The notes under the pieces were generated by a model. That model had not been told where the DNA came from. It worked only from the letters and a program-made list of their open reading frames with translations, and searched no databases. Positions 1 to 64,000 of a stretch of DNA of 64,000 bases are shown here, piece by piece. Position 1 is the first letter of the stretch. Each line of letters opens with the position of its first letter. The position numbers and the translations under genes were made by a program. Source of the DNA: Nitrospira sp. (GTDB lineage: Bacteria; Nitrospirota; Nitrospiria; Nitrospirales; Nitrospiraceae); assembly GCA_024998685.1 (NCBI GenBank), contig JACOEH010000021.1:1-64000 (forward strand), given 5' to 3'.

Positions 1-1292
1 CATGTTCGCTATGCCGGCTGATGCACTACGCACTATTTGATGGTCGGCTCAGTAAAGAATGAAAAATCGCCGGTCTGGGACTACCGACGCACTCTACGCA
101 AGGGGTTGAATGATCGCTATCCAGGAACTCAATTCACATTCCACCCTCCGATCTGACCGCCAAAACCCTCAACTTCGGGGCGCCCGCGCCCATTGATGTG
201 CAGGTCAAGGGTCCCGACATGTATCTAAACTATGAATTCTCCCGCAAGTTGGCGGACAAGTTGAGCCAGGCCCCCGGCGCTACGGATGTGGTCATACAGC
301 AGACGATGACCACGCCGACCATGATGGTCGAGGGCAACCGCACGTTTGGGTTCGGGGTCAACAGGACCCTGAAGGATATGGCGGACAATCTGCTCATGAC
401 GACTGCGGGCAGTCAACAGATCGACCAAATCTATTGGCTTGACCCCAATACCGGCATGTCGTATTTGATCAACGTCTATACGCCGCAGCCGCAGATCAAC
501 AGTGTCAACAGTCTCATGACCATCCCTGTAGATGAGTCCTCAAACAATAGTTTGAAGAATGATGTGCAGCTCCTCGGTAACTTGGCCAGCCTATCAGTGA
601 AGGGAACGCCGGGCGTCGTGACCCATGGGAACATTATGCCGCTGTTCGACATCTATGTCTCCGTCGAAGACTCCGACCTTGGCGGCGTGCTGGCGGATGT
701 GGAGAAGGTTGTGCATGGCATGGAGCGCGAGAAACCGCACAGCGCCACTCTCGAAATTCATGGCCAAGCGGCACTGATGAACGATGCCTATGTCGAGCTG
801 ATCCTCGGACTTCTGACTTCAATCGTTCTTGTCTATCTGTTGATTGTCGTCAATTTCCAATCCTGGCTCGATCCTTTCATCATCATCACGGCCTTGCCCG
901 GCGCGCTGGCGGGCATCGCGTGGTCTCTGTTCCTGACTCATACGCACCTTTCGGAGCCCGCACTGACGGGCGCTATCATGACCATGGGAACCGGGACCGC
1001 CAATTCGATTCTCGTGGTGTCCTATGCGCGCGAGCGGCTCCAAGAGCACGGCGACGCGCTGCGGGCCGCGATCGAAGCCGGAAGGACTCGTTTCCGTCCG
1101 GTCCTCATGACCGCCTCGGCCATGATCATCGGGATGATCCCCATGGCGACCGGCTATTCGCAGAACGCGCCGCTGGGTCGCGCCGTCATCGGCGGCTTGC
1201 TCATAGCCACGCTCTTCACTCTGCTTTTCGTGCCTAGCGTGTATGCAGTCATCTATGAAAGACGAGCCATTCGCCGAAAGGAGAATGTATAA
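1..1292 (+). pseudogene. RND efflux pump inner-membrane permease, C-terminal part, frameshifted and cut by the window edge
   Basis: C-terminal portion of a resistance-nodulation-division (AcrB/CzcA superfamily) proton-driven permease. The long open stretch from 198 has the second periplasmic half, then membrane helices near residues 201-222, 227-247, 258-276, 303-320 and 328-352, ending in a basic tail. Upstream, frame 1 (about 31-153) reads as RND sequence (...GSVKNEKSPVWDY..., then YPGTQFTFHP) and hits TGA at 154. The homologous reading continues in frame 3 from about 150 (SDLTAKTLNFGAPAPIDV). This indicates a one-base shift at about 145-150. A second shift is likely near 20-31, because the earlier PADA-like segment is in another frame. 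The gene is therefore broken, or the assembly has indels here. The adaptor gene follows immediately (TAA then ATG), as in efflux operons. Family call is confident; substrate is unknown. Confidence 0.8.
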
Positions 1293-2492
1293 ATGGGTCT
1301 ACGGGTCAAGGCTCGGCCTGGAAAGGCCGTGGCAATCTTGGCGTTCTTGTTTTGCGGTCTGTACCTCGGCTTTCGCTACTATGATGCGAAGCAAGTCGCT
1401 GCATCGCTTCGCGTGGGGACGGTTGAGGCATCCATCCCCACCGTCGCCGTCGTCTCTCCCAAGCCGCTTCCCAGGACCGCGACCATCACGCTCCCGGGAA
1501 ATATTGAGGGATGGTATCAGGCCCCGATCTACGCGCGAGTCACGGGCTACGTAGAGATGTGGTACAAGGACTACGGAGACCTCGTGAAACAGGGTGATGT
1601 CCTGGCCGAAATCAGCACACCGGATCTGGATGCCGAATATAAACAGTCCAAAGCAGATCTGGAATCAGAGCGCGTCAAATACAAACTCGCAGAAGTGACC
1701 GCGAAACGCTGGATCGCCCTGCGCCCAAGCCATGCGGTCTCCGAGCAGTCGATTACAGTCCAGGAACAAGGCTGGAAGTCCCAGGCAGCGGTGGTCAAAG
1801 CCGCGGAACAAAAGGTCAAAAACATCGAGGCGTTCATCGGGTTTAAAAAGATCGTCGCTCCCTTCGACGGCGTGGTGATTCAGCGCAACATCAACGTCGG
1901 CGACCTGGTCAGTAAAGAGGGCGACCTCAGCACTCCCAGTGCGAAAAGTAACCTATTTACGGTGGCTGTCGTGGATAAGGTGCGGCTCTTTGTCAATGTG
2001 CCGGAGACTTCTTTCGATCTCTTCCTCAAGCCTGGCCTGACGGCGGATGTGACCGTGCCGCAATTGCCTCATCGGCATTTCAACTTCCGGTTTCTGACCG
2101 TGGCCAAGGGATTCGACGTAGGCACGCGCACCGCGACCACTGTGTTCACGATCGAGAACGAGGACCGAACGCTCTGGCCAGGCTCTTACGCCCAGGTCCT
2201 TCTCACCACCCCGGTCGATTGGCAAGCGTTCACGATGCCGTCCACTGCATTAGTGTTTCAGGAGCACGGCACACAAGTGGCTGTAGTGACGGAGGCCGAC
2301 CGAGTGCACTTGAAATCCATCGTCGTCAGCAAACTCATGGACAACGCCGTCGAGGTTGCAAGCGGACTTTCCAAAAACGACCGCATTATAAATAACCCCG
2401 GCGCCGCATTGCTCGAAGGCAAGAAGGTTCGCGTGGTAATGCCGGAACCTGGTTACGACCTCCTCAATACACATGAGCTCTCGCCATCCTGA
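1293..2492 (+). CDS. RND efflux periplasmic adaptor (membrane fusion protein)
   Basis: 399-residue HlyD/AcrA-type membrane fusion protein that would bridge the RND permease to an outer-membrane channel. It has an N-terminal membrane anchor (about residues 11-28). A biotinyl-lipoyl half-motif (GNIEGWYQAPIYARVTGYV, about 68-86) is followed by an alpha-hairpin rich in Lys, Glu and Gln, the second lipoyl half (KIVAPFDGVVIQRNINVGD), and then beta-barrel and membrane-proximal domains. The ATG comes directly after the permease stop and has an AAGGAG-type ribosome site about 10 bases upstream. No TolC-like gene follows. The next 140 bases hold only a 15-codon reading frame and then the opposite-strand helicase gene, so any outer-membrane partner must be encoded elsewhere. 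Since the permease gene is frameshifted, this adaptor may be an orphan. Confidence 0.88.
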   Translation: MGLRVKARPGKAVAILAFLFCGLYLGFRYYDAKQVAASLRVGTVEASIPTVAVVSPKPLPRTATITLPGNIEGWYQAPIYARVTGYVEMWYKDYGDLVKQGDVLAEISTPDLDAEYKQSKADLESERVKYKLAEVTAKRWIALRPSHAVSEQSITVQEQGWKSQAAVVKAAEQKVKNIEAFIGFKKIVAPFDGVVIQRNINVGDLVSKEGDLSTPSAKSNLFTVAVVDKVRLFVNVPETSFDLFLKPGLTADVTVPQLPHRHFNFRFLTVAKGFDVGTRTATTVFTIENEDRTLWPGSYAQVLLTTPVDWQAFTMPSTALVFQEHGTQVAVVTEADRVHLKSIVVSKLMDNAVEVASGLSKNDRIINNPGAALLEGKKVRVVMPEPGYDLLNTHELSPS

Positions 2493-2633
2493 GGGGTGCA
2501 TGTTCATGTTTTTGAGACGGAGTCCAGAGTTCTCCATTGGAGGGGCGATGTAGGCCAGAATGCGTTAACCGTTGTCGTTTCAATGAGTTGAGACTGCAGG
2601 ACTATTTGTCACGGATCCTTGTGCAGGTGGTGA

Positions 2634-4193
2634 TCACCGTTTTCCATCATAGCCTCGCTCTTTCCAGCGTTCCAGTAATTGAATGCGTTTCCTCAGTTGC
2701 TCGGCTGTCGCCTGATCGACACGGCTCCCGGTGCGCGCGATCAATTCCGCATTAAGCCTCCGATGATCGATTCCACTCGTTCGTGCCACGCCGGCAACCA
2801 GCAGCCGGTGAAGATCCCGCAAGTCTTGCTTCTGTTCATGGAGGGAGACGGCCGGTTCGGCAACGCCGACCGCGTCGCTCTCCCCTCGCGTCTCGTCTTC
2901 GCCGATGAGGCTGTCCATCCTGGCCACAGCCATCAACGGCATGTATTCATTGGCCGAGACCGTGACGCGGCCGAACAGATCTCGCTGCCCCACCGGCATG
3001 ATATCTTCCAACACATGATCGCGCTCCGCCTTGATTTGCTTGGCATAATGCACCAGAACCGGATCTTTCGGCAGGTACAGCCATGCCCGTTGCGGTTTAG
3101 GCAAACCATCTTGCATTCGAACGAACCGGCCGACGACTTGCCGGAAGTACATTTCCGTAATCACGTTCGTCCCATAGACACCGACACGGAGTCGCGGAAT
3201 ATCTACGCCCTCGCTCACCATGTTGACCGCCGCCAGCCACTGCTGCTTTTTATGATCGGCGAACTCTTCGATCGTGCGCGACGCCGCGGGATCGTCCGAT
3301 ACGGCAACGGCGGCCTTCGTGCCGACAATACGGCCGACGAGGTCTGCGACCCACCGCGCATGCTCCTGATCCATGCACACGATCAATCCACCGGCATCCG
3401 GTTGTTCCTGCGTCCGAAGGCGGGTTAATTGAGCATGAGCATCGGTAATCACCGGCCCCAGCCAGGTTTCCTGAAGCAATGCCGTCTTCAGCCGTTCGCG
3501 CTGCCGATTGAATTTCAGTCCATCCTCAAATGTCGCCTGATGCTCGCGGCCATCGGACAACCAGCTGAGTTCGCCTTCGTAACTCGGGAAGACGATCGGC
3601 CGGCAGACGCTGTCGCGGATCGCGTCGGTATACCCGTAGGCGAAATCCGCCCGGCTTTCTCCATTTTCATATCGAATAAACGGGATCGGATTGTTATCTG
3701 AACGAAACGGCGTGCCGGAGAGAATCAATCGAAACACCGCAGGATCGAACGCTGAGCGCAGCGCCTTCCCCCAGTTCTTACCGTCGCCGGCGTGGTGGAG
3801 CTCGTCGAAGATGAGCAACGTCTTCTTGCTCTTGCACACCCACTGAAAGCTCGCCGGAGCCAGACAGACTTGCTGATAGGTCACCACGGCGCCGTGATAG
3901 TCCGGTGCTTCTGCCGCCTGTTCATTGGTCAAAGTCGGATCAAGCTGTAACCCGATCTTCCCCGCGGCATCCGACCATTGCGTGCGGAGATGATTCGTCG
4001 GGCAGACGACCAGCACCCGGGCCGCAGCCTGTTTCGTCATAAACTCGTGCGCGACGCGCAGCGCAAAGCGCGTCTTTCCCGCGGCAGGAGTGGCCATCGC
4101 CAGAAAGTCTTTGGTCTGATGGGTACGGACAGCCGACAGAGCTCGCTGCTGCCAGTCACGAAGGGGCGCGGTCCAGACAGGCAATCGCTTCAT
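2634..4193 (-). CDS. DEAD/DEAH-box SF2 helicase (type III restriction Res-like)
   Basis: 519-residue superfamily 2 helicase. Visible motifs in order are Walker A-like AAGKT (37-41), Walker B DELHH (130-134, in the DExH position), motif III-like SGT (159-161), motif V EGVDIP (about 329-333) and motif VI QVVGRFVR (352-359). Both RecA-like domains are complete. The rest resembles stand-alone ResIII-type helicases, with no recognisable nuclease or methylase domain. It starts 41 bases after the end of top6A on the same strand, so it is probably the third gene of a top6B-top6A-helicase transcription unit. That suggests a role in DNA metabolism alongside topoisomerase VI (inference). No methyltransferase lies nearby, which argues against a restriction system. 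Confidence 0.85.
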   Translation of the reverse strand: MKRLPVWTAPLRDWQQRALSAVRTHQTKDFLAMATPAAGKTRFALRVAHEFMTKQAAARVLVVCPTNHLRTQWSDAAGKIGLQLDPTLTNEQAAEAPDYHGAVVTYQQVCLAPASFQWVCKSKKTLLIFDELHHAGDGKNWGKALRSAFDPAVFRLILSGTPFRSDNNPIPFIRYENGESRADFAYGYTDAIRDSVCRPIVFPSYEGELSWLSDGREHQATFEDGLKFNRQRERLKTALLQETWLGPVITDAHAQLTRLRTQEQPDAGGLIVCMDQEHARWVADLVGRIVGTKAAVAVSDDPAASRTIEEFADHKKQQWLAAVNMVSEGVDIPRLRVGVYGTNVITEMYFRQVVGRFVRMQDGLPKPQRAWLYLPKDPVLVHYAKQIKAERDHVLEDIMPVGQRDLFGRVTVSANEYMPLMAVARMDSLIGEDETRGESDAVGVAEPAVSLHEQKQDLRDLHRLLVAGVARTSGIDHRRLNAELIARTGSRVDQATAEQLRKRIQLLERWKERGYDGKR

Positions 4194-4233
4194 GGCCGGT
4201 GCATGATTACCGGTTCTCGGAAGGGAAGGGAGA

Positions 4234-5337
4234 CTAGTCCAGCCAATCCCGTTCCTGAAGTTTCTTCGGCAGATATTTCTTGGTGAGATACTGGAAGTCT
4301 TTATTGGCCAACGCGTCGAGTTCGTACTTCAATCCGCTCGTCAACATCCGCTTGATCTCCGCCTGCCAGGCCGGCTTCTGAAACCACTGGTAGTTCATCA
4401 ACTCTTTCGCGCGGGCGATGTCCTTTTCATTGAGCTTGATCCCGACATTTCGCGGCAGCTCGTACTGCTCCGGATCGGCGCTCGATAAGCCCATGAACTT
4501 GGCCTTCGGAATCGCCATCCGCTGGCTTTCAAAGGCGAGATTGATCGAGCCCTGTTTGATGACGGAATAGATGTAGTATCCCCATGGATCGTTGTCGACC
4601 AGGACATAAACCGGCAGCCGATGCTCCTCATGAAGCCGTCTCGCCAAACGCCTGACGCCACGCGGGGGCTGACCATTTCCAGTCAGGAGGATGCAGTTAT
4701 AACGCCGCCAAAACTTGTCCTCCGACAGCCGGTTCCACTGTGTGCCCTTTTCCACGAGCAATACAAAATCCGCCGTGCAGCGACGGATCTCCAGATACTC
4801 CGGCTCCACGATCGACGGCACGGAGTAGCCGCCTTTCCCCAACTTCGAACAGTCGACGCGATCGCCGTCATCGCCGAAGACCACCGGCCCGACGATGCTG
4901 CCGCTGTTCTCGGCACGCACATGCAGCTCCTCCCGAAGCGCGGCAAGGGAGACTTCCAAATCTTCGATCACCGGATCGGACTCATCCTGCGTATCGAAGG
5001 TATTCTCGTGCGAATCTTTGATCGTATGTTTCGTGCGGTAGTAAATTTCCCGAAGCGAAGTCGTGAGATCAGCCCGCTGCAATTCAGAGAGGGCATCGGC
5101 CACCAGCACCGTCTGCATGAATTTCTTCGCCATGCCGACATTGAAAAACGACCGCTCTTGTTTCTTGCTTCCCATCTCGATCAGGCCCTTCCGTTCGTTG
5201 AAGGACACATTCGAGAGAGCCCGGATCGGAATTTGAAACGTCGGGTCTTTTGATCGCTCAGCCGATTGGACCACAATATCCGCCAGGCCGATCAACTTCT
5301 TTTCAACGGCAGTCGCTTGTTTCTGTTTCGTCGCCAT
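4234..5337 (-). CDS. top6A: DNA topoisomerase VI subunit A (Spo11-like)
   Basis: 367-residue catalytic subunit of the type IIB topoisomerase, which makes transient double-strand breaks through a tyrosine on a winged-helix (CAP-like) domain. The active-site region REIYYRTKH carries the tandem tyrosines 99-100. The TOPRIM metal site is seen as Glu197 (LLVEKG) and the acidic motif VDNDPWGYY (Asp248, Asp250). Length is normal for archaeal Top6A. The start ATG lies 4 bases after the top6B stop, so the two subunits are translationally adjacent, B before A. Topoisomerase VI is typical of archaea and plants and only patchily present in bacteria, so this is notable. The gene is intact with all key residues. 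Confidence 0.95.
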   Translation of the reverse strand: MATKQKQATAVEKKLIGLADIVVQSAERSKDPTFQIPIRALSNVSFNERKGLIEMGSKKQERSFFNVGMAKKFMQTVLVADALSELQRADLTTSLREIYYRTKHTIKDSHENTFDTQDESDPVIEDLEVSLAALREELHVRAENSGSIVGPVVFGDDGDRVDCSKLGKGGYSVPSIVEPEYLEIRRCTADFVLLVEKGTQWNRLSEDKFWRRYNCILLTGNGQPPRGVRRLARRLHEEHRLPVYVLVDNDPWGYYIYSVIKQGSINLAFESQRMAIPKAKFMGLSSADPEQYELPRNVGIKLNEKDIARAKELMNYQWFQKPAWQAEIKRMLTSGLKYELDALANKDFQYLTKKYLPKKLQERDWLD

Positions 5338-5341
5338 GGTG

Positions 5342-7432
5342 CTATTTCTTTCCTCGTGGCTTTGAAACGCGAGTGGGTTTATTAGGTCTGTCTCGTCTAT
5401 CTTGTCTGTCTGGTGCCTCGAAGAGCGCTATCTGACTAGGTTTCGCTTTTGCTCCCTTCGGCGACTTTTTCTCGCGGCTCTCCCCGGCGGTTTTCTCTTT
5501 CGAAACCGGCTCATCAACTGACGGTGTGTCACCAAGCGAATCCGGCTCCGCCGTGGGCGCCATTGTCGCCTGATCGGCTTCGACCTGAGTGGCCAATGCC
5601 GTCTCGCCCTCGACTCCCTCCGCTGTGACGATGATGGAGTGAGGCAGCCCTTCAGGTCCTGCGCCGGTCTTGCCCAGCGTCTCGTCGGTCTTCGCACCAC
5701 CCGTCCGCGAGCTCGCAATTTTCTGAAGCTGCTCTTTCAACTTTTCTTTCGGCAGCTTGCCGCCCTTGAGCCGGTTGCACGCATCGACGACTTCTTCAAT
5801 GTACAGTTCGAAGATATTCCGTCGCCGATATTCACTCGCGGCTCGTTCGCGCCGACGAATAAAAAGACCCAACCGCCTGCCGCACTCGCGAAGCGCCAGG
5901 GTGATTTCCTTTTGGATCTCATCATAATCGGCGATCGCCTCTTTGGATTCACTCGTAAACGGCACCCACACCGACGCCATATGGACAAAGATCACCATCG
6001 GGCCACCCGGCAGCGCCCCGCGCGATTGGGTCAAGCCGTAGTTCTTCCAGGTTGTACTCAAGACGGCTTTGAACGTCGAACAGGCCGATTGTTGGTACAG
6101 TAACGGTACTCGATTCGCGTAACGGATCACGCGCGCGAGCTCCGAGTCTTCTTCTTCATATTCGCCTTCGGCCTTCGGCATGGCCGGCTGCTGCGGTTTA
6201 TTCTGATCCTGAGGTCTATTCCCGTAGGCGAGCCCGGCCTCGATGATGAACGGATTGCCGCGATAGACCGCCGGTGGACGGCTGACCGCCGTGTAGAATT
6301 CGCCTTTGATTTGCTTATAGAGCCCTGAGAGGATCGCCTTCTCGCCGATCGGTGAAATGCAGTTGGTCGGAGGCGCCATGATCTTTGTTTCTTGTAATGT
6401 CTTATACAGTGTCTCCGCCACCGGCCCCTTCAGATCGCGGGGTTTTGCGTCAGGCGAGACCTTCGCCGCTTTGCAGATTTCATCGGCCATCTGAGGGGAC
6501 ACTCGGCAAAAATCGGCGGCGAGGAAGCCGGAGAGCTGGTGGCTCTTCGTATCCTGCAACATCTTGAGCAGCATGCCGAACTCGATGCCGTACGGATGGG
6601 GCTTGATCTCACGCGGTTGCGGCGGCAGCTCATGATACGTCCTGGGATACTCTTTCGTCTCACCTTCCGGCGTCTGGTAGATCAGTTCCACGTGAGGATT
6701 CGCGATCGACGTCTGCTCCAACCATTCATCGACCGAAGCGCGGCCCTTCTGATACTTCCCTTCGACTTCCAGCGTGACTCGGGTCCCACGCGGCTGCTCC
6801 CAGTCGATCTGTTTGTTCTCGTGGACCAGCGGCTCGTTCTTTTTTGTATCGATCTGCACTTCGAAGAAATGCGCCGCGGCTTTGGGGCCGATACGGGAAA
6901 TAATCTTGACCGGCTTGCCGGTGGTCAGTTGTCCGTACATTCCGGCGGCAGAGATGCCGATCCCTTGTTGTCCCCGACTCATCCGCAATCGATGGAATTT
7001 GGACCCGTAGAGCAGCTTCGCGAAGATCCTGGGAATCTGCTGACGGACGATGCCGGGTCCGTTATCGGTCACCGTGACGCGAAACCTGGTTGCCTGGCTG
7101 GGCGCAACCGGCTCGCCGTTCGGCACCACTTCAAGCCTCACCGTCACATCGGGAAGGATCCCGGCCTCCTCGCACGCGTCGAGCGCGTTATCCACCGCTT
7201 CTTTGACGCAGGTCAGCAACGCCTTGCGGGGATTGTCGAAGCCGAGCAGGTGCCGGTTCTTCGTAAAAAACTCCGAGACGGAGATTTCCCGCTGACGCGC
7301 CCCCATCTCGACCGCAGTGACGCGTTCCGCCGGCTTGGCGGCGGCTTTCTTGGTAGCGGCTGGTTCAGGATTTGCTCGCGGAGCGGAAGATTTCGATTCA
7401 GTCTCTGACGCGGATTCTTTCTTTTTTGCCAT
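5342..7432 (-). CDS. top6B: DNA topoisomerase VI subunit B (GHKL ATPase)
   Basis: 696-residue ATPase subunit that dimerises on ATP binding and drives strand passage with Top6A. The Bergerat-fold ATP site is clear: N-box EAVDNALDA (78-86), G1 DNGPGI (123-128) and G2 GQQGIGIS (154-161). H2TH and transducer regions follow. It is longer than many archaeal homologues, with a low-complexity Lys/Ala/Ser N-terminal leader (about 1-45) and a charged C-terminal tail (about 580-696) rich in Lys, Glu, Pro and Arg. The end of the tail is encoded across a dispersed DNA repeat (5385-5402, giving a DRQDRRDR-like stretch), so part of the tail may derive from that repeat. It is the first gene of the top6B-top6A-helicase unit. 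Confidence 0.95.
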   Translation of the reverse strand: MAKKKESASETESKSSAPRANPEPAATKKAAAKPAERVTAVEMGARQREISVSEFFTKNRHLLGFDNPRKALLTCVKEAVDNALDACEEAGILPDVTVRLEVVPNGEPVAPSQATRFRVTVTDNGPGIVRQQIPRIFAKLLYGSKFHRLRMSRGQQGIGISAAGMYGQLTTGKPVKIISRIGPKAAAHFFEVQIDTKKNEPLVHENKQIDWEQPRGTRVTLEVEGKYQKGRASVDEWLEQTSIANPHVELIYQTPEGETKEYPRTYHELPPQPREIKPHPYGIEFGMLLKMLQDTKSHQLSGFLAADFCRVSPQMADEICKAAKVSPDAKPRDLKGPVAETLYKTLQETKIMAPPTNCISPIGEKAILSGLYKQIKGEFYTAVSRPPAVYRGNPFIIEAGLAYGNRPQDQNKPQQPAMPKAEGEYEEEDSELARVIRYANRVPLLYQQSACSTFKAVLSTTWKNYGLTQSRGALPGGPMVIFVHMASVWVPFTSESKEAIADYDEIQKEITLALRECGRRLGLFIRRRERAASEYRRRNIFELYIEEVVDACNRLKGGKLPKEKLKEQLQKIASSRTGGAKTDETLGKTGAGPEGLPHSIIVTAEGVEGETALATQVEADQATMAPTAEPDSLGDTPSVDEPVSKEKTAGESREKKSPKGAKAKPSQIALFEAPDRQDRRDRPNKPTRVSKPRGKK
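5385..5402 (+). repeat. Dispersed 18-base repeat, copy 1, inside top6B
   Basis: GGTCTGTCTCGTCTATCT, followed by a further TGTCTGTCTGG. The same 18 bases occur exactly, on the opposite strand, at 16211-16228 between prfB and lysS. Both copies sit in a context of GTCTGTC/GTCTATC units. Here the repeat is inside the coding sequence of the top6B C-terminal tail. Confidence 0.75.
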
Positions 7433-7859
7433 TCACCCTCTCATGAACAAACGTTCACTGTTGGTACCATAAAACTTTCACGGAAACAATGGGAACCGGA
7501 AAAGGTTCTCGAAGCGGCGTGATGGAAGGATGAGTAAGGGTGGGAGGAGCACGCACCTAACCGAGGACGATTAGGTACGGCGGAGATCTTGGGAGGACTT
7601 TAGGCTTCCCAGTACAAGCTGGGCTTGCACACCATCCTCACGCTCGATCCCCTGATGAACCATATTCCCTCGGGGCGTTAACTCCTCCCACTTGTGTACG
7701 ATAGGCTTCAATGATGAAGCAGTCAAGAAAACTAATATGTCGCTTGTCATTCGAGCAACTGCGAGCAACTGATGGGTGACGAAAACATGAGGGCATCCTC
7801 TTGACGTTTGAAATCATAACGTGCAGGGTGCTCTCTCTTCAATTTTTGAAAGATGGGCG
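7433..7859. other. Intergenic region upstream of top6B, with a hairpin
   Basis: About 430 bases between the divergent top6B and the split-barrel protein gene; it should hold both promoters, but no convincing -35/-10 pair was seen. A perfect 6-base inverted repeat (ACCTAA at 7555-7560, TTAGGT at 7571-7576) is flanked on both sides by GGGAGGA (about 7542 and 7590). A direct repeat GAGCAACT occurs twice near 7754-7770. A minus-strand 65-codon frame (7571-7768) has no recognisable motif or ribosome site and is not called. Confidence 0.4.
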
Positions 7860-8378
7860 ATGGCTCACGCATTGACGGGTCAGGACGTACAACAGGCATG
7901 GTCGGCACTGGTGCAGGAAGTCCGAACCGCCGTGCTGCTCACGATGCGAAATGGGCGTCCGTTTGGATCGCATGTGCCCTATGTGTTCGGAGCTGATTGG
8001 ACGCGAATTTATCTCCATCTCAGCCGGCTGGCGCTCCATACGCAGCATCTGCTGGCGGATCCTCACGTGTCGCTGTTCATCGCCGAACCGGATGGACCGG
8101 AGAAAAATCCCCTCGCTTTAAGAAGGATCAATCTTCAGGGCCAAGCGGCACAGCTTTCACCCGATGCACCGTCGTATGTGGAACTCAAGGAGCGATACCT
8201 GTCTCGGTTTCCCCAAGCCGAGATGATGTTCGGCTTCGGTGATTTTGCTCTCTGGGAATTGCGACTCGATGACGCGCATTTTATACTGGGCTTCGGTCAA
8301 GCCTTTGTGTCCACCGCCGTCAATCCAGCCAGATGGGTGCATCAAAAAGTGGACCGACGCTCTCCGAGGAAAGACTGA
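7860..8378 (+). CDS. Pyridoxamine 5'-phosphate oxidase / HugZ-type FMN split-barrel protein
   Basis: 172 residues with the N-terminal pattern of the FMN-binding split-barrel superfamily. A strand reads TAVLLTMRNGRPFGSHVPYV, then WTRIYLHLSRLALHTQHL and ADPHVSLFIAEPD, typical of the HugZ-like branch of pyridoxamine-phosphate-oxidase-related proteins. It ends with the FGDFALWELRLDDAHFILGFG motif seen in that branch. Known members bind FMN or heme and reduce or degrade small cofactors; which applies here cannot be read. The ATG at 7860 was chosen because an upstream GTG (7821) would add residues outside the domain; no strong ribosome site is present at either. The gene stands alone between divergent top6B and the protease locus. 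Confidence 0.75.
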   Translation: MAHALTGQDVQQAWSALVQEVRTAVLLTMRNGRPFGSHVPYVFGADWTRIYLHLSRLALHTQHLLADPHVSLFIAEPDGPEKNPLALRRINLQGQAAQLSPDAPSYVELKERYLSRFPQAEMMFGFGDFALWELRLDDAHFILGFGQAFVSTAVNPARWVHQKVDRRSPRKD

Positions 8379-8390
8379 TCGTCGGAGAGC
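8359..8390 (+). terminator. Stem-loop across the stop codon of the split-barrel gene
   Basis: Perfect 9-base inverted repeat GCTCTCCGA (8359-8367) / TCGGAGAGC (8382-8390), with a 14-base loop containing the TGA stop. A second small inverted repeat (AGAGCAA/TTGCTCT) overlaps its right arm. No T-run follows, so it is an imperfect intrinsic terminator or an mRNA 3' stabiliser. Confidence 0.35.
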
Positions 8391-8492
8391 AACATTGCTC
8401 TAAAATACACGAGCCGGCTCGCCCGCCTCGTCGAACGCACAAGAAATCCAGTAGAGATGTAGCGCACGCCGCCGGTTTCAGGGAGAGAAGCG

Positions 8493-8882
8493 ATGATTGA
8501 TTCGCCCGCTCTATCTCATCGGATGACCCAACTTCTCACGAGCATGATGTGTGTGTCGGCTCTATGGTTCTCTACATCCTGTGACGCAAAAAACCAGAAT
8601 GGGACAACGACACATACCTTTGAACCCACTATGAAATCCATCGCACCACGAGTCATTCCCTATGAAATCTTGATTAAGTTCAAGGAAGGGATTTCGCAAG
8701 AGAGGATCGCGTCCATCCTGAAGGATAACCGGATCGACATTGTCGCTGAAATCCAGCGTGGACGCCTCTATCATGCCAGGATTTTGGACGATCGGTCGGT
8801 TGAATCCGCGATCGCTCAACTGACGTCATATCAGGAGGTCGAGTATGCAGAGCCCAATTATCGGTACGAAACGCAGAAGTAG
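8493..8882 (+). CDS. Stand-alone subtilase propeptide-like protein (putative protease inhibitor/chaperone)
   Basis: 129 residues. An N-terminal hydrophobic export segment ends near Cys29 (WFSTSCDAK, a weak lipobox). The rest is a single inhibitor-I9/fervidolysin-type propeptide domain: VIPYEILIKFKEGISQERIASIL, then the closing motif VEYAEPNYRYE. The same pattern (GEMIVKFRDE ... VEYAEPNYLYW) is the propeptide of the protease encoded next. There is no catalytic domain. The gene overlaps the protease gene by 38 bases, and the codons for its QEVEYA segment supply the AGGAGG ribosome site of the protease. A role as a trans-acting folding helper or inhibitor of that protease is inferred; free-standing I9 inhibitors are known elsewhere. 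Confidence 0.75.
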   Translation: MIDSPALSHRMTQLLTSMMCVSALWFSTSCDAKNQNGTTTHTFEPTMKSIAPRVIPYEILIKFKEGISQERIASILKDNRIDIVAEIQRGRLYHARILDDRSVESAIAQLTSYQEVEYAEPNYRYETQK

Positions 8883-11190
8883 CGTGACGAGCATGATGCT
8901 CTGTTTGGGCGGGACCATCCTGGGAATAGCACCCGTCATGGTTGCATTGTGGGGACTCATGCTGGGAGATCGCTTGGTTCATGCAGAGCAGAAACAGACA
9001 TCCGGTGGAATGACGGCATTATCACGGGACGCGCGCCACCCGGCCCGGTATGTACCGGGAGAGATGATCGTCAAGTTCAGGGATGAGGCATCCTCGTCAG
9101 GAATCCAATCTCTCAATCTCGTGGCGGGTGCCAAAGAACTCAGAGCGCTATCGGTGAACGCCGGAGTGATTCATCAGTACAAATTGGAAGGCGCCGTATC
9201 GGTTGACGAAGCGGTCTCCAAATTCCGAAGTAATCCTGCCGTAGAGTATGCCGAACCGAACTATCTTTACTGGCTCACAACCATTCCCAACGATGCGCAG
9301 TTCGGCTCCTTATGGGGTCTCCATAACATCGGCCAGGCTGTGAATGGAACAGTAGGAAGAGCAGATGCCGACATCAATGCGCCGGGAGCCTGGGATATCA
9401 GCACGGGAAGTCCCAACGTGATTGTCGCCGTCATAGACACAGGTATTGCCTATGACCATCCGGATCTCGCACCCAATATCTGGACGAATCCGGGAGAGAT
9501 AGCCGGAAACGGCGTTGATGACGATGGAAATGGACTGATCGATGATGTGCATGGATGGGACTTTCACATGAACGACAGTGAACCGATGGACCCGGTCGAT
9601 CTCACTCCCGGTGGTAATCCTGGACATGGGACTCATGTCGCAGGAACCATCGCGGGAGCCGGAAACAATGGAACCGGGATCACAGGAGTCATGTGGACCG
9701 CGAGGCTGATGGCTCTGAAATCCGGAGGGATAGATCGATCTTTATCGACCACCGCCATTGTCAGCGCGATCGACTATGCCGTCGCCAAAGGAGCACGGGT
9801 GATCAACGCGAGCTTTACCGGATCTGACTGTAGCCGGGCTCTTTATGATGCGGTGAGTGCCGCGAATGGGGCAAGCGTCCTTTTTGTTGCAGCGGCAGGA
9901 AATGCAGAATCGGATAATGATGCCATACCCAGTTTCCCCGCAAATTTCAGCGCTTCCTCAGTGTGTGACGGGCAGCAGAAGGCCGCCCTGGCAAACGTGA
10001 TCGCGGTGGCAGCCACAGACGCGAATGATCAACTGGCGACCTTCTCTAATTTCGGCTCCACGACCGTCCAGGTGGCCGCGCCGGGAGTCACAATCAACAG
10101 CACAAAACCCACGTCGAATGTCACAAATGTCCTCTTCCATAATTTTGACTCCAATCCGACCGGCCTCGGATATGTTTTCGGAGGAAGCAATAGTACCTGG
10201 GGATTTACCAATTCTTCATCATTCAGCCCACCCAACAGTCTGACCGACAGTCCGGCCGGAAACTATCGCGATAACACCGATTCATTCGCGATCGGACCAA
10301 TATTCACCACCGAGAGACAGAGAGGGTGCCGATTTGACAGCCGCGTTCGTCTGCAAACCGATCAGTTTATGGACAAACTTTCGGTTGAAACATCAAGAAA
10401 CAGCGGAACCAGTTGGCAGCGCATTCGTGAGGTCTCAGAAAGTGACGACGCTCAATTTGCGCCCTTCACCTGGGGGGACATCGCGGATGGTGTGGCAGGT
10501 TCACGGTTTCGCTTTCGATTCATATCGGATGAGAGTCTGGTTTTCGACGGTGTGTATGTAGACGACGTCCGCGTCGCCTGTGTGGCGGGGCAGCCGTCGG
10601 GAACGACGGACTACCAGTTTCTTCAGGGCACGTCGATGGCCACCCCGCATGTGGCGGGACTCGCCGGCTTGTTGCTCTCGGTAAATCCCAATCTCACCGT
10701 CTCCCAACTTAGGAACGCAATCCTCAACTCAGTGGATCGGAAGGCTTCCTTGAAAGGAAAAGTGGCGACCGGTGGTCGGATCAATGCCCTGGCCGCGTTG
10801 GCCAGCGTTGTGACAAATTTCACCGTCACCGTCGACAAAGCCGGTGCCGGCACCGGCACGGTGACATCCGATTCTGCCGGAATTGACTGCGGATCGACAT
10901 GCACAGGACAGTTTCCTCAAGGCAGTACTGTCAACCTCACCGCAGCGCCCGACCCTGGGTCAGTCTTCGCAGGGTGGAGTGGAGATTGTCGTGGAGCTGA
11001 TCCCTGCTCGCTCACCCAAAATGCGACTGTCACCGCAACCTTCAACATCGCGCCGCCTCCACCGATTCTCAGCAATGACGCCGGAGGTGGTGGCTGCACT
11101 CTCGCCCCCGGCGCAACGGGAGACATGTTGCTACCCGCCATGCTAGTCATAGCTCTAGTTCTTTTGTTGTTGAGAGTAAGACGCCGATGA
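8845..11190 (+). CDS. Secreted subtilisin-like serine protease (S8) with inserted beta-sandwich and C-terminal sorting tail
   Basis: 781 residues: signal segment (about 15-47), propeptide (about 68-143), then the S8 catalytic domain with Asp198 (AVIDTGIAYDHP), His264 (GHGTHVAGT) and Ser597 (GTSMATPHVAG). The catalytic domain is interrupted at about residues 428-580 by a beta-sandwich resembling immune-inhibitor-A/jelly-roll modules (ends FDGVYVDDVRV). After the catalytic part comes one bacterial B-repeat-like module (TVTVDKAGAGTGTVTS ... GWSGDC, about 660-735). The C-terminus is Pro-rich, then GGGGC, a hydrophobic helix and RVRRR: a CTERM-type sorting signal most like the JDVT/Synerg classes. 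The start at 8845 has AGGAGG six bases upstream, inside the preceding propeptide gene. It is probably processed at the cell surface; the substrate is unknown. Confidence 0.9.
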   Translation: MQSPIIGTKRRSSVTSMMLCLGGTILGIAPVMVALWGLMLGDRLVHAEQKQTSGGMTALSRDARHPARYVPGEMIVKFRDEASSSGIQSLNLVAGAKELRALSVNAGVIHQYKLEGAVSVDEAVSKFRSNPAVEYAEPNYLYWLTTIPNDAQFGSLWGLHNIGQAVNGTVGRADADINAPGAWDISTGSPNVIVAVIDTGIAYDHPDLAPNIWTNPGEIAGNGVDDDGNGLIDDVHGWDFHMNDSEPMDPVDLTPGGNPGHGTHVAGTIAGAGNNGTGITGVMWTARLMALKSGGIDRSLSTTAIVSAIDYAVAKGARVINASFTGSDCSRALYDAVSAANGASVLFVAAAGNAESDNDAIPSFPANFSASSVCDGQQKAALANVIAVAATDANDQLATFSNFGSTTVQVAAPGVTINSTKPTSNVTNVLFHNFDSNPTGLGYVFGGSNSTWGFTNSSSFSPPNSLTDSPAGNYRDNTDSFAIGPIFTTERQRGCRFDSRVRLQTDQFMDKLSVETSRNSGTSWQRIREVSESDDAQFAPFTWGDIADGVAGSRFRFRFISDESLVFDGVYVDDVRVACVAGQPSGTTDYQFLQGTSMATPHVAGLAGLLLSVNPNLTVSQLRNAILNSVDRKASLKGKVATGGRINALAALASVVTNFTVTVDKAGAGTGTVTSDSAGIDCGSTCTGQFPQGSTVNLTAAPDPGSVFAGWSGDCRGADPCSLTQNATVTATFNIAPPPPILSNDAGGGGCTLAPGATGDMLLPAMLVIALVLLLLRVRRR

Positions 11191-11477
11191 GACTGAGTTT
11201 CGCAGTGCAAGGAATGCCGAAATTGAATCCCCGTCGCATGGTCGAGGCCCAGCGCATTTCCCCTGTTGTGTTCCCTGTACTAAGCCGCTCAGCATGCCTT
11301 CTATAATACCGGTTACTTTCTTCTCACGGGGGGTGTCACCCTTCTTAACTCCCGTTGAGATGCCTCACCTTGGGCTCTCTGGAGGAATGGGGCCGGATGT
11401 GTATTCGTGGAATGCGTGAAGCCCAGTCGATTGAACAGTGATACCGCTGTACCGACGAAGATGCTGGAAGAATATAA

Positions 11478-12530
11478 TCAGTCAGCTTTCACATTGCTTC
11501 CTGGCGGGGTAAAGACTTCATTCAGATCGCTGAATGACCCTCCGGGAGTCGGTCCGCCGCTGATGACGTAAATGTGCCTCTGCACCACCGCCGACCCGAG
11601 ACCATGACGAGCAGTCGGCATTGGAGTCATAACTTGCCACGTATCTCGAACCGGATCAAAAGCCTCATTCTGATTGAATGTGCCGGTGGTCCCTTCACCA
11701 CCCATCACATAGATCTTTCCCTCGACAATGGCAGCAGTGATGCCGCTGCGTGCAGTCGGTAGATCCGAGACACGTGTCCAGCGATCGGCCGATGGATCGT
11801 ACCGCTCCACAACTGCGAGGTTCTGATGATAGTCGCCGTCGATGCGGCCGCCGATCGCATACATCTTCCCACCGACCGTCGCGGTGGCGAGATGATCGCG
11901 GGGAGTCGGGAGAGACGCAGCGGTTGACCAGACATTCCGTACAGGATCGTAGACTTCGACCTGTGCATTGTTCGCCTTGCGATCGTAGCCGCCGATGGCA
12001 TAGAGCTTTCCCTCATGTTCAGTCACAGACAAGGCGCCGCGTGCAGTCTGCATCGGAGCGCGCTCAGTCCAGCTGTCCATAGATGGATCATAGGCGTAGA
12101 CCGTCGCGACCGGATTCCAGACACTGAGACCTGACTTACTGTATCCTCCGACAACATACAATCGCCCACCCACTACACCGATCCCAATATGATGCAAGCC
12201 GAACGGCAACGACGCTTTGGACGTCCACGTGTTTGTCTCGGGATCGTACACTTCCACGGAAGACGTGATCGCGAGGTTCATCACATTGCCAAGGCTCGGC
12301 TTCTCAAACCCACCGACGACATAGATTTTCCCCTCCAGCGTTGCAGCCGCTATCTCCGTCCGCTTTGTCGGCATCGAAGCCGCTGTGTGCCAAATGCCTG
12401 GATCCGATTCAGGCTGCGCCGCTTCGCTTGATCCCGGTAACGCGATCAAGAAGAGCCCGATTAGGATCGGCTTCGCAGGTCTTACGACGAGCAGGACACA
12501 CCCGACGAGCGATCTCATGAGATGCGACAT
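11478..12530 (-). CDS. Secreted Kelch-repeat beta-propeller protein
   Basis: 350 residues with a signal peptide (about 1-37, cleavage near SSEAAQ) and about six Kelch blades. The recurring pattern is GKIYVVGGF / GRLYVVGGY / GKLYAIGGY / GKMYAIGGR / GKIYVMGGE, each followed by a V-Y-DP segment and a W about 8 residues on. Such propellers bind proteins or carbohydrates; no catalytic motif is present. GGAGG lies 14 bases before the ATG, and a second weaker GAAGG is nearer. Upstream on the same strand are a decayed reading frame and a small membrane ORF. Function is unknown beyond the periplasmic or extracellular location. Confidence 0.85.
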   Translation of the reverse strand: MSHLMRSLVGCVLLVVRPAKPILIGLFLIALPGSSEAAQPESDPGIWHTAASMPTKRTEIAAATLEGKIYVVGGFEKPSLGNVMNLAITSSVEVYDPETNTWTSKASLPFGLHHIGIGVVGGRLYVVGGYSKSGLSVWNPVATVYAYDPSMDSWTERAPMQTARGALSVTEHEGKLYAIGGYDRKANNAQVEVYDPVRNVWSTAASLPTPRDHLATATVGGKMYAIGGRIDGDYHQNLAVVERYDPSADRWTRVSDLPTARSGITAAIVEGKIYVMGGEGTTGTFNQNEAFDPVRDTWQVMTPMPTARHGLGSAVVQRHIYVISGGPTPGGSFSDLNEVFTPPGSNVKAD

Positions 12531-12539
12531 ACCTTCATT

Positions 12540-12717
12540 CTATACCTCCTTGAGCTCCGGCGACAGGTTCAGCCGATGGCACTGCTGGACTTCCCCATTG
12601 ACAAGGATGACAAAATCCGCAATCGTCTCTCGGTTAGCATGGACATCCAAATCATCCGCCAGCCATCATGAGACGGAATTCATCCCAGGGGAGCTTCAAT
12701 TCAGGCCGGCAATCGCA
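12540..12717 (-). pseudogene. Decayed small ORF upstream of the Kelch gene
   Basis: On the minus strand, protein-like sequence runs in two frames. RPELKLPWDEFRLMMA is in frame with the preceding 71-residue ORF after its TAG, then meets TGA. DDLDVHANRETIADFVILVN continues in a neighbouring frame to a TAG at 12540-12542. A single-base indel near 12655 would join them into a coherent polypeptide of about 55 residues. There is no start codon in a sensible place. The end of the frame contains the GGAGG of the Kelch gene. No family is recognised. It may be a pseudogene, or a frameshift artefact of the assembly. Confidence 0.4.
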
Positions 12718-12720
12718 GCG

Positions 12721-12936
12721 CTACTCACTCTTTGATCGGCAGAGTAGGCAAAAAGAACTGCCTAGCGCGAGGCCGCCGAGGAAGGTCAGACCGAGGATGA
12801 CGCCGCGCAAAGCATTCGTCGGCCCCGCTTGGCGACGGATATATCGCCGGGCTTGAGAACCAACGGTCGCTTCGCCCCCAATCCAGCGGCGCGGGTCATC
12901 GGTTTGTAGGTCAGTTCGAGTATCGACGGATTTCAT
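12721..12936 (-). CDS. Small putative membrane protein
   Basis: 71 residues. A charged N-terminal half (DTRTDLQTDDPRRW, then RRYIRRQAG) precedes one membrane helix (GVILGLTFLGGLALGSSFC, about residues 45-63) and a short basic tail. A good ribosome site (AGGGAGAGAGG) ends 1-2 bases before the ATG and overlaps the end of the PilZ pseudogene. The reading frame continues past its TAG into decayed sequence, so the natural protein may once have been longer. No family is recognised. Confidence 0.5.
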   Translation of the reverse strand: MKSVDTRTDLQTDDPRRWIGGEATVGSQARRYIRRQAGPTNALRGVILGLTFLGGLALGSSFCLLCRSKSE

Positions 12937-12951
12937 ACCTCTCTCCCTTCA

Positions 12952-13264
12952 TCAAGCGATGCATGCCTCGATCCGCTGTTCCAATTCATCCAATTCCGTC
13001 GGCTGTACATCGACAACCAACCCCGAACGTTCGATCGACGGCCCATTGTATGTACCCGAGCTTGCTCAATCAGACAGAATCGGCGTGTCGTCTCCTGGAC
13101 AATCAGCTTGACGGCGATCTGCTTTCCCAGCTGGACCTCAAGAGAGCTTTCAATCCCGGGGCCCCGAGCGATATCGAGAGCGCCTCTCCTTCCATTTCAT
13201 GAGAATCTGCCCGAAGCAGGCTTTTAACTTGAGCCGGAATTCGCCGGTGCCGACGCCGCTCCAT
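12952..13264 (-). pseudogene. PilZ-domain protein, multiply frameshifted
   Basis: Read on the minus strand from ATG 13264, the frame gives MERRRHRRIPAQVKSLLRAD, a PilZ-type RxxxR start. After an indel near 13180 a second frame gives ALDIARGPGIESSLEVQLGK and KLIVQETTRRFCLIEQARV. A third segment gives WAVDRTFGVG. A last one gives LVVDVQPTELDELEQRIEAC, ending at TGA 12952-12954. Together these follow the order of a PilZ c-di-GMP receptor domain of about 100 residues (compare the intact PilZ gene at 50185-50544, which has DLSLKGCRLES and GIGVEF in the matching places). At least three frame changes mean the gene is dead unless the assembly is faulty. Confidence 0.65.
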
Positions 13265-13378
13265 AGAAGGTAGAATACCTCTTTCACCAGGGAAAAGCAC
13301 GTGGGCCTCTCTCTCAAGTTGCTGATTGTTCAAGCGTTCTCTTGCAAGTCGTAGAACCTTTCGATATGGTACGGCACG

Positions 13379-14995
13379 ATGGACCGAGCCCGTTCGCGCC
13401 AGATCCTCTTCGCCTGCGCGAGCGGACTGCTCTTGCCTCTCTGCTTTCCGAAGTTTGACTTGGGATTGCTGGCCTGGATCGTCCTGATTCCCCTCCATCT
13501 TGCGCTGGATCAATGCTCCCGACAGCGGGCCTTTTGGATCGGCTGGCTGAGCGGTCTCATCGGATTCACAGGCATCATGGCCTGGGTCGTCACCGCCATG
13601 ACGACGTATGGCAAGGTTCCCGAACCCGTGAGTTACGCCATTTTGTTGCTGCTGACCGCCTATCTCGGTCTCTATGTCGGGCTTTATAGTCTCGCCGTCG
13701 TCTGGTTACGTGAGCTCATCCCCCGCTATGGAATTTTCTTCGCGCCCTGCTTCTGGGTCGCGCTCGAGTGGTTTCGTACGCAGCTGTTCTCCGGCCTTCC
13801 CTGGTGTCTCCTCGGCTATTCGCAATATCGCGAATTGGACCTGATTCAGGTGGCCGACCACACGGGTGTGTACGGCATTTCCTTCCTCATCGTCCTGGTG
13901 AATGTGGCCTTCGCCGAGCTGTTCTTGTGGATCATGCCGTTTTTCCGAGGATTTCACCCGGTCAAGCTTCCGTGGGAATTGCTCACCACTGCGGCCGCGT
14001 GCATGGTGCTCTCATGGTTCTACAGTTCGGCTGTCTTGAGTGCTAGAGATCTGGGCCATCATAAACCCTCCATTACTGTCGGTGTTGTTCAACCGAATAT
14101 CGATCAAGCCGTGAAGTGGGATGCGGCATTCCGCGATGAAACGATGCGGAGATTCGACCGCCTGACGGCACAGCTGGGAACCGGTACCGACTTGGTCGTG
14201 TGGCCCGAGGCAGCCACCCCGTTTATTTTCGAGCGGGAGAAAGAGTATCAATTGCAGCTGATCGCTTGGGCAGAACGTGCTCAAGCGCCGATTCTCCTCG
14301 GCAGCCCTGCTCTACGATTCTATCCGGACCGCCGGCCCTACCTCTTGAACAGCGCCTACCTGGTGGGGAAAGACGGAACGGTCCTCGGCCGTTACGATAA
14401 ACACCACCTCGTACCGTTCGGAGAGTATATTCCTCTCAAATCGTCATTGTTGTTTTTCCTCGACAAACTCGTCGAAGGAATCGGGGATTTTGAAGCGGGA
14501 CCTGGACCGACGACACTTTCGTTTAACCCGAAATCCTGGGATTCAGTACGGTCGATCGGAGCCAGGTCAGTCAAGTTTGGGGTGGCGATCTGCTACGAAG
14601 TGATCTTCCCGGATTTGGTTCGTCAGTTCGCGGCAAACGGCGCAGAGTTTCTGGTGACCATTACGAATGACGGATGGTTTGGGCCGTCCTCGGCGCCTGC
14701 ACAGCACTTTGCGATGGTCGTTTTTCGCTCGGTGGAAAATCATCTGGCCTTCGCCCGAGCGGCCAACACGGGAATTTCCGGGTTCATCGATCCGTTCGGA
14801 CAGATCATCGAAGCGACGCCCCTGTTTGTCGAACACGTCTCGTATGCGACGATCCCGACCAGACAAACCCGCACGTTTTACAGCTATTACGGCGATGTGT
14901 TTGCCCATGCCTGTGTTATAATCTGCGCACTTTTGATTCTGGTCGGGTATTTCCGCACGAAGGAACCAGCCCTGACGGCAATCACACCGGCATGA
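13379..14995 (+). CDS. lnt: Apolipoprotein N-acyltransferase
   Basis: 538-residue inner-membrane enzyme that adds the third acyl chain to the N-terminal cysteine of lipoproteins. About seven membrane helices in the first 220 residues are followed by a periplasmic nitrilase domain with the Glu-Lys-Cys triad: Glu277 (VVWPEAATPF), Lys341 (RYDKHHLVPFGEY) and Cys405 (GVAICYEVIFPD). NDGWFGPSSAP and FRAxNTG-type motifs are present. A final C-terminal helix ends the protein. Length is normal. It heads a plus-strand run lnt-prfB-lysS-lolC-lolD, so lipoprotein maturation and export functions lie close together. Confidence 0.95.
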   Translation: MDRARSRQILFACASGLLLPLCFPKFDLGLLAWIVLIPLHLALDQCSRQRAFWIGWLSGLIGFTGIMAWVVTAMTTYGKVPEPVSYAILLLLTAYLGLYVGLYSLAVVWLRELIPRYGIFFAPCFWVALEWFRTQLFSGLPWCLLGYSQYRELDLIQVADHTGVYGISFLIVLVNVAFAELFLWIMPFFRGFHPVKLPWELLTTAAACMVLSWFYSSAVLSARDLGHHKPSITVGVVQPNIDQAVKWDAAFRDETMRRFDRLTAQLGTGTDLVVWPEAATPFIFEREKEYQLQLIAWAERAQAPILLGSPALRFYPDRRPYLLNSAYLVGKDGTVLGRYDKHHLVPFGEYIPLKSSLLFFLDKLVEGIGDFEAGPGPTTLSFNPKSWDSVRSIGARSVKFGVAICYEVIFPDLVRQFAANGAEFLVTITNDGWFGPSSAPAQHFAMVVFRSVENHLAFARAANTGISGFIDPFGQIIEATPLFVEHVSYATIPTRQTRTFYSYYGDVFAHACVIICALLILVGYFRTKEPALTAITPA

Positions 14996-15015
14996 CCGCA
15001 GAAGGAGGATCGAGT

Positions 15016-16159
15016 ATGTTAGAGGAAGTGGAAGTTCGTGTTCGTGCCCTGTCGGAACAAGTCTCTGAACTACGGGGGCATCTTTGACTTCGCTCATATG
15101 ACGGCGGACTTACAAGAACTCGAAGCGCAGATGGGCCAGCCTCACTTCTGGAACGATGCCCGCGCCGCTGCAACGGTGAGCCGGAAAAAGGCGACGATCG
15201 AGCGGGAGCTCCAGCAATGGCGCGCCATCGAGACCAAAATGGGCGATTTGGATGCGTTGCTGGAGCTTGCCCACGAGAGCGGCGACTCGGCCCTGGAGAC
15301 CGAGCTCGCCGGTGAGCTGAGTCAGTTGGAGCCGCGCCTCGCCACACTGCGTGTCGAGCTTCTCCTCTCTGGAGAACTAGACCCCAATAATGCCATTGTG
15401 GCGATTCATCCCGGGGCCGGCGGCACGGAATCGCAGGATTGGGCGCAAATGCTCCTTCGGATGTACGTGCGGTGGGCGGAACACAAAAAATTCAAGGTGG
15501 AAACACTGGACCTGTTACCCGGCGACGAAGCTGGCATCAAAAGCGTGACGCTCTCCGTCACGGGTCCCTATGCCTATGGATACCTGAAAGCGGAAGCCGG
15601 GGTCCACCGGTTGGTGCGCATTTCTCCCTTCGACTCCAACAAGCGGCGGCACACGTCGTTCGCGTCCGTCTTCGTGTATCCGGAGCTGAACGAGGACATT
15701 GACGTTGTGGTCGAAGAAAAGGAGCTCCGGATCGATACCTTCCGTTCGGGAGGGGCGGGAGGCCAGAATGTCAACAAGGTCGAAACCGCCATCCGTATCA
15801 CGCACTTGCCGACCGGTATCGTCGTGCAATGCCAGAATGAGCGGTCCCAGCTCCAGAATCGAAACGGAGCCATGAAAATCTTGAAGGCGCGCCTCTTCGA
15901 ATTGGAACAGAAGAAGAAGGAGGCGGAGTTCAACGCCATCGTCGGTGAAAAGAAGGACATCGCGTGGGGCAGCCAAATTCGCTCCTACGTGTTCCAGCCT
16001 TACCAACTGGTCAAAGATCACCGAACAGGCCATCAAATCAGCAACGTCTCATCCGTCATGGACGGGGAACTCGATGGATTCATCGAAGCCTTTTTGAAGA
16101 AGAAACTGGGGAAAGGAAGCGACCACCTCTCGCCGGTCGGCGGCGAAGATGATGTATGA
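15016..16159 (+). CDS. prfB: Peptide chain release factor 2, expressed by programmed +1 frameshift
   Basis: Class I release factor recognising UGA and UAA. Translation starts at ATG 15016 (GGAGG 8 bases upstream) and reads 23 codons ending ...LRGHL before an in-frame TGA at 15085. A +1 shift at CTT TGA C joins DFAHMTADLQ and the rest of RF2, giving 380 residues (1144 bases = 3n+1). The tripeptide anticodon motif SPF (RISPFDSNKRRHTSF) and the catalytic GGQ (SGGAGGQNVNKVE) are intact. Autoregulation is expected: low RF2 favours the frameshift. An annotation starting at 15038 or later in the second frame would miss the true N-terminus. Confidence 0.95.
15073..15088 (+). promoter_or_regulatory. 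prfB programmed +1 frameshift signal
   Basis: CGG GGG CAT CTT TGA C: an internal Shine-Dalgarno-like CGGGGG placed three bases before the slippery CTT codon, then the UGA stop with C in the +4 position. This is the classic arrangement of RF2 autoregulation. Only the TAT of the E. coli site is replaced here by CAT. Confidence 0.92.
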
Positions 16160-16165
16160 GCCAGT

Positions 16166-16230
16166 CTATTTAGTCTGTCTGGTTTTAAGACAAGACCGAC
16201 CGAATAGACCAGATAGACGAGACAGACCAG
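16166..16230 (-). repeat. Dispersed repeat, copy 2, forming a hairpin between prfB and lysS
   Basis: The gap holds GTCTGTCTGGT (about 16177-16187) and ACCAGATAGAC (about 16208-16218), a 10-of-11-base inverted repeat. On the minus strand, 16211-16228 is identical to the 18-base repeat at 5385-5402. The region is built of GTCTATT/GTCTGTC/GTCTATC units. It may be a mobile palindromic repeat or an mRNA hairpin between the two genes. Confidence 0.65.
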
Positions 16231-16240
16231 TTAAAAATTT

Positions 16241-17725
16241 ATGGATGAACTGAACGAACAGCGACAACAGCGGATCAAAAAACTCGAGCTCCTCCGAGAG
16301 GCCGGCGTCGCCCCCTACGGCAGCCGCTTTGAGGTCAAGGATCGAGCCGGACAATTACTCGCGCTGCATGGTGAGAAGACCAAGGAGATCCTGGAGCGAG
16401 AAAAGGTTTCATGCATAGTCGCGGGACGGGTCGTCGCCTTGCGGCGTTTCGGGAAGGCCGGGTTTGCCGTGCTGCAAGACGGATCCGACCGCCTCCAGGT
16501 GTACCTCAAAAAAGATCTCCTCTCCGAACAGGCCTACACCGTCGTGGAACAACTCGATCTCGGGGACTGGATCGGCGTCACGGGAACGTTGTTTCGGACG
16601 AAGACGAACGAGCTCACGGTCGAGGTCCATCACCTGGCGTTTCTCAGTAAAGCCCTCCGGCCCCTCCCGGAAAAGTGGCATGGTCTGACCGACGTCGAAA
16701 CCCGATATCGACAGCGCTATGTCGATCTGATCGCCAATCCCCAGGTCCATCAGATCTTTTCGACCAGGAGCCGTATCATCACCGGCATCCGAACTTTTCT
16801 GCTGGAGCGCGGGTTTCTCGAGGTTGAAACCCCGATGATGCATCCGATTCCCGGAGGGGCGACGGCCAAGCCCTTCGTCACACATCACAATGCGCTCGGC
16901 GTGGATCTTTACTTGCGTATCGCGCCGGAGTTGTACTTGAAGCGCCTGATCGTGGGCGGATTTCCGCGCGTGTTCGAAATCAACCGCAACTTCCGAAACG
17001 AAGGCATCTCAACGATTCACAACCCTGAATTCACGATGCTGGAGTTCTACGTCTCATACGCGGATTATCAGGACTTGATCACGCTTACCGAGATGCTGAT
17101 CTCGACCTTGGCTCATCAGGTTCTTGGTAAAACCGTCATTCCGTACCAAGGAAAGGAGATCGACCTCACGCCTCCGTGGCGACGATGGTCTTACCACCAA
17201 GCCGTCCTAGAGGTGAATAATCTCGATCCCTCGGTACTCCACGATCGAGAGACGGCATTGGCGGCCGCCAAACGGCTGGATGTCCCGGTGGATCCGAAGG
17301 CGTCGCTGTTCACGATCGTCAATGAGATTTTCGAGAAGACCGTTGAGCCTAATTTACAACAGCCCACTTTTATTACCGATTACCCGATCGAAATTTCTCC
17401 GCTCGCGAGGCGGAAGGATGCGGACACAAGCCTGACCGATCGATTCGAGCTTTACATTGCCGGGCGGGAAATCGCGAATGCCTTTTCCGAGTTGAACGAT
17501 CCGTTGGACCAACGTGAACGGTTTGAAGACCAGGCGGCCCAGCGGGAGGCGGGTGATGAAGAAGCCCATCTCGTCGACGAAGACTTTCTCCGCGCCCTTG
17601 AATTCGGGATGCCGCCGACCGCCGGAGAAGGGATCGGAATCGACCGATTGATCATGCTGTTTACCGATCAGGCCTCCATCCGCGACGTCGTGCTTTTTCC
17701 ACAACTCAGACCAGAGAAATCATAG
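16241..17725 (+). CDS. lysS: Lysyl-tRNA synthetase (class II)
   Basis: 494 residues. An N-terminal OB-fold anticodon-binding domain (VAGRVVALRRFGKAGFAVLQD) precedes the class II catalytic core: motif 1 region (FLEVETPMMHPIPGGATAKPF), motif 2 (FEINRNFRNEGISTIHNPEF) and motif 3 (GMPPTAGEGIGIDRLIMLFT). It charges tRNA-Lys with lysine in the cytoplasm. Length is standard. Its TAG stop shares its last base with the GTG start of lolC, so translation of the two is probably coupled. Confidence 0.96.
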   Translation: MDELNEQRQQRIKKLELLREAGVAPYGSRFEVKDRAGQLLALHGEKTKEILEREKVSCIVAGRVVALRRFGKAGFAVLQDGSDRLQVYLKKDLLSEQAYTVVEQLDLGDWIGVTGTLFRTKTNELTVEVHHLAFLSKALRPLPEKWHGLTDVETRYRQRYVDLIANPQVHQIFSTRSRIITGIRTFLLERGFLEVETPMMHPIPGGATAKPFVTHHNALGVDLYLRIAPELYLKRLIVGGFPRVFEINRNFRNEGISTIHNPEFTMLEFYVSYADYQDLITLTEMLISTLAHQVLGKTVIPYQGKEIDLTPPWRRWSYHQAVLEVNNLDPSVLHDRETALAAAKRLDVPVDPKASLFTIVNEIFEKTVEPNLQQPTFITDYPIEISPLARRKDADTSLTDRFELYIAGREIANAFSELNDPLDQRERFEDQAAQREAGDEEAHLVDEDFLRALEFGMPPTAGEGIGIDRLIMLFTDQASIRDVVLFPQLRPEKS

Positions 17726-19002
17726 TGGCCCTCCCTTATGAAATCTTCGTCGGACTCCGCTACTTGCGTGCCAAGCGCCGCAACCGGACGATTTCGCTGA
17801 ACACCTTCGTGTCGGTTGCAGGGATTACGCTGGGGGTGGCCGCGCTGATCGGTACGGTCGGCATCATGACCGGTTTCCGAGAAGACATTCAGAGCAAGAT
17901 TCTCGGCACGACCGCACATATCATCGTCCAGGAGCGAATGAAAGAGCACCTGACCGACTATGACCGTCTGATCGACAAAATTCAGACGGTGCCCGATGTC
18001 GTCGCGGCCACGCCGTTCGTATTTCGCCAAGTATTACTCACTACACAGAGTGGAGTACAAGGAATCATCCTACGCGGGATTGATCCGAAGCGAGAGGCCA
18101 ATGTCACCGAACTCGCCAAGAACATCACGGTGGGACAACTGCTCGACCTGCTTACCCCGGTGAAGGTGATGCAGGCTCCGGCCGAGGACCCGCAAGGCGA
18201 CCTCCGCGCCGTTGAAAAACCAGGCATCATTCTCGGCAAAGAGCTGGCGCTCAGACTGGGAGTGTTCGTCGGCGATACGGTCAACGTGGTCTCTCCCGTC
18301 GGCCCGATCAGCGCGATGGGGATGGTGCCCAAGATCCGAACGTTCGCCGTGGTCGCCCTGTTCCACTCAGGAATGTTCGAATACGACTCGTCATTCGCCT
18401 ATATCGAACTCGGCGAAGCGCAGAAATTTTTCAATCTTGGAGCGAGCGTCACCGGAATTGAAGTCAAGGTCACGGATGTGTTCCGTGCCGGAGAGATCGG
18501 TCACACTATCGAACAGGAGCTGGGATTCAGCCATGGAGCCAGAGATTGGATGCAGATGAATCGCAATCTCTTCTCGGCCCTGAAGCTGGAAAAGACGATG
18601 ATGTTTCTCCTTCTTGTCTTGATCACGATCGTAGCCTCATTCAATATCGTCAGCACCTTGACGATGATCGTCACGGAGAAGCAAAAGGAAATCGCCATCC
18701 TCAAGGCGATGGGAGCCACGAAGCGCAGTATCCGGCGCATTTTCATGCTGAACGGATTGATCATCGGATTTGCGGGGACAGGCATCGGCATCCCCTTGGG
18801 TTACGCGTTTCTTTGGCTGATTCAAACGTTTTGGACGTTCGATCCGAGCGTATACTATATCTCCACCATCCCGGTTCACGTGCTGGCCGAGGACGTGGTG
18901 CTCGTGGCCGGGTCCGCCATCCTGATCAGCTTTTTGGCGACGGTCTATCCGGCCAACCAGGCCGCGAAGCTGGAACCGGTCGCTGCCCTGCGCTATGAAT
19001 AG
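17725..19002 (+). CDS. lolC: Lipoprotein-releasing ABC transporter permease (LolC/LolE family)
   Basis: 425-residue inner-membrane permease that, with LolD, extracts outer-membrane lipoproteins. The MacB/FtsX-like topology is clear: helix 1 (about 22-46, NTFVSVAGITLGVAALIGTV), a large periplasmic domain with GxxPF and QSGVQGIILRGI, then three C-terminal helices (about 293-315, 340-362, 388-410). The start is GTG overlapping the lysS stop. Only one permease gene is present beside lolD, consistent with a LolF-like homodimer (inference); a second could lie elsewhere. Confidence 0.9.
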   Translation: MALPYEIFVGLRYLRAKRRNRTISLNTFVSVAGITLGVAALIGTVGIMTGFREDIQSKILGTTAHIIVQERMKEHLTDYDRLIDKIQTVPDVVAATPFVFRQVLLTTQSGVQGIILRGIDPKREANVTELAKNITVGQLLDLLTPVKVMQAPAEDPQGDLRAVEKPGIILGKELALRLGVFVGDTVNVVSPVGPISAMGMVPKIRTFAVVALFHSGMFEYDSSFAYIELGEAQKFFNLGASVTGIEVKVTDVFRAGEIGHTIEQELGFSHGARDWMQMNRNLFSALKLEKTMMFLLLVLITIVASFNIVSTLTMIVTEKQKEIAILKAMGATKRSIRRIFMLNGLIIGFAGTGIGIPLGYAFLWLIQTFWTFDPSVYYISTIPVHVLAEDVVLVAGSAILISFLATVYPANQAAKLEPVAALRYE

Positions 19003-19101
19003 ACTCACAGGACTGAGAATTGAGAACGGAGGACTGAGTCATAAGTCCCATTTCAATATTCCGAGTCTCAGCCCTCATTCCTCACAACTCATCGCTGGCC
19101 C

Positions 19102-19767
19102 ATGATCAAAGTCGTCAATCTCCATAAATCCTTCTCCATGGGATCCTATGAATTGCCCGTCCTCAAGGGGATCAATCTTGAGATTCACCGAGGCGAGCTG
19201 GTGGCGATCGTGGGAGCGTCGGGAGCCGGCAAAAGCACCTTGCTCCATATTATCGGAACCCTTGATAAACCGACCGGGGGGACCGTTACGTTTGATGGGC
19301 AGGATCTCTTTCGAATGACGGACACACAGCAGGCGGAATTTCGGAATCGGCGGATCGGGTTCGTATTTCAGTTCCATCACCTGCTCGCCGAGTTCACCGC
19401 GTTGGAGAATGCCTGCATGCCGGCGCTCGTGCAGCGTCGCGAGCCGGCCGTTGTCAGAGCCGATGCCACAACCCTTCTGACGGAAGTCGGGTTGGAGCAT
19501 CGCCTTCAGCACAAGCCCGGAGAGCTGTCTGGCGGCGAGCAGCAACGGGTCGCCATGGCGCGCGCGTTGATGCAGAATCCGGACTTGGTCTTGGCCGATG
19601 AGCCGACCGGCAATCTGGACACGCATAGCGGGGACGGATTGTTCGGATTGATGCGCACCTTGAATAAGACACGCGGAACGACGTTCGTCATTGTCACGCA
19701 TAACGACAAACTCTCCGCTCAATCCGATCGTATCATTCATATGCAGGACGGACAAATCGTGCCCTGA
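19102..19767 (+). CDS. lolD: Lipoprotein-releasing ABC transporter ATPase
   Basis: 221 residues. Walker A GASGAGKS (about 38-45), Q-loop FQFHHLLAEFTALEN, signature LSGGEQQRVAMARAL and Walker B LVLADEPTGNLD are all intact, followed by an H-loop (VTHNDKL). It energises lipoprotein release with the permease gene upstream. The roughly 100-base gap after lolC is filled with degenerate GGACTGAG/GAGTCTCAG-type repeats, which may form a weak hairpin. Membership of the LolD/MacB ATPase group is clear; the LolD assignment depends on the neighbouring LolC. Confidence 0.93.
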   Translation: MIKVVNLHKSFSMGSYELPVLKGINLEIHRGELVAIVGASGAGKSTLLHIIGTLDKPTGGTVTFDGQDLFRMTDTQQAEFRNRRIGFVFQFHHLLAEFTALENACMPALVQRREPAVVRADATTLLTEVGLEHRLQHKPGELSGGEQQRVAMARALMQNPDLVLADEPTGNLDTHSGDGLFGLMRTLNKTRGTTFVIVTHNDKLSAQSDRIIHMQDGQIVP

Positions 19768-19883
19768 TCCAGCGTATCGTTTCACGTACATTCCTCCCGA
19801 CAGTTGAACAGACCGTGATTTCTTGACGAACAACCTTTCCTTCTCTAGACTCGCAAGACTGCCGGTTTGATCGAGGATTCGAC

Positions 19884-21029
19884 ATGCGCCGTTCGCCATG
19901 GCTCCGAATTGCCATTCTACTGGGGGCCTCAGCGTTGCCTTCCTATGGATCAGCGGCAGAATTCGTGATAGCCGGTCCTCGCGCCATGGGCATGGGCGGG
20001 GCCGGCGTCGCTGTCACAACCAACGCGCTCGCCACCTATTGGAACCCCGCCGGCTTGGCCATGACCCAAACCGTAGACATCCGTGCGCAAGGGGGCGGCC
20101 AAGCCACTGATCGCCTCGGCTTGGGTGATGCGCTTAATGACCTGGAAAAATTCAATACCAGCGATACATCCCCAGGCAATTTAGCAAGAGGCCAAAGCAT
20201 CGCGGATCGCATTAATCAACCAGGCGCTGCCGTCTCAGTCAACGGATCCGCCGGTCTCTATCTGAAGGGGCATCTTGGCGAGCATGCGTTCGGGTTCAAC
20301 GTGTCTGACGTTGCAACCGGCGGTGGGTTCGTGTCAACTCCTGTACAAGCTTCTCAACCGAGCGGCCCAGGGTCTCCCATCACCGTGGCGGGCCAGATGG
20401 CGCTTCGCGGCCTCGAAGCCAGACAGCTGGCGTTTTCGTATGCCTATGCCTTTTCCGACAAAACCTTTTCGGTCGGCATTACTGCAAAAGTCATCCAGGG
20501 CGCCGCGTATAATGGTTCGACGAATCTTCAAGGTGGAAACGGTGTCCGCACGATCGATCATTTCGGTAAGCCTACCATCTCAACGACCTATGGAATTGAC
20601 ATCGGAGCAATCTATCGTCCATCTTCATTGATTCGATTCGCGGTCGTCGCGAAAGATATCAACAAACCGACCTTCGATGCTGCCGGAGGCGGCGAGTTGA
20701 CACTGGAACCACAGGTTCGAGCGGGCGTCGCAGTCAACCCGTACTCTACCCTGACGTTGACGGCCGATGTGGATGCGACCTCGAACAAGACCTTCGTACC
20801 CGGTGTGAAAAGCCAACTCTTGAGTCTGGGAGTCGAACAAACGATCTTGTCTGAATTTCTTTCGTTTCGGGCCGGCACCTTCAAGAACATGCAGGATGCG
20901 TCCACTCCGTTTGTTCCTACCGCTGGGTTAGGTATACGGTGGTTTTCCTTCCGTGCTGATGCCGGAGGTGGCTATGACTTCCGCGCAAAGGGTGCCTTGG
21001 TCTCGGCCTCTATTTCATTCACGTTCTAA
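19884..21029 (+). CDS. Outer-membrane beta-barrel protein, conjugal-transfer TraF-like (TraF_2) family
   Basis: 381 residues with a signal peptide (about 1-24, cut near GSAAEF). The N-terminal motif is shared by TraF-like/PorV-like outer-membrane proteins: GPRAMGMGGAGVAVTTNALATYWNPAGLA. The rest alternates amphipathic strands, ends in a C-terminal Phe (ISFTF) as in outer-membrane barrels, and includes LxxGVEQTI and FRAGTFKN segments. Despite the family name, nothing here suggests conjugation. It sits 15 bases before a lipoprotein gene, so the two may act together at the outer membrane. Confidence 0.78.
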   Translation: MRRSPWLRIAILLGASALPSYGSAAEFVIAGPRAMGMGGAGVAVTTNALATYWNPAGLAMTQTVDIRAQGGGQATDRLGLGDALNDLEKFNTSDTSPGNLARGQSIADRINQPGAAVSVNGSAGLYLKGHLGEHAFGFNVSDVATGGGFVSTPVQASQPSGPGSPITVAGQMALRGLEARQLAFSYAYAFSDKTFSVGITAKVIQGAAYNGSTNLQGGNGVRTIDHFGKPTISTTYGIDIGAIYRPSSLIRFAVVAKDINKPTFDAAGGGELTLEPQVRAGVAVNPYSTLTLTADVDATSNKTFVPGVKSQLLSLGVEQTILSEFLSFRAGTFKNMQDASTPFVPTAGLGIRWFSFRADAGGGYDFRAKGALVSASISFTF

Positions 21030-21044
21030 TGGTATACTAGGCCC

Positions 21045-21650
21045 ATGCTGTCTCGATCATGTACACGTCTAGCATCTGTGATTGCTCTGGCCTTGCTCCT
21101 TGCAGGATGTGGCGGCTTGCAGGAAGTGTGGGAAGGCCCCGGCGCCAGAGTATTTCGACCACAGAGCATCGCCGTGTTGCCACCGATGGCGAGCCAATAC
21201 GACAGCGCCCGCGAAGACATTCAGGATGTCTTGGCCAGCGCACTCAACCGTCAAGGTAATATTGAACGGGTCGTCTCGCCCGAGAACGTGACCGATATCT
21301 TCCAGGCCTCGAAAGAGGCGTTTGATTCTCTCGTGTTTTATTTTTCCCGTCTGGAGATGACCGGTCAATCCGATAAAGAATCGGCCATTAAGCTTGGGAA
21401 AGCGCTCAACGTCGATTCCTTCCTCGTGGCCCGTGTCAATTCATGGGAATACGTGCGGAAGGAAGGCGACAACGTCGGGCGAGTCGGGATGAGCCTACGG
21501 CTGATCGATGCCACGACCGGCACGACGGTCTGGAAAGCCCGCCATGAACGCTCCAACAGCTATATGTTCATCAAACCCAGCCTCAAGGACATCGCAAAAG
21601 AACTCGCCGACGAGATGATCAAGTACATGCCTCCACAGGCGAAGCGCTAG
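21045..21650 (+). CDS. Outer-membrane lipoprotein, CsgG/LpoB-like fold suspected
   Basis: 201 residues. The lipoprotein signal has the lipobox LLAGC (Cys about 22), with Gly-Gly at +2/+3, favouring outer-membrane sorting. The mature part opens with SIAVLPP and a helix, then AxALNRQGNIERVVSPENV, and later LRLIDATTGTTVWKARHER. This strand-helix pattern resembles CsgG/LpoB/DUF799-type periplasmic lipoproteins. It follows the TraF-like barrel gene by 15 bases. Exact role unknown. Confidence 0.65.
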   Translation: MLSRSCTRLASVIALALLLAGCGGLQEVWEGPGARVFRPQSIAVLPPMASQYDSAREDIQDVLASALNRQGNIERVVSPENVTDIFQASKEAFDSLVFYFSRLEMTGQSDKESAIKLGKALNVDSFLVARVNSWEYVRKEGDNVGRVGMSLRLIDATTGTTVWKARHERSNSYMFIKPSLKDIAKELADEMIKYMPPQAKR

Positions 21651-21736
21651 CGTAGAACTCGGAATCCTCTCAACTTACTCTCTTCGTTCGATATGCCACC
21701 ACATATTCCAGTGCATGGAGCTGGAAAGGAGTGGCT

Positions 21737-22156
21737 TCATGGTCGGTTGCTTTTACCCTGCCGCACCAGGGCCTTCGCCCGAGTGTCGATGCTGACAAGC
21801 AACTCATGGAGACTAAAAAGCAGAATGGCTCCTTCGCACATCATGCGCCACACCAGATTCCCCACCAATAGGACTAAGATTCCTCCGACGCGAGGGAGAA
21901 TCGGACCAATCTCATACTCATTCAAGGTCTCCGGGGATAGAATTGACAAGACCCCTGCTGCAGTAATGAAGCACGCTCCTACGATATAGACCACCTTAAT
22001 GAGTTGCGGGGTCACCAATTCACGAAAGGCAAAATACTCAGCATAGAAGCTCGTGTACCTCGCAGACTTAACTTGCTGTGTGGCAAATACATGCCCACAT
22101 ATCGAGCATTTTGTGGCAGATACGTCATTTTCCGTCAAACATTGCGGACATTTCAT
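21737..22156 (-). CDS. Zinc-ribbon membrane protein
   Basis: 139 residues from the ATG at 22156, preceded by GGGAGAG. A zinc ribbon opens the protein (KCPQCLTENDVSATKCSICGH, two CxxC pairs). Two membrane helices follow (about 61-84 and 95-118, with LVGNLVWRMMCEG). An upstream in-frame start (22180) would put eight residues before the ribbon, so 22156 is preferred. Similar zinc-ribbon/DUF proteins are small and uncharacterised. It lies beside the scarred trpA' junction but looks intact. Confidence 0.6.
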   Translation of the reverse strand: MKCPQCLTENDVSATKCSICGHVFATQQVKSARYTSFYAEYFAFRELVTPQLIKVVYIVGACFITAAGVLSILSPETLNEYEIGPILPRVGGILVLLVGNLVWRMMCEGAILLFSLHELLVSIDTRAKALVRQGKSNRP

Positions 22157-22195
22157 GGCTCTCCCTTCGGTCAACGCCAAGTGTAGGCAGGAGTT

Positions 22196-22228
22196 CTATG
22201 GCCGGCAACTGTGCGCGATCAAGAGTCT
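22196..22228 (-). pseudogene. Possible 3' end of a second, degenerate trpA copy
   Basis: On the minus strand the stretch ending GTTGCCGGCCATAG resembles the last bases of trpA (GGTGCCGGCCTAG at 24174) and shares CTCT and CGCG placements upstream. It sits exactly outside the RAYT element, with the rest of the degenerate trpA copy on the other side. The match is short, so this is a hypothesis. Confidence 0.35.
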
Positions 22229-23155
22229 AGAGTCAGGCCTAGTTCTGTGCATTGTCACTAGCCTGAAGATTCACGAGACGGCTGATCGTCGAATAGTGCA
22301 GACCCACCACTCGGCCAATTTCGGACAGACTGTAGCCATGTTCCAGATGCGCACAACAAATGGCCTCATTACGTCGCGTGCGGTCCGCATGGTACCTGGC
22401 AGGGAACAAGCGGCGTAGCGGCGGTCGGGACGCAAACCGTTGTTGCCGTGGGATTTCTTTGAAGGGACGCTTGTCCCGGAGTTCAGCCGTCAGGCGTTCG
22501 ATGAACCGCTCGCTGCCGAGCAGCACTTGTCCTTGGACCTGTTCCCAGGGCGACCCATGGCCGATCCCCTCGGCGACAAAGGCCTGGTACTTCCGCTGGG
22601 CGGCCGCCCGCTGTCGGCCAAATTGGGATAGTACCCAGTCTTCCGCCAGAAACGCTGGCGCGGGGATGAGGCCCGCCGTCGCGCGATAGCTTGACCAGTG
22701 ATAACTGTCGGGCTTGCGGGTAGTCTTGGCCCGCACCGGATTAAGTACCACATACCGGCATAGCTCCAGCAGATAGCTGTCCCGGTCCATCAGGATCGCT
22801 TTGAAGCGACCTTGCAGCAAGTGGCCAACCCGACCATGACGGCGGTTGAAGGCTTGGGTGTAGACGCCGTTGAGCTGGCGCATGGCCTTCGACAGATTGG
22901 CGTCGGGCGTCTCCACGACCAGGTGAAAGTGGTTATCCATCAGGCAGTAGGCGTGCAGCAACAGATGAAACCGAGCAACGACGTGTGTCAGCACACCGAG
23001 GAACCGCTGCCGGTCCTCGTCATCCAGAAAGATGTCTTGCCGGGCGTTGCCACGGGTGGTGACGTGGTAGAGCGCGCCAGGAAATTCGATGCGCAGTGGA
23101 CGGGCCATCGGGCGGAGTATAGTTCATCGAGAAGCACAATACAAGATCTGACCCC
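22229..23155 (-). mobile_element. RAYT transposase element with imperfect terminal inverted repeats
   Basis: The transposase gene is bordered by AGAGTCAGGCCTAGTTCTGTGC (22229-22250, overlapping the gene's stop) and GCACAATACAAGATCTGACCCC (23134-23155). These are inverted copies matching at about 15 of 22 positions. Outside the right end, similarity to trpA begins within a few bases; outside the left end, trpA-tail-like sequence is seen. This suggests a 927-base unit that entered a trpA copy. No clear target-site duplication was noticed. Confidence 0.55.
22239..23108 (-). CDS. REP-associated tyrosine transposase (RAYT, Y1/HUH family)
   Basis: 289 residues. It opens MARPLRIEFPGALYHVTTRGN, the standard RAYT start, and has the metal-binding HUH motif (MDNHFHLV, His60 and His62) and a candidate catalytic Tyr119 (CRYVVLNPVRA). 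A C-terminal DNA-binding region ends with a helix-turn-helix (YSLSEIGRVVGLHYSTISRLV, about 258-278) of the DnaA/Trp-repressor-like type found in long RAYTs. All catalytic residues are present, so the protein may be active. It lies between two parts of what looks like a degenerate trpA copy. Confidence 0.9.
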   Translation of the reverse strand: MARPLRIEFPGALYHVTTRGNARQDIFLDDEDRQRFLGVLTHVVARFHLLLHAYCLMDNHFHLVVETPDANLSKAMRQLNGVYTQAFNRRHGRVGHLLQGRFKAILMDRDSYLLELCRYVVLNPVRAKTTRKPDSYHWSSYRATAGLIPAPAFLAEDWVLSQFGRQRAAAQRKYQAFVAEGIGHGSPWEQVQGQVLLGSERFIERLTAELRDKRPFKEIPRQQRFASRPPLRRLFPARYHADRTRRNEAICCAHLEHGYSLSEIGRVVGLHYSTISRLVNLQASDNAQN

Positions 23156-23410
23156 TATCTTTGTGCGAACTCGGCGACGTGCCGCGATCATCGCGGGACC
23201 CTGTTGGTGAGATGTGATGCGTTTGACGGTGGCGCTGCCGACAATCACTCCATCCGCCATCTTCGACACTCGCGCCGCATCGTCCGGAGTCGCTACGCCA
23301 AACTCAACAGTAGCAGGAGAATGGGAAACCTTCCTGAGTTTGTCGAAATTGTGCTGGATGTCCCCCCCGTTGCTCAGCTGCGCCCCTGTAATACCAATGA
23401 GTGAAATATA
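23156..23410 (-). pseudogene. Degenerate partial copy of trpA (alpha subunit, C-terminal third)
   Basis: The minus strand reads YISLIGITGAQLSNGGDIQH ... FGVATPDDAARVSKMADG ... VGSATVKRITSHQQGPAM. It aligns without gaps to the intact TrpA segment [20 protein letters not shown] ... [18 protein letters not shown] (about 70-75% identity by eye). A frameshift then separates the last HVAEF. There is no start or N-terminal two-thirds. Its end abuts the RAYT element at 23155. It is unlikely to be functional. The divergence implies an old duplication or an acquired trpA rather than a recent tandem copy. Confidence 0.85.
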
Positions 23411-23484
23411 GGAAGTTGATCTGGTATGAGTATTGACTGCGAAGCGACGGAAAGCTGAGGCTCGCCAGGTGTCCTGGCAGCTGA

Positions 23485-23721
23485 TCAACTTGCCTTTTTC
23501 TGTTCTTCCTTCAATCGCTCGGCAATCCACAACTTGATCACCGATTGTCTCGTGACACCAGGACGGCTTGCTTGAGCGTCCAGTGATTCGATGATCCAAC
23601 TAGGAAAATCGACTTTCACCCGTCGCTGCTCATGCCCAGGACGCCGCGCTCTAGAGAGTTCAAGATGAGGCGTCACGTCTTTCCCCTCATCAAACATCTT
23701 CTCAAGATTCTTTGCTTTCAC
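23485..23721 (-). CDS. CopG/BrnA-like antitoxin, without visible toxin
   Basis: 78 residues: MKAKNLEKMFDEGKDVTPHL, then SRARRPGHEQRRVKVDFPSW and a helix pair (LDAQASRPGVTRQSVIKLWI), the ribbon-helix-helix pattern of CopG/BrnA-type antitoxins. BrnT-type toxins normally lie just upstream in the same direction. The roughly 100 bases there carry no such reading frame, only frames closed by stops, so the toxin has probably been lost. It lies between the degenerate trpA copy and the helix-turn-helix gene. Confidence 0.7.
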   Translation of the reverse strand: MKAKNLEKMFDEGKDVTPHLELSRARRPGHEQRRVKVDFPSWIIESLDAQASRPGVTRQSVIKLWIAERLKEEQKKAS

Positions 23722-23817
23722 AGTAGAGTCGAAACGCCTCCGGTTACTCTACGCCTGCGACCTCGCGCCCGCAGGTACCTCCTTCGTTTCGTAACGAGTG
23801 CAATGTTGGACAGGCTC

Positions 23818-24087
23818 CTAGGCAGCAGACTGTTTGGTCACGTCCCAGCCGGGAAATACCAGAACGACGGGGTGGCATTGCAGGACACGCGCCAGGGTCT
23901 TGGCTCGCTCGACGCCCAAATTGATGGCATCTGTTTCAATGGCTGAGATGGTGGACTGAGGAATCTTCGTCCGTCGAGCTAACTCGCTCTGCGTGAGCCC
24001 CTGAAGTTCACGGATAATGCGAACGGATTCTCCCACCGACACGCTCACTCGTGTTTTTGCCGGATGAATGTCCTTGCGTCTCATCAT
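23818..24087 (-). CDS. XRE-family helix-turn-helix protein (antitoxin-like)
   Basis: 89 residues with a central helix-turn-helix (LTQSELARRTKIPQSTISAIE, about 32-52) of the Xre/HigA type, and a C-terminal VVLVFPGWD. Its ATG overlaps the stop of a RelE-type remnant (ATGATGA), the usual toxin-antitoxin order. With its toxin truncated it is probably an orphan antitoxin or a residual repressor. Confidence 0.75.
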   Translation of the reverse strand: MMRRKDIHPAKTRVSVSVGESVRIIRELQGLTQSELARRTKIPQSTISAIETDAINLGVERAKTLARVLQCHPVVLVFPGWDVTKQSAA

Positions 24088-24173
24088 TGCCTCCGATAAT
24101 CGTGCGCGGTCACGTCCAGGACTATGACGAGGGCGCGCCGGTCCTCAATCTTGTAGATCACGCGAGCATCCAG
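24084..24173 (-). pseudogene. Truncated RelE/HigB-type toxin remnant
   Basis: Immediately after the trpA TAG, and in the same frame, the minus strand reads LDARVIYKIEDRRALVIVLD then VTAHDYRRQ and stop. This is the typical C-terminal strand pair of RelE/ParE-superfamily toxins. The N-terminal two-thirds is missing. The break lies exactly at the trpA end, suggesting a deletion or recombination that joined trpA to the middle of a toxin gene. The downstream antitoxin-like gene is intact. Confidence 0.7.
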
Positions 24174-24977
24174 CTAGGCCGGCACCATCGCGGCCTTGAG
24201 AGACCGGACGAACTCGGCGACGTGCCCGACCATAGCGGGATCTTGCTGGTAGGACGCGATGCGTTTCACGATGGCGCTGCCGACGATCACTCCATCCGCC
24301 ACCTTCGATACCTGCGCGGCATCCTCGGGTGTCGCCACGCCGAACCCAACGGCTACGGGAGCGGCAGAGACTTTCTTCAGTTTGCCGATATTGTGTTGGA
24401 TGTCCTCGACGTTGCTCAGCTTCGCTCCCGTAATGCCCGTCAGCGAGACGTAGTAGACGAATCCGTGGGACTCTTTCGCCACCAGTTTTCGGCGATCAGC
24501 TGTGCTGGTCGGCGCAAGCAGGAAGATCAGCGAGAGCCCGGCTGCATCCGCCGGTGCCTTGAGCGGTCCCGCTTCGTCCGGCGGCATATCTGGGACGATC
24601 AATCCATCCACTCCGGCGGCCTTCGCTGCGTTGCAAAATTCTTCACAGCCCATAGCGTGGATCGAATTGTAGTACAGCATCAGGATAATCGGGATATTCG
24701 TCCGCTGCCTGAGCGATGTGACAGACGTGAGGATTTGCCGAAGGGACGTGCCGTTCCGCAATGCGCGCTCCGCAGCCTGCTGAATCACCGGTCCGTCGGC
24801 AATCGGATCGGAGAAGGGCACACCCAGCTCAATGATATCGGCGCCCGCCCGTTCCAACGCCAAGACCAATTGTTCTGTTTCAGTCAACCCTGGATCTCCC
24901 GCCATCAGATAGGCAATGAGGGCTTTCTGTCGGTTCTTCCGCAGGCCCTCAAATGTGGTTTCCAGCCGTCCGCTCAT
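24174..24977 (-). CDS. trpA: Tryptophan synthase alpha subunit
   Basis: 267 residues; cleaves indole-3-glycerol phosphate to indole and glyceraldehyde 3-phosphate inside the alpha2-beta2 complex. The catalytic Glu ([21 protein letters not shown]) and Asp ([13 protein letters not shown]) regions, the flexible loop, and the phosphate-binding FGVATPE and GVIVGSAIV segments are intact. The start overlaps trpB by 4 bases (ATGA). It is the last intact gene of the trp operon. Its stop is followed in frame by a toxin remnant, and a degenerate partial copy lies about 770 bases downstream. Confidence 0.97.
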
Positions 24978-26167
24978 AATGACACGCCTCGCATCCTTGC
25001 CACTTGCTGCACGTCTTTGTCACCGCGACCGGAAAGATTGACGATGATGAGCTGCGACTTCTTCAGTGTAGGCGCCAGCTTTGTGACGTGCGCGATCGCA
25101 TGGGCGCTTTCGAGCGCGGGAACGATACCTTCCTCACGCGCCAGCAGATCAAAGGCTGCGAGCGCCTCACCGTCCGTCGCAGAGGTATATTCGATGCGGC
25201 CCTGATCGTGGTAGAGACTATGTTCCGGTCCGACGGCCGCGTAATCCAAACCGGCCGATACGGAATGAGTCGGATTAATCTGTCCGTTTTCGTCCTGAAG
25301 CAGATAGGTCATGGTGCCTTGCAAGACCCCCGGCTTCCCGCCCGAGAACCTTGCCGCATGTTTTCCACTTTCGACACCGAGCCCCCCGGCTTCCACGCCG
25401 ACCATCTTGACCTTAGAGTCACGGAGAAACGCATGGAAAAGACCGATCGAGTTGCTTCCTCCTCCGACACAGGCCACGAGATAATCCGGTAGACGCTTTT
25501 CTACGGAGAGAATTTGTTTCCGCGCTTCACGCCCAATGATCGCTTGAAAATCGCGGATCATCATCGGGTATGGATGCGCTCCCAAGACCGACCCCAACAC
25601 ATAATGCGTGGTCCGCACGTTGGTCGTCCAATCCCGCATGGCCTCGCTGATGGCATCCTTGAGCGTACGGCTGCCGGCATCGACGCCGGTGACCGTCGCG
25701 CCCAAGAGACGCATGCGAAAGACGTTCAGCGCTTGCCGCTGCATGTCTTCCGTGCCCATATAGATCTCACATTGGAGTCCGAACATGGCAGCCGCCGTGG
25801 CGGTTGCCACACCGTGCTGACCGGCTCCCGTTTCGGCGATGATGCGTTGTTTCTTCATCCGCATAGCCAGCAGGACTTGGCCGATTGCGTTGTTGATCTT
25901 GTGTGCGCCGGTATGACAGAGGTCTTCCCGCTTCAGATAAATCTTGGCACCCCCCAATCTCTTGGTCAGCCGATCGGCACGATACAGACTCGTCGGCCGC
26001 CCGACATATTGCTTGAGGTAGTAAGCGAGGTCCGTTTGAAACCGGTGGTCTTTTTTCACCTTGGCATACGCTTCTTCCAACTCCAAGAGCGCCGGCATAA
26101 GGGTTTCAGGCACATAGCGACCGCCATAAGAGCCGAACCGGCCATGGCGGTCTGGAAGCATCCGCAT
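24974..26167 (-). CDS. trpB: Tryptophan synthase beta subunit
   Basis: 397 residues; pyridoxal-phosphate enzyme that condenses indole with serine. The PLP lysine lies in [19 protein letters not shown], the glycine-rich phosphate loop is [16 protein letters not shown], and [12 protein letters not shown] is present. This is the standard TrpB1 type that pairs with TrpA. It starts 47 bases after trpF and overlaps trpA by 4 bases. Confidence 0.97.
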
Positions 26168-26214
26168 CTGATCAACTCCTCTTCAACAAATCCTCGTGAG
26201 TATAGCGACGGCGA

Positions 26215-26841
26215 TCAGACGGACACAAGTCTGGCCGCTTCAATAAACGCCTTCAGCTTATGGTGATCCTTCTTGCCCGGACTCTGTTCCACTCCGCTGC
26301 TGACATCAACTCCGTAGGGACGCACGATATGGATCGCTCCCGCCACGTTTGCCGGATTCAAACCACCCGCCAGAATAACCGGAGCAGACCTCGCCACTTC
26401 CTGAGCCAACGTCCAATCGGCCGTTTGCCCCGTTCCGCCATACGATCGGTCTGAAAACGTGTCGATGAGAAATCCTCGCACGTTCGCTCGCCCTTGAAAT
26501 TCGGCCAGGGCAAGAAAGGTACTGCGGTCCTTCAGCCGAAGGGCCTTAAGCGCCTGACGGCCGAGGTTCTGACAATACGCAGCTGATTCATCTCCATGGA
26601 GTTGGGCCAAGACAAAGCCACATTCATCCATGAGCGTTCGAACTTTCTCGGCTTCTTCATTGACGAACACACCAACCGGCAACACAAACGGAGGAAGACC
26701 GGCTATGATGGATCTCGCGACTGTCGGCTCGACCCAACGTGGGCTCTTCCGGTACATGACGAACCCTAAGGCATCCGCGCCCGCCTTTACCGCAACGTCC
26801 GCGTCTTCTACATTTGTAATGCCGCAGATCTTGATCTTCAT
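26215..26841 (-). CDS. trpF: Phosphoribosylanthranilate isomerase
   Basis: 208 residues; the Amadori isomerase of the fourth step of tryptophan synthesis, a TIM barrel. It opens MKIKICGITNVEDADVAVKAG with the catalytic Cys7. The general-acid Asp lies in the FLIDTFSD region, and PVILAGGLNPANV and YGVDVSSGVEQSPGKKD give the phosphate-binding end. It overlaps trpC by 4 bases. Confidence 0.96.
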   Translation of the reverse strand: MKIKICGITNVEDADVAVKAGADALGFVMYRKSPRWVEPTVARSIIAGLPPFVLPVGVFVNEEAEKVRTLMDECGFVLAQLHGDESAAYCQNLGRQALKALRLKDRSTFLALAEFQGRANVRGFLIDTFSDRSYGGTGQTADWTLAQEVARSAPVILAGGLNPANVAGAIHIVRPYGVDVSSGVEQSPGKKDHHKLKAFIEAARLVSV

Positions 26842-27680
26842 GCCGAAACGCTTGAGGCGACTCCTTCACCACGTGCCGTCTGACCGAGCAACTCTCGGAC
26901 TTTGTCCGCTGTGTGCTCGGCGCGAATGAGCGACTCTCCAATCAACATGGCGTGCACCCCTGCCTGGGTCAGCCTTGTCACGGCATCGCGATCATGAATT
27001 CCGCTTTCACTGACGATCAACTTGTCGGAGGGAATTCTTTTCGCCAACCGGAAAGTCACATTGAGATCGGTCGTGAACGTGTTCAGATCCCGATTGTTGA
27101 TCCCGATCATCCTCGCAGTGGGAATCCACTCCAGGACCGTATCCAGCTCCCGCTCGTGATGGGTTTCGAACAGGCTGTCCATCCCCAGCTCGGAGGCCAA
27201 CGCATGGAAATCCATCAATTGCCGACGCTCCAACGCCGCCACAATCAGTAACACCGCATCGGCACCGTGGGCACGTGCTTCATAGAACTGCACGTCACCG
27301 ACCATAAACTCTTTATTAAGGGCCGGAATCGGAAGTGCGCGCTTGATCTCTTCAAGATACCGAAGGTCTCCTTGGAAAAACTCCTTGTCGGTCAGGACGG
27401 AAACGGCCGATGCTCCATGCTCTTGGTACGTGCGCGCAAGCTCGAGATAATCGAACTGCTCCGCAAATTCTTTTCGCAAAAGTCCCAGGCTCGGCGATGC
27501 TTTCTTAATTTCCGCGATCAAGGCCGGACTGGCGGGAGGTCTTGTCGCTTCCAAGGTGACGGCAAACCCAAGAGTCGGCGGAGCATCCCGGATCGCCGCC
27601 TTGAGATCAGCCAGATAGGAACGGCTCTGTTTGTGCCGGAGTTCGGCTCGCTTACGCTCAAGGATGCGATCGAGAATCAT
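26838..27680 (-). CDS. trpC: Indole-3-glycerol phosphate synthase
   Basis: 280 residues; closes the indole ring. Recognised by ALIAEIKKASPSLGLLR (catalytic Lys), VLTDKEFFQGDLRYL, the active-site Glu/Asn motif in IGINNRDLNTFTTDL, and VSESGIHDRDAV. It has a longer C-terminal tail (about 262-280) than most. It is a separate gene from trpF, overlapping it by 4 bases, unlike the enterobacterial TrpC-TrpF fusion. Confidence 0.96.
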   Translation of the reverse strand: MILDRILERKRAELRHKQSRSYLADLKAAIRDAPPTLGFAVTLEATRPPASPALIAEIKKASPSLGLLRKEFAEQFDYLELARTYQEHGASAVSVLTDKEFFQGDLRYLEEIKRALPIPALNKEFMVGDVQFYEARAHGADAVLLIVAALERRQLMDFHALASELGMDSLFETHHERELDTVLEWIPTARMIGINNRDLNTFTTDLNVTFRLAKRIPSDKLIVSESGIHDRDAVTRLTQAGVHAMLIGESLIRAEHTADKVRELLGQTARGEGVASSVSA

Positions 27681-27683
27681 GAG

Positions 27684-28706
27684 TCAATCGTGCTTCCTGG
27701 TAAACGCGATGAGACGATCCAGCTTCTCTTCGGCGGCCCCGGAATCGATCGTTTGTTGTGCAAGGCGGAACCCATCTTGGAGTGTTTTTGCTTTTTGGCC
27801 TACGATCATTGCAGGCGCGGCGTTCAGACACACGATATCCCGTCTCGGGCCCTTCCGGCCTTGGAGAATCTCTTTCGTCATCCGTGCGTTTTGTTCCGGG
27901 GAACCGCCGGCGAATTCTTTTCGCGCCGTACGCCGGACCTCGAACTCCTCCGGCTCGATAAAATAGCTCGATACCACGCCGCCCTTACCCTCGGACACTT
28001 TCGTCCGGTTCGACAAGGTAATCTCATCCAGGCCATCCAATCCGTGAATCACGAAACAATGTTGTGATCCGAGTTCCAAGAGCACACGCCCGAGGATATC
28101 CGTCCACTTCACATCATAGACCCCAAGCACCTGGTGCGTGGCGCCGGCAGGATTCGCCAGCGGGCCAAGCACGTTCAGGATGGTCCGGATTCCCATCTCG
28201 TGTCGGACCCCGGCACATTGTTTCATTGCGCCGTGATAGAGCGGTGCGAACAAGAAGCCGATACCGACTTCGTCGATGCAATCGGCCACCCGTCTCGGAT
28301 CGAGGTCGATCTTCACACCGAGCGTGCTCAGCACATCCGCGCTGCCGGATCGAGAGGACACGGAACAATTCCCGTGTTTGGCCACGGTAATGCCGGCTCC
28401 TGCGACCACGAATGCAGCGGTCGTGGAGATATTAAACGTATCGGCGCCATCTCCGCCCGTTCCGCAGGTATCGACAACGATCGACGACCCGACCCCGATT
28501 CGCATCGCTCGTGATCGCATGGCGTTGACCGAACCGACGACTTCAGCGACTGTTTCACCCTTTTGCCTAAGTCCCATGAGATAGGCGGCCATCTGAGCCG
28601 AAGTGGCAGCCCCATCCATAATCTCCAGCATGACCGTCTCGGCCTCGATCGCGGAAAGGTCGGTTCGATCGGCCAATTTGGCAAGCGCTTCTTTGATCAT
28701 GGCCAC
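27684..28706 (-). CDS. trpD: Anthranilate phosphoribosyltransferase
   Basis: 340 residues. The PRPP-binding glycine motif VDTCGTGGDGADTFNIST (about 79-96) and KHGNCSVSSRSGSADVL are intact, followed by HHGAMKQCAGVRHEMGIRT. It transfers phosphoribose to anthranilate. A stand-alone enzyme, not fused to TrpG. It lies 13 bases after trpG and 3 bases before trpC. Confidence 0.97.
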   Translation of the reverse strand: MAMIKEALAKLADRTDLSAIEAETVMLEIMDGAATSAQMAAYLMGLRQKGETVAEVVGSVNAMRSRAMRIGVGSSIVVDTCGTGGDGADTFNISTTAAFVVAGAGITVAKHGNCSVSSRSGSADVLSTLGVKIDLDPRRVADCIDEVGIGFLFAPLYHGAMKQCAGVRHEMGIRTILNVLGPLANPAGATHQVLGVYDVKWTDILGRVLLELGSQHCFVIHGLDGLDEITLSNRTKVSEGKGGVVSSYFIEPEEFEVRRTARKEFAGGSPEQNARMTKEILQGRKGPRRDIVCLNAAPAMIVGQKAKTLQDGFRLAQQTIDSGAAEEKLDRLIAFTRKHD

Positions 28707-28719
28707 AGAGTAGGACTGG

Positions 28720-29283
28720 CTAGAGTTTCAAAAAGTTTCGGAGGAGATCTTTTCCGACGGTGGTCAGAATCGATTCGGGATGGAATTGGACGCCTTCGCT
28801 ACAAAGCGTCTTGTGGCGGAGCCCCATGATCTCACCCTCGGCGGTCTCGGCTGAAATCTCACAACAATCAGGAAGATTGACTCGATTCACGATCAGAGAA
28901 TGATAACGCGTCGCTTCAAACGGATTGGGTAGCGATTGAAAGATGGTCTTCCCGTCGTGCTTGATTTGCGACGTCTTCCCATGCATCAGGCGTGGAGCGC
29001 GGACGACCTCTCCTCCGTAGGCGACGGCCATGGACTGATGGCCCAAACAGACGCCGAGAATGGGCAGCCTCCCTCCAAATCGACGAATCGCGTCGACTGA
29101 AATACCGGCTTCTCCCGGTGTGCACGGTCCCGGCGAAATGACGAGACGGCTCGGCTGCAATGCTTCTATCTGGTCGAGCGTAATCTTGTCGTTTCGAAAT
29201 ACCCGTATGTCCTCGCCCAGCTCTCCGAAATACTGGACGAGGTTATACGTGAAAGAGTCGTAGTTATCGATGACAAGCAACAT
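28720..29283 (-). CDS. trpG: Anthranilate synthase glutamine amidotransferase (TrpG/PabA)
   Basis: 187 residues, class I glutamine amidotransferase. The nucleophile is in [10 protein letters not shown] (Cys79 region) and the His-Glu pair in [10 protein letters not shown]. It opens [20 protein letters not shown]. It supplies ammonia to TrpE and may also serve aminodeoxychorismate synthase (as in many amphibolic TrpG/PabA proteins), since no separate pabA is seen here. It is separated from trpE by about 100 bases that hold a palindromic repeat. Confidence 0.95.
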
Positions 29284-29292
29284 GATCGCAAT

Positions 29293-29384
29293 AAGAGCCT
29301 ATGGCTGATGGCTAACGACACGAACAGAGAAAAGCACCATGCATTCTCTTACTATCAGCCATACGCTATTGGCCATAAGCTCTT
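29293..29384. repeat. Palindromic element between trpE and trpG
   Basis: Terminal inverted repeats AAGAGCCTATGGC (29293-29305) and GCCATAAGCTCTT (29372-29384) match at 12 of 13 positions. They enclose 66 bases with further TATGGC/GCCATA units (TATGGCTGATGGCTAA, ATCAGCCATACGC). It fills almost the whole gap between trpE and trpG, and looks like a small inserted repeat of the MITE/REP kind or an intercistronic hairpin. Confidence 0.6.
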
Positions 29385-29386
29385 CT

Positions 29387-30883
29387 CTATTCCAGTCCCT
29401 GTTCCGCCAGTTCGATCGCCTTCATCATGGCGCGGGATTTGTTGCACGTTTCTTCGTACTCATGTTCCGGATTCGAGTCGGCGACGATGCCGGCGCCGGC
29501 CTGGATGAAGGCACGGCGGCGTGTCACAACGACCGTACGGATATTGATGCACATGTCCATATTACCCGAAAACCCGACGTAGCCGACAGCACCGGCGTAG
29601 GGCCCGCGTCTGGTCGGCTCAAGTTCCTCAATGATTTCCATGGCTCTGATTTTGGGAGCACCGGACACGGTCCCGGCGGGAAAGCATGCCTTCAGCACAT
29701 CATACACCGTCTTGTTCGGACACAGCTTGCCCGTGACATTCGAAACCATATGCATGACGTGCGAGTACCGCTCGACATCCATCAACGACTCGACGTGGAC
29801 GGAACCGCCTTCAGCCACACGGCCGACATCATTACGCCCGAGATCCACCAACATGATATGCTCGGCCCGTTCCTTGGCATCGGCAAGAAGACGGCGCTCC
29901 AATTCCGCATCCTCATCCGTCGTCGCGCCGCGCCGTCTGGTTCCGGCAATCGGACGTACTGAAACAAGTCCATCTTCACACCGCACGAGAATTTCGGGAG
30001 ACGAGCCCACAAGCTCAACCCCTCCAATCCGGAGATAATACATGTACGGCGAGGGATTCACGAGGCGCAGAGCCCGATAGAGTTGAAACGGATGGGCCTG
30101 TAGATTCGTTTCCCAGCGCTGCGACAGGACACACTGAAAGATATCTCCGGCCTTGATGTATTCCTGAGCGCGAGAAACGATCTTCTCAAAGTCCGCCTTG
30201 CTCATGTTGGCCGTGAAACGAATCGGCGATCGTCTACGCCTCGACTTCACACGTCGAAGTGGTCGACGGATTCTGGCAATCATCGCTTCAATCCGGCCTG
30301 TCGCGTCACGATAGGCCGAACGAATCTCTCTTTCCGACGGGGACTGCACATGTGCATTGGCTACGACCTTGATCTTTTGCGACACGTTGTCGAAAATGAG
30401 CAGCGTCTCGGTCAATAAAAACGCAAAGTCCGGAATATCGAGGTGCTCCTTTCTTCGAAAGGGAAGATCCTCGAACGTCCGCACCATATCGTATCCGAGG
30501 TAACCGACGGCCCCTCCGACGAAACGAGGCAGATCCGGAACTGTGACGGGGCGATATGTGTCCAAAATTTCCCTCAGACGGTCCAACGGCGCACCTCGGC
30601 TAGGGATCCGCCGGCGGTCCGAACCTTTCTTCACACAAAGATCGCCACGATCCTCATAGATGACGAGCGGGGATCCACTTCCGAGAAAGGAATATCGGGC
30701 CCACTTTTCGCCACCTTGAATGCTCTCCAGCAGGTAGGCCGAGGGACCGTGATCGATCTTGGCGAAGGCCGAGACCGGCGTATCATGGTCCGCCAAGATT
30801 TCACGGAACAACGGAATGAGATTGCCCTGCTTTGCGTACGAGCGAAATTCATCCAGAGTAAGTGAATAGGTCACGGCCTGCAT
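29387..30883 (-). CDS. trpE: Anthranilate synthase component I
   Basis: 498 residues from the ATG at 30883 (MQAVTYSLTLDEF); an earlier in-frame start would overlap the preceding gene's end. It converts chorismate to anthranilate with TrpG. The N-terminal feedback region has the LLES motif (AYLLESIQGGEKWARYSFLG), consistent with tryptophan inhibition. Catalytic core motifs include CVLSQRW, PSPYMYYLRIG, SSPEILVR, PIAGTRRRG, ERAEHIMLVDLGRNDVGRV and FPAGTVSGAPKIRAME. The LysM gene ends 10 bases upstream, so trpE may be read from a promoter before that gene. Confidence 0.96.
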   Translation of the reverse strand: MQAVTYSLTLDEFRSYAKQGNLIPLFREILADHDTPVSAFAKIDHGPSAYLLESIQGGEKWARYSFLGSGSPLVIYEDRGDLCVKKGSDRRRIPSRGAPLDRLREILDTYRPVTVPDLPRFVGGAVGYLGYDMVRTFEDLPFRRKEHLDIPDFAFLLTETLLIFDNVSQKIKVVANAHVQSPSEREIRSAYRDATGRIEAMIARIRRPLRRVKSRRRRSPIRFTANMSKADFEKIVSRAQEYIKAGDIFQCVLSQRWETNLQAHPFQLYRALRLVNPSPYMYYLRIGGVELVGSSPEILVRCEDGLVSVRPIAGTRRRGATTDEDAELERRLLADAKERAEHIMLVDLGRNDVGRVAEGGSVHVESLMDVERYSHVMHMVSNVTGKLCPNKTVYDVLKACFPAGTVSGAPKIRAMEIIEELEPTRRGPYAGAVGYVGFSGNMDMCINIRTVVVTRRRAFIQAGAGIVADSNPEHEYEETCNKSRAMMKAIELAEQGLE

Positions 30884-30893
30884 GTCGTTCAGC

Positions 30894-31538
30894 TTACTCC
30901 GCTCCCACCAGAAGCTTTTGTCCGATCTCGACGATGTCATCCGGCAGTTTATTCAGTTTCTTCAATTTATCGACCTCAATTCCATACCGCCTGCCGATGC
31001 TGAAGAGGGTCTCTCCGGGCTTCACAACGTGCACCGTTCCCTCCGGTACCTTCGAAGCAGAAGGCGACTCCGTCACAGCCGCCATACCCTTGCCTGAATG
31101 ATTGCCTCCGCTGCGACCGCCGGCAGCAGCTTTCGGCGGTTCAGCTTTTTTCGGTTTGACGGAAGGAGAATGGCTCTTCCGCTGCATATCCTCCAAGGCT
31201 TTTCGTTCCAGCACGGTCGCTTCCCTGATCGCTTCCGTCTCTTCTTGGAGGCGCCCCATCTGCTCTCGTGCCACTTGCACTTGTGCAGACAATTCACGAT
31301 TCCTCGCCTCAAATTCAGCCAGTTCGGCCTTGGTATGCCTGATTTCGCTGTCCAGCTCAGCCGTTCGTTTTTCTTCCTGAGCCAACAAACGCTGAAAATT
31401 CAGGCTTCGCGCTTTTTCCGCATTGTATTTTTCCTCTAACACGACACACCCGCTTACCAGCAAACCGCTACAGAGCAGTATTCCTAAGGAAATGATCCTT
31501 CGCGCGCTCTCACAGACCTGCTGCTCTCCCTTCTGCAT
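30894..31538 (-). CDS. LysM-domain coiled-coil lipoprotein
   Basis: 214 residues. The lipoprotein signal ends at the lipobox LLVSGC (Cys about 31). A long coiled coil follows (about 45-120, repeating Glu/Leu/Arg heptads), then a Pro/Lys/Ala/Gly linker (about 125-162) and one LysM peptidoglycan-binding domain (VHVVKPGETLFSIGRRYGI ... IEVGQKL-type end, about 168-213). A strong AAAGGAGG ribosome site precedes the ATG. It probably tethers the outer envelope to the cell wall. It lies just upstream of trpE on the same strand with no functional link apparent. Confidence 0.85.
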   Translation of the reverse strand: MQKGEQQVCESARRIISLGILLCSGLLVSGCVVLEEKYNAEKARSLNFQRLLAQEEKRTAELDSEIRHTKAELAEFEARNRELSAQVQVAREQMGRLQEETEAIREATVLERKALEDMQRKSHSPSVKPKKAEPPKAAAGGRSGGNHSGKGMAAVTESPSASKVPEGTVHVVKPGETLFSIGRRYGIEVDKLKKLNKLPDDIVEIGQKLLVGAE

Positions 31539-31722
31539 ACATCCTCCTTTGCCGGGGCTTTCTGGCGACTTCAGAACTGCGAAGAGACGCTTAGAATAGT
31601 GGCCACTGATGCGAAAGTCAAAGCAGAGCCAGACTGTCCGGTTTGACCGTTTCGCGGCCCTATGCTACCGTCGGCACGGTTCGGATCTCTCTCCCTTTCA
31701 TGTCGAACGTCATCTGCCATGA

Positions 31723-33828
<2,106 letters not shown>

Positions 33829-35094
33829 TCACACCGAGGCTTCGACCGGAACAGGGACCTTTTCGTCCTTGAAAATTTGCACGCTTCGTATCGAGCGAGG
33901 ATCCGCCTCATGGACCACCAGACGACAATTCTCTATGCGGAGTTCTTCTCCTGCCTGAGGGATACGCCCGAGGTTTTCCTGGATCAACCCTCCGATAGTC
34001 AAAGCTTCATCCCCGAGCTCGACCTTTAGGAAGTCGTTCACCTTTCGAACTTCCGTCCGTCCGTGGACCAGAATTTGGTTCTTTCCGATGCGTTTGATGA
34101 GTTCTTCAGTAATATCCGTTTCATCGACGATCTCACCTACGACTTCCTCGAGAAGGTCTTCGAGTGTCACCAATCCCATGACGCCACCGAATTCATTGAC
34201 GACGACTCCCATATGCCGCTTGTCCTGTTGGAACTGCTTCATCAAATCATCGGCCGTTTTACCGGCCGGGACGAAGAGCGGAGGATGGGCGATATCCCGA
34301 AGACGCAAATCAGTTCTTCCTTTGGCCAACTCGGTCAACGCCTTCGTCTTGTAGAGAATCCCCGTTATGTTGTCGAGCATCCCGTCATAAAGCGGAATTC
34401 TGGAATACTTAGAATTATAGAGCAGCTCCTGTGCCTCCTTGAGTCGAAGGTTCCCGTCGAGAGAAAACACGTAGATGCGCGGCGTCATTGCATCTTCCGC
34501 CGTTATATCTTTTAACTGAAACACGTTCTTGATCATTTTGACTTCTTCGGATTCTAATTCTCCCGCCTTCCCTCCTTGGTCCAACATGATCTTCAGCTCT
34601 TCCTCCGTCACCAAGGGAAGCGTCAATCCCTTTCCTCCCGTCAAACTGTAGATCAGAGGAACGATCAGAAAAAGAAGAGGCCTCAACATGACCTGAACCC
34701 AATAGATAGGGTAAGCCATGTTCAGCGTCACGGGTACAGAGAACTTTGCCGCCAGAGTCTTTGGGATGACATCCACTGACACCAAGAGAACAAAGGTCAG
34801 GATACCGATCATGACCGCGATCGCTTCTTCAAACGCACTCTTACCCCCATAGGCATTCAATGTGATGAAGGTGGCGAACATCGGTGTCGCAGTACTGACG
34901 AGGCGATCACCTACGAGAATGGTCGAGAGAAGCTTTTGAGGGTCGCTCCTCAATTGAAGAGCTTTGGCTGCCCGTTTACTGCCGTTCTGCGCCAATGCTT
35001 TCAGTCGTGTTTCGTTGACCGAGAAGAAACCGATCTCGGCCGTTGAAATAATAGCGGATAACCCGATCAATCCTAAAAGGATGAGGATTTCCAT
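33829..35094 (-). CDS. CNNM/CorC-HlyC family membrane protein (DUF21-CBS-CorC)
   Basis: 421 residues. A DUF21 (CNNM) transmembrane domain with four helices in the first 150 residues (ILLGLIGLSAIISTAEIGFFS at the start) precedes a paired CBS domain (AMTPRIYVFSLDG; HMGVVVNEFGGVMGLVTLEDLLEEVVGEI) and a C-terminal CorC/HlyC transporter-associated domain (TEVRKVNDFLKVEL ... RIPQAGE). Such proteins are linked to magnesium/cobalt efflux or homeostasis; some were named hemolysin C. The gene is intact and stands alone; its end abuts ligA with zero bases between the stop codons. Confidence 0.9.
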   Translation of the reverse strand: MEILILLGLIGLSAIISTAEIGFFSVNETRLKALAQNGSKRAAKALQLRSDPQKLLSTILVGDRLVSTATPMFATFITLNAYGGKSAFEEAIAVMIGILTFVLLVSVDVIPKTLAAKFSVPVTLNMAYPIYWVQVMLRPLLFLIVPLIYSLTGGKGLTLPLVTEEELKIMLDQGGKAGELESEEVKMIKNVFQLKDITAEDAMTPRIYVFSLDGNLRLKEAQELLYNSKYSRIPLYDGMLDNITGILYKTKALTELAKGRTDLRLRDIAHPPLFVPAGKTADDLMKQFQQDKRHMGVVVNEFGGVMGLVTLEDLLEEVVGEIVDETDITEELIKRIGKNQILVHGRTEVRKVNDFLKVELGDEALTIGGLIQENLGRIPQAGEELRIENCRLVVHEADPRSIRSVQIFKDEKVPVPVEASV

Positions 35095-35347
35095 AGCAGT
35101 CGTATGATTAGGGACGTTGGACCAGTGTGGCTGGCCTGATGAGAAGCCGGGCGTCTCCCAGAGGATACCTCTTGGCCCACCCTTCAGAGGATCGTAAGAT
35201 TACGATGACCGAACCGCTTCGAATAGAGTTCACAGCTGATACATCTATCATATGGATCAAACACAAGCAAGTAATTCGAAAAATCTCACTTAAAAATCAA
35301 CTGGTTCCGAGTTGGCTGCTCGGAGAGTCCCGTTGCCTCTCCAGTGT

Positions 35348-36016
35348 TCAGCCATCATCCCGAACAACAAACGATTGGAGGCTGAATATATGATCGAGAC
35401 GAACCACAGCCAGCTGAGCTTCCGGCTCGGTCAAGAATCGACCGATTTGAACTCGATAACGACGCCCTTCCGCGAAATCCACCTGAATGATACGCCCATC
35501 GGGAAACTCCCGTTGGACTTGTGCAAACAGCGCCCGAGCATTCTGAAGGTCCGCGAAGGCGCCGACTTGAACCCGTAGTACCCCCATCCCTTCGGGTCGA
35601 GAATTATAGTCAACCACTCGAAGTTCGACCCGGTCGGTTCCGTTGCCGACCATCCCAAGTGCCTGAGCACCGGCCAACGAAAGGTCCAAAATTCTTCCCC
35701 TCGCGAACGGCCCGCGATCATTAATCCTGACCGTAACATGGCGACCCGAGGTCAACGAATGAACAACTGCAACGGACCCAAGCGGCAGCGTCCGATGAGC
35801 CGCCGTCAGTTTGTGCATGTCGTACCGCTCCCCGTTAGCTGTCTTGTTCCCATGAAAACCAGGGCCATACCAGGAGGCCATCCCTCGTTCTACAAATCCA
35901 ATCGGATACCCGGGGAAGCGATCAATAGGTGGGGGAGCTGTGGTGCAGCCATCGTAGATAAAGGCGCCCACTCCAATCACAATGATGAACAGAGGCGTAG
36001 GTTTCGTGGACGGCAT
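35348..36016 (-). CDS. rlpA: RlpA-like septal lytic transglycosylase lipoprotein
   Basis: 222 residues. The lipobox is GAFIYDGC (Cys24). A double-psi beta-barrel domain has MASWYGPGFHGNKTANGERYD and VRINDRGPFARGRILDLS, with the Asp of RINDRGPF retained. A C-terminal SPOR domain follows (VQVGAFADLQNARALF, about 147-218). RlpA proteins bind denuded septal peptidoglycan and in some species cleave it. It lies 12 bases after the double-ACT gene on the same strand. Confidence 0.93.
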   Translation of the reverse strand: MPSTKPTPLFIIVIGVGAFIYDGCTTAPPPIDRFPGYPIGFVERGMASWYGPGFHGNKTANGERYDMHKLTAAHRTLPLGSVAVVHSLTSGRHVTVRINDRGPFARGRILDLSLAGAQALGMVGNGTDRVELRVVDYNSRPEGMGVLRVQVGAFADLQNARALFAQVQREFPDGRIIQVDFAEGRRYRVQIGRFLTEPEAQLAVVRLDHIFSLQSFVVRDDG

Positions 36017-36028
36017 CAGCCGTATCGA

Positions 36029-36439
36029 TCAAAACTCGTCGAGCGACTGATTGCGTAGAATGGCCAATGCTTTGTCGGTGTTGGAAACGGTCAGAACGAC
36101 GATCGCCCGCTTCCCCTCCCGTGAAGGCGTGCAGTAGCCGCACTTGATGTTGATCCGGCTCTTCATCAAGGTATCTGCCACTTTCCTTAACGCACCAGGC
36201 TTATTTTCGAGACTCAGTAGGAGCGCGGTTTCTTCGCCGAACTTAATCTTCGCCGCCTTAAGGGCCGCACGAGCACGTTCCAGATCCGCGACCAGCAGAC
36301 GCAACTTACCCGTACCCATCACTTCCGGAGCGGAGAAAGCCTTGATATTGACCCCGGCTTCACCGAGAACCGCCGTCACTTTGGCAAGAGCGCCCGGCTT
36401 ACTCTGACCGCTGATGACAAGCTGCGTCGTAGTCGGCAT
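36029..36439 (-). CDS. Double ACT-domain regulatory protein
   Basis: 136 residues made of two ACT domains: SGQSKPGALAKVTAVLGEAGVNI (about 10-32) and LSLENKPGALRKVADTLMKSRI (about 75-96). There is no catalytic domain. Such proteins bind amino acids and regulate enzymes in trans. The trp operon is only 5 kb away, but nothing shows which ligand is bound. The gene is followed by rlpA with a 12-base gap. Confidence 0.8.
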   Translation of the reverse strand: MPTTTQLVISGQSKPGALAKVTAVLGEAGVNIKAFSAPEVMGTGKLRLLVADLERARAALKAAKIKFGEETALLLSLENKPGALRKVADTLMKSRINIKCGYCTPSREGKRAIVVLTVSNTDKALAILRNQSLDEF

Positions 36440-36698
36440 ATCAGTACTCCTTGTGTCTGTCCGGCGTCAAAACTTTTTTCGCCGTGCTGAGCGAGTGGCT
36501 CGCAACGGAGACCAAGACCCGTAATGATGAACCATGATGCGAGAAGATGCCGGTCTCACACAAAGTTTTCGAGCCCGTAACCGTAACGAAAATAAGACTG
36601 GGACACCCGATCGAACTCGCGGGAACCGCCGTTTTCCACACCAGAGACACGACAACGGCCGCTTGCTTTCCATCCTCAATCTCCTCTTATAAACAGCA

Positions 36699-39600
36699 TT
36701 ATGAGCATCCACTCGTTGCGCCGCACGTCACACATTTGAGACAGGTGCCGTTGCGGACCATCGTGAATTGCTTGCATTCTTGGCAGGGGTCGCCTTCGTA
36801 GCCTTTCACTTTGGCCTCTTTAGCGTTTTGAACCTCCGTCAGTGTGAGCGTTTCACGCATGATTTCCACTTGTCTGGCAACACCGTGTCCGTTTCCGTGA
36901 CCATTTCTTTTTCCGCCGTTCCGACGGATGGGAAGATGTTCCGTAATAACGGACGATTTAGCCAGCGCATCAAGGTCCGCTTCTTCATCGAAGCATTCGG
37001 GATCCATATTGTCTTTTTTCACGGAATCCATGCGTAGATCTTCCTCGTTCACCTGCGCGAGATCATACCGATCGAGATATGTCACGGCCAATTCACGGAA
37101 GATGTAATCGATGATCGAAGTAGACATTTTGATTCGATCGTTCAATTTGACGGGACCGTTCGGCTCAAACCGGGTAAAGACAAACGCCTCGACGAATTCT
37201 TCCAACGGCACGCCGTGCTGAAGTCCAAGAGAGATCGCGATCGCAAAACAATTCATGAGGCTCCTAAACGCCGCCCCTTCCTTGTGCATGTCCAAAAAGA
37301 TTTCCCCGACCGTCCCGTCCTCGTATTCACCGGTGCGCAGGTAGAGCTTATGTCCTCCGACAATTGCCTTTTGGGTGTATCCGCTTCGTCGACTCGGCAG
37401 CGGGCGTCGCTTGGCGAGGTATCGAACGAGCACCCGTTCGGTGACTTTCTCCGCCAGCTCCATCACGCCGGTGGTTGCCTCCACAGCCTTTCCACTATCC
37501 GTCGAGGCACTCAATGGCTGACTCAGCTTGGACCCGTCACGATACAGTGCGACCGCTTTGACCATGCTCTTCCAAGCCAGCAAATAGGCGGCCTTGACGT
37601 CTTCGAGCGTGGCATCGGCCGGCATGTTGATGGTCTTGCTGATCGCGCCGCTGATGAACGGCTGTGCCGCGGCCATCATGCGGATATGCGCGTCAACGGC
37701 GATGGAGCGTTGCCCGATTCGGCCGCACCGATTGGCACAGTCGAATACCGCAAGATGTTCGGCCTTCAAATGCGGCGCGCCTTCCACCGTCATCGTCCCG
37801 CAGCAGAAATCGTTTGCGGTAGCGATTTCTTCTTGCGTAAACCCGAGCGTCTTCAGCATGTTGAAGTTCGTTTCATTCAGTTGGGTCTCGGTCAAGCCAA
37901 GCTTTTCGACGCAGAACGCGTCTCCCAGCGTAAACTTATTGAAGGCGAACTGAATTTCGAACGCTTGCCCCAAATTGTTCTCCAAACGACCCAGGGCTGC
38001 ATCGTCGAATCCCTTTTGACGCAACGTGTCGTGATTGATGAACGGCGCGCCCTTGAGCGTCTGGGCACCGACACAGTAACGGACGATATCCTGTGTTTGT
38101 TGGTCCGTATAGCCGAGGTGGGCCAGCGCAACCGGCAAGCTTTGATTGATGATCTTGAAGTACCCTCCACCGGCCAATTTCTTAAACTTCACCAGAGCAA
38201 AGTCCGGTTCAATCCCCGTGGTATCACAGTCCATGACCAACCCAATTGTGCCGGTCGGAGCGATGACGGTCACTTGTGCATTGCGATACCCGTACGCCGT
38301 CCCTAATTCAAGCGCATGGTCCCAGGCTCGTCTGGCAGCGAGGAGCATGTCGGGAGGACAATGCTCGGGGCGGATTCCCGCCGGAGCGATCGTCAGACCT
38401 TCATATTCCACATGAGACACCTGGTAAGCAGCCCGACGGTGATTCCGGATGACACGCAGCATGTGCTCTCGATTTTTTGCGTACCCCGGGAAGGGCGACA
38501 ATTCGGCAGCCATTTCAGCCGATGTCCCATATGCTTCCCCGGTCATGATGGCCGTGATGGCTCCACAAATCGTCAAGGCCTTGGGCGAATCGTAAGGGAT
38601 TCCTTGTCGCATGAGCACGGTCCCCAAATTCGCGTAACCTAACCCGAGCGTCCGGAACTGATAGCTCTTTTCAGCGATGGAGCGGCTCGGGAAGGAGGCC
38701 ATCAACACGCTGATCTCCAATGCGATTGTCCACAACCGAACGGCATGGCGGAAATGTTCCAGTTCGAACTGCCCGTCTGCGGTGTAAAACTTCGTGAGAT
38801 TGAGAGAGGCGAGATTACAGGCCGTATCATCCAAAAACATGTATTCGGAACAGGGGTTCGATGCGTTGATGCGACCGTCTTCCGGACACGTATGCCACTC
38901 ATTGATGATGGTATCGTACTGAGTCCCCGGATCGGCACAAATCCAGGCCGCCCAAGCGATCCGGTCCCACAGCTCCCGCGCCTTGACGGTCTTACAGACT
39001 TTCCCGTTCGTTCGACGTTTGAGATGCCAATCGCCGTCTGTTTCGAGCGCGGCAAAAAACTCATTGGGAATCCTGACGCTGTTGTTCGAATTTTGGCCGG
39101 AGACGGTCTGGTAGGCCTTACCGTCCCAATTCGTGTCATACTCGTGAAACAGAAAGTGCGTGAAGCCTTGCTGCGCATAGGAAAACATTCGTTGGATATA
39201 CGCCTCGGGCACCATATCCCGGCGGGCCGATGTCAGGGCCCCACGCAAGACCGAATTGGTCTTCGGATCGAGATCCAGCCTGAGAACGCCCTGGCCATCG
39301 ACCGTATGACACGCTTTCAGCACAGCATTGAGGCGCTGGGCACAAATCTTTGAGCCCGTCACCATCGCCGCGACTTTTTGTTCCTCGATGACCTTCCAAT
39401 CGATGAATTCTTCGATATCCGGATGATCGAGGTCCAAACAGACCATCTTGGCGGCACGGCGCGTCGTCCCTCCGGACTTGATCGCTCCGGCGGCTCGATC
39501 CCCGATTTTCAGGAAGGACATAAGACCCGAAGACCTCCCGCCGCCGGAAAGCCCTTCGCCATCCCCACGCAGTTTCGAAAAATTAGTCCCGGTCCCGGAG

Positions 39601-40235
39601 CCATATTTGAACAACCGCGCCTCCCGAACCCACAGATCCATGATCCCGTTTTCATTCACCAAATCATCCTCGATTGATTGAATGAAACAGGCATGAGGCT
39701 GAGGATGTTCGAAGGCATTAGTGGCTTTCAGAACTTCGCGAGTCTGGGGGTCGACATAATAATGCCCTTGTGCAGGTCCCGATAACCCATAGGCATAATG
39801 AAGGCCTGTATTGAACCACTGAGGAGAGTTCGGCGCGGCCATCTGGTGCGCCAACATGCAGCACATTTCATCATGAAAAGACTCGGCATCTTCCTGCGTC
39901 TTGAAATACCCATAGGACTTGCCCCAATGAGTCCAACACCCGGCCATGCGCTCGAAGACTTGACGGGCATCTCGCTCGCCGCCCAACACCGGCTTGCCAT
40001 CGAGATCGATGACCGGCTGCCCATTCTGATCCCGCTGCGGAACTCCGGCCTTCCGGAAATATTTCTGGGCCAATATGTCGACGGCAAGCTGGGACCATGC
40101 CTCCGGGACGTCGATATTTTCGAGTTTAAATACGATGGACCCGTCGGGATTCCGAATCTCCGACGAACGCTTCACAAATGTGATCCCCTCGTAGGGATTC
40201 TGCCCGCGACGGGTAAATCTTCGATCAATTTTCAC
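36699..40235 (-). CDS. nrdJ: Cobalamin-dependent (class II) ribonucleoside-diphosphate reductase
   Basis: 1178 residues. It reduces ribonucleotides using adenosylcobalamin. Recognised by [47 protein letters not shown], the radical-site region [20 protein letters not shown] and, at the end, a C-terminal zinc-ribbon-like CxxC...CxxC (CQECKQF ... [14 protein letters not shown]). The long insert about residues 760-830 ([14 protein letters not shown] ...) is typical of this large type. The start is GTG with TTAGGAGG upstream. The upstream region carries NrdR-like palindromes and a DnaA box. No class I nrdAB is seen here. Confidence 0.95.
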
Positions 40236-40322
40236 GGTAGACCTCCTAAGAGAGGAAAAGAACTGTGACCATGCTTTGATTTAGATGCCATCCTGGCACA
40301 TAGAACTCGTTTAACTTCAATG

Positions 40323-40372
40323 GATAGCTACATATAGCTATCATGAATTTTTGTCAACACCAAGTATTGTGG
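40323..40372 (-). promoter_or_regulatory. NrdR-like operator pair and promoter upstream of nrdJ
   Basis: On the minus strand CCACAATACTTGGTGT (40357-40372) matches the NrdR-box consensus at about 11 of 16 positions. It overlaps TTGACA (40352-40357), a consensus -35. Centred 32 bases away is a perfect palindrome with 8-base arms, GATAGCTA-TATG-TAGCTATC (40323-40342), containing CTATATGT like the NrdR core and overlapping the expected -10. Two boxes about three helical turns apart is the known NrdR arrangement. Regulation by NrdR is inferred. Confidence 0.6.
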
Positions 40373-40452
40373 ATCTTTGGGAAATGAGAGGAAAGGCTGT
40401 GAATAGTCGCAATGCGAATCTCATAGCCGATTCTAGTCGCTTATCAACGAGG

Positions 40453-40461
40453 TTATCCACA
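40453..40461 (+). promoter_or_regulatory. DnaA box upstream of nrdJ
   Basis: TTATCCACA, a perfect DnaA-box consensus, with a weaker TTATCAACG at 40441-40449. It lies about 220 bases upstream of the nrdJ start in the gap before the DUF4359-type gene. A single strong site is not an origin, but DnaA is known to act on nrd promoters in other bacteria. Confidence 0.45.
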
Positions 40462-40513
40462 GAAATAACCGCTGGATTGAGGCCCCTCCAAATTACCCTG
40501 GCCCTTTTTCTTT

Positions 40514-40885
40514 TTAGAAGGCCATTCGTCCGATCTTCAACGTCGCTTCCTCGACACCTTGAAGGGGAATGAACCGACCACCGAGACCGAGAACGATGAC
40601 TTTCGTATCCGCCACCTGGGTCTCATACCGGCTCGCAATTCCCCAGTTCTGTCGCGCGGTATTCGGCCTCACGATGGATTCGAGAAGCTTTCTACTTTGC
40701 GACTGAAACACCTGCCGAATAAATTGTTGTTCTCGAGTCGGTGTACCCCGGTCCATTCGGTCTATCGCTTTGCTCAATTCCTGTTCGACAAAACGCAAAT
40801 AGTCCTCCATGGTCGGGTTCGATAAAACCAGACCGATCGCACACGCAAGCGCAACAACGACCACACTTAAACGAAGAAGACTCAT
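40514..40885 (-). CDS. Small exported protein, DUF4359-like
   Basis: 123 residues. An N-terminal membrane/signal segment (about 5-22, LSVVVVALACAIGLVLS) is followed by NPTMEDYLRFVEQELSKAI, the pattern of DUF4359-type proteins. A conserved-looking C-terminal half (VIVLGLGGRFIPLQ) may form beta strands. Function is unknown in the family. It is transcribed toward nrdJ with about 280 bases between. Confidence 0.6.
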   Translation of the reverse strand: MSLLRLSVVVVALACAIGLVLSNPTMEDYLRFVEQELSKAIDRMDRGTPTREQQFIRQVFQSQSRKLLESIVRPNTARQNWGIASRYETQVADTKVIVLGLGGRFIPLQGVEEATLKIGRMAF

Positions 40886-41173
40886 GACTTTCTCAGAAAT
40901 TTTGCTCTCATTCTGATGAGACGATAGAAACGGCTGCTGCTAGGAATTTCCCCTCCTCCAAGGCCCTTTGGAAAGCACGAGTGAACTGAAGATTCACACG
41001 ACCCAATGGACATATTGAACTATGCAGTCTATCGGTCTGGCTTTTTGTTTGTGTTTGGATGATCGACCAAGCGAGTGTGCGCGGCAATAATGCTGGTTAT
41101 GACTGTCGCCGTTCGTGCTGGCTCCGCTGCCACTCTGATGCTCTTCGTGCTCTTCCTTCAACGACGATTGTCC

Positions 41174-42466
41174 TCATAGCCGTTCGGAAACCGGCGAGGC
41201 TGCCGACTCTGTGAGAGGGGTGCGAACGACCGTCCTCTGTTCCGGCTCGAGAAAACGCCGGACGCGCCAAACCGCCCAAAGACCCGGCAACGCGACCACC
41301 ACGGTCAAGACAAAAAACTGTGTCCATCCGACCAGAGTCACGACATCCGCCGATGGACGACCTGCAAACACCCTTCCCAACGCCTCTAACGAAGACAGCA
41401 GCGCGAACTGAGTCGCCGTATACCGGGGATCGCAGAGCGACATCACCAACGCGACGAATGCAGCGGTACCCATTCCTCCCGTCACATTTTCAATCACGAT
41501 CACCGCCGTGAGGGCCGCTGAATTCTTGCCGGCCGCGGCCAATGCGACAAAACCGAGGTTTGAGATTGCCTGCAAGACACCGAAGATCAACAACGACCGC
41601 ACAAGTCCGGACCTGGTCATCAAGAGTCCGCCGACAAAGGCACCGAGCAATGTGGCAAAAACCCCTAGCCCCTTCACAGTGCCTACCTCCGTCGCAGAAA
41701 AGCCCAACCCTCCGATCAGGAACGCCGTTTGGAGCGCCGACGCAAAGGCATCGCCAAGCTTGTACAGCACAATCACGGCCAAGAAGCCCACCGCGTGAGG
41801 CCGACCAAAGAATTCCGCCAACGGTGCACCGACCGCTTCCTTCAGACTCTTTGGCGCATTGGCGACGAACGTAGGATCAGGACTGACCAAGACGAAGATT
41901 ACCCCTGCAACCATGACTGCCGCCATCGCCAGATAGGTCATCTGCCAACCGATATAATCCGCAAGCGCCAGTGCACCGGCCCCGGAGGCCAAGAGCGCGA
42001 TTCGATAGCCATTGACCCACACGGCCGCGCCCAACCCACGTTCATGTGGATGGAGCGTATCCGTTCGATAGGCATCGAAGACAATGTCCAGAGACGCGGC
42101 AAGAAATGCGACCAGCAGAGCATAGGCCGCGAGCCATCCAGGGTGAAGCTTTGGATTGGTCACGGCCATGAGCGCCAGGCCGACCGCCACACAGAGTTGC
42201 GTCACGACCATCCAGCCGCGACGCCGCCCCAACCAGGGCGGGACCACGCGATCCATCACAGGAGCCCAGAGGAACTTGAGCGTATAAGGAAGGCCGACCA
42301 GCGTGAAAATGCCGATGGTCTTGAGATCGACTCCTTCGACTGTGAGCCAGGCCTGTAAGGTCCCGGACGTGAGCGCAAGCGGGAGGCCGGACACAAAACC
42401 CAACGGTAACATCACGAGGATGCGCCGATTCACGAGGCCGGCGAGATCGAAAGCCCCTTGTTTCAC
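41174..42466 (-). CDS. MFS transporter, AmpG-like muropeptide permease
   Basis: About 430 residues, 12 membrane helices, beginning LVNRRILVMLPLGFVSGLPLALTSGTLQAW. AmpG hallmarks are the GFxSGLPL motif in helix 1, LPYTLKFLWAPVMDRVVPP with the conserved Lys, and later YDA-like DIVFDAYRTDTL. AmpG imports anhydro-muropeptides for cell-wall recycling. The start is uncertain: GTG 42466 has AGAG upstream, while a TTG at 42496 would add ten residues. No ampD or nagZ is adjacent. Confidence 0.85.
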   Translation of the reverse strand: MKQGAFDLAGLVNRRILVMLPLGFVSGLPLALTSGTLQAWLTVEGVDLKTIGIFTLVGLPYTLKFLWAPVMDRVVPPWLGRRRGWMVVTQLCVAVGLALMAVTNPKLHPGWLAAYALLVAFLAASLDIVFDAYRTDTLHPHERGLGAAVWVNGYRIALLASGAGALALADYIGWQMTYLAMAAVMVAGVIFVLVSPDPTFVANAPKSLKEAVGAPLAEFFGRPHAVGFLAVIVLYKLGDAFASALQTAFLIGGLGFSATEVGTVKGLGVFATLLGAFVGGLLMTRSGLVRSLLIFGVLQAISNLGFVALAAAGKNSAALTAVIVIENVTGGMGTAAFVALVMSLCDPRYTATQFALLSSLEALGRVFAGRPSADVVTLVGWTQFFVLTVVVALPGLWAVWRVRRFLEPEQRTVVRTPLTESAASPVSERL

Positions 42467-42619
42467 GGAGACTCTTTCATACGAACGTGAGTCCAATCAG
42501 TCACGCCTTGCACCATAGCAAAGCGGTCTCCCGCTGCAAGGGAGAATACCATCGCCTCCGAGGGCTGTTCAGCAGAATCACAAAACATGCGGGACCGGCC
42601 TCACCGGCCGGCGCAGAAA

Positions 42620-43036
42620 CTAACAGGGCTGTCCGTTGAACAAACAGGGCTTGTATCGCGAGATATCGAAGTCGGTATTTTCTTGGTAAACCTTTTCGTT
42701 GCCGTTGACCCCGTCCTGCTCCGGATCGTTCCACATGATGTGGTTCCACCAATAGAACAGCGGTTGGGCTTCCGTCTGGTAGATGGGATTGCCATAGATA
42801 CTGCGAGAATACTCCTGAACCAGCCGGGCCGTGACATAGTCCACTTTGCCGTTTCCGCTAAGGGAATACAACATGATAAAGAGACGGGCCTCATGGTCAT
42901 ACAGTTCATCGACGCGAGTATTGAGATCGGGCTCGGCAGGAAGCGCATCTGCGCTCCAACCGGTCACAGGATGGTTCCAGAGCAGGCAGGTAAGAACAAT
43001 CAAGAGAATGGGCACAGGCATAGCCTTCACGCTCAC
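42620..43036 (-). CDS. Secreted protein of unknown function
   Basis: 138 residues with a signal peptide (about 1-28, VTGWSADA). The mature part is rich in Tyr, Asn and Asp: DELYDHEARLFIMLYSLSGN, KVDYVTARLVQEYSRSIYGN, then FYWWNHIMWNDPEQDGVNGN. Two Cys near the C-terminus (CLFNGQPC) could form a disulfide. The DPEQDGVNGNE stretch resembles a short acidic calcium-loop-like segment, but no family is recognised. Confidence 0.7.
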   Translation of the reverse strand: MSVKAMPVPILLIVLTCLLWNHPVTGWSADALPAEPDLNTRVDELYDHEARLFIMLYSLSGNGKVDYVTARLVQEYSRSIYGNPIYQTEAQPLFYWWNHIMWNDPEQDGVNGNEKVYQENTDFDISRYKPCLFNGQPC

Positions 43037-43150
43037 CCCGATGGCGAGAATTCGATCCGCGTCTTTCTGTAAGTACCGGACAATGGCTTGACCATTGACA
43101 TCAAGGCAACCTTGCCGGAATACGCATACCCTCCCTATAATGCCGATGCT

Positions 43151-44488
43151 ATGGCGACGACCCGTGCATCTCTACATACGCTCGGCTGCCGACTGAATCA
43201 AGCCGAAACCTCGATCCTTGGGGAAGGACTTAGGCGCAAGGGATTTGAGCTTGTCGAGTTCGGCCAACCGACCGACCTCCTTGTGCTCAATACCTGCGCC
43301 GTGACCGATGATGCCGAGCGGACGTCGCGATATGTGATCCGAAAGACTCTGAAACACTCTCCCCATGCTTTTGTCGCCGTAACAGGGTGCTATGCCCAGA
43401 CGGGAATGGAGAGCCTCAAGCAGCAGGCCGGGATCGATCTCATTGTGGGACACCAGTACAAGCTCGACCTGCCGGCCTACCTTCCTTCCCCCCACGAGCT
43501 ACGGAAACGATCCGTCGCGGAAGTTCAACATACGAAAACGATTGCGCGCGGAAACTTCGATCTGCCGCACTTCGCAGAATCGGACTCCACTCGTGCATTA
43601 CTCAAAGTACAGGACGGCTGCAGCGCGATGTGCAGTTTCTGCATTATTCCGTTTGCGCGAGGCCATGAGCGAAGCAGAACGTTTGATGACATCCAGCGTG
43701 AAGTTGAAGTCTTAGCCGCTCGAGGATACCGGGAAGTCGTGCTGACCGGAGTGAACGTCGGCCAGTATGCGTATCAGGGCCGAGACTTTTGTTCGTTGCT
43801 TCGTTGGCTCGACCAAGCGGCCGACTTCGAACGCATCCGCATCTCCTCAATCGAGCCCACGACAGTCGGCGAAGAACTGCTTGATCTGATCGCCTCGTCG
43901 AAGAAACTCTGTCCCTATCTTCACATCCCCTTGCAAAGCGGGGACGATCAGATTTTGCAGGCCATGAATCGACGCCATACGATCAAGAGCTATATCAAAC
44001 TGATCGAAAGGGCTCTCGTAAATATTCCCGACCTCGGTCTTGGAACTGATCTTCTGGTAGGATTTCCTGGGGAGAGTGAGACAGCGTTTCAGAATACGCT
44101 GGCCGTCGCCACCGATCTTCCCTTTTCCTATCTCCATGTGTTTCCCTACTCACCTCGCCCTGGGACGGCTGCAATGCGCCTGAAGCAGCGGATCCCGTCC
44201 GCATCGATGAAGAAACGAGCCGATCTTCTCCTGGCTCTCGATCGTGCCAAACGGCTCGCCTTCCACAACAGGCAAATCGGGAGTACGGTCTCGGTCTTGT
44301 TTGAAAGCGGGCGTCAAAACGCCTATCGTTTCGGCACGACTCCGAACTTTACACGAGTGAGCATCACCGACTCCGGAGATTTCCAGAATCGAATCCTGCC
44401 CGTCACGATCACAGCGGCAACTGACCGCTGTGCTTTTGGCCACATCGCCTCGGCGCATCCCACGCCTTCTTCAATGGGGGTGATATGA
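43151..44488 (+). CDS. mtaB: tRNA t6A37 C2-methylthiotransferase
   Basis: 445 residues from ATG 43151. It converts t6A37 to ms2t6A in tRNA, a radical-SAM methylthiotransferase. UPF0004 domain cysteines are in HTLGCRLNQAE, LNTCAVTDDAE and VTGCYAQTG. The radical-SAM cluster motif is CSAMCSFC (CxxxCxxC). SIEPTTVGEELLDLI and LHIPLQSGDDQIL follow, then a TRAM-like end. The CRLNQ and NTCAVT forms identify MtaB rather than MiaB. A TTG at 43088 is an alternative start. It overlaps miaB by 4 bases. Confidence 0.92.
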   Translation: MATTRASLHTLGCRLNQAETSILGEGLRRKGFELVEFGQPTDLLVLNTCAVTDDAERTSRYVIRKTLKHSPHAFVAVTGCYAQTGMESLKQQAGIDLIVGHQYKLDLPAYLPSPHELRKRSVAEVQHTKTIARGNFDLPHFAESDSTRALLKVQDGCSAMCSFCIIPFARGHERSRTFDDIQREVEVLAARGYREVVLTGVNVGQYAYQGRDFCSLLRWLDQAADFERIRISSIEPTTVGEELLDLIASSKKLCPYLHIPLQSGDDQILQAMNRRHTIKSYIKLIERALVNIPDLGLGTDLLVGFPGESETAFQNTLAVATDLPFSYLHVFPYSPRPGTAAMRLKQRIPSASMKKRADLLLALDRAKRLAFHNRQIGSTVSVLFESGRQNAYRFGTTPNFTRVSITDSGDFQNRILPVTITAATDRCAFGHIASAHPTPSSMGVI

Positions 44489-45816
44489 GAGTGAAACCCT
44501 TTCCTCACGTCCACATTGAAACCTTCGGCTGTCAGATGAACGAGTCCGACAGCGAACTCGTTCGTTCGATGCTGAAACAAGAAGGGTTTGTTTTTACAGA
44601 GGACCGTGAACGGGCCGACGTCGTATTGGTCAACACCTGCGCCATCAGAGAGAATGCGCACAATAAGATCTACGCCCATCTCTCTGAGTTGAGAACACTG
44701 AAAAATCAGCGCCCACTCGTCGTCGGCGTCCTCGGTTGTATGGCCCAGAATCTGAAAAGCGCGCTGGCGGAAAAAGAACCGCTCATCGATGTGTTGGCCG
44801 GCCCGGATGCGTACCGTCAACTTCCGTCGTTGCTGACGACCGCGCTCGAATCCCAAGAACAGGGCCTCTCCCAGAAAGGGTTTGCCCTCGATCTGTCGGA
44901 GTATGAAACCTATGAAGGGATCATGCCGGACCGCGACAGCGGGGTAAACGCGTGGATTACCGTGATGCGAGGCTGCGATAACTTCTGCTCCTTCTGTGTC
45001 GTCCCCTATACCAGAGGGCGTGAACGGTCGCGTGATCCGAAGTCCATTCTGCTTGAAGCTCGCGACGCTTCCGCCCGAGGGTTCAGGCAGATCACATTGC
45101 TCGGTCAGAACGTCAATTCGTACCGCTATGAAGAATGGGACTTCGCCAGACTGATCAGCGCCGTGGCGGATACAGCAGGAATCGATCGAGTCCGGTTTAC
45201 CTCTCCGCACCCTAAAGACTTTCCCGCCGCACTCATCGAGGCTATTGCCACACACCCCAATGTCTGCAAACACATTCATCTTCCTCTTCAGGCAGGGAAC
45301 GATCGCATCCTCGAACTGATGGGACGAACCTATACGGGAGCGGAGTATTTGGCACTTGTTGATCGCATTAGGCACACCATCCCCGGTGTCGTCCTCACCA
45401 CGGATATTATTTGCGGTTTTTGTTCCGAGTCGGATGAGGACTTTCAAGCCACCTATCGGATGGTGGAACAAGTCCAGTTCGACTCAGCCTATATCTTCAA
45501 ATATTCGGAGCGGAAGCATACGATCGCGGCGAGAAAGTATGCCGACGATATCCCTGATCGAGTCAAGGGCATGCGCGTCGCCCAACTCGTAGAAACTCAG
45601 CGCCGCATTACCTTGGAGCACAACCGCCGATACATCGGAAAAGACATGGAAATCCTGATCGAAAGTGACGCGACTCGGTCATCAACCCAGGCAATGGGAA
45701 AGACGGACGGGAATATCACGGTCGTATGGGATAAGAGCACCGGCGATTTTAGACCAGGCACTCTGACTACAAAACATATCTTTGACGCCTCTGCCGCGAC
45801 ACTCTATGGGAAGTGA
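44485..45816 (+). CDS. miaB: tRNA i6A37 C2-methylthiotransferase
   Basis: 443 residues. Methylthiolates N6-isopentenyladenosine 37 in tRNAs. The three N-terminal cysteines are in ETFGCQMNESDSE, VLVNTCAIRENAH and VLGCMAQN. The radical-SAM motif is CDNFCSFC followed by VVPYTRGRERSR, with a typical MiaB set FTSPHPKDFP and HLPLQAGNDRILELMGRTY. A TRAM domain closes the protein. Its ATGA overlap with mtaB means the two tRNA-A37 modifiers form one operon. Confidence 0.96.
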   Translation: MRVKPFPHVHIETFGCQMNESDSELVRSMLKQEGFVFTEDRERADVVLVNTCAIRENAHNKIYAHLSELRTLKNQRPLVVGVLGCMAQNLKSALAEKEPLIDVLAGPDAYRQLPSLLTTALESQEQGLSQKGFALDLSEYETYEGIMPDRDSGVNAWITVMRGCDNFCSFCVVPYTRGRERSRDPKSILLEARDASARGFRQITLLGQNVNSYRYEEWDFARLISAVADTAGIDRVRFTSPHPKDFPAALIEAIATHPNVCKHIHLPLQAGNDRILELMGRTYTGAEYLALVDRIRHTIPGVVLTTDIICGFCSESDEDFQATYRMVEQVQFDSAYIFKYSERKHTIAARKYADDIPDRVKGMRVAQLVETQRRITLEHNRRYIGKDMEILIESDATRSSTQAMGKTDGNITVVWDKSTGDFRPGTLTTKHIFDASAATLYGK

Positions 45817-46250
45817 GATCACTGCTATCTATGTAGCATTCATGAAACAGCCATCTCACCACATGGAACAATTCTGCACACCCAACGGTTGAAATGAGCA
45901 TTTTTTGACCGACTCCATTGGCCATGTTCTGGCGGTTCCACGGTCATTTCTTTTCTGTATTCCTTCTTACTTCGCCTCACGTCTGACTGAACTCGCTGAA
46001 AACGGTCCGAGCCCCTTTCCTTTCGCTCCATGAATCCTTTGATGCTAAACCTTATGAATTCCTTAAATACTCTCTTATTGATTCGGTCATCAGTCCTGAT
46101 CTTCTGACTTTGCGCTCTATTAGAACCTCTAAAAATCTTCATCCCGGCCTTGAACGACAATACAACCCGTCACTTCAAAAATGATAAGGCATGAACCTTG
46201 CTTAATGTTCAGCGTCATCTGTTCGGCAATGAGAGATTTCGCTTCTCGTT
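45817..46250. other. Intergenic region downstream of miaB
   Basis: About 430 bases, more A/T-rich than the flanks. It holds a minus-strand 106-codon frame (45840-46160) of basic, low-information composition (Arg, Lys, Ser) starting with TTG and without a good ribosome site; this is not called. No terminator, tRNA or repeat was recognised. Confidence 0.35.
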
Positions 46251-46388
46251 ATGAAGTCCGCCGACTCAGAGTCAAAATCCAATCCAAACTCGTCCGATAC
46301 CGGCATCACACTCGAAACAATCATTTCGGTCGGAGTAGTCGGATGGTTGGCGATCGGCATAATTCTCATGGCGCTAGGTATTTGGTAG
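46251..46388 (+). CDS. Small single-pass membrane protein, 45 residues
   Basis: MKSADSESKSNPNSSDTGIT is a polar, Ser/Asn-rich head. It is followed by a single hydrophobic segment (VGVVGWLAIGIILMALGIW) and then TAG. The clean division into a soluble head and one helix, and the lack of a competing real gene, support it. A GAGAG lies rather far upstream (about 17 bases), so translation is not certain. It sits 84 bases before the coiled-coil lipoprotein gene on the same strand. Confidence 0.5.
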   Translation: MKSADSESKSNPNSSDTGITLETIISVGVVGWLAIGIILMALGIW

Positions 46389-46472
46389 GTCGGCATCCGA
46401 ACTCCAATAGGATTCATATCTTTCGTCAATAACAAGCTACTTCGGCCACAAGACCATGTGAGGAGATTCCAT

Positions 46473-47483
46473 ATGCATGCATATTCCAATGTCCGAGGCT
46501 CCCAATATGTCGGTGCATTGATGTCCCTCAGCCTCATAGTGGCCGGATGCTCGATGTTTTCCGGAGAGGCAAAGCTTTATAAAAATGCAAAAGGATCGGT
46601 CTATCTCAAGGAAATCGCCGATTGGTCATTCGAAGCCAGCCATCCAGCCGCCATCGACCAGATGACGATGCTGAAAATAGTCAAAGGCGCTGTGATCGAC
46701 GACGTTCAGAAAATGTCCGGCAACATGCCCGCCGGTGGCAGCAAGCCGATGAGAGTATTCAGCGATGAAGACGCCGAGTTTCTTGCTCCCCTGCTAGCCA
46801 AAGGCTTATCGCAAGCGAAACCGGAGCAGATTGTCGGTTTCAAGGTGTCTCCATCGGCAGGGTCAGGCGCTGAACCCACAGCGGGCACCCTCTATATGCA
46901 TAAAGGATCGATCTACCTAAGCATTGCGCCTTCTCAAACCGGGAAGGCCGTGGGGTTCAGTCCTAGTTCCGCCGCTCGTCTTGAAAAGGCTCCTTCCTTC
47001 GTCGCTCTGGGAAGCGAAGCGATGACGATGGTAATCGACTATCAAGCCCTCGCCAAAGGATCGATGCCTGGTTCGCCCCCTGCGGTAGGGACCTCAAAGC
47101 CCATGCCGGTTTCCGCGTCTCAGGCCGTGCCGGTCGCACCAACCACGATGCCGGCACCGAGCGTTTCAACTGTGAAAATTGCCTCGTCGCAGGAAGATTC
47201 GATGTTGGGCCCTCAAGAGTTTCAAACTCCAAGTCGGACTGATTCGGGAACTTCTCAATTGAGCACCGATGAACTGCTCAACAGGAAACTCGATGAGCTT
47301 CGGGAAGCGCGCGAGGCCAACAAGCGCAAGGACTCTGAGATCGCGATGCTGAAAAAGGAAACAACGTGGATGAAGAAAGAGCTCCGTCAACGAACGGAAG
47401 AAGTCAAATCCTTGAAGGCCAGCAAGGCAGCCTCCCGCTCAATTCCAAAAAAGAAATCGGCGGAAGCGTATCCGATCCGTTGA
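46473..47483 (+). CDS. Coiled-coil lipoprotein of unknown function
   Basis: 336 residues from ATG 46473 (GAGGAG eight bases upstream). The lipobox is LIVAGC. The mature N-terminal half (about 40-190) is a compact domain starting EAKLYKNAKGSVYLKEIADWS. A Pro/Ser/Ala-rich linker follows, then a charged coiled coil (LNRKLDELREAREANKRKD, about 270-310) and a basic Lys/Ser tail. No family is recognised. The arrangement resembles envelope scaffolding lipoproteins. Confidence 0.7.
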   Translation: MHAYSNVRGSQYVGALMSLSLIVAGCSMFSGEAKLYKNAKGSVYLKEIADWSFEASHPAAIDQMTMLKIVKGAVIDDVQKMSGNMPAGGSKPMRVFSDEDAEFLAPLLAKGLSQAKPEQIVGFKVSPSAGSGAEPTAGTLYMHKGSIYLSIAPSQTGKAVGFSPSSAARLEKAPSFVALGSEAMTMVIDYQALAKGSMPGSPPAVGTSKPMPVSASQAVPVAPTTMPAPSVSTVKIASSQEDSMLGPQEFQTPSRTDSGTSQLSTDELLNRKLDELREAREANKRKDSEIAMLKKETTWMKKELRQRTEEVKSLKASKAASRSIPKKKSAEAYPIR

Positions 47484-47495
47484 TCGACTGATCGA

Positions 47496-48212
47496 TCATC
47501 CGACATCGTAACACTCAGGCTGCAGCAGGACGACTTCCCTGGACAGAGGCTGACGAAAGTTCATGCGACAGTAGCAGGCATAGGTCACATAAGTATCTTG
47601 CAGACAGTACTGTGCAAGCTCACGACCTTGCCTCCTTTCCCACATTTCCGCGACTTGCTCCCCACTGCCCGACTTCGTATCGACTTGTAATGCGCGGGCC
47701 AATACGTCGAGTTTGACCCAACCCCTCGTATCCCAATTACTCCAGATGGCCATCGTGTCATAGACCGGTTCGGTACGGAATTTTGCGAGATTGATGTCGA
47801 GGCTGGGTTTCACTTGATTGATGATCGACCGCTTCTTGATGAAGGGAAGATCGAAACCAAGCCCATTATGCGTGATGAACAAGGCAGGGCGGTCCTGGGC
47901 CAGTCTCGCCCAAAATTGGCGGAGCAGCTCACGCTCGTTCGTCCCGAACCAGGCGACTGCGCTGCGCGCTTCCATTTGATCGGAAAATTCCAGCAGGCCG
48001 ATGCAGACGATGCGGCTGAACGTCCCATCGAATGCCGACTTGGCATACGACTCATCGTCCACACGGCGCTGTTCTTCGGCGGCACCTGCGGCAAAGAGAT
48101 CGAAGTTACCTTCTGCCGGATAAAGAGCTTCGTTTGCCGGCGGCTTCCCCAATAGACGAGCCCATTCATCGCGTGTAGCCTGGACGGTTTCAATGTCGAG
48201 CACGACCTTCAT
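47496..48212 (-). CDS. Predicted 3'-5' exonuclease related to the PolB proofreading domain
   Basis: 238 residues from ATG 48212. DnaQ/RNase H-like exonuclease with the DEDDy residues: MKVVLDIET (Asp-Glu), HNGLGFDLPFI (Asp), and YCLQDTYVTYAC (Tyr-xxx-Asp). It matches the stand-alone PolB-like exonuclease family rather than DnaQ. The ATG overlaps the mutT stop by 4 bases, so it is the third gene of mutY-mutT-exonuclease. This suggests a repair or pool-sanitising role (inference). Confidence 0.82.
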   Translation of the reverse strand: MKVVLDIETVQATRDEWARLLGKPPANEALYPAEGNFDLFAAGAAEEQRRVDDESYAKSAFDGTFSRIVCIGLLEFSDQMEARSAVAWFGTNERELLRQFWARLAQDRPALFITHNGLGFDLPFIKKRSIINQVKPSLDINLAKFRTEPVYDTMAIWSNWDTRGWVKLDVLARALQVDTKSGSGEQVAEMWERRQGRELAQYCLQDTYVTYACYCRMNFRQPLSREVVLLQPECYDVG

Positions 48213-48613
48213 CGTGAAACTCCGAACGCATCGCGCCGTAAAGCTTCGATCACCGCGTAGTCTGCCGGCGGAAACGTAAACCGTGTGAGATCTTCGGGAT
48301 ATACCCATCGGATTTCTTCACAGCCGATAGGCATCGGTTCCCCTTGTTCAATGGCACATCGAAAAAAGTGCAATTCTATGATTCTATCCCGATAATCATG
48401 CCGAATGATTCGATACGGAATAGGGAGGTCGACGCGAATGCTTAGCTCTTCGAACAGCTCCCGTTGCAAACACTCCGTCAACGATTCGCCTGTTTCGCGT
48501 TTTCCTCCGGGGAATTCCCAGAAACCGGCTAAGTGAGCACCGGGTTTTCGACGGGCGATCAAATAGCGACCGTCACGGTGAATAAGCCCTGCCGCTACTT
48601 CGATGACTTGCAT
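48209..48613 (-). CDS. mutT: 8-oxo-dGTP diphosphatase, MutT-type Nudix hydrolase
   Basis: 134 residues. Complete Nudix box GGKRETGESLTECLQRELFEEL (about 37-58) with the catalytic Glu residues. It opens MQVIEVAAGLIHRDGRYLIA as in MutT, and has WEFPGGK and the C-terminal W-PEDL-TRFTFPPAD segment. It hydrolyses oxidised nucleotides. Only 10 bases separate it from mutY, whose product here lacks the usual MutT-like C-terminal domain. Confidence 0.88.
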   Translation of the reverse strand: MQVIEVAAGLIHRDGRYLIARRKPGAHLAGFWEFPGGKRETGESLTECLQRELFEELSIRVDLPIPYRIIRHDYRDRIIELHFFRCAIEQGEPMPIGCEEIRWVYPEDLTRFTFPPADYAVIEALRRDAFGVSR

Positions 48614-48623
48614 GATCAGTCTA

Positions 48624-49337
48624 CTACCGCTCGCGCGTCCCCGGACTGAACGGATACGTTTTACAGAACGACTTCATCGGACACAGGAGACAATAGGGAT
48701 CACGAGCGGTGCATACCATCGCCCCAAAGTCCATCATAGCCTGATTGAAGTCATATCCTTTCCCCCGCGGGATCAAGGTTTCCGATAATTCCCATAGCAT
48801 CATCTTCTGTGTCTTGGGATCACCCTCCGCGACAAACACCCTGTGTAAGACACGGATCACATTCGTATCCAAGATGGGCGCATCTTCGTTGAACGCGAAG
48901 GAGCGAATAGCCCCCGCAGTATATCGGCCGATCCCTTTGAATGAGAGTAACTCGTCTGCGTCATTGGGCAATTTCCCTCCGTACCGTTCCACTGTTTCGC
49001 AAGCGATTCCATGCAGCCGTTCCGGACGAATGTTATACCCAAGGGGATACCACGTCTTCTTGACGTCGGCGACCGGAGATTCCGCCAAGACCTCGAAACT
49101 TGGATAACGTTCCAGAAACTCGTGGTACTTGGGGACCACCCGATCAACTTGAGTTTGCTGAAGCATCACCTCCGAGACGAGAATATGATAAGGGTCGGAT
49201 GTTTTCCGCCAAGGTAAATCCCGGCCATACTCCCCATACCACTTTAACAATCGCCGCTGAAATCGACGCTTAGCAGAAAGATCCGGCAGAATCGCCTTGG
49301 CAGGTTTTTTCTTATTGGAGAGACGTCGCGCAGACAT
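48624..49337 (-). CDS. mutY: A/G-specific adenine glycosylase, short form
   Basis: 237 residues; removes adenine paired with 8-oxoguanine. Present: SEVMLQQTQVDRV (catalytic Glu), the helix-hairpin-helix FKGIGRYTAGAIRSFA, catalytic Asp in LDTNVIRVLHR, and the iron-sulfur cluster ligands C-x6-C-x2-C-x5-C (CTARDPYCLLCPMKSFC). The usual C-terminal MutT-like recognition domain (about 110 residues) is absent. A separate MutT gene follows by 10 bases. Alternatively it may be a short MutY/MIG-like glycosylase. Confidence 0.85.
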   Translation of the reverse strand: MSARRLSNKKKPAKAILPDLSAKRRFQRRLLKWYGEYGRDLPWRKTSDPYHILVSEVMLQQTQVDRVVPKYHEFLERYPSFEVLAESPVADVKKTWYPLGYNIRPERLHGIACETVERYGGKLPNDADELLSFKGIGRYTAGAIRSFAFNEDAPILDTNVIRVLHRVFVAEGDPKTQKMMLWELSETLIPRGKGYDFNQAMMDFGAMVCTARDPYCLLCPMKSFCKTYPFSPGTRER

Positions 49338-49512
49338 GCACCCGGCTCATCGTTACAGTCGTTTAGCCGGTGGCATTGTAGGTGTGCCCTACATCAAAAA
49401 TCAAACACACCGTTCGACCATGCCTTGAAGGATCGCTCGTGAAAGCCTTGAGGCAATCTGTTCAAACGAGCGTTCTCATGATATTCTCTAACAGTCAAAA
49501 CAGAAGGCAGCC

Positions 49513-50004
49513 ATGAACGTGGAGACCTTCCGATATCGGTTGTTTCAAGTATCAGTTTGGATTGGAAGTTCCGCCCTCGTACTCTTCCCCTTTCCGTCCA
49601 GAGCCGACACTCTCCAAGTACCATGGGAATGTTCGAACTACACAGGAGACGCCCAGACCCGTTGCGTGAACGCCTTCATGGAAGCGCAACAGAAAAAAAT
49701 AGCGGAGCTTGAAGGGAAACTCCAAGCCCAAGAAGGGACAGTCAGCCAACTCAAAAGCCAGCTCGATCGGCAAACTACGGCAACAAGCGACCTACAACGT
49801 CAGCTTGCAGAGCGGCCCACAACGAGCATGGTTCCGGTCCCATATTCCTATCCTTACTCCTATGGTCCTTACTCCTATGGCTATCCCTTCGGCCTCGGGC
49901 TTGGATTCGGACTCCAATTTGGCGGCGCTGGAATTTATGCTTCGCCCTTTTACCGTCCCCATTGGAGCCACCGACACTATGGTTATTGGGGCTATCCTCG
50001 ATGA
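49513..50004 (+). CDS. Secreted coiled-coil protein with Tyr/Gly-rich tail
   Basis: 163 residues. Signal peptide (about 1-31, FPSRADT), two Cys near the mature N-terminus (WECSNYTGDAQTRCVNAF), a short coiled coil (QQKKIAELEGKLQAQEGTVS, about 58-95), and a tail of repeated Tyr/Pro/Gly (PYSYGPYSYGYPFG then GLGFGLQFG) ending HYGYWGYPR. This composition resembles surface or matrix proteins. No family is recognised. Confidence 0.7.
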   Translation: MNVETFRYRLFQVSVWIGSSALVLFPFPSRADTLQVPWECSNYTGDAQTRCVNAFMEAQQKKIAELEGKLQAQEGTVSQLKSQLDRQTTATSDLQRQLAERPTTSMVPVPYSYPYSYGPYSYGYPFGLGLGFGLQFGGAGIYASPFYRPHWSHRHYGYWGYPR

Positions 50005-50184
50005 TGTTCCAGATAAAGGAGCCCGCAACCATCCGTTAGTTCTGAACTCTGCCGGTTCTGTCCAGATCGGTCTTTTCGTTGACAAGTTGCCTCCCCCCAC
50101 ATAGCCTGCTACCTAGTACTTCATTAGCACAACGGCGGCGCTCAGCAGTCTGGGAGCCCAAGTCGCACAACACAAGGATGCACG

Positions 50185-50544
50185 ATGGTTGTTCGCAAAT
50201 TCCCACGGTTTCCGGTTGCAATACCGAGCACGTTGGTTCAGAGAGATAAACTTCGATACAACGCTTCCGTGAAGGATCTCTCACTGAAAGGCTGCCGGTT
50301 GGAAAGCGTCGTCCGGCCCTTTACCGGCATGCAGGTGGAATTACTCATTGAACTGCCCGGCGAACCTACCCCGATCCACGTCAACAGGGGGGCAGTCCGC
50401 TGGTCCGGATCTCATGGTATCGGCGTCGAATTCTTGACCGTAGCACCCCACGAACAGGAACGACTTAAGCGGGTGGTTGAGCAACTCTCCGGTCAAGTGG
50501 GACAGGCCCTCATCATTCCGAAAGACGAGCCGCCGAAAGCATAA
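50185..50544 (+). CDS. PilZ-domain c-di-GMP-binding protein
   Basis: 119 residues, single PilZ domain. The RxxxR-type start is seen in RKFPRFPVAIPS, and the DxSxxG motif in VKDLSLKGCRLES (about 29-41), followed by strands LLIELPGEPTPIHV and GIGVEFL. Both signature elements are intact, so c-di-GMP binding is likely. It is a useful comparison for the broken PilZ gene at 12952-13264. Confidence 0.88.
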   Translation: MVVRKFPRFPVAIPSTLVQRDKLRYNASVKDLSLKGCRLESVVRPFTGMQVELLIELPGEPTPIHVNRGAVRWSGSHGIGVEFLTVAPHEQERLKRVVEQLSGQVGQALIIPKDEPPKA

Positions 50545-50617
50545 GCCAACCTCGCTTATCTGAGGCACCCCTTTGCAGAGGCACTGTGGTGCCCACTTCA
50601 TCATCCGGAAAGTAAAT

Positions 50618-51394
50618 CTATTCGCGTTTGAGCTTGTTTTTGAGAGCTAATGAAAACATGACAAATAGAAATGGACCTGCCAGTGTTTGTACCCAGCTCC
50701 AAATACGAGGCCAGGTGAGCCCCTTGCCGAGATTCAGTTCATTAGGCTTGAGAAAACCCATGGTTTCGGCGCTAAAACGCAGCGCTTGGCCAAAACATAT
50801 AGTAGAGTCGTGTGGTTTGTAGCTAAGGAAAGAGCCGATACTCTTCAGAGCCCAGCCAAGAGGGTTTTCATTAAGCCACGAACCAATCCGGGTGAATTGC
50901 TGACCGACTGAATTCAATATCGGCCAGATGGTCCCATTGTATGCCCAATTGATCCATCCGACCATCCACTTGAATGTTTGATCGATCCAAGAATCGCAGC
51001 ATTCCCCTTTTGGCGGGAAAGGCTTTGAACTGCAGGCCATTTCAAGACCGGTAGCCGGCAGTGCAACAATACATTGTCCGGAAGCCCCGTCTTTCCCATC
51101 TCGTCCGTCCGTACCATCCCTGCCATCTCGGCCCTGAATACCATCCCTTCCGGGCATGCCATCTTTGCCATCCCTCCCGTCTCGTCCGGCTCTTCCGTCT
51201 CGCCCCTCCCTTCCATCTCGTCCATCTTTGCCGTCTTTGCAGAGATCACAAGTCTCGTTAATCCCACACGATATTGGGGTGGAACTATCTCCAAAGGAAC
51301 TCACTCGGATGGTTTCCTGCGCACAGGCATAGGAAGATACTAACGATAGGAGAAGCAGGATTATCCATAATTTCGATGTATTTCTTCGTGGCAT
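50618..51394 (-). CDS. Collagen-like membrane protein with a GXY repeat
   Basis: 258 residues from ATG 51394 (a GTG at 51415 is possible). An export signal (about 8-25, LLLLSLVSSYACAQ) is followed by a short cysteine-bearing segment and then a perfect run of 18 Gly-X-Y triplets (first Gly about residue 55, last about 106). The triplets are mostly GKD, GRD and GRE, a typical bacterial collagen helix without proline hydroxylation. After it come a Cys-rich segment (KGECCDSW), amphipathic Trp-rich sequence (WMVGWINWAYNGTIWP) and a C-terminal membrane helix (WVQTLAGPFLFVMFSLAL). Base composition is more A/T-rich than neighbouring housekeeping genes. It follows the pentapeptide-repeat gene on the same strand with a short gap. 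Confidence 0.72.
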   Translation of the reverse strand: MPRRNTSKLWIILLLLSLVSSYACAQETIRVSSFGDSSTPISCGINETCDLCKDGKDGRDGREGRDGRAGRDGRDGKDGMPGRDGIQGRDGRDGTDGRDGKDGASGQCIVALPATGLEMACSSKPFPPKGECCDSWIDQTFKWMVGWINWAYNGTIWPILNSVGQQFTRIGSWLNENPLGWALKSIGSFLSYKPHDSTICFGQALRFSAETMGFLKPNELNLGKGLTWPRIWSWVQTLAGPFLFVMFSLALKNKLKRE

Positions 51395-51421
51395 ACGAAC
51401 GAAGTTATCAGTCACTTATAA

Positions 51422-53104
51422 CTACGAAATGCTACTACTTAACCTACCACTAGCTTGTTCATTCTGTTGGCTAGGAGGATCAGGTTTCAAGGTGACTTGA
51501 TCGCTGCATGCGTAAGGAATGGCACCAAGAATCCAAATGAGAAGAAACCACCAGATCGGCCTCAGGACTCGCTCGCCGTACCCACTGACCAGCCAGTACA
51601 GCTGAAGCTGAATTCGAATTTGCCGAGGAACTTCATAGTTGATTCGGCGGAATTCTTTCTCTGCATAATGAAAGTCACTGGCATAGATGTAGTCCTTGTT
51701 CCCCTCATAAGCAGTCTTAAGGTCACGATACGCTCTGGATAGCAGAGCCCAACGATCTCTCCAGCGGGGAATTTCTCCCTCAAGCTCTTCCACAGTCTCA
51801 TAGTTACAATCCTTGAGCGCTCTATCTTGTTCATCATTCTGTAGTCGATGATCCCAAATACAGTATTGTTTCAAAGTCCTGCAAGATTCTCGGTACTCTG
51901 CGATAGTTTGTGATCGGTTAGAGCCTTGGTCGTCCGAGCGGTGTGGGACCATCCATCGAGTTGCAAAGCGTACAATAAATGATGCTTTAGAATGTATCCA
52001 GTGCGATGCGCCCGAACAAATGCGCACGACCTTGTTTACTACCCAAGCTCGTGTCCGTCGGTTGTTCGAGTTCTGCTCAAAAATCCTCAAAAATGCTGAA
52101 GACTTCTGAAGAGCGAGAGGATAGTGTGTTTCTACCTTTGGCCAACGGACATTGCTGAAGTGGCAGTTATCAAGATTAGTACCCAGTACTGAGCAACACG
52201 TGAGATTTTCTGTGTGGAATCGAAGTCCATGTGGCTTGTGGACATGGATGTACTTGAAGTTTGCATGAATGAATTCTTCCGAAACTTCTCCATACTTATA
52301 TTCTTCTTCATCTTTTTCAGATCGTTTCTTAGATTTGCGTAGCGACTGATTGAATTCAACAGATCCAGAGATTTGAGCATGAGAGAAGTTAATGATGTCT
52401 GCGTCGCTGTTGCTGCCTTTCACAAATGGGAATTCGCATTGCAAAAACGTGGTGGCCTTCTGCCATGTGGTCTTATGAAAACAAACGGGAACATGAAATC
52501 TCGCACGGTCGAATTCCGCCCCATCGTTGAATACAGCAGCGTGGAAGTTAGCACACACTTTTAAATCATGATTGTGCTCTCCGCTGTCACAAGACATGGG
52601 ATGGCAATACTCAAATTTGGACTCAAGAATTCCTTTGAGTACCGGACGACAGTCGTCACACTTCAAATTAGTTTCATGTGCGGGTGTGCCTTTATCAGAC
52701 TCCTCACGATCAATCCCGAAGTTCGCCTTTTCAAAATAGACCTTTTCGTCAAATGAACAATCTTCGAAGTTCACGCCATGAAAAAACTTACTATTGGTGA
52801 AGTCCACATAACGTTCGAATCGACATGTAAGGAAGGTCACTTCTCTGTGAAATTCTACGCCAGTAAATTTAAGAGGTTTCTTGAATGTGCAATGGTCAAA
52901 TACAAGAGCTGGATGGCCGTGACGTGGTAGTTCTGGTGGGAGTTTTGGTGAAGCCTGGAAAGTGCACCGGACAAATTTAAATGGGTTGGGTAGCTTGCCA
53001 TGATCAATGTCTAGGCTGAGATCCGGCAGAGGATCAACTTCCTTATCTTCGAGTGGGCTTCCGCTTCGCAGTACGTCAATAAACCAATGATGGCCTAGTG
53101 GCAT
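51422..53104 (-). CDS. Pentapeptide-repeat membrane protein
   Basis: About 560 residues (ATG 53104; TTG 53125 possible). The N-terminal 350 residues hold pentapeptide-type repeats of the A(D/N)LXX class, here in the F/C-rich form: VRCTFQAS, FDHCTFKKP, TGVEFHREV, LTCRFERYVDF, FTNSKFFHGVNF, EDCSFDEKVYF, and later NLDNCHFSNVRW. A Cys/His-rich middle follows (CDDCRPVL, HPMSCDSGEHNHD). The C-terminal third has charged helices (RWALLSRAYRDLKTAYEG) and a membrane helix (WWFLLIWILGAIPYAC), then a short tail. The gene is visibly more A/T-rich. It is paired with the collagen-like gene. Function is unknown; no nuclease or enzyme motif was seen. Confidence 0.7.
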   Translation of the reverse strand: MPLGHHWFIDVLRSGSPLEDKEVDPLPDLSLDIDHGKLPNPFKFVRCTFQASPKLPPELPRHGHPALVFDHCTFKKPLKFTGVEFHREVTFLTCRFERYVDFTNSKFFHGVNFEDCSFDEKVYFEKANFGIDREESDKGTPAHETNLKCDDCRPVLKGILESKFEYCHPMSCDSGEHNHDLKVCANFHAAVFNDGAEFDRARFHVPVCFHKTTWQKATTFLQCEFPFVKGSNSDADIINFSHAQISGSVEFNQSLRKSKKRSEKDEEEYKYGEVSEEFIHANFKYIHVHKPHGLRFHTENLTCCSVLGTNLDNCHFSNVRWPKVETHYPLALQKSSAFLRIFEQNSNNRRTRAWVVNKVVRICSGASHWIHSKASFIVRFATRWMVPHRSDDQGSNRSQTIAEYRESCRTLKQYCIWDHRLQNDEQDRALKDCNYETVEELEGEIPRWRDRWALLSRAYRDLKTAYEGNKDYIYASDFHYAEKEFRRINYEVPRQIRIQLQLYWLVSGYGERVLRPIWWFLLIWILGAIPYACSDQVTLKPDPPSQQNEQASGRLSSSIS

Positions 53105-53293
53105 ATTGTGCCCCGGCTTCTTCAAAAGCTCCGTGTCTGTGTCTGGACGCCGCGTATTATCGGAGTCTGACGTGAATCAGTCAATCAGCCTTAACGAGGA
53201 GAAACAGTCGCTATGAACGACGTCTTTGGGACTGCGAGGATTGAGAAAGAATAACGGTCAAGAAACGTGCAGAGCTTAGTTGTTACGTTATGC

Positions 53294-53848
53294 CTAGAAT
53301 CCTGGCTTATCCGACAAACTGTCGAGATGCAGTCGAAATTCCCCCGCTTTCGCGTCGATCACGTAGCGTCTCAAAGCTTCGCTGACCACGTGAAAGGCCA
53401 TTGTTTCCCACGGAATATCCGACAGAGGGAATAGTCGGACGTCCAAACTTTCCGCTCCCGCCTCAAATGCCGGCGTCTTCATTCGGCCACGAAACACCAA
53501 ATACACCTGTCCGATATTGGGTAGACTCAGCACGGCATAGAGTCCGGTAATGGCGACATCGGCATGGGCTTCTTCCAGTGTTTCGCGCACCGCCGCTTGT
53601 TCCGTACTTTCACCCAGCTCCATGAAGCCCGCAGGGAACGTCCACAGCCCCAGACGGGGTTCGATGGCCCGACGGCACAACAGGATTTGATCTTCCCATT
53701 CCGGAATGCAGCCTGCGACGATTTTGGGGTTGTGATAATGAATGCGCTCGCACTGGTCGCAGACGTGCCTGGGCAGGGTGTCCCCGAGCGGAATTTTATG
53801 CGTGACCGTTGCGCCACAGTGGCTGCAATAGTTCATGAGAACGTGCAT
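53294..53848 (-). CDS. Nudix hydrolase with N-terminal zinc ribbon
   Basis: 184 residues from ATG 53848 (53836 possible). An NADH-pyrophosphatase-type zinc ribbon (NYCSHCGATVTHKIP ... HVCDQCERI) is followed by a Nudix domain with the box GFMELGESTEQAAVRETLEEAH and the preceding LWTFPAG. The CIPEWEDQILLCRRAIEPR segment is characteristic of this zinc-ribbon Nudix group. Substrate is probably a nucleotide sugar or dinucleotide, but cannot be fixed. The long upstream frame to 54049 lacks homology and is not included. Confidence 0.82.
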   Translation of the reverse strand: MHVLMNYCSHCGATVTHKIPLGDTLPRHVCDQCERIHYHNPKIVAGCIPEWEDQILLCRRAIEPRLGLWTFPAGFMELGESTEQAAVRETLEEAHADVAITGLYAVLSLPNIGQVYLVFRGRMKTPAFEAGAESLDVRLFPLSDIPWETMAFHVVSEALRRYVIDAKAGEFRLHLDSLSDKPGF

Positions 53849-54096
53849 CGGGGTTCTCTTGAGAATATCAATACGGATAGCACAAACAGTGCTCTGCTTT
53901 CCATGCCGACAGTCAAGTCTTGCCCTTTCGCAATGCAGTCCAAACGGACCGGTATGTATGGAAGAGAGAGCGACGTAACGATCAGCGTCGATCCGTTGGG
54001 ACCCTCTTCTGATTCCCGAGGGAGCGGCAGGAAACTCTTCTCTGACCATTAGTTATCGTTAACCCGGATCTCCTTCCCTTGACTTCCATGCCGGGG

Positions 54097-54117
54097 AACC
54101 TATCAGGTTGTTATAAT
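54097..54117 (+). promoter_or_regulatory. Probable lon promoter -10 with a small palindrome
   Basis: TATAAT at 54112-54117 is a consensus -10, about 30 bases before the lon start. Directly upstream is the perfect palindrome AACCT-ATC-AGGTT (54097-54109), which could be an operator. No good -35 at the right distance is visible; the nearby TTGACT is too far (27 bases). No CIRCE element was seen. Confidence 0.4.
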
Positions 54118-54147
54118 ATCTCGAACCCTGAGGAAGGATGGACTTCC

Positions 54148-56550
54148 ATGGAAAATAATAATGTATTGTCGACATTGCCGATACTCCCCGTCAAACGGAC
54201 GGTGTTGTTTCCTGGGGTGATGATGCCGCTGACGGTCGGCCGTGAGCGGTCCATTGCCGCCGTCAACGCCGCCATGAAGACCGAAGAGAAGACGATCGTC
54301 GTGGTGGCACAGCGAGATCCCCAGGCCGAAGAACCGGCACTCGCCGATTTGTATTCCATCGGCACGAAGGCGATCGTCAAGCAAATCGGCCAGTCGTCCG
54401 AGGGGACGATCCACGCGCTGGTTCAAGGGCTGGACCGCGCCGTCCTCCTGAAAGAAGAACAATCCGCTCCCTATTCCATCGTGCGCGTCCGTTCTTTAGG
54501 GCGTCCGACGGACGATGGGCCGGAAGTCCAAGCGCTTCACCGAGCCATTCAGGAACTTGTGTCGGACTTACCGAGGCTGATCCAAGCTCCCGGCATCCAA
54601 GAAGTCGGCGCGGTGCTGAGCAACGAGGATGATTCCGTGGCGCTGGCTTATCGCATCGCTTCGCTCGTCAATCTTGACGTAGTGGAAGAACAGCGCTTGC
54701 TCGAAAGTTCTTCGACGTTGGACCTCCTTCGCAGCCTCTACACCGCGCTGTCGAAGGAAATCCAAATCCTGCAGTTGCGGGAAAAGATCGCCAAGGATGC
54801 GCAGACCAAAATCGGCAAGAACCAACGAGAGTACATTCTGCGCGAACAACTGAAAGCCATCCAGGACGAGCTTGGTGAAGGTGAGGGCGAAGAGAACGAG
54901 GTCGCCCGGTTGAAAAAACAGATCGCTGAAGCCGATTTGCCCGAGCCGATTCGCAAGGAAGTCGAGCGCGAAGCCGCTCGGTTGAGCAAGGTACCGCCGA
55001 CGTCGCCCGACCATCAGGTCTTGAGGACGTATCTTGAACTGGTTCTGGAGCTCCCGTGGAAGAAGGCCTCCGAAGAACATCTCAATCTTTCAACGGTCCG
55101 GCAGGTGTTGGAAGAAGACCACTACGGGATCAAGGAAGTGAAGGAACGGATCGTCGAACACCTGGCGGTCTTGAAGCTCAATCCGACGGCGAAGGCCCCG
55201 ATCCTCTGTCTCGTCGGTCCTCCCGGCGTCGGCAAGACCAGCTTGGGGCAGTCGATCGCGAGGGCGATGGGCCGAACATTCGAACGATTCAGCCTTGGCG
55301 GCGTTCATGATGAGGCGGAATTGCGCGGCCATCGGCGCACCTATGTCGGGGCGCTACCGGGCCGCATCATTCAGGCCATCCGACGGGCGGGCGTCAACAA
55401 CCCGGTCTTGATGCTGGATGAAGTCGACAAGATGGGACGCGATTTTCGAGGCGACCCGGCTTCCGCGCTGTTGGAGATCCTCGATCCGGCGCAGAACCAC
55501 ACGTTCCGCGACCATTACTTGGATCTGCCGTTCGATCTGTCGAAGGTGTTCTTCATCACCACGGCCAACACCCTCGACACCATCAGCCAACCCTTGTTGG
55601 ATCGGATGGAGGTCATTCGCCTTCAGGGCTACAGCGAGCGCGAGAAAGCCGAAATCGCCCGGCGCTATCTGTGGCCGAGACGGCTCAAAGAGGCAGGCAT
55701 CGAGGGGAGCCAGGCCGTGCTCACAGACGAGGTGTTGAATCTCGTCATCTCGCGTTACACCCGTGAGGCCGGTGTGCGTCAACTCGAGCAGATGCTGGGA
55801 CGGTTGACCAGAAAAGTGGCCTTAACGTTCGCCGACCTTCCGGAAGGCCAAGAACGGCAGCCGATTGATATCCGTACCGATCTTCTCGGCGAGTGGTTAG
55901 GCTCCGAACGGTTTATGCCGGAAGAGGCCCGAAAAAATCTGCCTCCCGGCGTCGCAACGGGCCTGGCCTGGACCCCGACCGGAGGCGATGTGCTCTATAT
56001 CGAAACAACTTTGCTCCCCGGCAGCCACGATTTGACTCTGACGGGACAGTTGGGCGACGTCATGCAAGAGTCCGCGCGTGCAGCCAGAAGCTATCTCTGG
56101 TCGCATGCCGAGAGCATGGGTTTGGACATCTCTCGGTTTAAACGGAACGGGCTCCATATTCACGTGCCTTCCGGAGCTATTCCGAAAGACGGCCCATCGG
56201 CCGGCATCACGATGGCGACGGCACTCGCGTCCGCTTATGAAGGCAGGGCCGTCCGGAGCGACACGGCCATGACGGGCGAAATCAGCCTGAGCGGGCTTGT
56301 CTTGCCGGTGGGCGGCATCAAAGAAAAAGTGCTGGCGGCACATCGAGCTGGAATCAAACGGATCATCCTCCCAAAGGCCAATGAGAAAGATCTCAAGGAT
56401 GTCCCGCAAGAAGTGCGTGACGAACTGACCTTCATCTTGGCAGAACGGATTGAAGAGGTCTTACCGGCTGCCTTCAATCCTGACTCGTCCGATGGGTCGG
56501 CCGGGAACGGAAGCGAACCGGTAGAGGCCGCCAGCGCCACAGACGGTTAA
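54148..56550 (+). CDS. lon: ATP-dependent protease Lon
   Basis: 800 residues from ATG 54148 (AAGGA about 12 bases upstream). Degrades misfolded and regulatory proteins. N-terminal substrate-binding domain (LPILPVKRTVLFPGVMMPL), AAA+ module with Walker A GPPGVGKT (357-364) and Walker B VLMLDEVDK, then the catalytic Ser-Lys dyad at Ser684 (PKDGPSAGI) and Lys727 (VGGIKEKV). Complete LonA. An upstream TTG (54079) would add 23 residues without homology. Its stop overlaps the convergent gene by 3 bases. Confidence 0.96.
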   Translation: MENNNVLSTLPILPVKRTVLFPGVMMPLTVGRERSIAAVNAAMKTEEKTIVVVAQRDPQAEEPALADLYSIGTKAIVKQIGQSSEGTIHALVQGLDRAVLLKEEQSAPYSIVRVRSLGRPTDDGPEVQALHRAIQELVSDLPRLIQAPGIQEVGAVLSNEDDSVALAYRIASLVNLDVVEEQRLLESSSTLDLLRSLYTALSKEIQILQLREKIAKDAQTKIGKNQREYILREQLKAIQDELGEGEGEENEVARLKKQIAEADLPEPIRKEVEREAARLSKVPPTSPDHQVLRTYLELVLELPWKKASEEHLNLSTVRQVLEEDHYGIKEVKERIVEHLAVLKLNPTAKAPILCLVGPPGVGKTSLGQSIARAMGRTFERFSLGGVHDEAELRGHRRTYVGALPGRIIQAIRRAGVNNPVLMLDEVDKMGRDFRGDPASALLEILDPAQNHTFRDHYLDLPFDLSKVFFITTANTLDTISQPLLDRMEVIRLQGYSEREKAEIARRYLWPRRLKEAGIEGSQAVLTDEVLNLVISRYTREAGVRQLEQMLGRLTRKVALTFADLPEGQERQPIDIRTDLLGEWLGSERFMPEEARKNLPPGVATGLAWTPTGGDVLYIETTLLPGSHDLTLTGQLGDVMQESARAARSYLWSHAESMGLDISRFKRNGLHIHVPSGAIPKDGPSAGITMATALASAYEGRAVRSDTAMTGEISLSGLVLPVGGIKEKVLAAHRAGIKRIILPKANEKDLKDVPQEVRDELTFILAERIEEVLPAAFNPDSSDGSAGNGSEPVEAASATDG

Positions 56551-57815
56551 GACTCGTAGAGCGCGCGGACAATCTGCGTCGTATTGAACAGTAAGACGTG
56601 CCGGCGCGTATAGACGGCATGGCCATAGTAATGGTCGCGGGGGTTTGTCGAGCCGAAGCTGTCCTTGTAATCAATGAGGAGACAGCGTCCTTCGCTGGGA
56701 AAACGCACGGCTCGTCTGGCGCATTCCAGCCACCGTTCGAACCCATCGTACGGCTCGACCATCTCCCAGATCCGTTTGTTCGCCGCCTTGGCCGGTTCAG
56801 TCGGCGGGGCGGCATCGCTTCCCGCGACCGCCAGTTCCTGAACATAATCTCCTCCCCAGGCGATCGGCATTTCCATGGTAATTTGAGGCAACTCCATTTT
56901 GGCCAGCCAGCCCTTTCCATCCGTCCGCAAGTTCCGGTGATTCACGACGTGCAGCAGCTTGCCGATACCGGACGGATCCCACCCATAGCGAACCGGCGTC
57001 CCGAAAGTGACCATGTCGAGCGCGACGCCGTTAAGAGGTGCCGCCGTCGCGAGCAAGGACTCGACGAGTTTGATCGTGTCCGTGAGCTTGGTCTGATTTG
57101 TCTGACCGGCATAGTCGGCCAGAATCCCGAGAAACCTTGGTCGACCGGTGATGAGGCTTGGACAGAGCAGATTTGATACCAGCGCCAGGACTAGTCCGGC
57201 TTGTCCATGAGCCTGTATCAATACTCGATCCCCCTTGCTCAAATTCTGAAGTTGACAGAGCTTGTAGAGCTCGGCGAGCAGAGACACGGCGGCGATTGCT
57301 CGCCCTAGGTGGTGGTGCTCCGATGACCAGAGCAGCCTGATGCAAGAGATCGGCTGGCTCAGATTCTTATTGATCGCCTTCCTGATCGATTCGACATCGG
57401 CATTGGTAAAGTTACCCGCGTCCCCGATTTGCTGATCCAGAAGAGTTTTCGTCGCGTCATCGTCGAAAAGCGGCGGCTTCAATCCCCCCGGCAGCAATGG
57501 AATCCCGTTGGTCTCCTCTCGCATGGCGGCGAGCAACGCATCGACACCGGACACGCCCCTCGAATAGCCCCGCTTGAGTCCGCCCGCTTCATCTAAACGC
57601 TGCATGCCGAAGACATCGGTGCCATGAAGCGCACCATGGAGGAAGACAATAGTTGCGACCCCAGCTCCAGACAAGCTCACCCCGAACTTGCCCATGGCCT
57701 CGGCCCAAAGCGGCGAATCCGGAGGTGCGACATCCGCCAGGTCGGCGACCGTCAACCGCTCGCCGGGGTTCTTCCGCGACAGCTCATCGTGCTGAAAATT
57801 ATTCTCGATCGGCAT
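56547..57815 (-). CDS. Alpha/beta-hydrolase-like protein with apparent loss of the nucleophile serine
   Basis: 422 residues. A hydrolase-like opening (ATIVFLHGALHGTDVFGMQR, about 54-73) and a strand-turn-helix where the nucleophile elbow would be: DRVLIQAHGQAGLVLALVSN (about 197-216). Related proteins would have HSxAG at this place; here Ser is Gly204, so esterase/lipase activity is doubtful. A later MVTFGTPVRYGWDPSG and a C-terminal DHYYGHAVYTRRH could hold acid and histidine positions. No family name can be given; it may be a non-catalytic relative or use another residue. It is convergent with lon and overlaps it by 3 bases. Confidence 0.55.
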   Translation of the reverse strand: MPIENNFQHDELSRKNPGERLTVADLADVAPPDSPLWAEAMGKFGVSLSGAGVATIVFLHGALHGTDVFGMQRLDEAGGLKRGYSRGVSGVDALLAAMREETNGIPLLPGGLKPPLFDDDATKTLLDQQIGDAGNFTNADVESIRKAINKNLSQPISCIRLLWSSEHHHLGRAIAAVSLLAELYKLCQLQNLSKGDRVLIQAHGQAGLVLALVSNLLCPSLITGRPRFLGILADYAGQTNQTKLTDTIKLVESLLATAAPLNGVALDMVTFGTPVRYGWDPSGIGKLLHVVNHRNLRTDGKGWLAKMELPQITMEMPIAWGGDYVQELAVAGSDAAPPTEPAKAANKRIWEMVEPYDGFERWLECARRAVRFPSEGRCLLIDYKDSFGSTNPRDHYYGHAVYTRRHVLLFNTTQIVRALYES

Positions 57816-58102
57816 GGGAAGACGTTCTTACCTGAAAGGCAGGCATGAGCGCAATGGAGCGAACCAGCGGAAACGAGATTGGCTGCTTTCTTTGGTGGGA
57901 GGCAAGGTGACCGTGCCCCATCTACCCGGATGAAGGCACTGGTCTCCTTGCAGATTCACCACAAGCTGGTGAAATCTCTCCATGATCAAGAGAAACATCG
58001 AGCAAGCGGTCTACTCGGCAATGGTCCTTTGACTGTCGGATAGCAAGACGCGACACCTTCAGAAGAGACGTAGCGTTGCTTTTCAGAATCACTCGCTTAG
58101 AA

Positions 58103-58387
58103 TCATCCCCAAGCGGCACGGTTGCTTCCCGGACCTGTGTGGATGCTATATCCATGTGCCTTACCCCACTTTACCGCCCAGTCGTGGAGCTCGTCAGAAC
58201 CCGAATTGAGGTAGTCCTCGGCCATTGAACGATCACCATAGACCATCAGCAAGGCTCCAAGCTTGTCGTGTGAGCCAGGTATACCTAGTTTGACTGCCAA
58301 GATTAGGGTTCGACTGCGGCGATCATGTGCCCCGATCACCTGCAGTGCAAGTGCGTTCGTTGTGAACCTGTCACGGTCTCTCGGTGA
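58103..58387 (-). pseudogene. In-frame extension after the repeat-lipoprotein stop; orphan C-terminal segment
   Basis: Directly after the TAG of the lipoprotein gene (58388-58390), the same frame stays open for 94 codons to a stop at 58103. It reads RFTTNALALQVIGAHDRRSR, LAVKLGIPGSHDKLGALLMV and YGDRSMAEDYLNSGSDELHD, then ISI-like HGYSIHTGPGSNRAAWG. This is convincing protein sequence with helix-repeat-like character. No good start exists except GTG 58339. It is either a short gene using that GTG, or the end of the upstream protein cut off by a nonsense mutation (or read through). Confidence 0.5.
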
Positions 58388-59632
58388 CTATTGTAACCTG
58401 TCTAACCTAGGGCATTCTTTTGTAGGAACGTCGGAGCCGAGTTTTTGACATAGCTCGTCAATATATGGAATGTGAAGCAAGGAATCTTCCCACCTTCTTG
58501 GTGGCGGTTGAACTGGCTGCCAGTAGATAGGGTGGGTACCAAAAGCAGGTCTCCGTTTGGTTGCTTCTCGCAGCGTATCAAAAGAAGCGCCTTTGGCCTT
58601 CCCTGAAGTTATCTCAGGTAGAGTGCCATCGGGGATAAGATACATCTCCTCATGCAGGCAATCGCTACGGGGAGCGCTGGAAACGCTGGGTGTCGTACCG
58701 ACAGCAAGTTCGGGAAAATCGGACGTTCTGGAAAGGCAATGAGCCTCCCAAAACTTCCCAATTAATTTGCTCACAGACCACTCGAGCAATGTGTTATTGC
58801 TCAGGGCGGAATCGGAAATGTACAAAACCAGGGTAGACATAGGCTCAATGCCGCGCAGTTCAAGCAGCTCATATGTTGACGGGAGCCTCTCACTTCTCTC
58901 GCGCCAACTGCCCTCATCGTAATAGTGAATGACCTTATAATAATTGTAGTCACGCTGCTTATAGATGATGTGGCTCGCACTTTCCGTTGTTCGCGCGTGA
59001 AAAAACACGAGTCGAAACCTGGACTTAGCTGGTTGTGGGTCTTTGCTAGCCCGCTCCTGTTTTTTACTATACTCATTAAAGCTTTGGAGTGTGGACAAAT
59101 ACCCTGTGTTAGGAACAAGTGGCTCAAGTGCTTTGCGAGCTTCATTCAGCTTGCTGGAATTCGGATGTTGAGCGATAAAATCTTCTAACGCCTTTGCAGT
59201 GCCCTGCGAGATCGCAGCGGCGAGGGCGAAATTCTCAGCTTCTATTGGCTCCTGCGTCCAACGTTCACGCATAGCGAGATAGGCTCGTACGGAATGTTCT
59301 GAAAGGGGATATTTACGAAGAAAGGACTCGTAGGCCGCGCTCGGAACGTGTGACCCTTCAAGCTCTCGAAAGGCCACGGTTGCGTCCATGTTCTTGATTT
59401 TCAACGCTGCATTAGCCGCGAGTGGCGATGTAGGATGATCAGCAAGAAAGCGTTGGTACGCATCCCGTGTATCTTCCGCCTGCGCCTGTCGCCAGTGATC
59501 CTTCTCACTTACCTCCGGCATCGCAGGCGTGGGAAGCGGTACAATCGCACACCCGGTAAATCCTACAAACATGAATGCTCCAGCCACTCGCCACATCCAG
59601 AGCAAGCTACTTATGAGGAGCGATATACCCAT
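58388..59632 (-). CDS. Lipoprotein with TPR-like repeats, unknown function
   Basis: 414 residues from ATG 59632 (an earlier in-frame start to 59812 gives no signal peptide). Lipobox VGFTGC (Cys about 27). The N-terminal half has helix pairs resembling tetratricopeptide/outer-membrane assembly repeats (DAYQRFLADHPTSPLAANAA; AYESFLRKYPLSEHSVRAYL; DFIAQHPNSSKLNEARKAL). The C-terminal half (about 215-414) is unrecognised, with RLVFFHARTTESASHIIYKQ and IPYIDELCQKLGSD. The DNA is more A/T-rich than the neighbours. The frame continues past the stop (see 58103-58387). Confidence 0.65.
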   Translation of the reverse strand: MGISLLISSLLWMWRVAGAFMFVGFTGCAIVPLPTPAMPEVSEKDHWRQAQAEDTRDAYQRFLADHPTSPLAANAALKIKNMDATVAFRELEGSHVPSAAYESFLRKYPLSEHSVRAYLAMRERWTQEPIEAENFALAAAISQGTAKALEDFIAQHPNSSKLNEARKALEPLVPNTGYLSTLQSFNEYSKKQERASKDPQPAKSRFRLVFFHARTTESASHIIYKQRDYNYYKVIHYYDEGSWRERSERLPSTYELLELRGIEPMSTLVLYISDSALSNNTLLEWSVSKLIGKFWEAHCLSRTSDFPELAVGTTPSVSSAPRSDCLHEEMYLIPDGTLPEITSGKAKGASFDTLREATKRRPAFGTHPIYWQPVQPPPRRWEDSLLHIPYIDELCQKLGSDVPTKECPRLDRLQ

Positions 59633-60034
59633 GCGTCTCTCCAACCCAACAATCTTTTTAGACGAATCCGAACAACCTGTGGGCCTTCGATTAGTGGCAC
59701 ATCCTAAATCAATGCATGGGCTCTGTCGAACTCCCTGTAATAAAACGCCCCCACGGGGTTGCCATCTCGACTCAGGACTGAACGGCGGATCGCGCTTGGG
59801 GCATCGCGTCATTCTGTAGCCATTCGCTTAAGATAACAACGGAGTATTTACGAAGCAGGTTCAAGTATTGGACTAACCTGGCTTGGGGATACCGTCTTTA
59901 TGGAGCGTCTACAGGTGGCTTGAGCGCCATGTCCTTCTTCGGCATGACGGCAGTGGATGTGAGTCATGTGAATATGTTGGGTGCTGGTAACCCGCCGTGG
60001 CTCTGGCGGGTGCCTGACCCTCTCCTCGCGCCCG
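59633..60034. other. Intergenic region between the repeat lipoprotein gene and tumE
   Basis: About 400 bases, the leader of the lipoprotein gene (minus) and the downstream end of the toxin gene. Apart from the hairpin at 59990-60011, nothing was recognised. Upstream start codons of the lipoprotein frame (to 59812) lie here but give an implausible N-terminus. Confidence 0.35.
59990..60011 (-). terminator. Hairpin downstream of tumE
   Basis: Perfect 7-base inverted repeat ACCCGCC (59990-59996) / GGCGGGT (60005-60011) with an 8-base loop, 23 bases after the toxin stop codon on the minus strand. No T-run follows, so termination is uncertain. Confidence 0.35.
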
Positions 60035-60424
60035 TTAGGGAAGCCGAATCAAACCCTCGATCTGCTTGAGAACAGCGGCCAGGTCTTGGGGGAAGGAGGC
60101 GACAATCCTGTTTTCTTCCCCCTCATGTTTGTGATGAGGGTACGTCAGCAGGTGCCTATCTCGATGGTGCCGGGTATTGTCATAGCGAAACACCAGTTTG
60201 CCGGTCTGATCCATGTACTGAAAGACGTACGTCAGTCGCTCAACGGAAGTCTCGGCGTCGATGAACTCTCGAAGGTGGAGGAGGGACCCGTCGCGAAAGT
60301 ACAGATTCCCGCGAAGAAATCCTTCATGGCTGCTTCGCTGGTCGAATGTCAGTTCGGAGGATTGGATGAATGGACAGGTATCGAGAATCTCGCGGATGCG
60401 TTGGAAGTAGGATTCAATTCGCAA
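60035..60424 (-). CDS. tumE: TumE-type toxin (DUF6516)
   Basis: 129 residues starting at TTG 60424, which overlaps the antitoxin stop. Pattern of the TumE/DUF6516 family: IESYFQRIREILDTCPFIQS, then GFLRGNLYFRDGSLLHLREF and VFQYMDQTGKLVFRYDNTRH, with HHKHEG and a helix at the end. The His-rich RYDNTRHHRDRHLLTYPHHK segment could form a nuclease site (inference). An upstream TTG (60469) in the same frame is unlikely. It is the third gene of a DUF2283-antitoxin-toxin operon. Confidence 0.7.
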   Translation of the reverse strand: MRIESYFQRIREILDTCPFIQSSELTFDQRSSHEGFLRGNLYFRDGSLLHLREFIDAETSVERLTYVFQYMDQTGKLVFRYDNTRHHRDRHLLTYPHHKHEGEENRIVASFPQDLAAVLKQIEGLIRLP

Positions 60425-60704
60425 TGTGGAGTGTCTGCAAGGTGCCCGCTTTTTCCCGGAGTCGCTCAATCAGGCGCCATTCTCCTTCCCATTCGGCAAA
60501 GTCGAGGGACTCCGGCACTTCGCCGGCTTCGGCACGCCGCAGAAATTCTTGCGTCGACATTCCGTAGCGGGCTTCGAAGTCACGCAGCCGTTGCTCGGTC
60601 CGCTGAATGCCGGCCTCCACCATCCGCAATTCGTTCTGGATCGCCGATTCAACCAATGGCTTCAGCGGATGCGAGCCGGAGGAGGTCAACGTCAGCTGTG
60701 TCAT
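60414..60704 (-). CDS. tumA: TumA-like antitoxin
   Basis: 96 residues, mostly helical: LVESAIQNELRMVEAGIQRT, FEARYGMSTQEFLRRAEAGE, then the acidic LDFAEWEGEWRLIERLREKA. The EFLRR and WEGEW pattern matches small proteins that precede TumE/DUF6516 toxins. It overlaps both neighbours (ATGA with the DUF2283 gene, 11 bases with the toxin), so the three are translationally coupled. Confidence 0.65.
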   Translation of the reverse strand: MTQLTLTSSGSHPLKPLVESAIQNELRMVEAGIQRTEQRLRDFEARYGMSTQEFLRRAEAGEVPESLDFAEWEGEWRLIERLREKAGTLQTLHIAN

Positions 60705-61021
60705 CGCGAATCCTTTTCCATGATGCCGTAATTGCCTGCATTATGGCAGGGATATCGAACATGGTCAATTGTACCGTCCCGTCCGGAGGTGCGGCTCATG
60801 AGGATGCGCGCCTGCACCGGCAGCCTTTTGGACGGCCGCCGCTCCCGATTGCTCAGGAAGTTCAGAATTTCAAAGCCGATGACTAACCCATCAGCTGCAA
60901 TGGAGTAGACGACTTCTTTTTTGCCGACGTCGGATTCTCGGCAGACGACTTCTTGCTTCTTGCTGAACCGGACGGAGAGCACATTGCCTTTGCGATCATA
61001 GGTGATCCGAATCGGCGTCAT
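60701..61021 (-). CDS. DUF2283-type protein
   Basis: 106 residues. The DUF2283 core is seen in MTPIRITYDRKGNVLSVRFS, VVYSIAADGLVIGFEILNFL, a compact beta-rich domain common in toxin-antitoxin neighbourhoods. The C-terminal 40 residues (RLPVQARILMSRTSGRDG ...) are unusual and may be extra or shifted sequence. First gene of the three-gene unit; it could be a second antitoxin or regulator (inference). Confidence 0.65.
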   Translation of the reverse strand: MTPIRITYDRKGNVLSVRFSKKQEVVCRESDVGKKEVVYSIAADGLVIGFEILNFLSNRERRPSKRLPVQARILMSRTSGRDGTIDHVRYPCHNAGNYGIMEKDSR

Positions 61022-61088
61022 AGACCGTGGTTCCTTTCTTGATACAATCGGTCAGATCGGCCGTGATCAGCCGGATAGTTGTTAATGG

Positions 61089-61646
61089 TCAACGGTCGGG
61101 GCTGAGGTCCTGATCCGTGGCAGGCTTCAACTGAACGCGACTCTTCGGCATGACCGCTGTAGCCGTACAAATTTTATTCTCTTCGTCAATCCGGCGGTCA
61201 ACGATCTTCAAATCTTGCAAATATTCCTGAACGATTTCTTCGCGGGTCAGTTCGATGTCCTGTTCGCTCTCCCGTCCCGACCGTTCGCGGACTCGATCAA
61301 TCATATGTTCCTTGACCAGCACGCGGATTTGTTTGGCCAAATCGGTCCGAGCCGAAAGCTCCGACACACGCTGACAAACGACTCGGCCTTTGGTTAAATC
61401 GCCCTGGCCCCTGCCGACCCAGTATTGGTCTGAAGAATATGCGCCATGGCCGAATTCAGCTCCTTGGCTGACCGAGGAAGAGGAAGACCTGTCCGCTGCT
61501 TTCCCTTCCTGGTAAGCCTTGAGCTGATCGAACGATCGTTCGGCCCGTGTCCTGGTATCTTCTGCGGGAACCTGCGCGCTAGTGACGACCAGCCCATCGA
61601 TAAGGCAGAGACTCGCCACGATAGTGATCTGAACCGAGCCTTTCAC
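61089..61646 (-). CDS. Exported protein, LPP20-like
   Basis: 185 residues with a signal peptide (about 1-27, VTSAQVPA). The C-terminal half has VVCQRVSELSARTDLAKQIR, LVKEHMIDRVRERSGRES and VDRRIDEENKICTATAVMPK, similar to LPP20/FlgT-type domains (AxxxARTDLAKQI and a conserved Cys). A Ser-rich stretch lies near residue 60. Its start overlaps the preceding gene by 4 bases, so the two form one unit. Confidence 0.65.
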   Translation of the reverse strand: MKGSVQITIVASLCLIDGLVVTSAQVPAEDTRTRAERSFDQLKAYQEGKAADRSSSSSVSQGAEFGHGAYSSDQYWVGRGQGDLTKGRVVCQRVSELSARTDLAKQIRVLVKEHMIDRVRERSGRESEQDIELTREEIVQEYLQDLKIVDRRIDEENKICTATAVMPKSRVQLKPATDQDLSPDR

Positions 61647-62662
61647 GGCCTCCCACCTCCGGATCTATGACCTCCCCCTGGTGCTCCCAAGGATTGATCG
61701 AACCGATAGTGGAGACGTGGTTGCTGTTGAATCGGACCTTGGCGCGGCTGGATCATGGGCTGGTGATCGCTCTGAAGCCGTCCCGGAGGGGCCCTATGAA
61801 CGATTTCATTCGGCGTCCGGAGGACTCCCGACACGCCGGGAGGCGGAATAAGCTCGTGCCTCGGCATCCGAGGAGACGCCATGCTTCCAGGTGAAGGGGG
61901 CTGCCTCGGGCCCTGTGGCTGCCGGTTGGCGATGGTTTGCTGCGCGATTGCGACGTGCGGGTTGGTCGGATAGAGATTGCTCGCGTTATTCAACAAACCT
62001 TGAGGAATGCCGATCGGCGAGACAAGCACCCAATTCGTCCAGGCTTGCGACACCATCGCGTTCGATTGCACGCGATTGAGAATGTCTTTCCGCTTTTGGG
62101 CCGCCTGTTGAATCTGCTCCGCTGTGCCTGCATTGCCCAGAGCATAATTGACGGCTTTCAGTTCTTCTTGGAGCTGTTCATTTTCTTGTTTCAGTGCAAC
62201 CAGCTGAACACGGGCATCTTCGTTCTCACGAAGCGCTGCGATGGCGAGCGCCACTTCGTCCGTATCCATCTGTGCGAGAAGATCCACTTTCACGACCACG
62301 ACATCGCCGTCCAACGTCGTGGCGATCTGTTGATGGAGCACGAGTACCAACCCGGCCGTATAGGACCGGATTTCGTCTTTGGTGACATCCATATCATGGA
62401 CGACCGTGACGCTTTCGAGATAGGTGGCGACTTGTTCGAGTGCGTTCCGTTTAGCCGCCTCGCCGGCAAGTCTGATCGCGTCTTCCCGGGTGTCGCGGTT
62501 CCCCATGCGATGCTCGCCTTGAGCATTGACGACCCTGATTTCGGCGAGGGCAGAGGAAGCGACCATGAATACCGTGAGCGCGAGAAACATGGCAATGGGT
62601 CGATGCGACTGATGAGACGGCAGAAGCAAAGGCAGGGACGGTTGGAATAATCGATCGGACAT
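61643..62662 (-). CDS. Exported protein with LPP20/FlgT-like N-terminal domain and Pro/Gln-rich tail
   Basis: 339 residues. Signal peptide (about 1-40, VASSALAEIR), then an LPP20/FlgT-N-like domain: AEIRVVNAQGEHRMGNRDTR, AIRLAGEAAKRNALEQVATY, LQSxxxVxxVDL-type end. A coiled coil follows (LRENEDARVQLVALKQENEQ, about 145-190). The C-terminal 120 residues are rich in Pro, Gln, Arg and His with QGPIQQQPR and PRMPRHELIPPP. It overlaps the next gene by 4 bases; the pair share the same N-terminal type of domain. Confidence 0.62.
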   Translation of the reverse strand: MSDRLFQPSLPLLLPSHQSHRPIAMFLALTVFMVASSALAEIRVVNAQGEHRMGNRDTREDAIRLAGEAAKRNALEQVATYLESVTVVHDMDVTKDEIRSYTAGLVLVLHQQIATTLDGDVVVVKVDLLAQMDTDEVALAIAALRENEDARVQLVALKQENEQLQEELKAVNYALGNAGTAEQIQQAAQKRKDILNRVQSNAMVSQAWTNWVLVSPIGIPQGLLNNASNLYPTNPHVAIAQQTIANRQPQGPRQPPSPGSMASPRMPRHELIPPPGVSGVLRTPNEIVHRAPPGRLQSDHQPMIQPRQGPIQQQPRLHYRFDQSLGAPGGGHRSGGGRP

Positions 62663-62845
62663 CGGCTACCCCTTCTCACCCTCTCCCTGAACACGGATGG
62701 AAACGGTCAGCGGTTTCAGCATAGCACCCGGAAGGCGGTTCCGCCAGCAATCGACAGACGCTTTTCCCCACCTTGCCTTCAGGAAAATCTGCATGTTAGG
62801 GTACCACTCTTACTTTCGAGGACACATGCGGGGTGCTATTTCGTC

Positions 62846-63865
62846 ATGACACATCCTTCACGATACCTTCGCTTGATCCTTGTCGGTTTTTTAACCGTCT
62901 TGCTTGAAACCGGAGCCCAAACGCCTGTCGATGCGACTCCCCCCCTTGGGAAGGAAGCCGCTGCCTCCGGTCCTGAGACTGAACATGTCATCCTCTTTGT
63001 CCTGGAGGGATTCGGTCAAGATTCGCTTAAGGGCGGCACGATGCCGGTCCTGAGTAAGCTCATCAAGGAAGGGTCGGTAACCTGGTCCGCGCGCGGAGTC
63101 AAGCCGGCCTTACGATTGCCCACTATGGCATCACTGGTGACCGGCATGCCGGTGGAGAAACATGGGATTACCTGGAATTTCTTCGAATTCAGCCGAGGCT
63201 ATCCTCGCGCTCCCAGTCTATTCGACTATCTGGATCTAAGCGGAGGCCGCGACAGCGCCATCTTTTATATGGATGAGTCCCTGTATCAGCTTGCCAAGCC
63301 GGAACCCTATACCGACTATCAGCTCTGCGGGGCATTGCGGCCGGAGTGCGGCTCTCAAAAACTCGTCGCCTACATCCAGCAGTATCTTCAGAAGGCGACC
63401 AGCGGACATGGATATGGGCACGCGATTCTTTCCTTGCCTCATTTGCTGGTGGTTCACCTTCCGGAAGCAGGAAGGGCCGGAGTGGCTCACGGCTGGGACT
63501 CTAAAGAGTATCGCGAGGCGCTGCGGACGGTCGATGGCGCGATGAAATCCGTCCTGGACCTCTTCAAGGAACACTCGCTCTTGAACCGAACCGCTGTCGT
63601 CGTCACCGCTCTCAGTGGAAAAGGGGCCGACCCCGGCGCCGAGGTCCCTACGACTGATTCGCCGATCGTGCCCTGGATCGTCTCGGGGACAGGAATCAAA
63701 CATGGCCAAGTCATTCGTCAGCCGGTATCCATCATCGATACCGGGGCCACCGTGATGAAAATTCTGAAATTGGAGACTCACACAGAGTGGGAAAGCAAAG
63801 CGGTGGAAGAAATCTTCCAAACCGCCGCGGCCGCTCCAACCGTACGGCCCCTCAAGAAACGCTGA
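62846..63865 (+). CDS. Exported phosphodiesterase/alkaline-phosphatase-fold protein with altered metal sites
   Basis: 339 residues. Signal peptide (about 1-30), then the type I phosphodiesterase/nucleotide pyrophosphatase fold: HVILFVLEGFGQDSLKGGTM, LRLPTMASLVTGMPVEKHGI, SLFDYLDLSGGRDSAIFYMD. In active relatives the first motif has Asp, the second Thr/Ser nucleophile, and later D-x-D/GHxxG and DHG motifs. Here they read VLEGFG, LPTMAS, LPEAGRAGVAHGW and ALSGKGADPG, so several metal-binding Asp/His are replaced. A non-catalytic or altered-substrate member is likely (inference). Confidence 0.6.
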   Translation: MTHPSRYLRLILVGFLTVLLETGAQTPVDATPPLGKEAAASGPETEHVILFVLEGFGQDSLKGGTMPVLSKLIKEGSVTWSARGVKPALRLPTMASLVTGMPVEKHGITWNFFEFSRGYPRAPSLFDYLDLSGGRDSAIFYMDESLYQLAKPEPYTDYQLCGALRPECGSQKLVAYIQQYLQKATSGHGYGHAILSLPHLLVVHLPEAGRAGVAHGWDSKEYREALRTVDGAMKSVLDLFKEHSLLNRTAVVVTALSGKGADPGAEVPTTDSPIVPWIVSGTGIKHGQVIRQPVSIIDTGATVMKILKLETHTEWESKAVEEIFQTAAAAPTVRPLKKR

Positions 63866-63867
63866 TC

Positions 63868-64000
63868 ATGCGCTGCGCCGCCTTCATACGACGCCGGTCA
63901 CTCCCGATATTCGCTTGGGCGCTCACGAGCCTGTCGGCTATGGCCGTTCCCCAGGTAGGGTTCTCGGGAGACCCGCAGGCCGCTCATCTTCAGAAACACG
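63868..64000 (+). CDS. Exported protein, N-terminal fragment cut by the window end
   Basis: 44 codons open to the end of the window from ATG 63868, two bases after the preceding stop. It opens with a basic N-region (MRCAAFIRRRSLP) and a hydrophobic signal core (IFAWALTSLSAMAVP). The mature part is cut off. Probably the second gene of a unit with the phosphodiesterase-like gene. Confidence 0.55.
   Translation, partial: MRCAAFIRRRSLPIFAWALTSLSAMAVPQVGFSGDPQAAHLQKH

Follow-up and report, generated by a model that had tools for sequence, protein, structure and literature searches.

A pair of adjacent genes on the minus strand was analyzed in a 64,000-nucleotide stretch of DNA (the window) from contig JACOEH010000021.1 of a Nitrospira sp. 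genome. Gene 1 (51422–53125, with a TTG start at 53125 or an ATG start at 53104) encoded a protein of 567 residues, consisting of a predicted cytoplasmic pentapeptide-repeat region, a helical linker, and a single hydrophobic segment, TM1 (residues 520–540). The pentapeptide-repeat region (52142–52981, minus strand) matched Pentapeptide_3 (PF13576, E 5.2e-12) and enclosed a Cys/His-rich insertion (residues 156–191; 52553–52660, minus strand), which is a possible metal site and is missing from all the intact relatives described below. A conserved cytoplasmic helical module, SRAYRDLKTAYEGNKDYIYASDFHYAEKEFRRINYEVP (51626–51739, minus strand), the signature of the family, lay directly ahead of TM1. 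TM1 itself (VLRPIWWFLLIWILGAIPYAC; 51506–51568, minus strand) was assigned by hydropathy and alignment with the TM1 of the relatives; its last residue is Cys540. The gene stops 27 residues past TM1, in the predicted extracytoplasmic loop. All three elements ascribed to this gene by the original prediction—the pentapeptide repeats, the Cys/His-rich middle, and the membrane helix—were thus confirmed.

Gene 2 (50618–51394, minus strand) encoded a product of 258 residues with an ATG start; a GTG codon located 21 bases upstream is a possible alternative start. A signal peptide-like N-terminus, MPRRNTSKLWIILLLLSLVSSYACA (51320–51394, minus strand), was recognized by sequence and hydropathy. It was followed by an uninterrupted run of 18 Gly-X-Y triplets (residues 55–108; 51071–51232, minus strand) matching Pfam Collagen (PF01391, E 4.1e-9), with Cys43, 49, and 52 and Cys108, 121, 132, and 133 in the flanks. 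Gly-X-Y runs elsewhere reached at most 4 triplets in the remaining five frames of the window, and the longest ones in 10 shuffles of the window had 3–5; a chance origin of the 18-triplet run is therefore excluded. The remaining part of gene 2 comprised a Cys/Trp-rich linker with an amphipathic, Trp-rich stretch (50816–50992, minus strand), a pore-helix-like segment FGQALRFSAETMGFLKPNE (50738–50794, minus strand), and a second hydrophobic segment, TM2, with a basic C-terminus (WSWVQTLAGPFLFVMFSLALKNKLKRE; 50621–50701, minus strand) ending in NKLKRE. The 18 triplets and the C-terminal membrane helix had both been foreseen by the original prediction and were found as described. Basic residues occupy the predicted cytoplasmic side of TM1 and TM2 alike. 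The linker had no relative in 296 genomes of the phylum except for one low-complexity chance match, and no relatives of gene 2 were found in viral contigs, phages, or plasmids; its PHROG matches corresponded to the collagen repeats, mostly of tail fibres.

The junction between the genes (51395–51424, minus strand) reads TAG TTA TAA GTG ... ATG, so that two in-frame stops are followed by GTG and ATG starts in the reading frame of gene 1, 9 and 30 bases, respectively, past the first base of its stop codon. The genes are 27 bases apart, and the ATG opens MPRRNTSKLWIILLLLSLVSSYACA. No clear ribosome-binding site was seen at the junction ahead of gene 2, and translation of the two genes may be coupled. 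An origin of the signal peptide by duplication of TM1 was considered and was not supported: the protein similarity between WFLLIWILGAIPYAC and WIILLLLSLVSSYAC was matched by 4 of 500 shuffles, and the DNA score by 150 of 300.

Both genes are more A/T-rich than their surroundings, as had been predicted: the flanks had a G+C content of 53.4% and 57.9%, compared with 45.4% in gene 1 and 50.1% in gene 2. The flanking genes are ordinary ones, encoding PilZ (50185–50544) and NUDIX (53294–54049) proteins according to Pfam, and Lon (at 54079) by reading; this, too, had been anticipated. The interval between PilZ and NUDIX (50545–53293) is variable: it is 89–375 bp long in several Nitrospira and contains about 1 to 7 kb of unrelated cargo in others. 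No direct or inverted repeats of at least 9 bases were found at its ends. Since the site is variable and the intact relatives are located elsewhere, the copy in the window is likely cargo, in agreement with the acquired look noted originally. In genome G115 (L118:3343–9012), the PilZ–NUDIX interval contained genes for macro-TIR (ThsB-like), SIR2, and nSTAND1-FHA proteins in a row, with the look of a defence cluster, and nucleotidyltransferase/HEPN-like pairs were read in the intervals of genomes G105 and G107. A defence role of the pair is conceivable from its position in a variable site, which by itself is not evidence of one.

Several other loci of the window were noted, the first two by eye. 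In the region 2634–7432 (minus strand), adjacent genes resembling subunits A (4234–5337) and B (5342–7432) of topoisomerase VI, a mainly archaeal enzyme, adjoin a DEAD/DEAH-type helicase-like gene. A degraded second trpA-like segment lies beside the full trpA (24174–24977) in the region 22988–24977, adjoined by a REP-associated transposase-like gene (22239–23108). A 422-residue open reading frame (56547–57815, minus strand) had no Pfam match at E up to 1.

In a search of 175 genomes of the same family, both gene 1 and the last 55 residues of gene 2 had relatives, which colocate in the same genomes. In six other Nitrospira genomes (five are named MAG records), one gene holds both ends. These intact relatives, with up to 712 codons of open frame, are composed of pentapeptide repeats, the helical module, TM1, a variable loop, a pore-helix-like segment, and TM2. 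Their helical module reads YRDLKxAYExDxDYIYASDFHYxEKExRRIN, and TM1 comes after NGYGERALRP; the loop from TM1 to the pore helix varies from about 20 to 100 residues and is followed by EAAGFSxxTxxFLKPDFL and by TM2 ending in ALFAMFALAIRNKLKR. The pore-helix-like segment of gene 2 matches this motif, and its TM2 region had 60% identity to the C-terminus of the relative from genome G067 (E 1.4e-14; alignment over gene 2 residues 203–257). The intact relatives occupy a common chromosomal site, distinct from the PilZ–NUDIX one, amid housekeeping-looking genes. The copy of genome G067 is interrupted by a transposase-like gene (L043:10178–10948), and that of genome G101 has an in-frame TGA within the TM2 part; on account of these two cases, the family decays in Nitrospira. 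An intact family member is also encoded by viral contig L087 (IMGVR_UViG_3300032155_000020), and PHROG 15350, of unknown function, gave a weak match to the TM1 module.

A profile of three intact relatives, excluding the window sequence, was run on the 702 open reading frames of the window. Gene 1 matched only positions 1–86 of its 187 (E 1.6e-37) and gene 2 only positions 127–187 (E 5.2e-18), while all the remaining frames had E above 4. A phylum-wide family model likewise matched the window in two complementary pieces, 2–106 and 102–160 of 160. Thus, what anchors the collagen protein is the half that the pentapeptide protein lacks: the two parts are homologous to the two ends of one protein and complement each other, and the break lies between TM1 and the pore-helix-like segment. 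All features of the family are present in the window, including the pentapeptide repeats, the YRxLK...DFHYGEKExRR...GYGER module with TM1, and the pore-helix-like segment with TM2; encoding by one polypeptide is lost to the in-frame TAG and TAA and to the new start with its signal peptide. The predicted 'membrane anchor' of gene 2 is therefore not a generic one but the TM2 half of the gene 1 family. The closest known proteins are uncharacterised pentapeptide-repeat two-TM proteins annotated as 'pentapeptide repeat-containing protein' (for example, Nitrospira MAG proteins in L082–L086 and Streptomyces plasmid WP_327359780.1). They share with the window the repeats, the YRxLK..DFHYGEKExRR module, SGYGER before TM1, the pore-helix-like segment, and TM2 followed by a basic C-terminus. 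However, each is encoded by a single gene and has no collagen in its loop, whereas in the window the parts are divided over two genes and the break is occupied by the signal peptide and collagen cassette.

In both halves, differences are distributed over the codon positions as in constrained coding sequence, and divergence from the relatives is similar in proportion. Differences at codon positions 1, 2, and 3 were 0.25–0.31, 0.18–0.22, and 0.50–0.60 in the TM1 module and 0.35–0.44, 0.20–0.29, and 0.55–0.71 in the TM2 module; these values include divergence along the branches of the intact relatives, so the pattern does not prove constraint after the split. Identity to the relatives was 62–67% for the cytoplasmic module with TM1 and 51–60% for the pore-helix/TM2 part, near the ratio among the intact relatives.

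The split arrangement with collagen was present in no other genome of 174 in the family, nor in 296 and 396 genomes drawn from the phylum, and a search of plasmids, phages, and viral contigs for co-occurrence of the collagen gene also gave nothing. The recurrent pairing of two separate families, as originally proposed, did not hold: in the genomes searched, the collagen gene accompanies its partner nowhere else, which is the outcome named in advance as refuting such a conserved system, and the real link is the closer one between two halves of one protein. That the genes belong together was nevertheless borne out, the C-terminal 55 residues of gene 2 being the C-terminus of intact pentapeptide proteins elsewhere. 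We found no paper describing a system with such pairing (the literature search was mostly outside subscription journals), consistent with the original statement. With a single genome as its only known occurrence, the arrangement offers no recurrence by which selection on the split could be shown.

In our interpretation, the two genes are probably the halves of one naturally split two-TM, channel-like membrane protein with pentapeptide repeats and a periplasmic collagen stalk. Within the extracytoplasmic loop, the split would fall after TM1 and ahead of the pore-helix-like segment, and the cassette at the break would consist of the signal peptide, the 18-triplet collagen run, and the Cys/Trp-rich linker. 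Gene 1 would contribute TM1 and, on the cytoplasmic side, the pentapeptide solenoid. Gene 2 would be exported N-terminus out via its signal peptide, placing the collagen part in the periplasm, and TM2 would insert with its KNKLKR tail inside, in the same orientation as in the intact relatives; by the positive-inside rule, this orientation would be restored by the signal peptide of gene 2. The halves, made together, could come to lie next to each other and so restore the ancestral unit. A disulphide might assist them, Cys540 (gene 1) and Cys200 (gene 2) each being predicted to sit at the outer face; most intact relatives have no Cys at these positions. The collagen parts could trimerise into a periplasmic stalk that would cluster or tether the units; with a rise of roughly 0.29 nm per residue, its 54 residues would span about 15 nm. 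The trimeric state of collagen is not easily reconciled with the tetrameric one of P-loop channels; given this mismatch, the stalk may link neighbouring units. That the halves form a channel whose assembly or gating is governed by the collagen triple helix of the pore half, acting as a channel tether, is a speculative and rather doubtful extension. There is a precedent for function from halves: hERG channels divided within their inter-TM loops work when the halves are co-expressed (PMC6013512).

The resemblance to channels was examined by structure prediction and by sequence and profile comparison. Models were of low confidence, with a mean pLDDT of 50.7 for an intact relative and 48.6 for the window read through both stops (AlphaFold2). 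In the latter model, the gene 2 part has a helical linker, and TM1 of gene 1 is packed onto its pore-helix-like segment and TM2. VIA-align of this model yielded Z scores of 8.1–9.7 with NaK, Kv-type pore, Kir, and KcsA subunits, although the tool cautions that, for helical arrangements, a Z below about 13 may mean no more than a common arrangement. The fits mostly had rmsd 2.4–3.5 over 84–97 residues (NaK, Z 9.7, 3.5 Å over 95 residues), and nearly all listed rows were K+-channel-type pores. For the intact-relative model, VIA returned solenoids only, which filled the list, and Foldseek placed KcsA among the matches with a probability of 0.99 but an E value of 0.45; neither model had a Foldseek match with E below 0.001. 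A sequence search of solved structures revealed nothing convincing. No Pfam ion-channel match (Ion_trans_2) was obtained in 12 family members, and the TVGYG selectivity filter was absent, being replaced by TMGFLKP in the window and FLKPD in the relatives. When 15 true K+ channels of the same bacterial family were used for profile comparison by hhalign, the probability was 5.7%, not above the 0.2–17.9% of the shuffled controls; the short aligned stretch was that of the pore helix and filter. The low-confidence model shows TM1, a re-entrant helix, and TM2 in an order that may resemble NaK/KcsA/Kir P-loop pores (Z 8–9.7), from which the protein differs in lacking the TVGYG filter, Ion_trans_2, and a significant profile match. 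Modeling weakly suggests a family product that is channel-like, which is not to call it a channel.

The main rival explanation is that the insertion of the cassette inactivated the ancestral protein, leaving gene 1 as a remnant and gene 2 as a collagen-like surface or periplasmic protein anchored in the membrane by TM2. The single occurrence of the arrangement, the decay of the family in the genus (the interrupted copy of G067 and the in-frame TGA of G101), and the lack of an evident ribosome-binding site for gene 2 agree with a broken gene. At the same time, both frames are intact and show coding constraint by codon position, and both conserved segments are still recognisable at identities near the ratio of the intact relatives. 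We consider inactivation possible but unlikely. In gene 2 itself, the Gly-X-Y run, the export signal, and the membrane attachment are shared with bacterial collagen-like proteins (Scl, Bucl, and others; PMC8968730); however, the anchor of gene 2 is half of the membrane domain of another protein, its run is short and Cys-flanked, and an LPXTG anchor is lacking.

A role as a defence effector, in which the protein, split or not, permeabilises the membrane in a HalA-like anti-phage system within a defence hotspot, appears improbable. HalA of the Hailong system has been called an ion channel (PMC13275509), and the HalA model (NCBIfam NF051894) weakly matched the pentapeptide part (E 4.1e-4), which places pentapeptide-like repeats in a membrane protein in both cases; the defence-type contents of the PilZ–NUDIX interval in G115 and the nucleotidyltransferase/HEPN-like pairs in other relatives also point this way. 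However, the match had 19.7 bits against a cut-off of 250 and was confined to the repeats, and no match above the cut-off was obtained over the phylum. No HalB nucleotidyltransferase was located beside the pair, where the neighbours are PilZ and NUDIX by Pfam and the other nearby frames were judged by reading. PADLOC gave nothing meaningful (a single marginal match, E 0.008), and the intact relatives reside at a common chromosomal site amid housekeeping-looking genes.

Readthrough of TAG TTA TAA, which would yield one protein carrying collagen in an internal loop, is very improbable: the genes do share one frame at a distance of only 27 bases, but two of the three codons are stops, gene 2 begins right after them with its own start codon and signal peptide, and a second export signal would be needless in a continuous chain. 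Finally, two unrelated adjacent genes or an assembly chimera, which the differing G+C contents and the single genome might suggest, can hardly be credited, as the former is refuted by the complementary matches of the two genes to relatives that carry both ends on a single gene and the latter would require false joins that leave both frames open.

The locus is thus real and unusual, and the split of one membrane protein explains it better than the original prediction did; it occurs once, and the function proposed for it derives from sequence and models. If the gene is merely broken, the locus is a curiosity. If the halves reassemble, it shows that a membrane protein may be split in an extracytoplasmic loop and still keep its topology, because the inserted cassette carries its own signal peptide. 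With this locus, it can be asked in a natural setting whether a pore-like domain with two TMs withstands interruption between its TM1 and pore helix. In bacteria, it is possibly the first example in which a channel-like membrane domain is linked to a collagen-like region. It further brings into view the pentapeptide-repeat two-TM proteins, a family that is widespread and uncharacterised.
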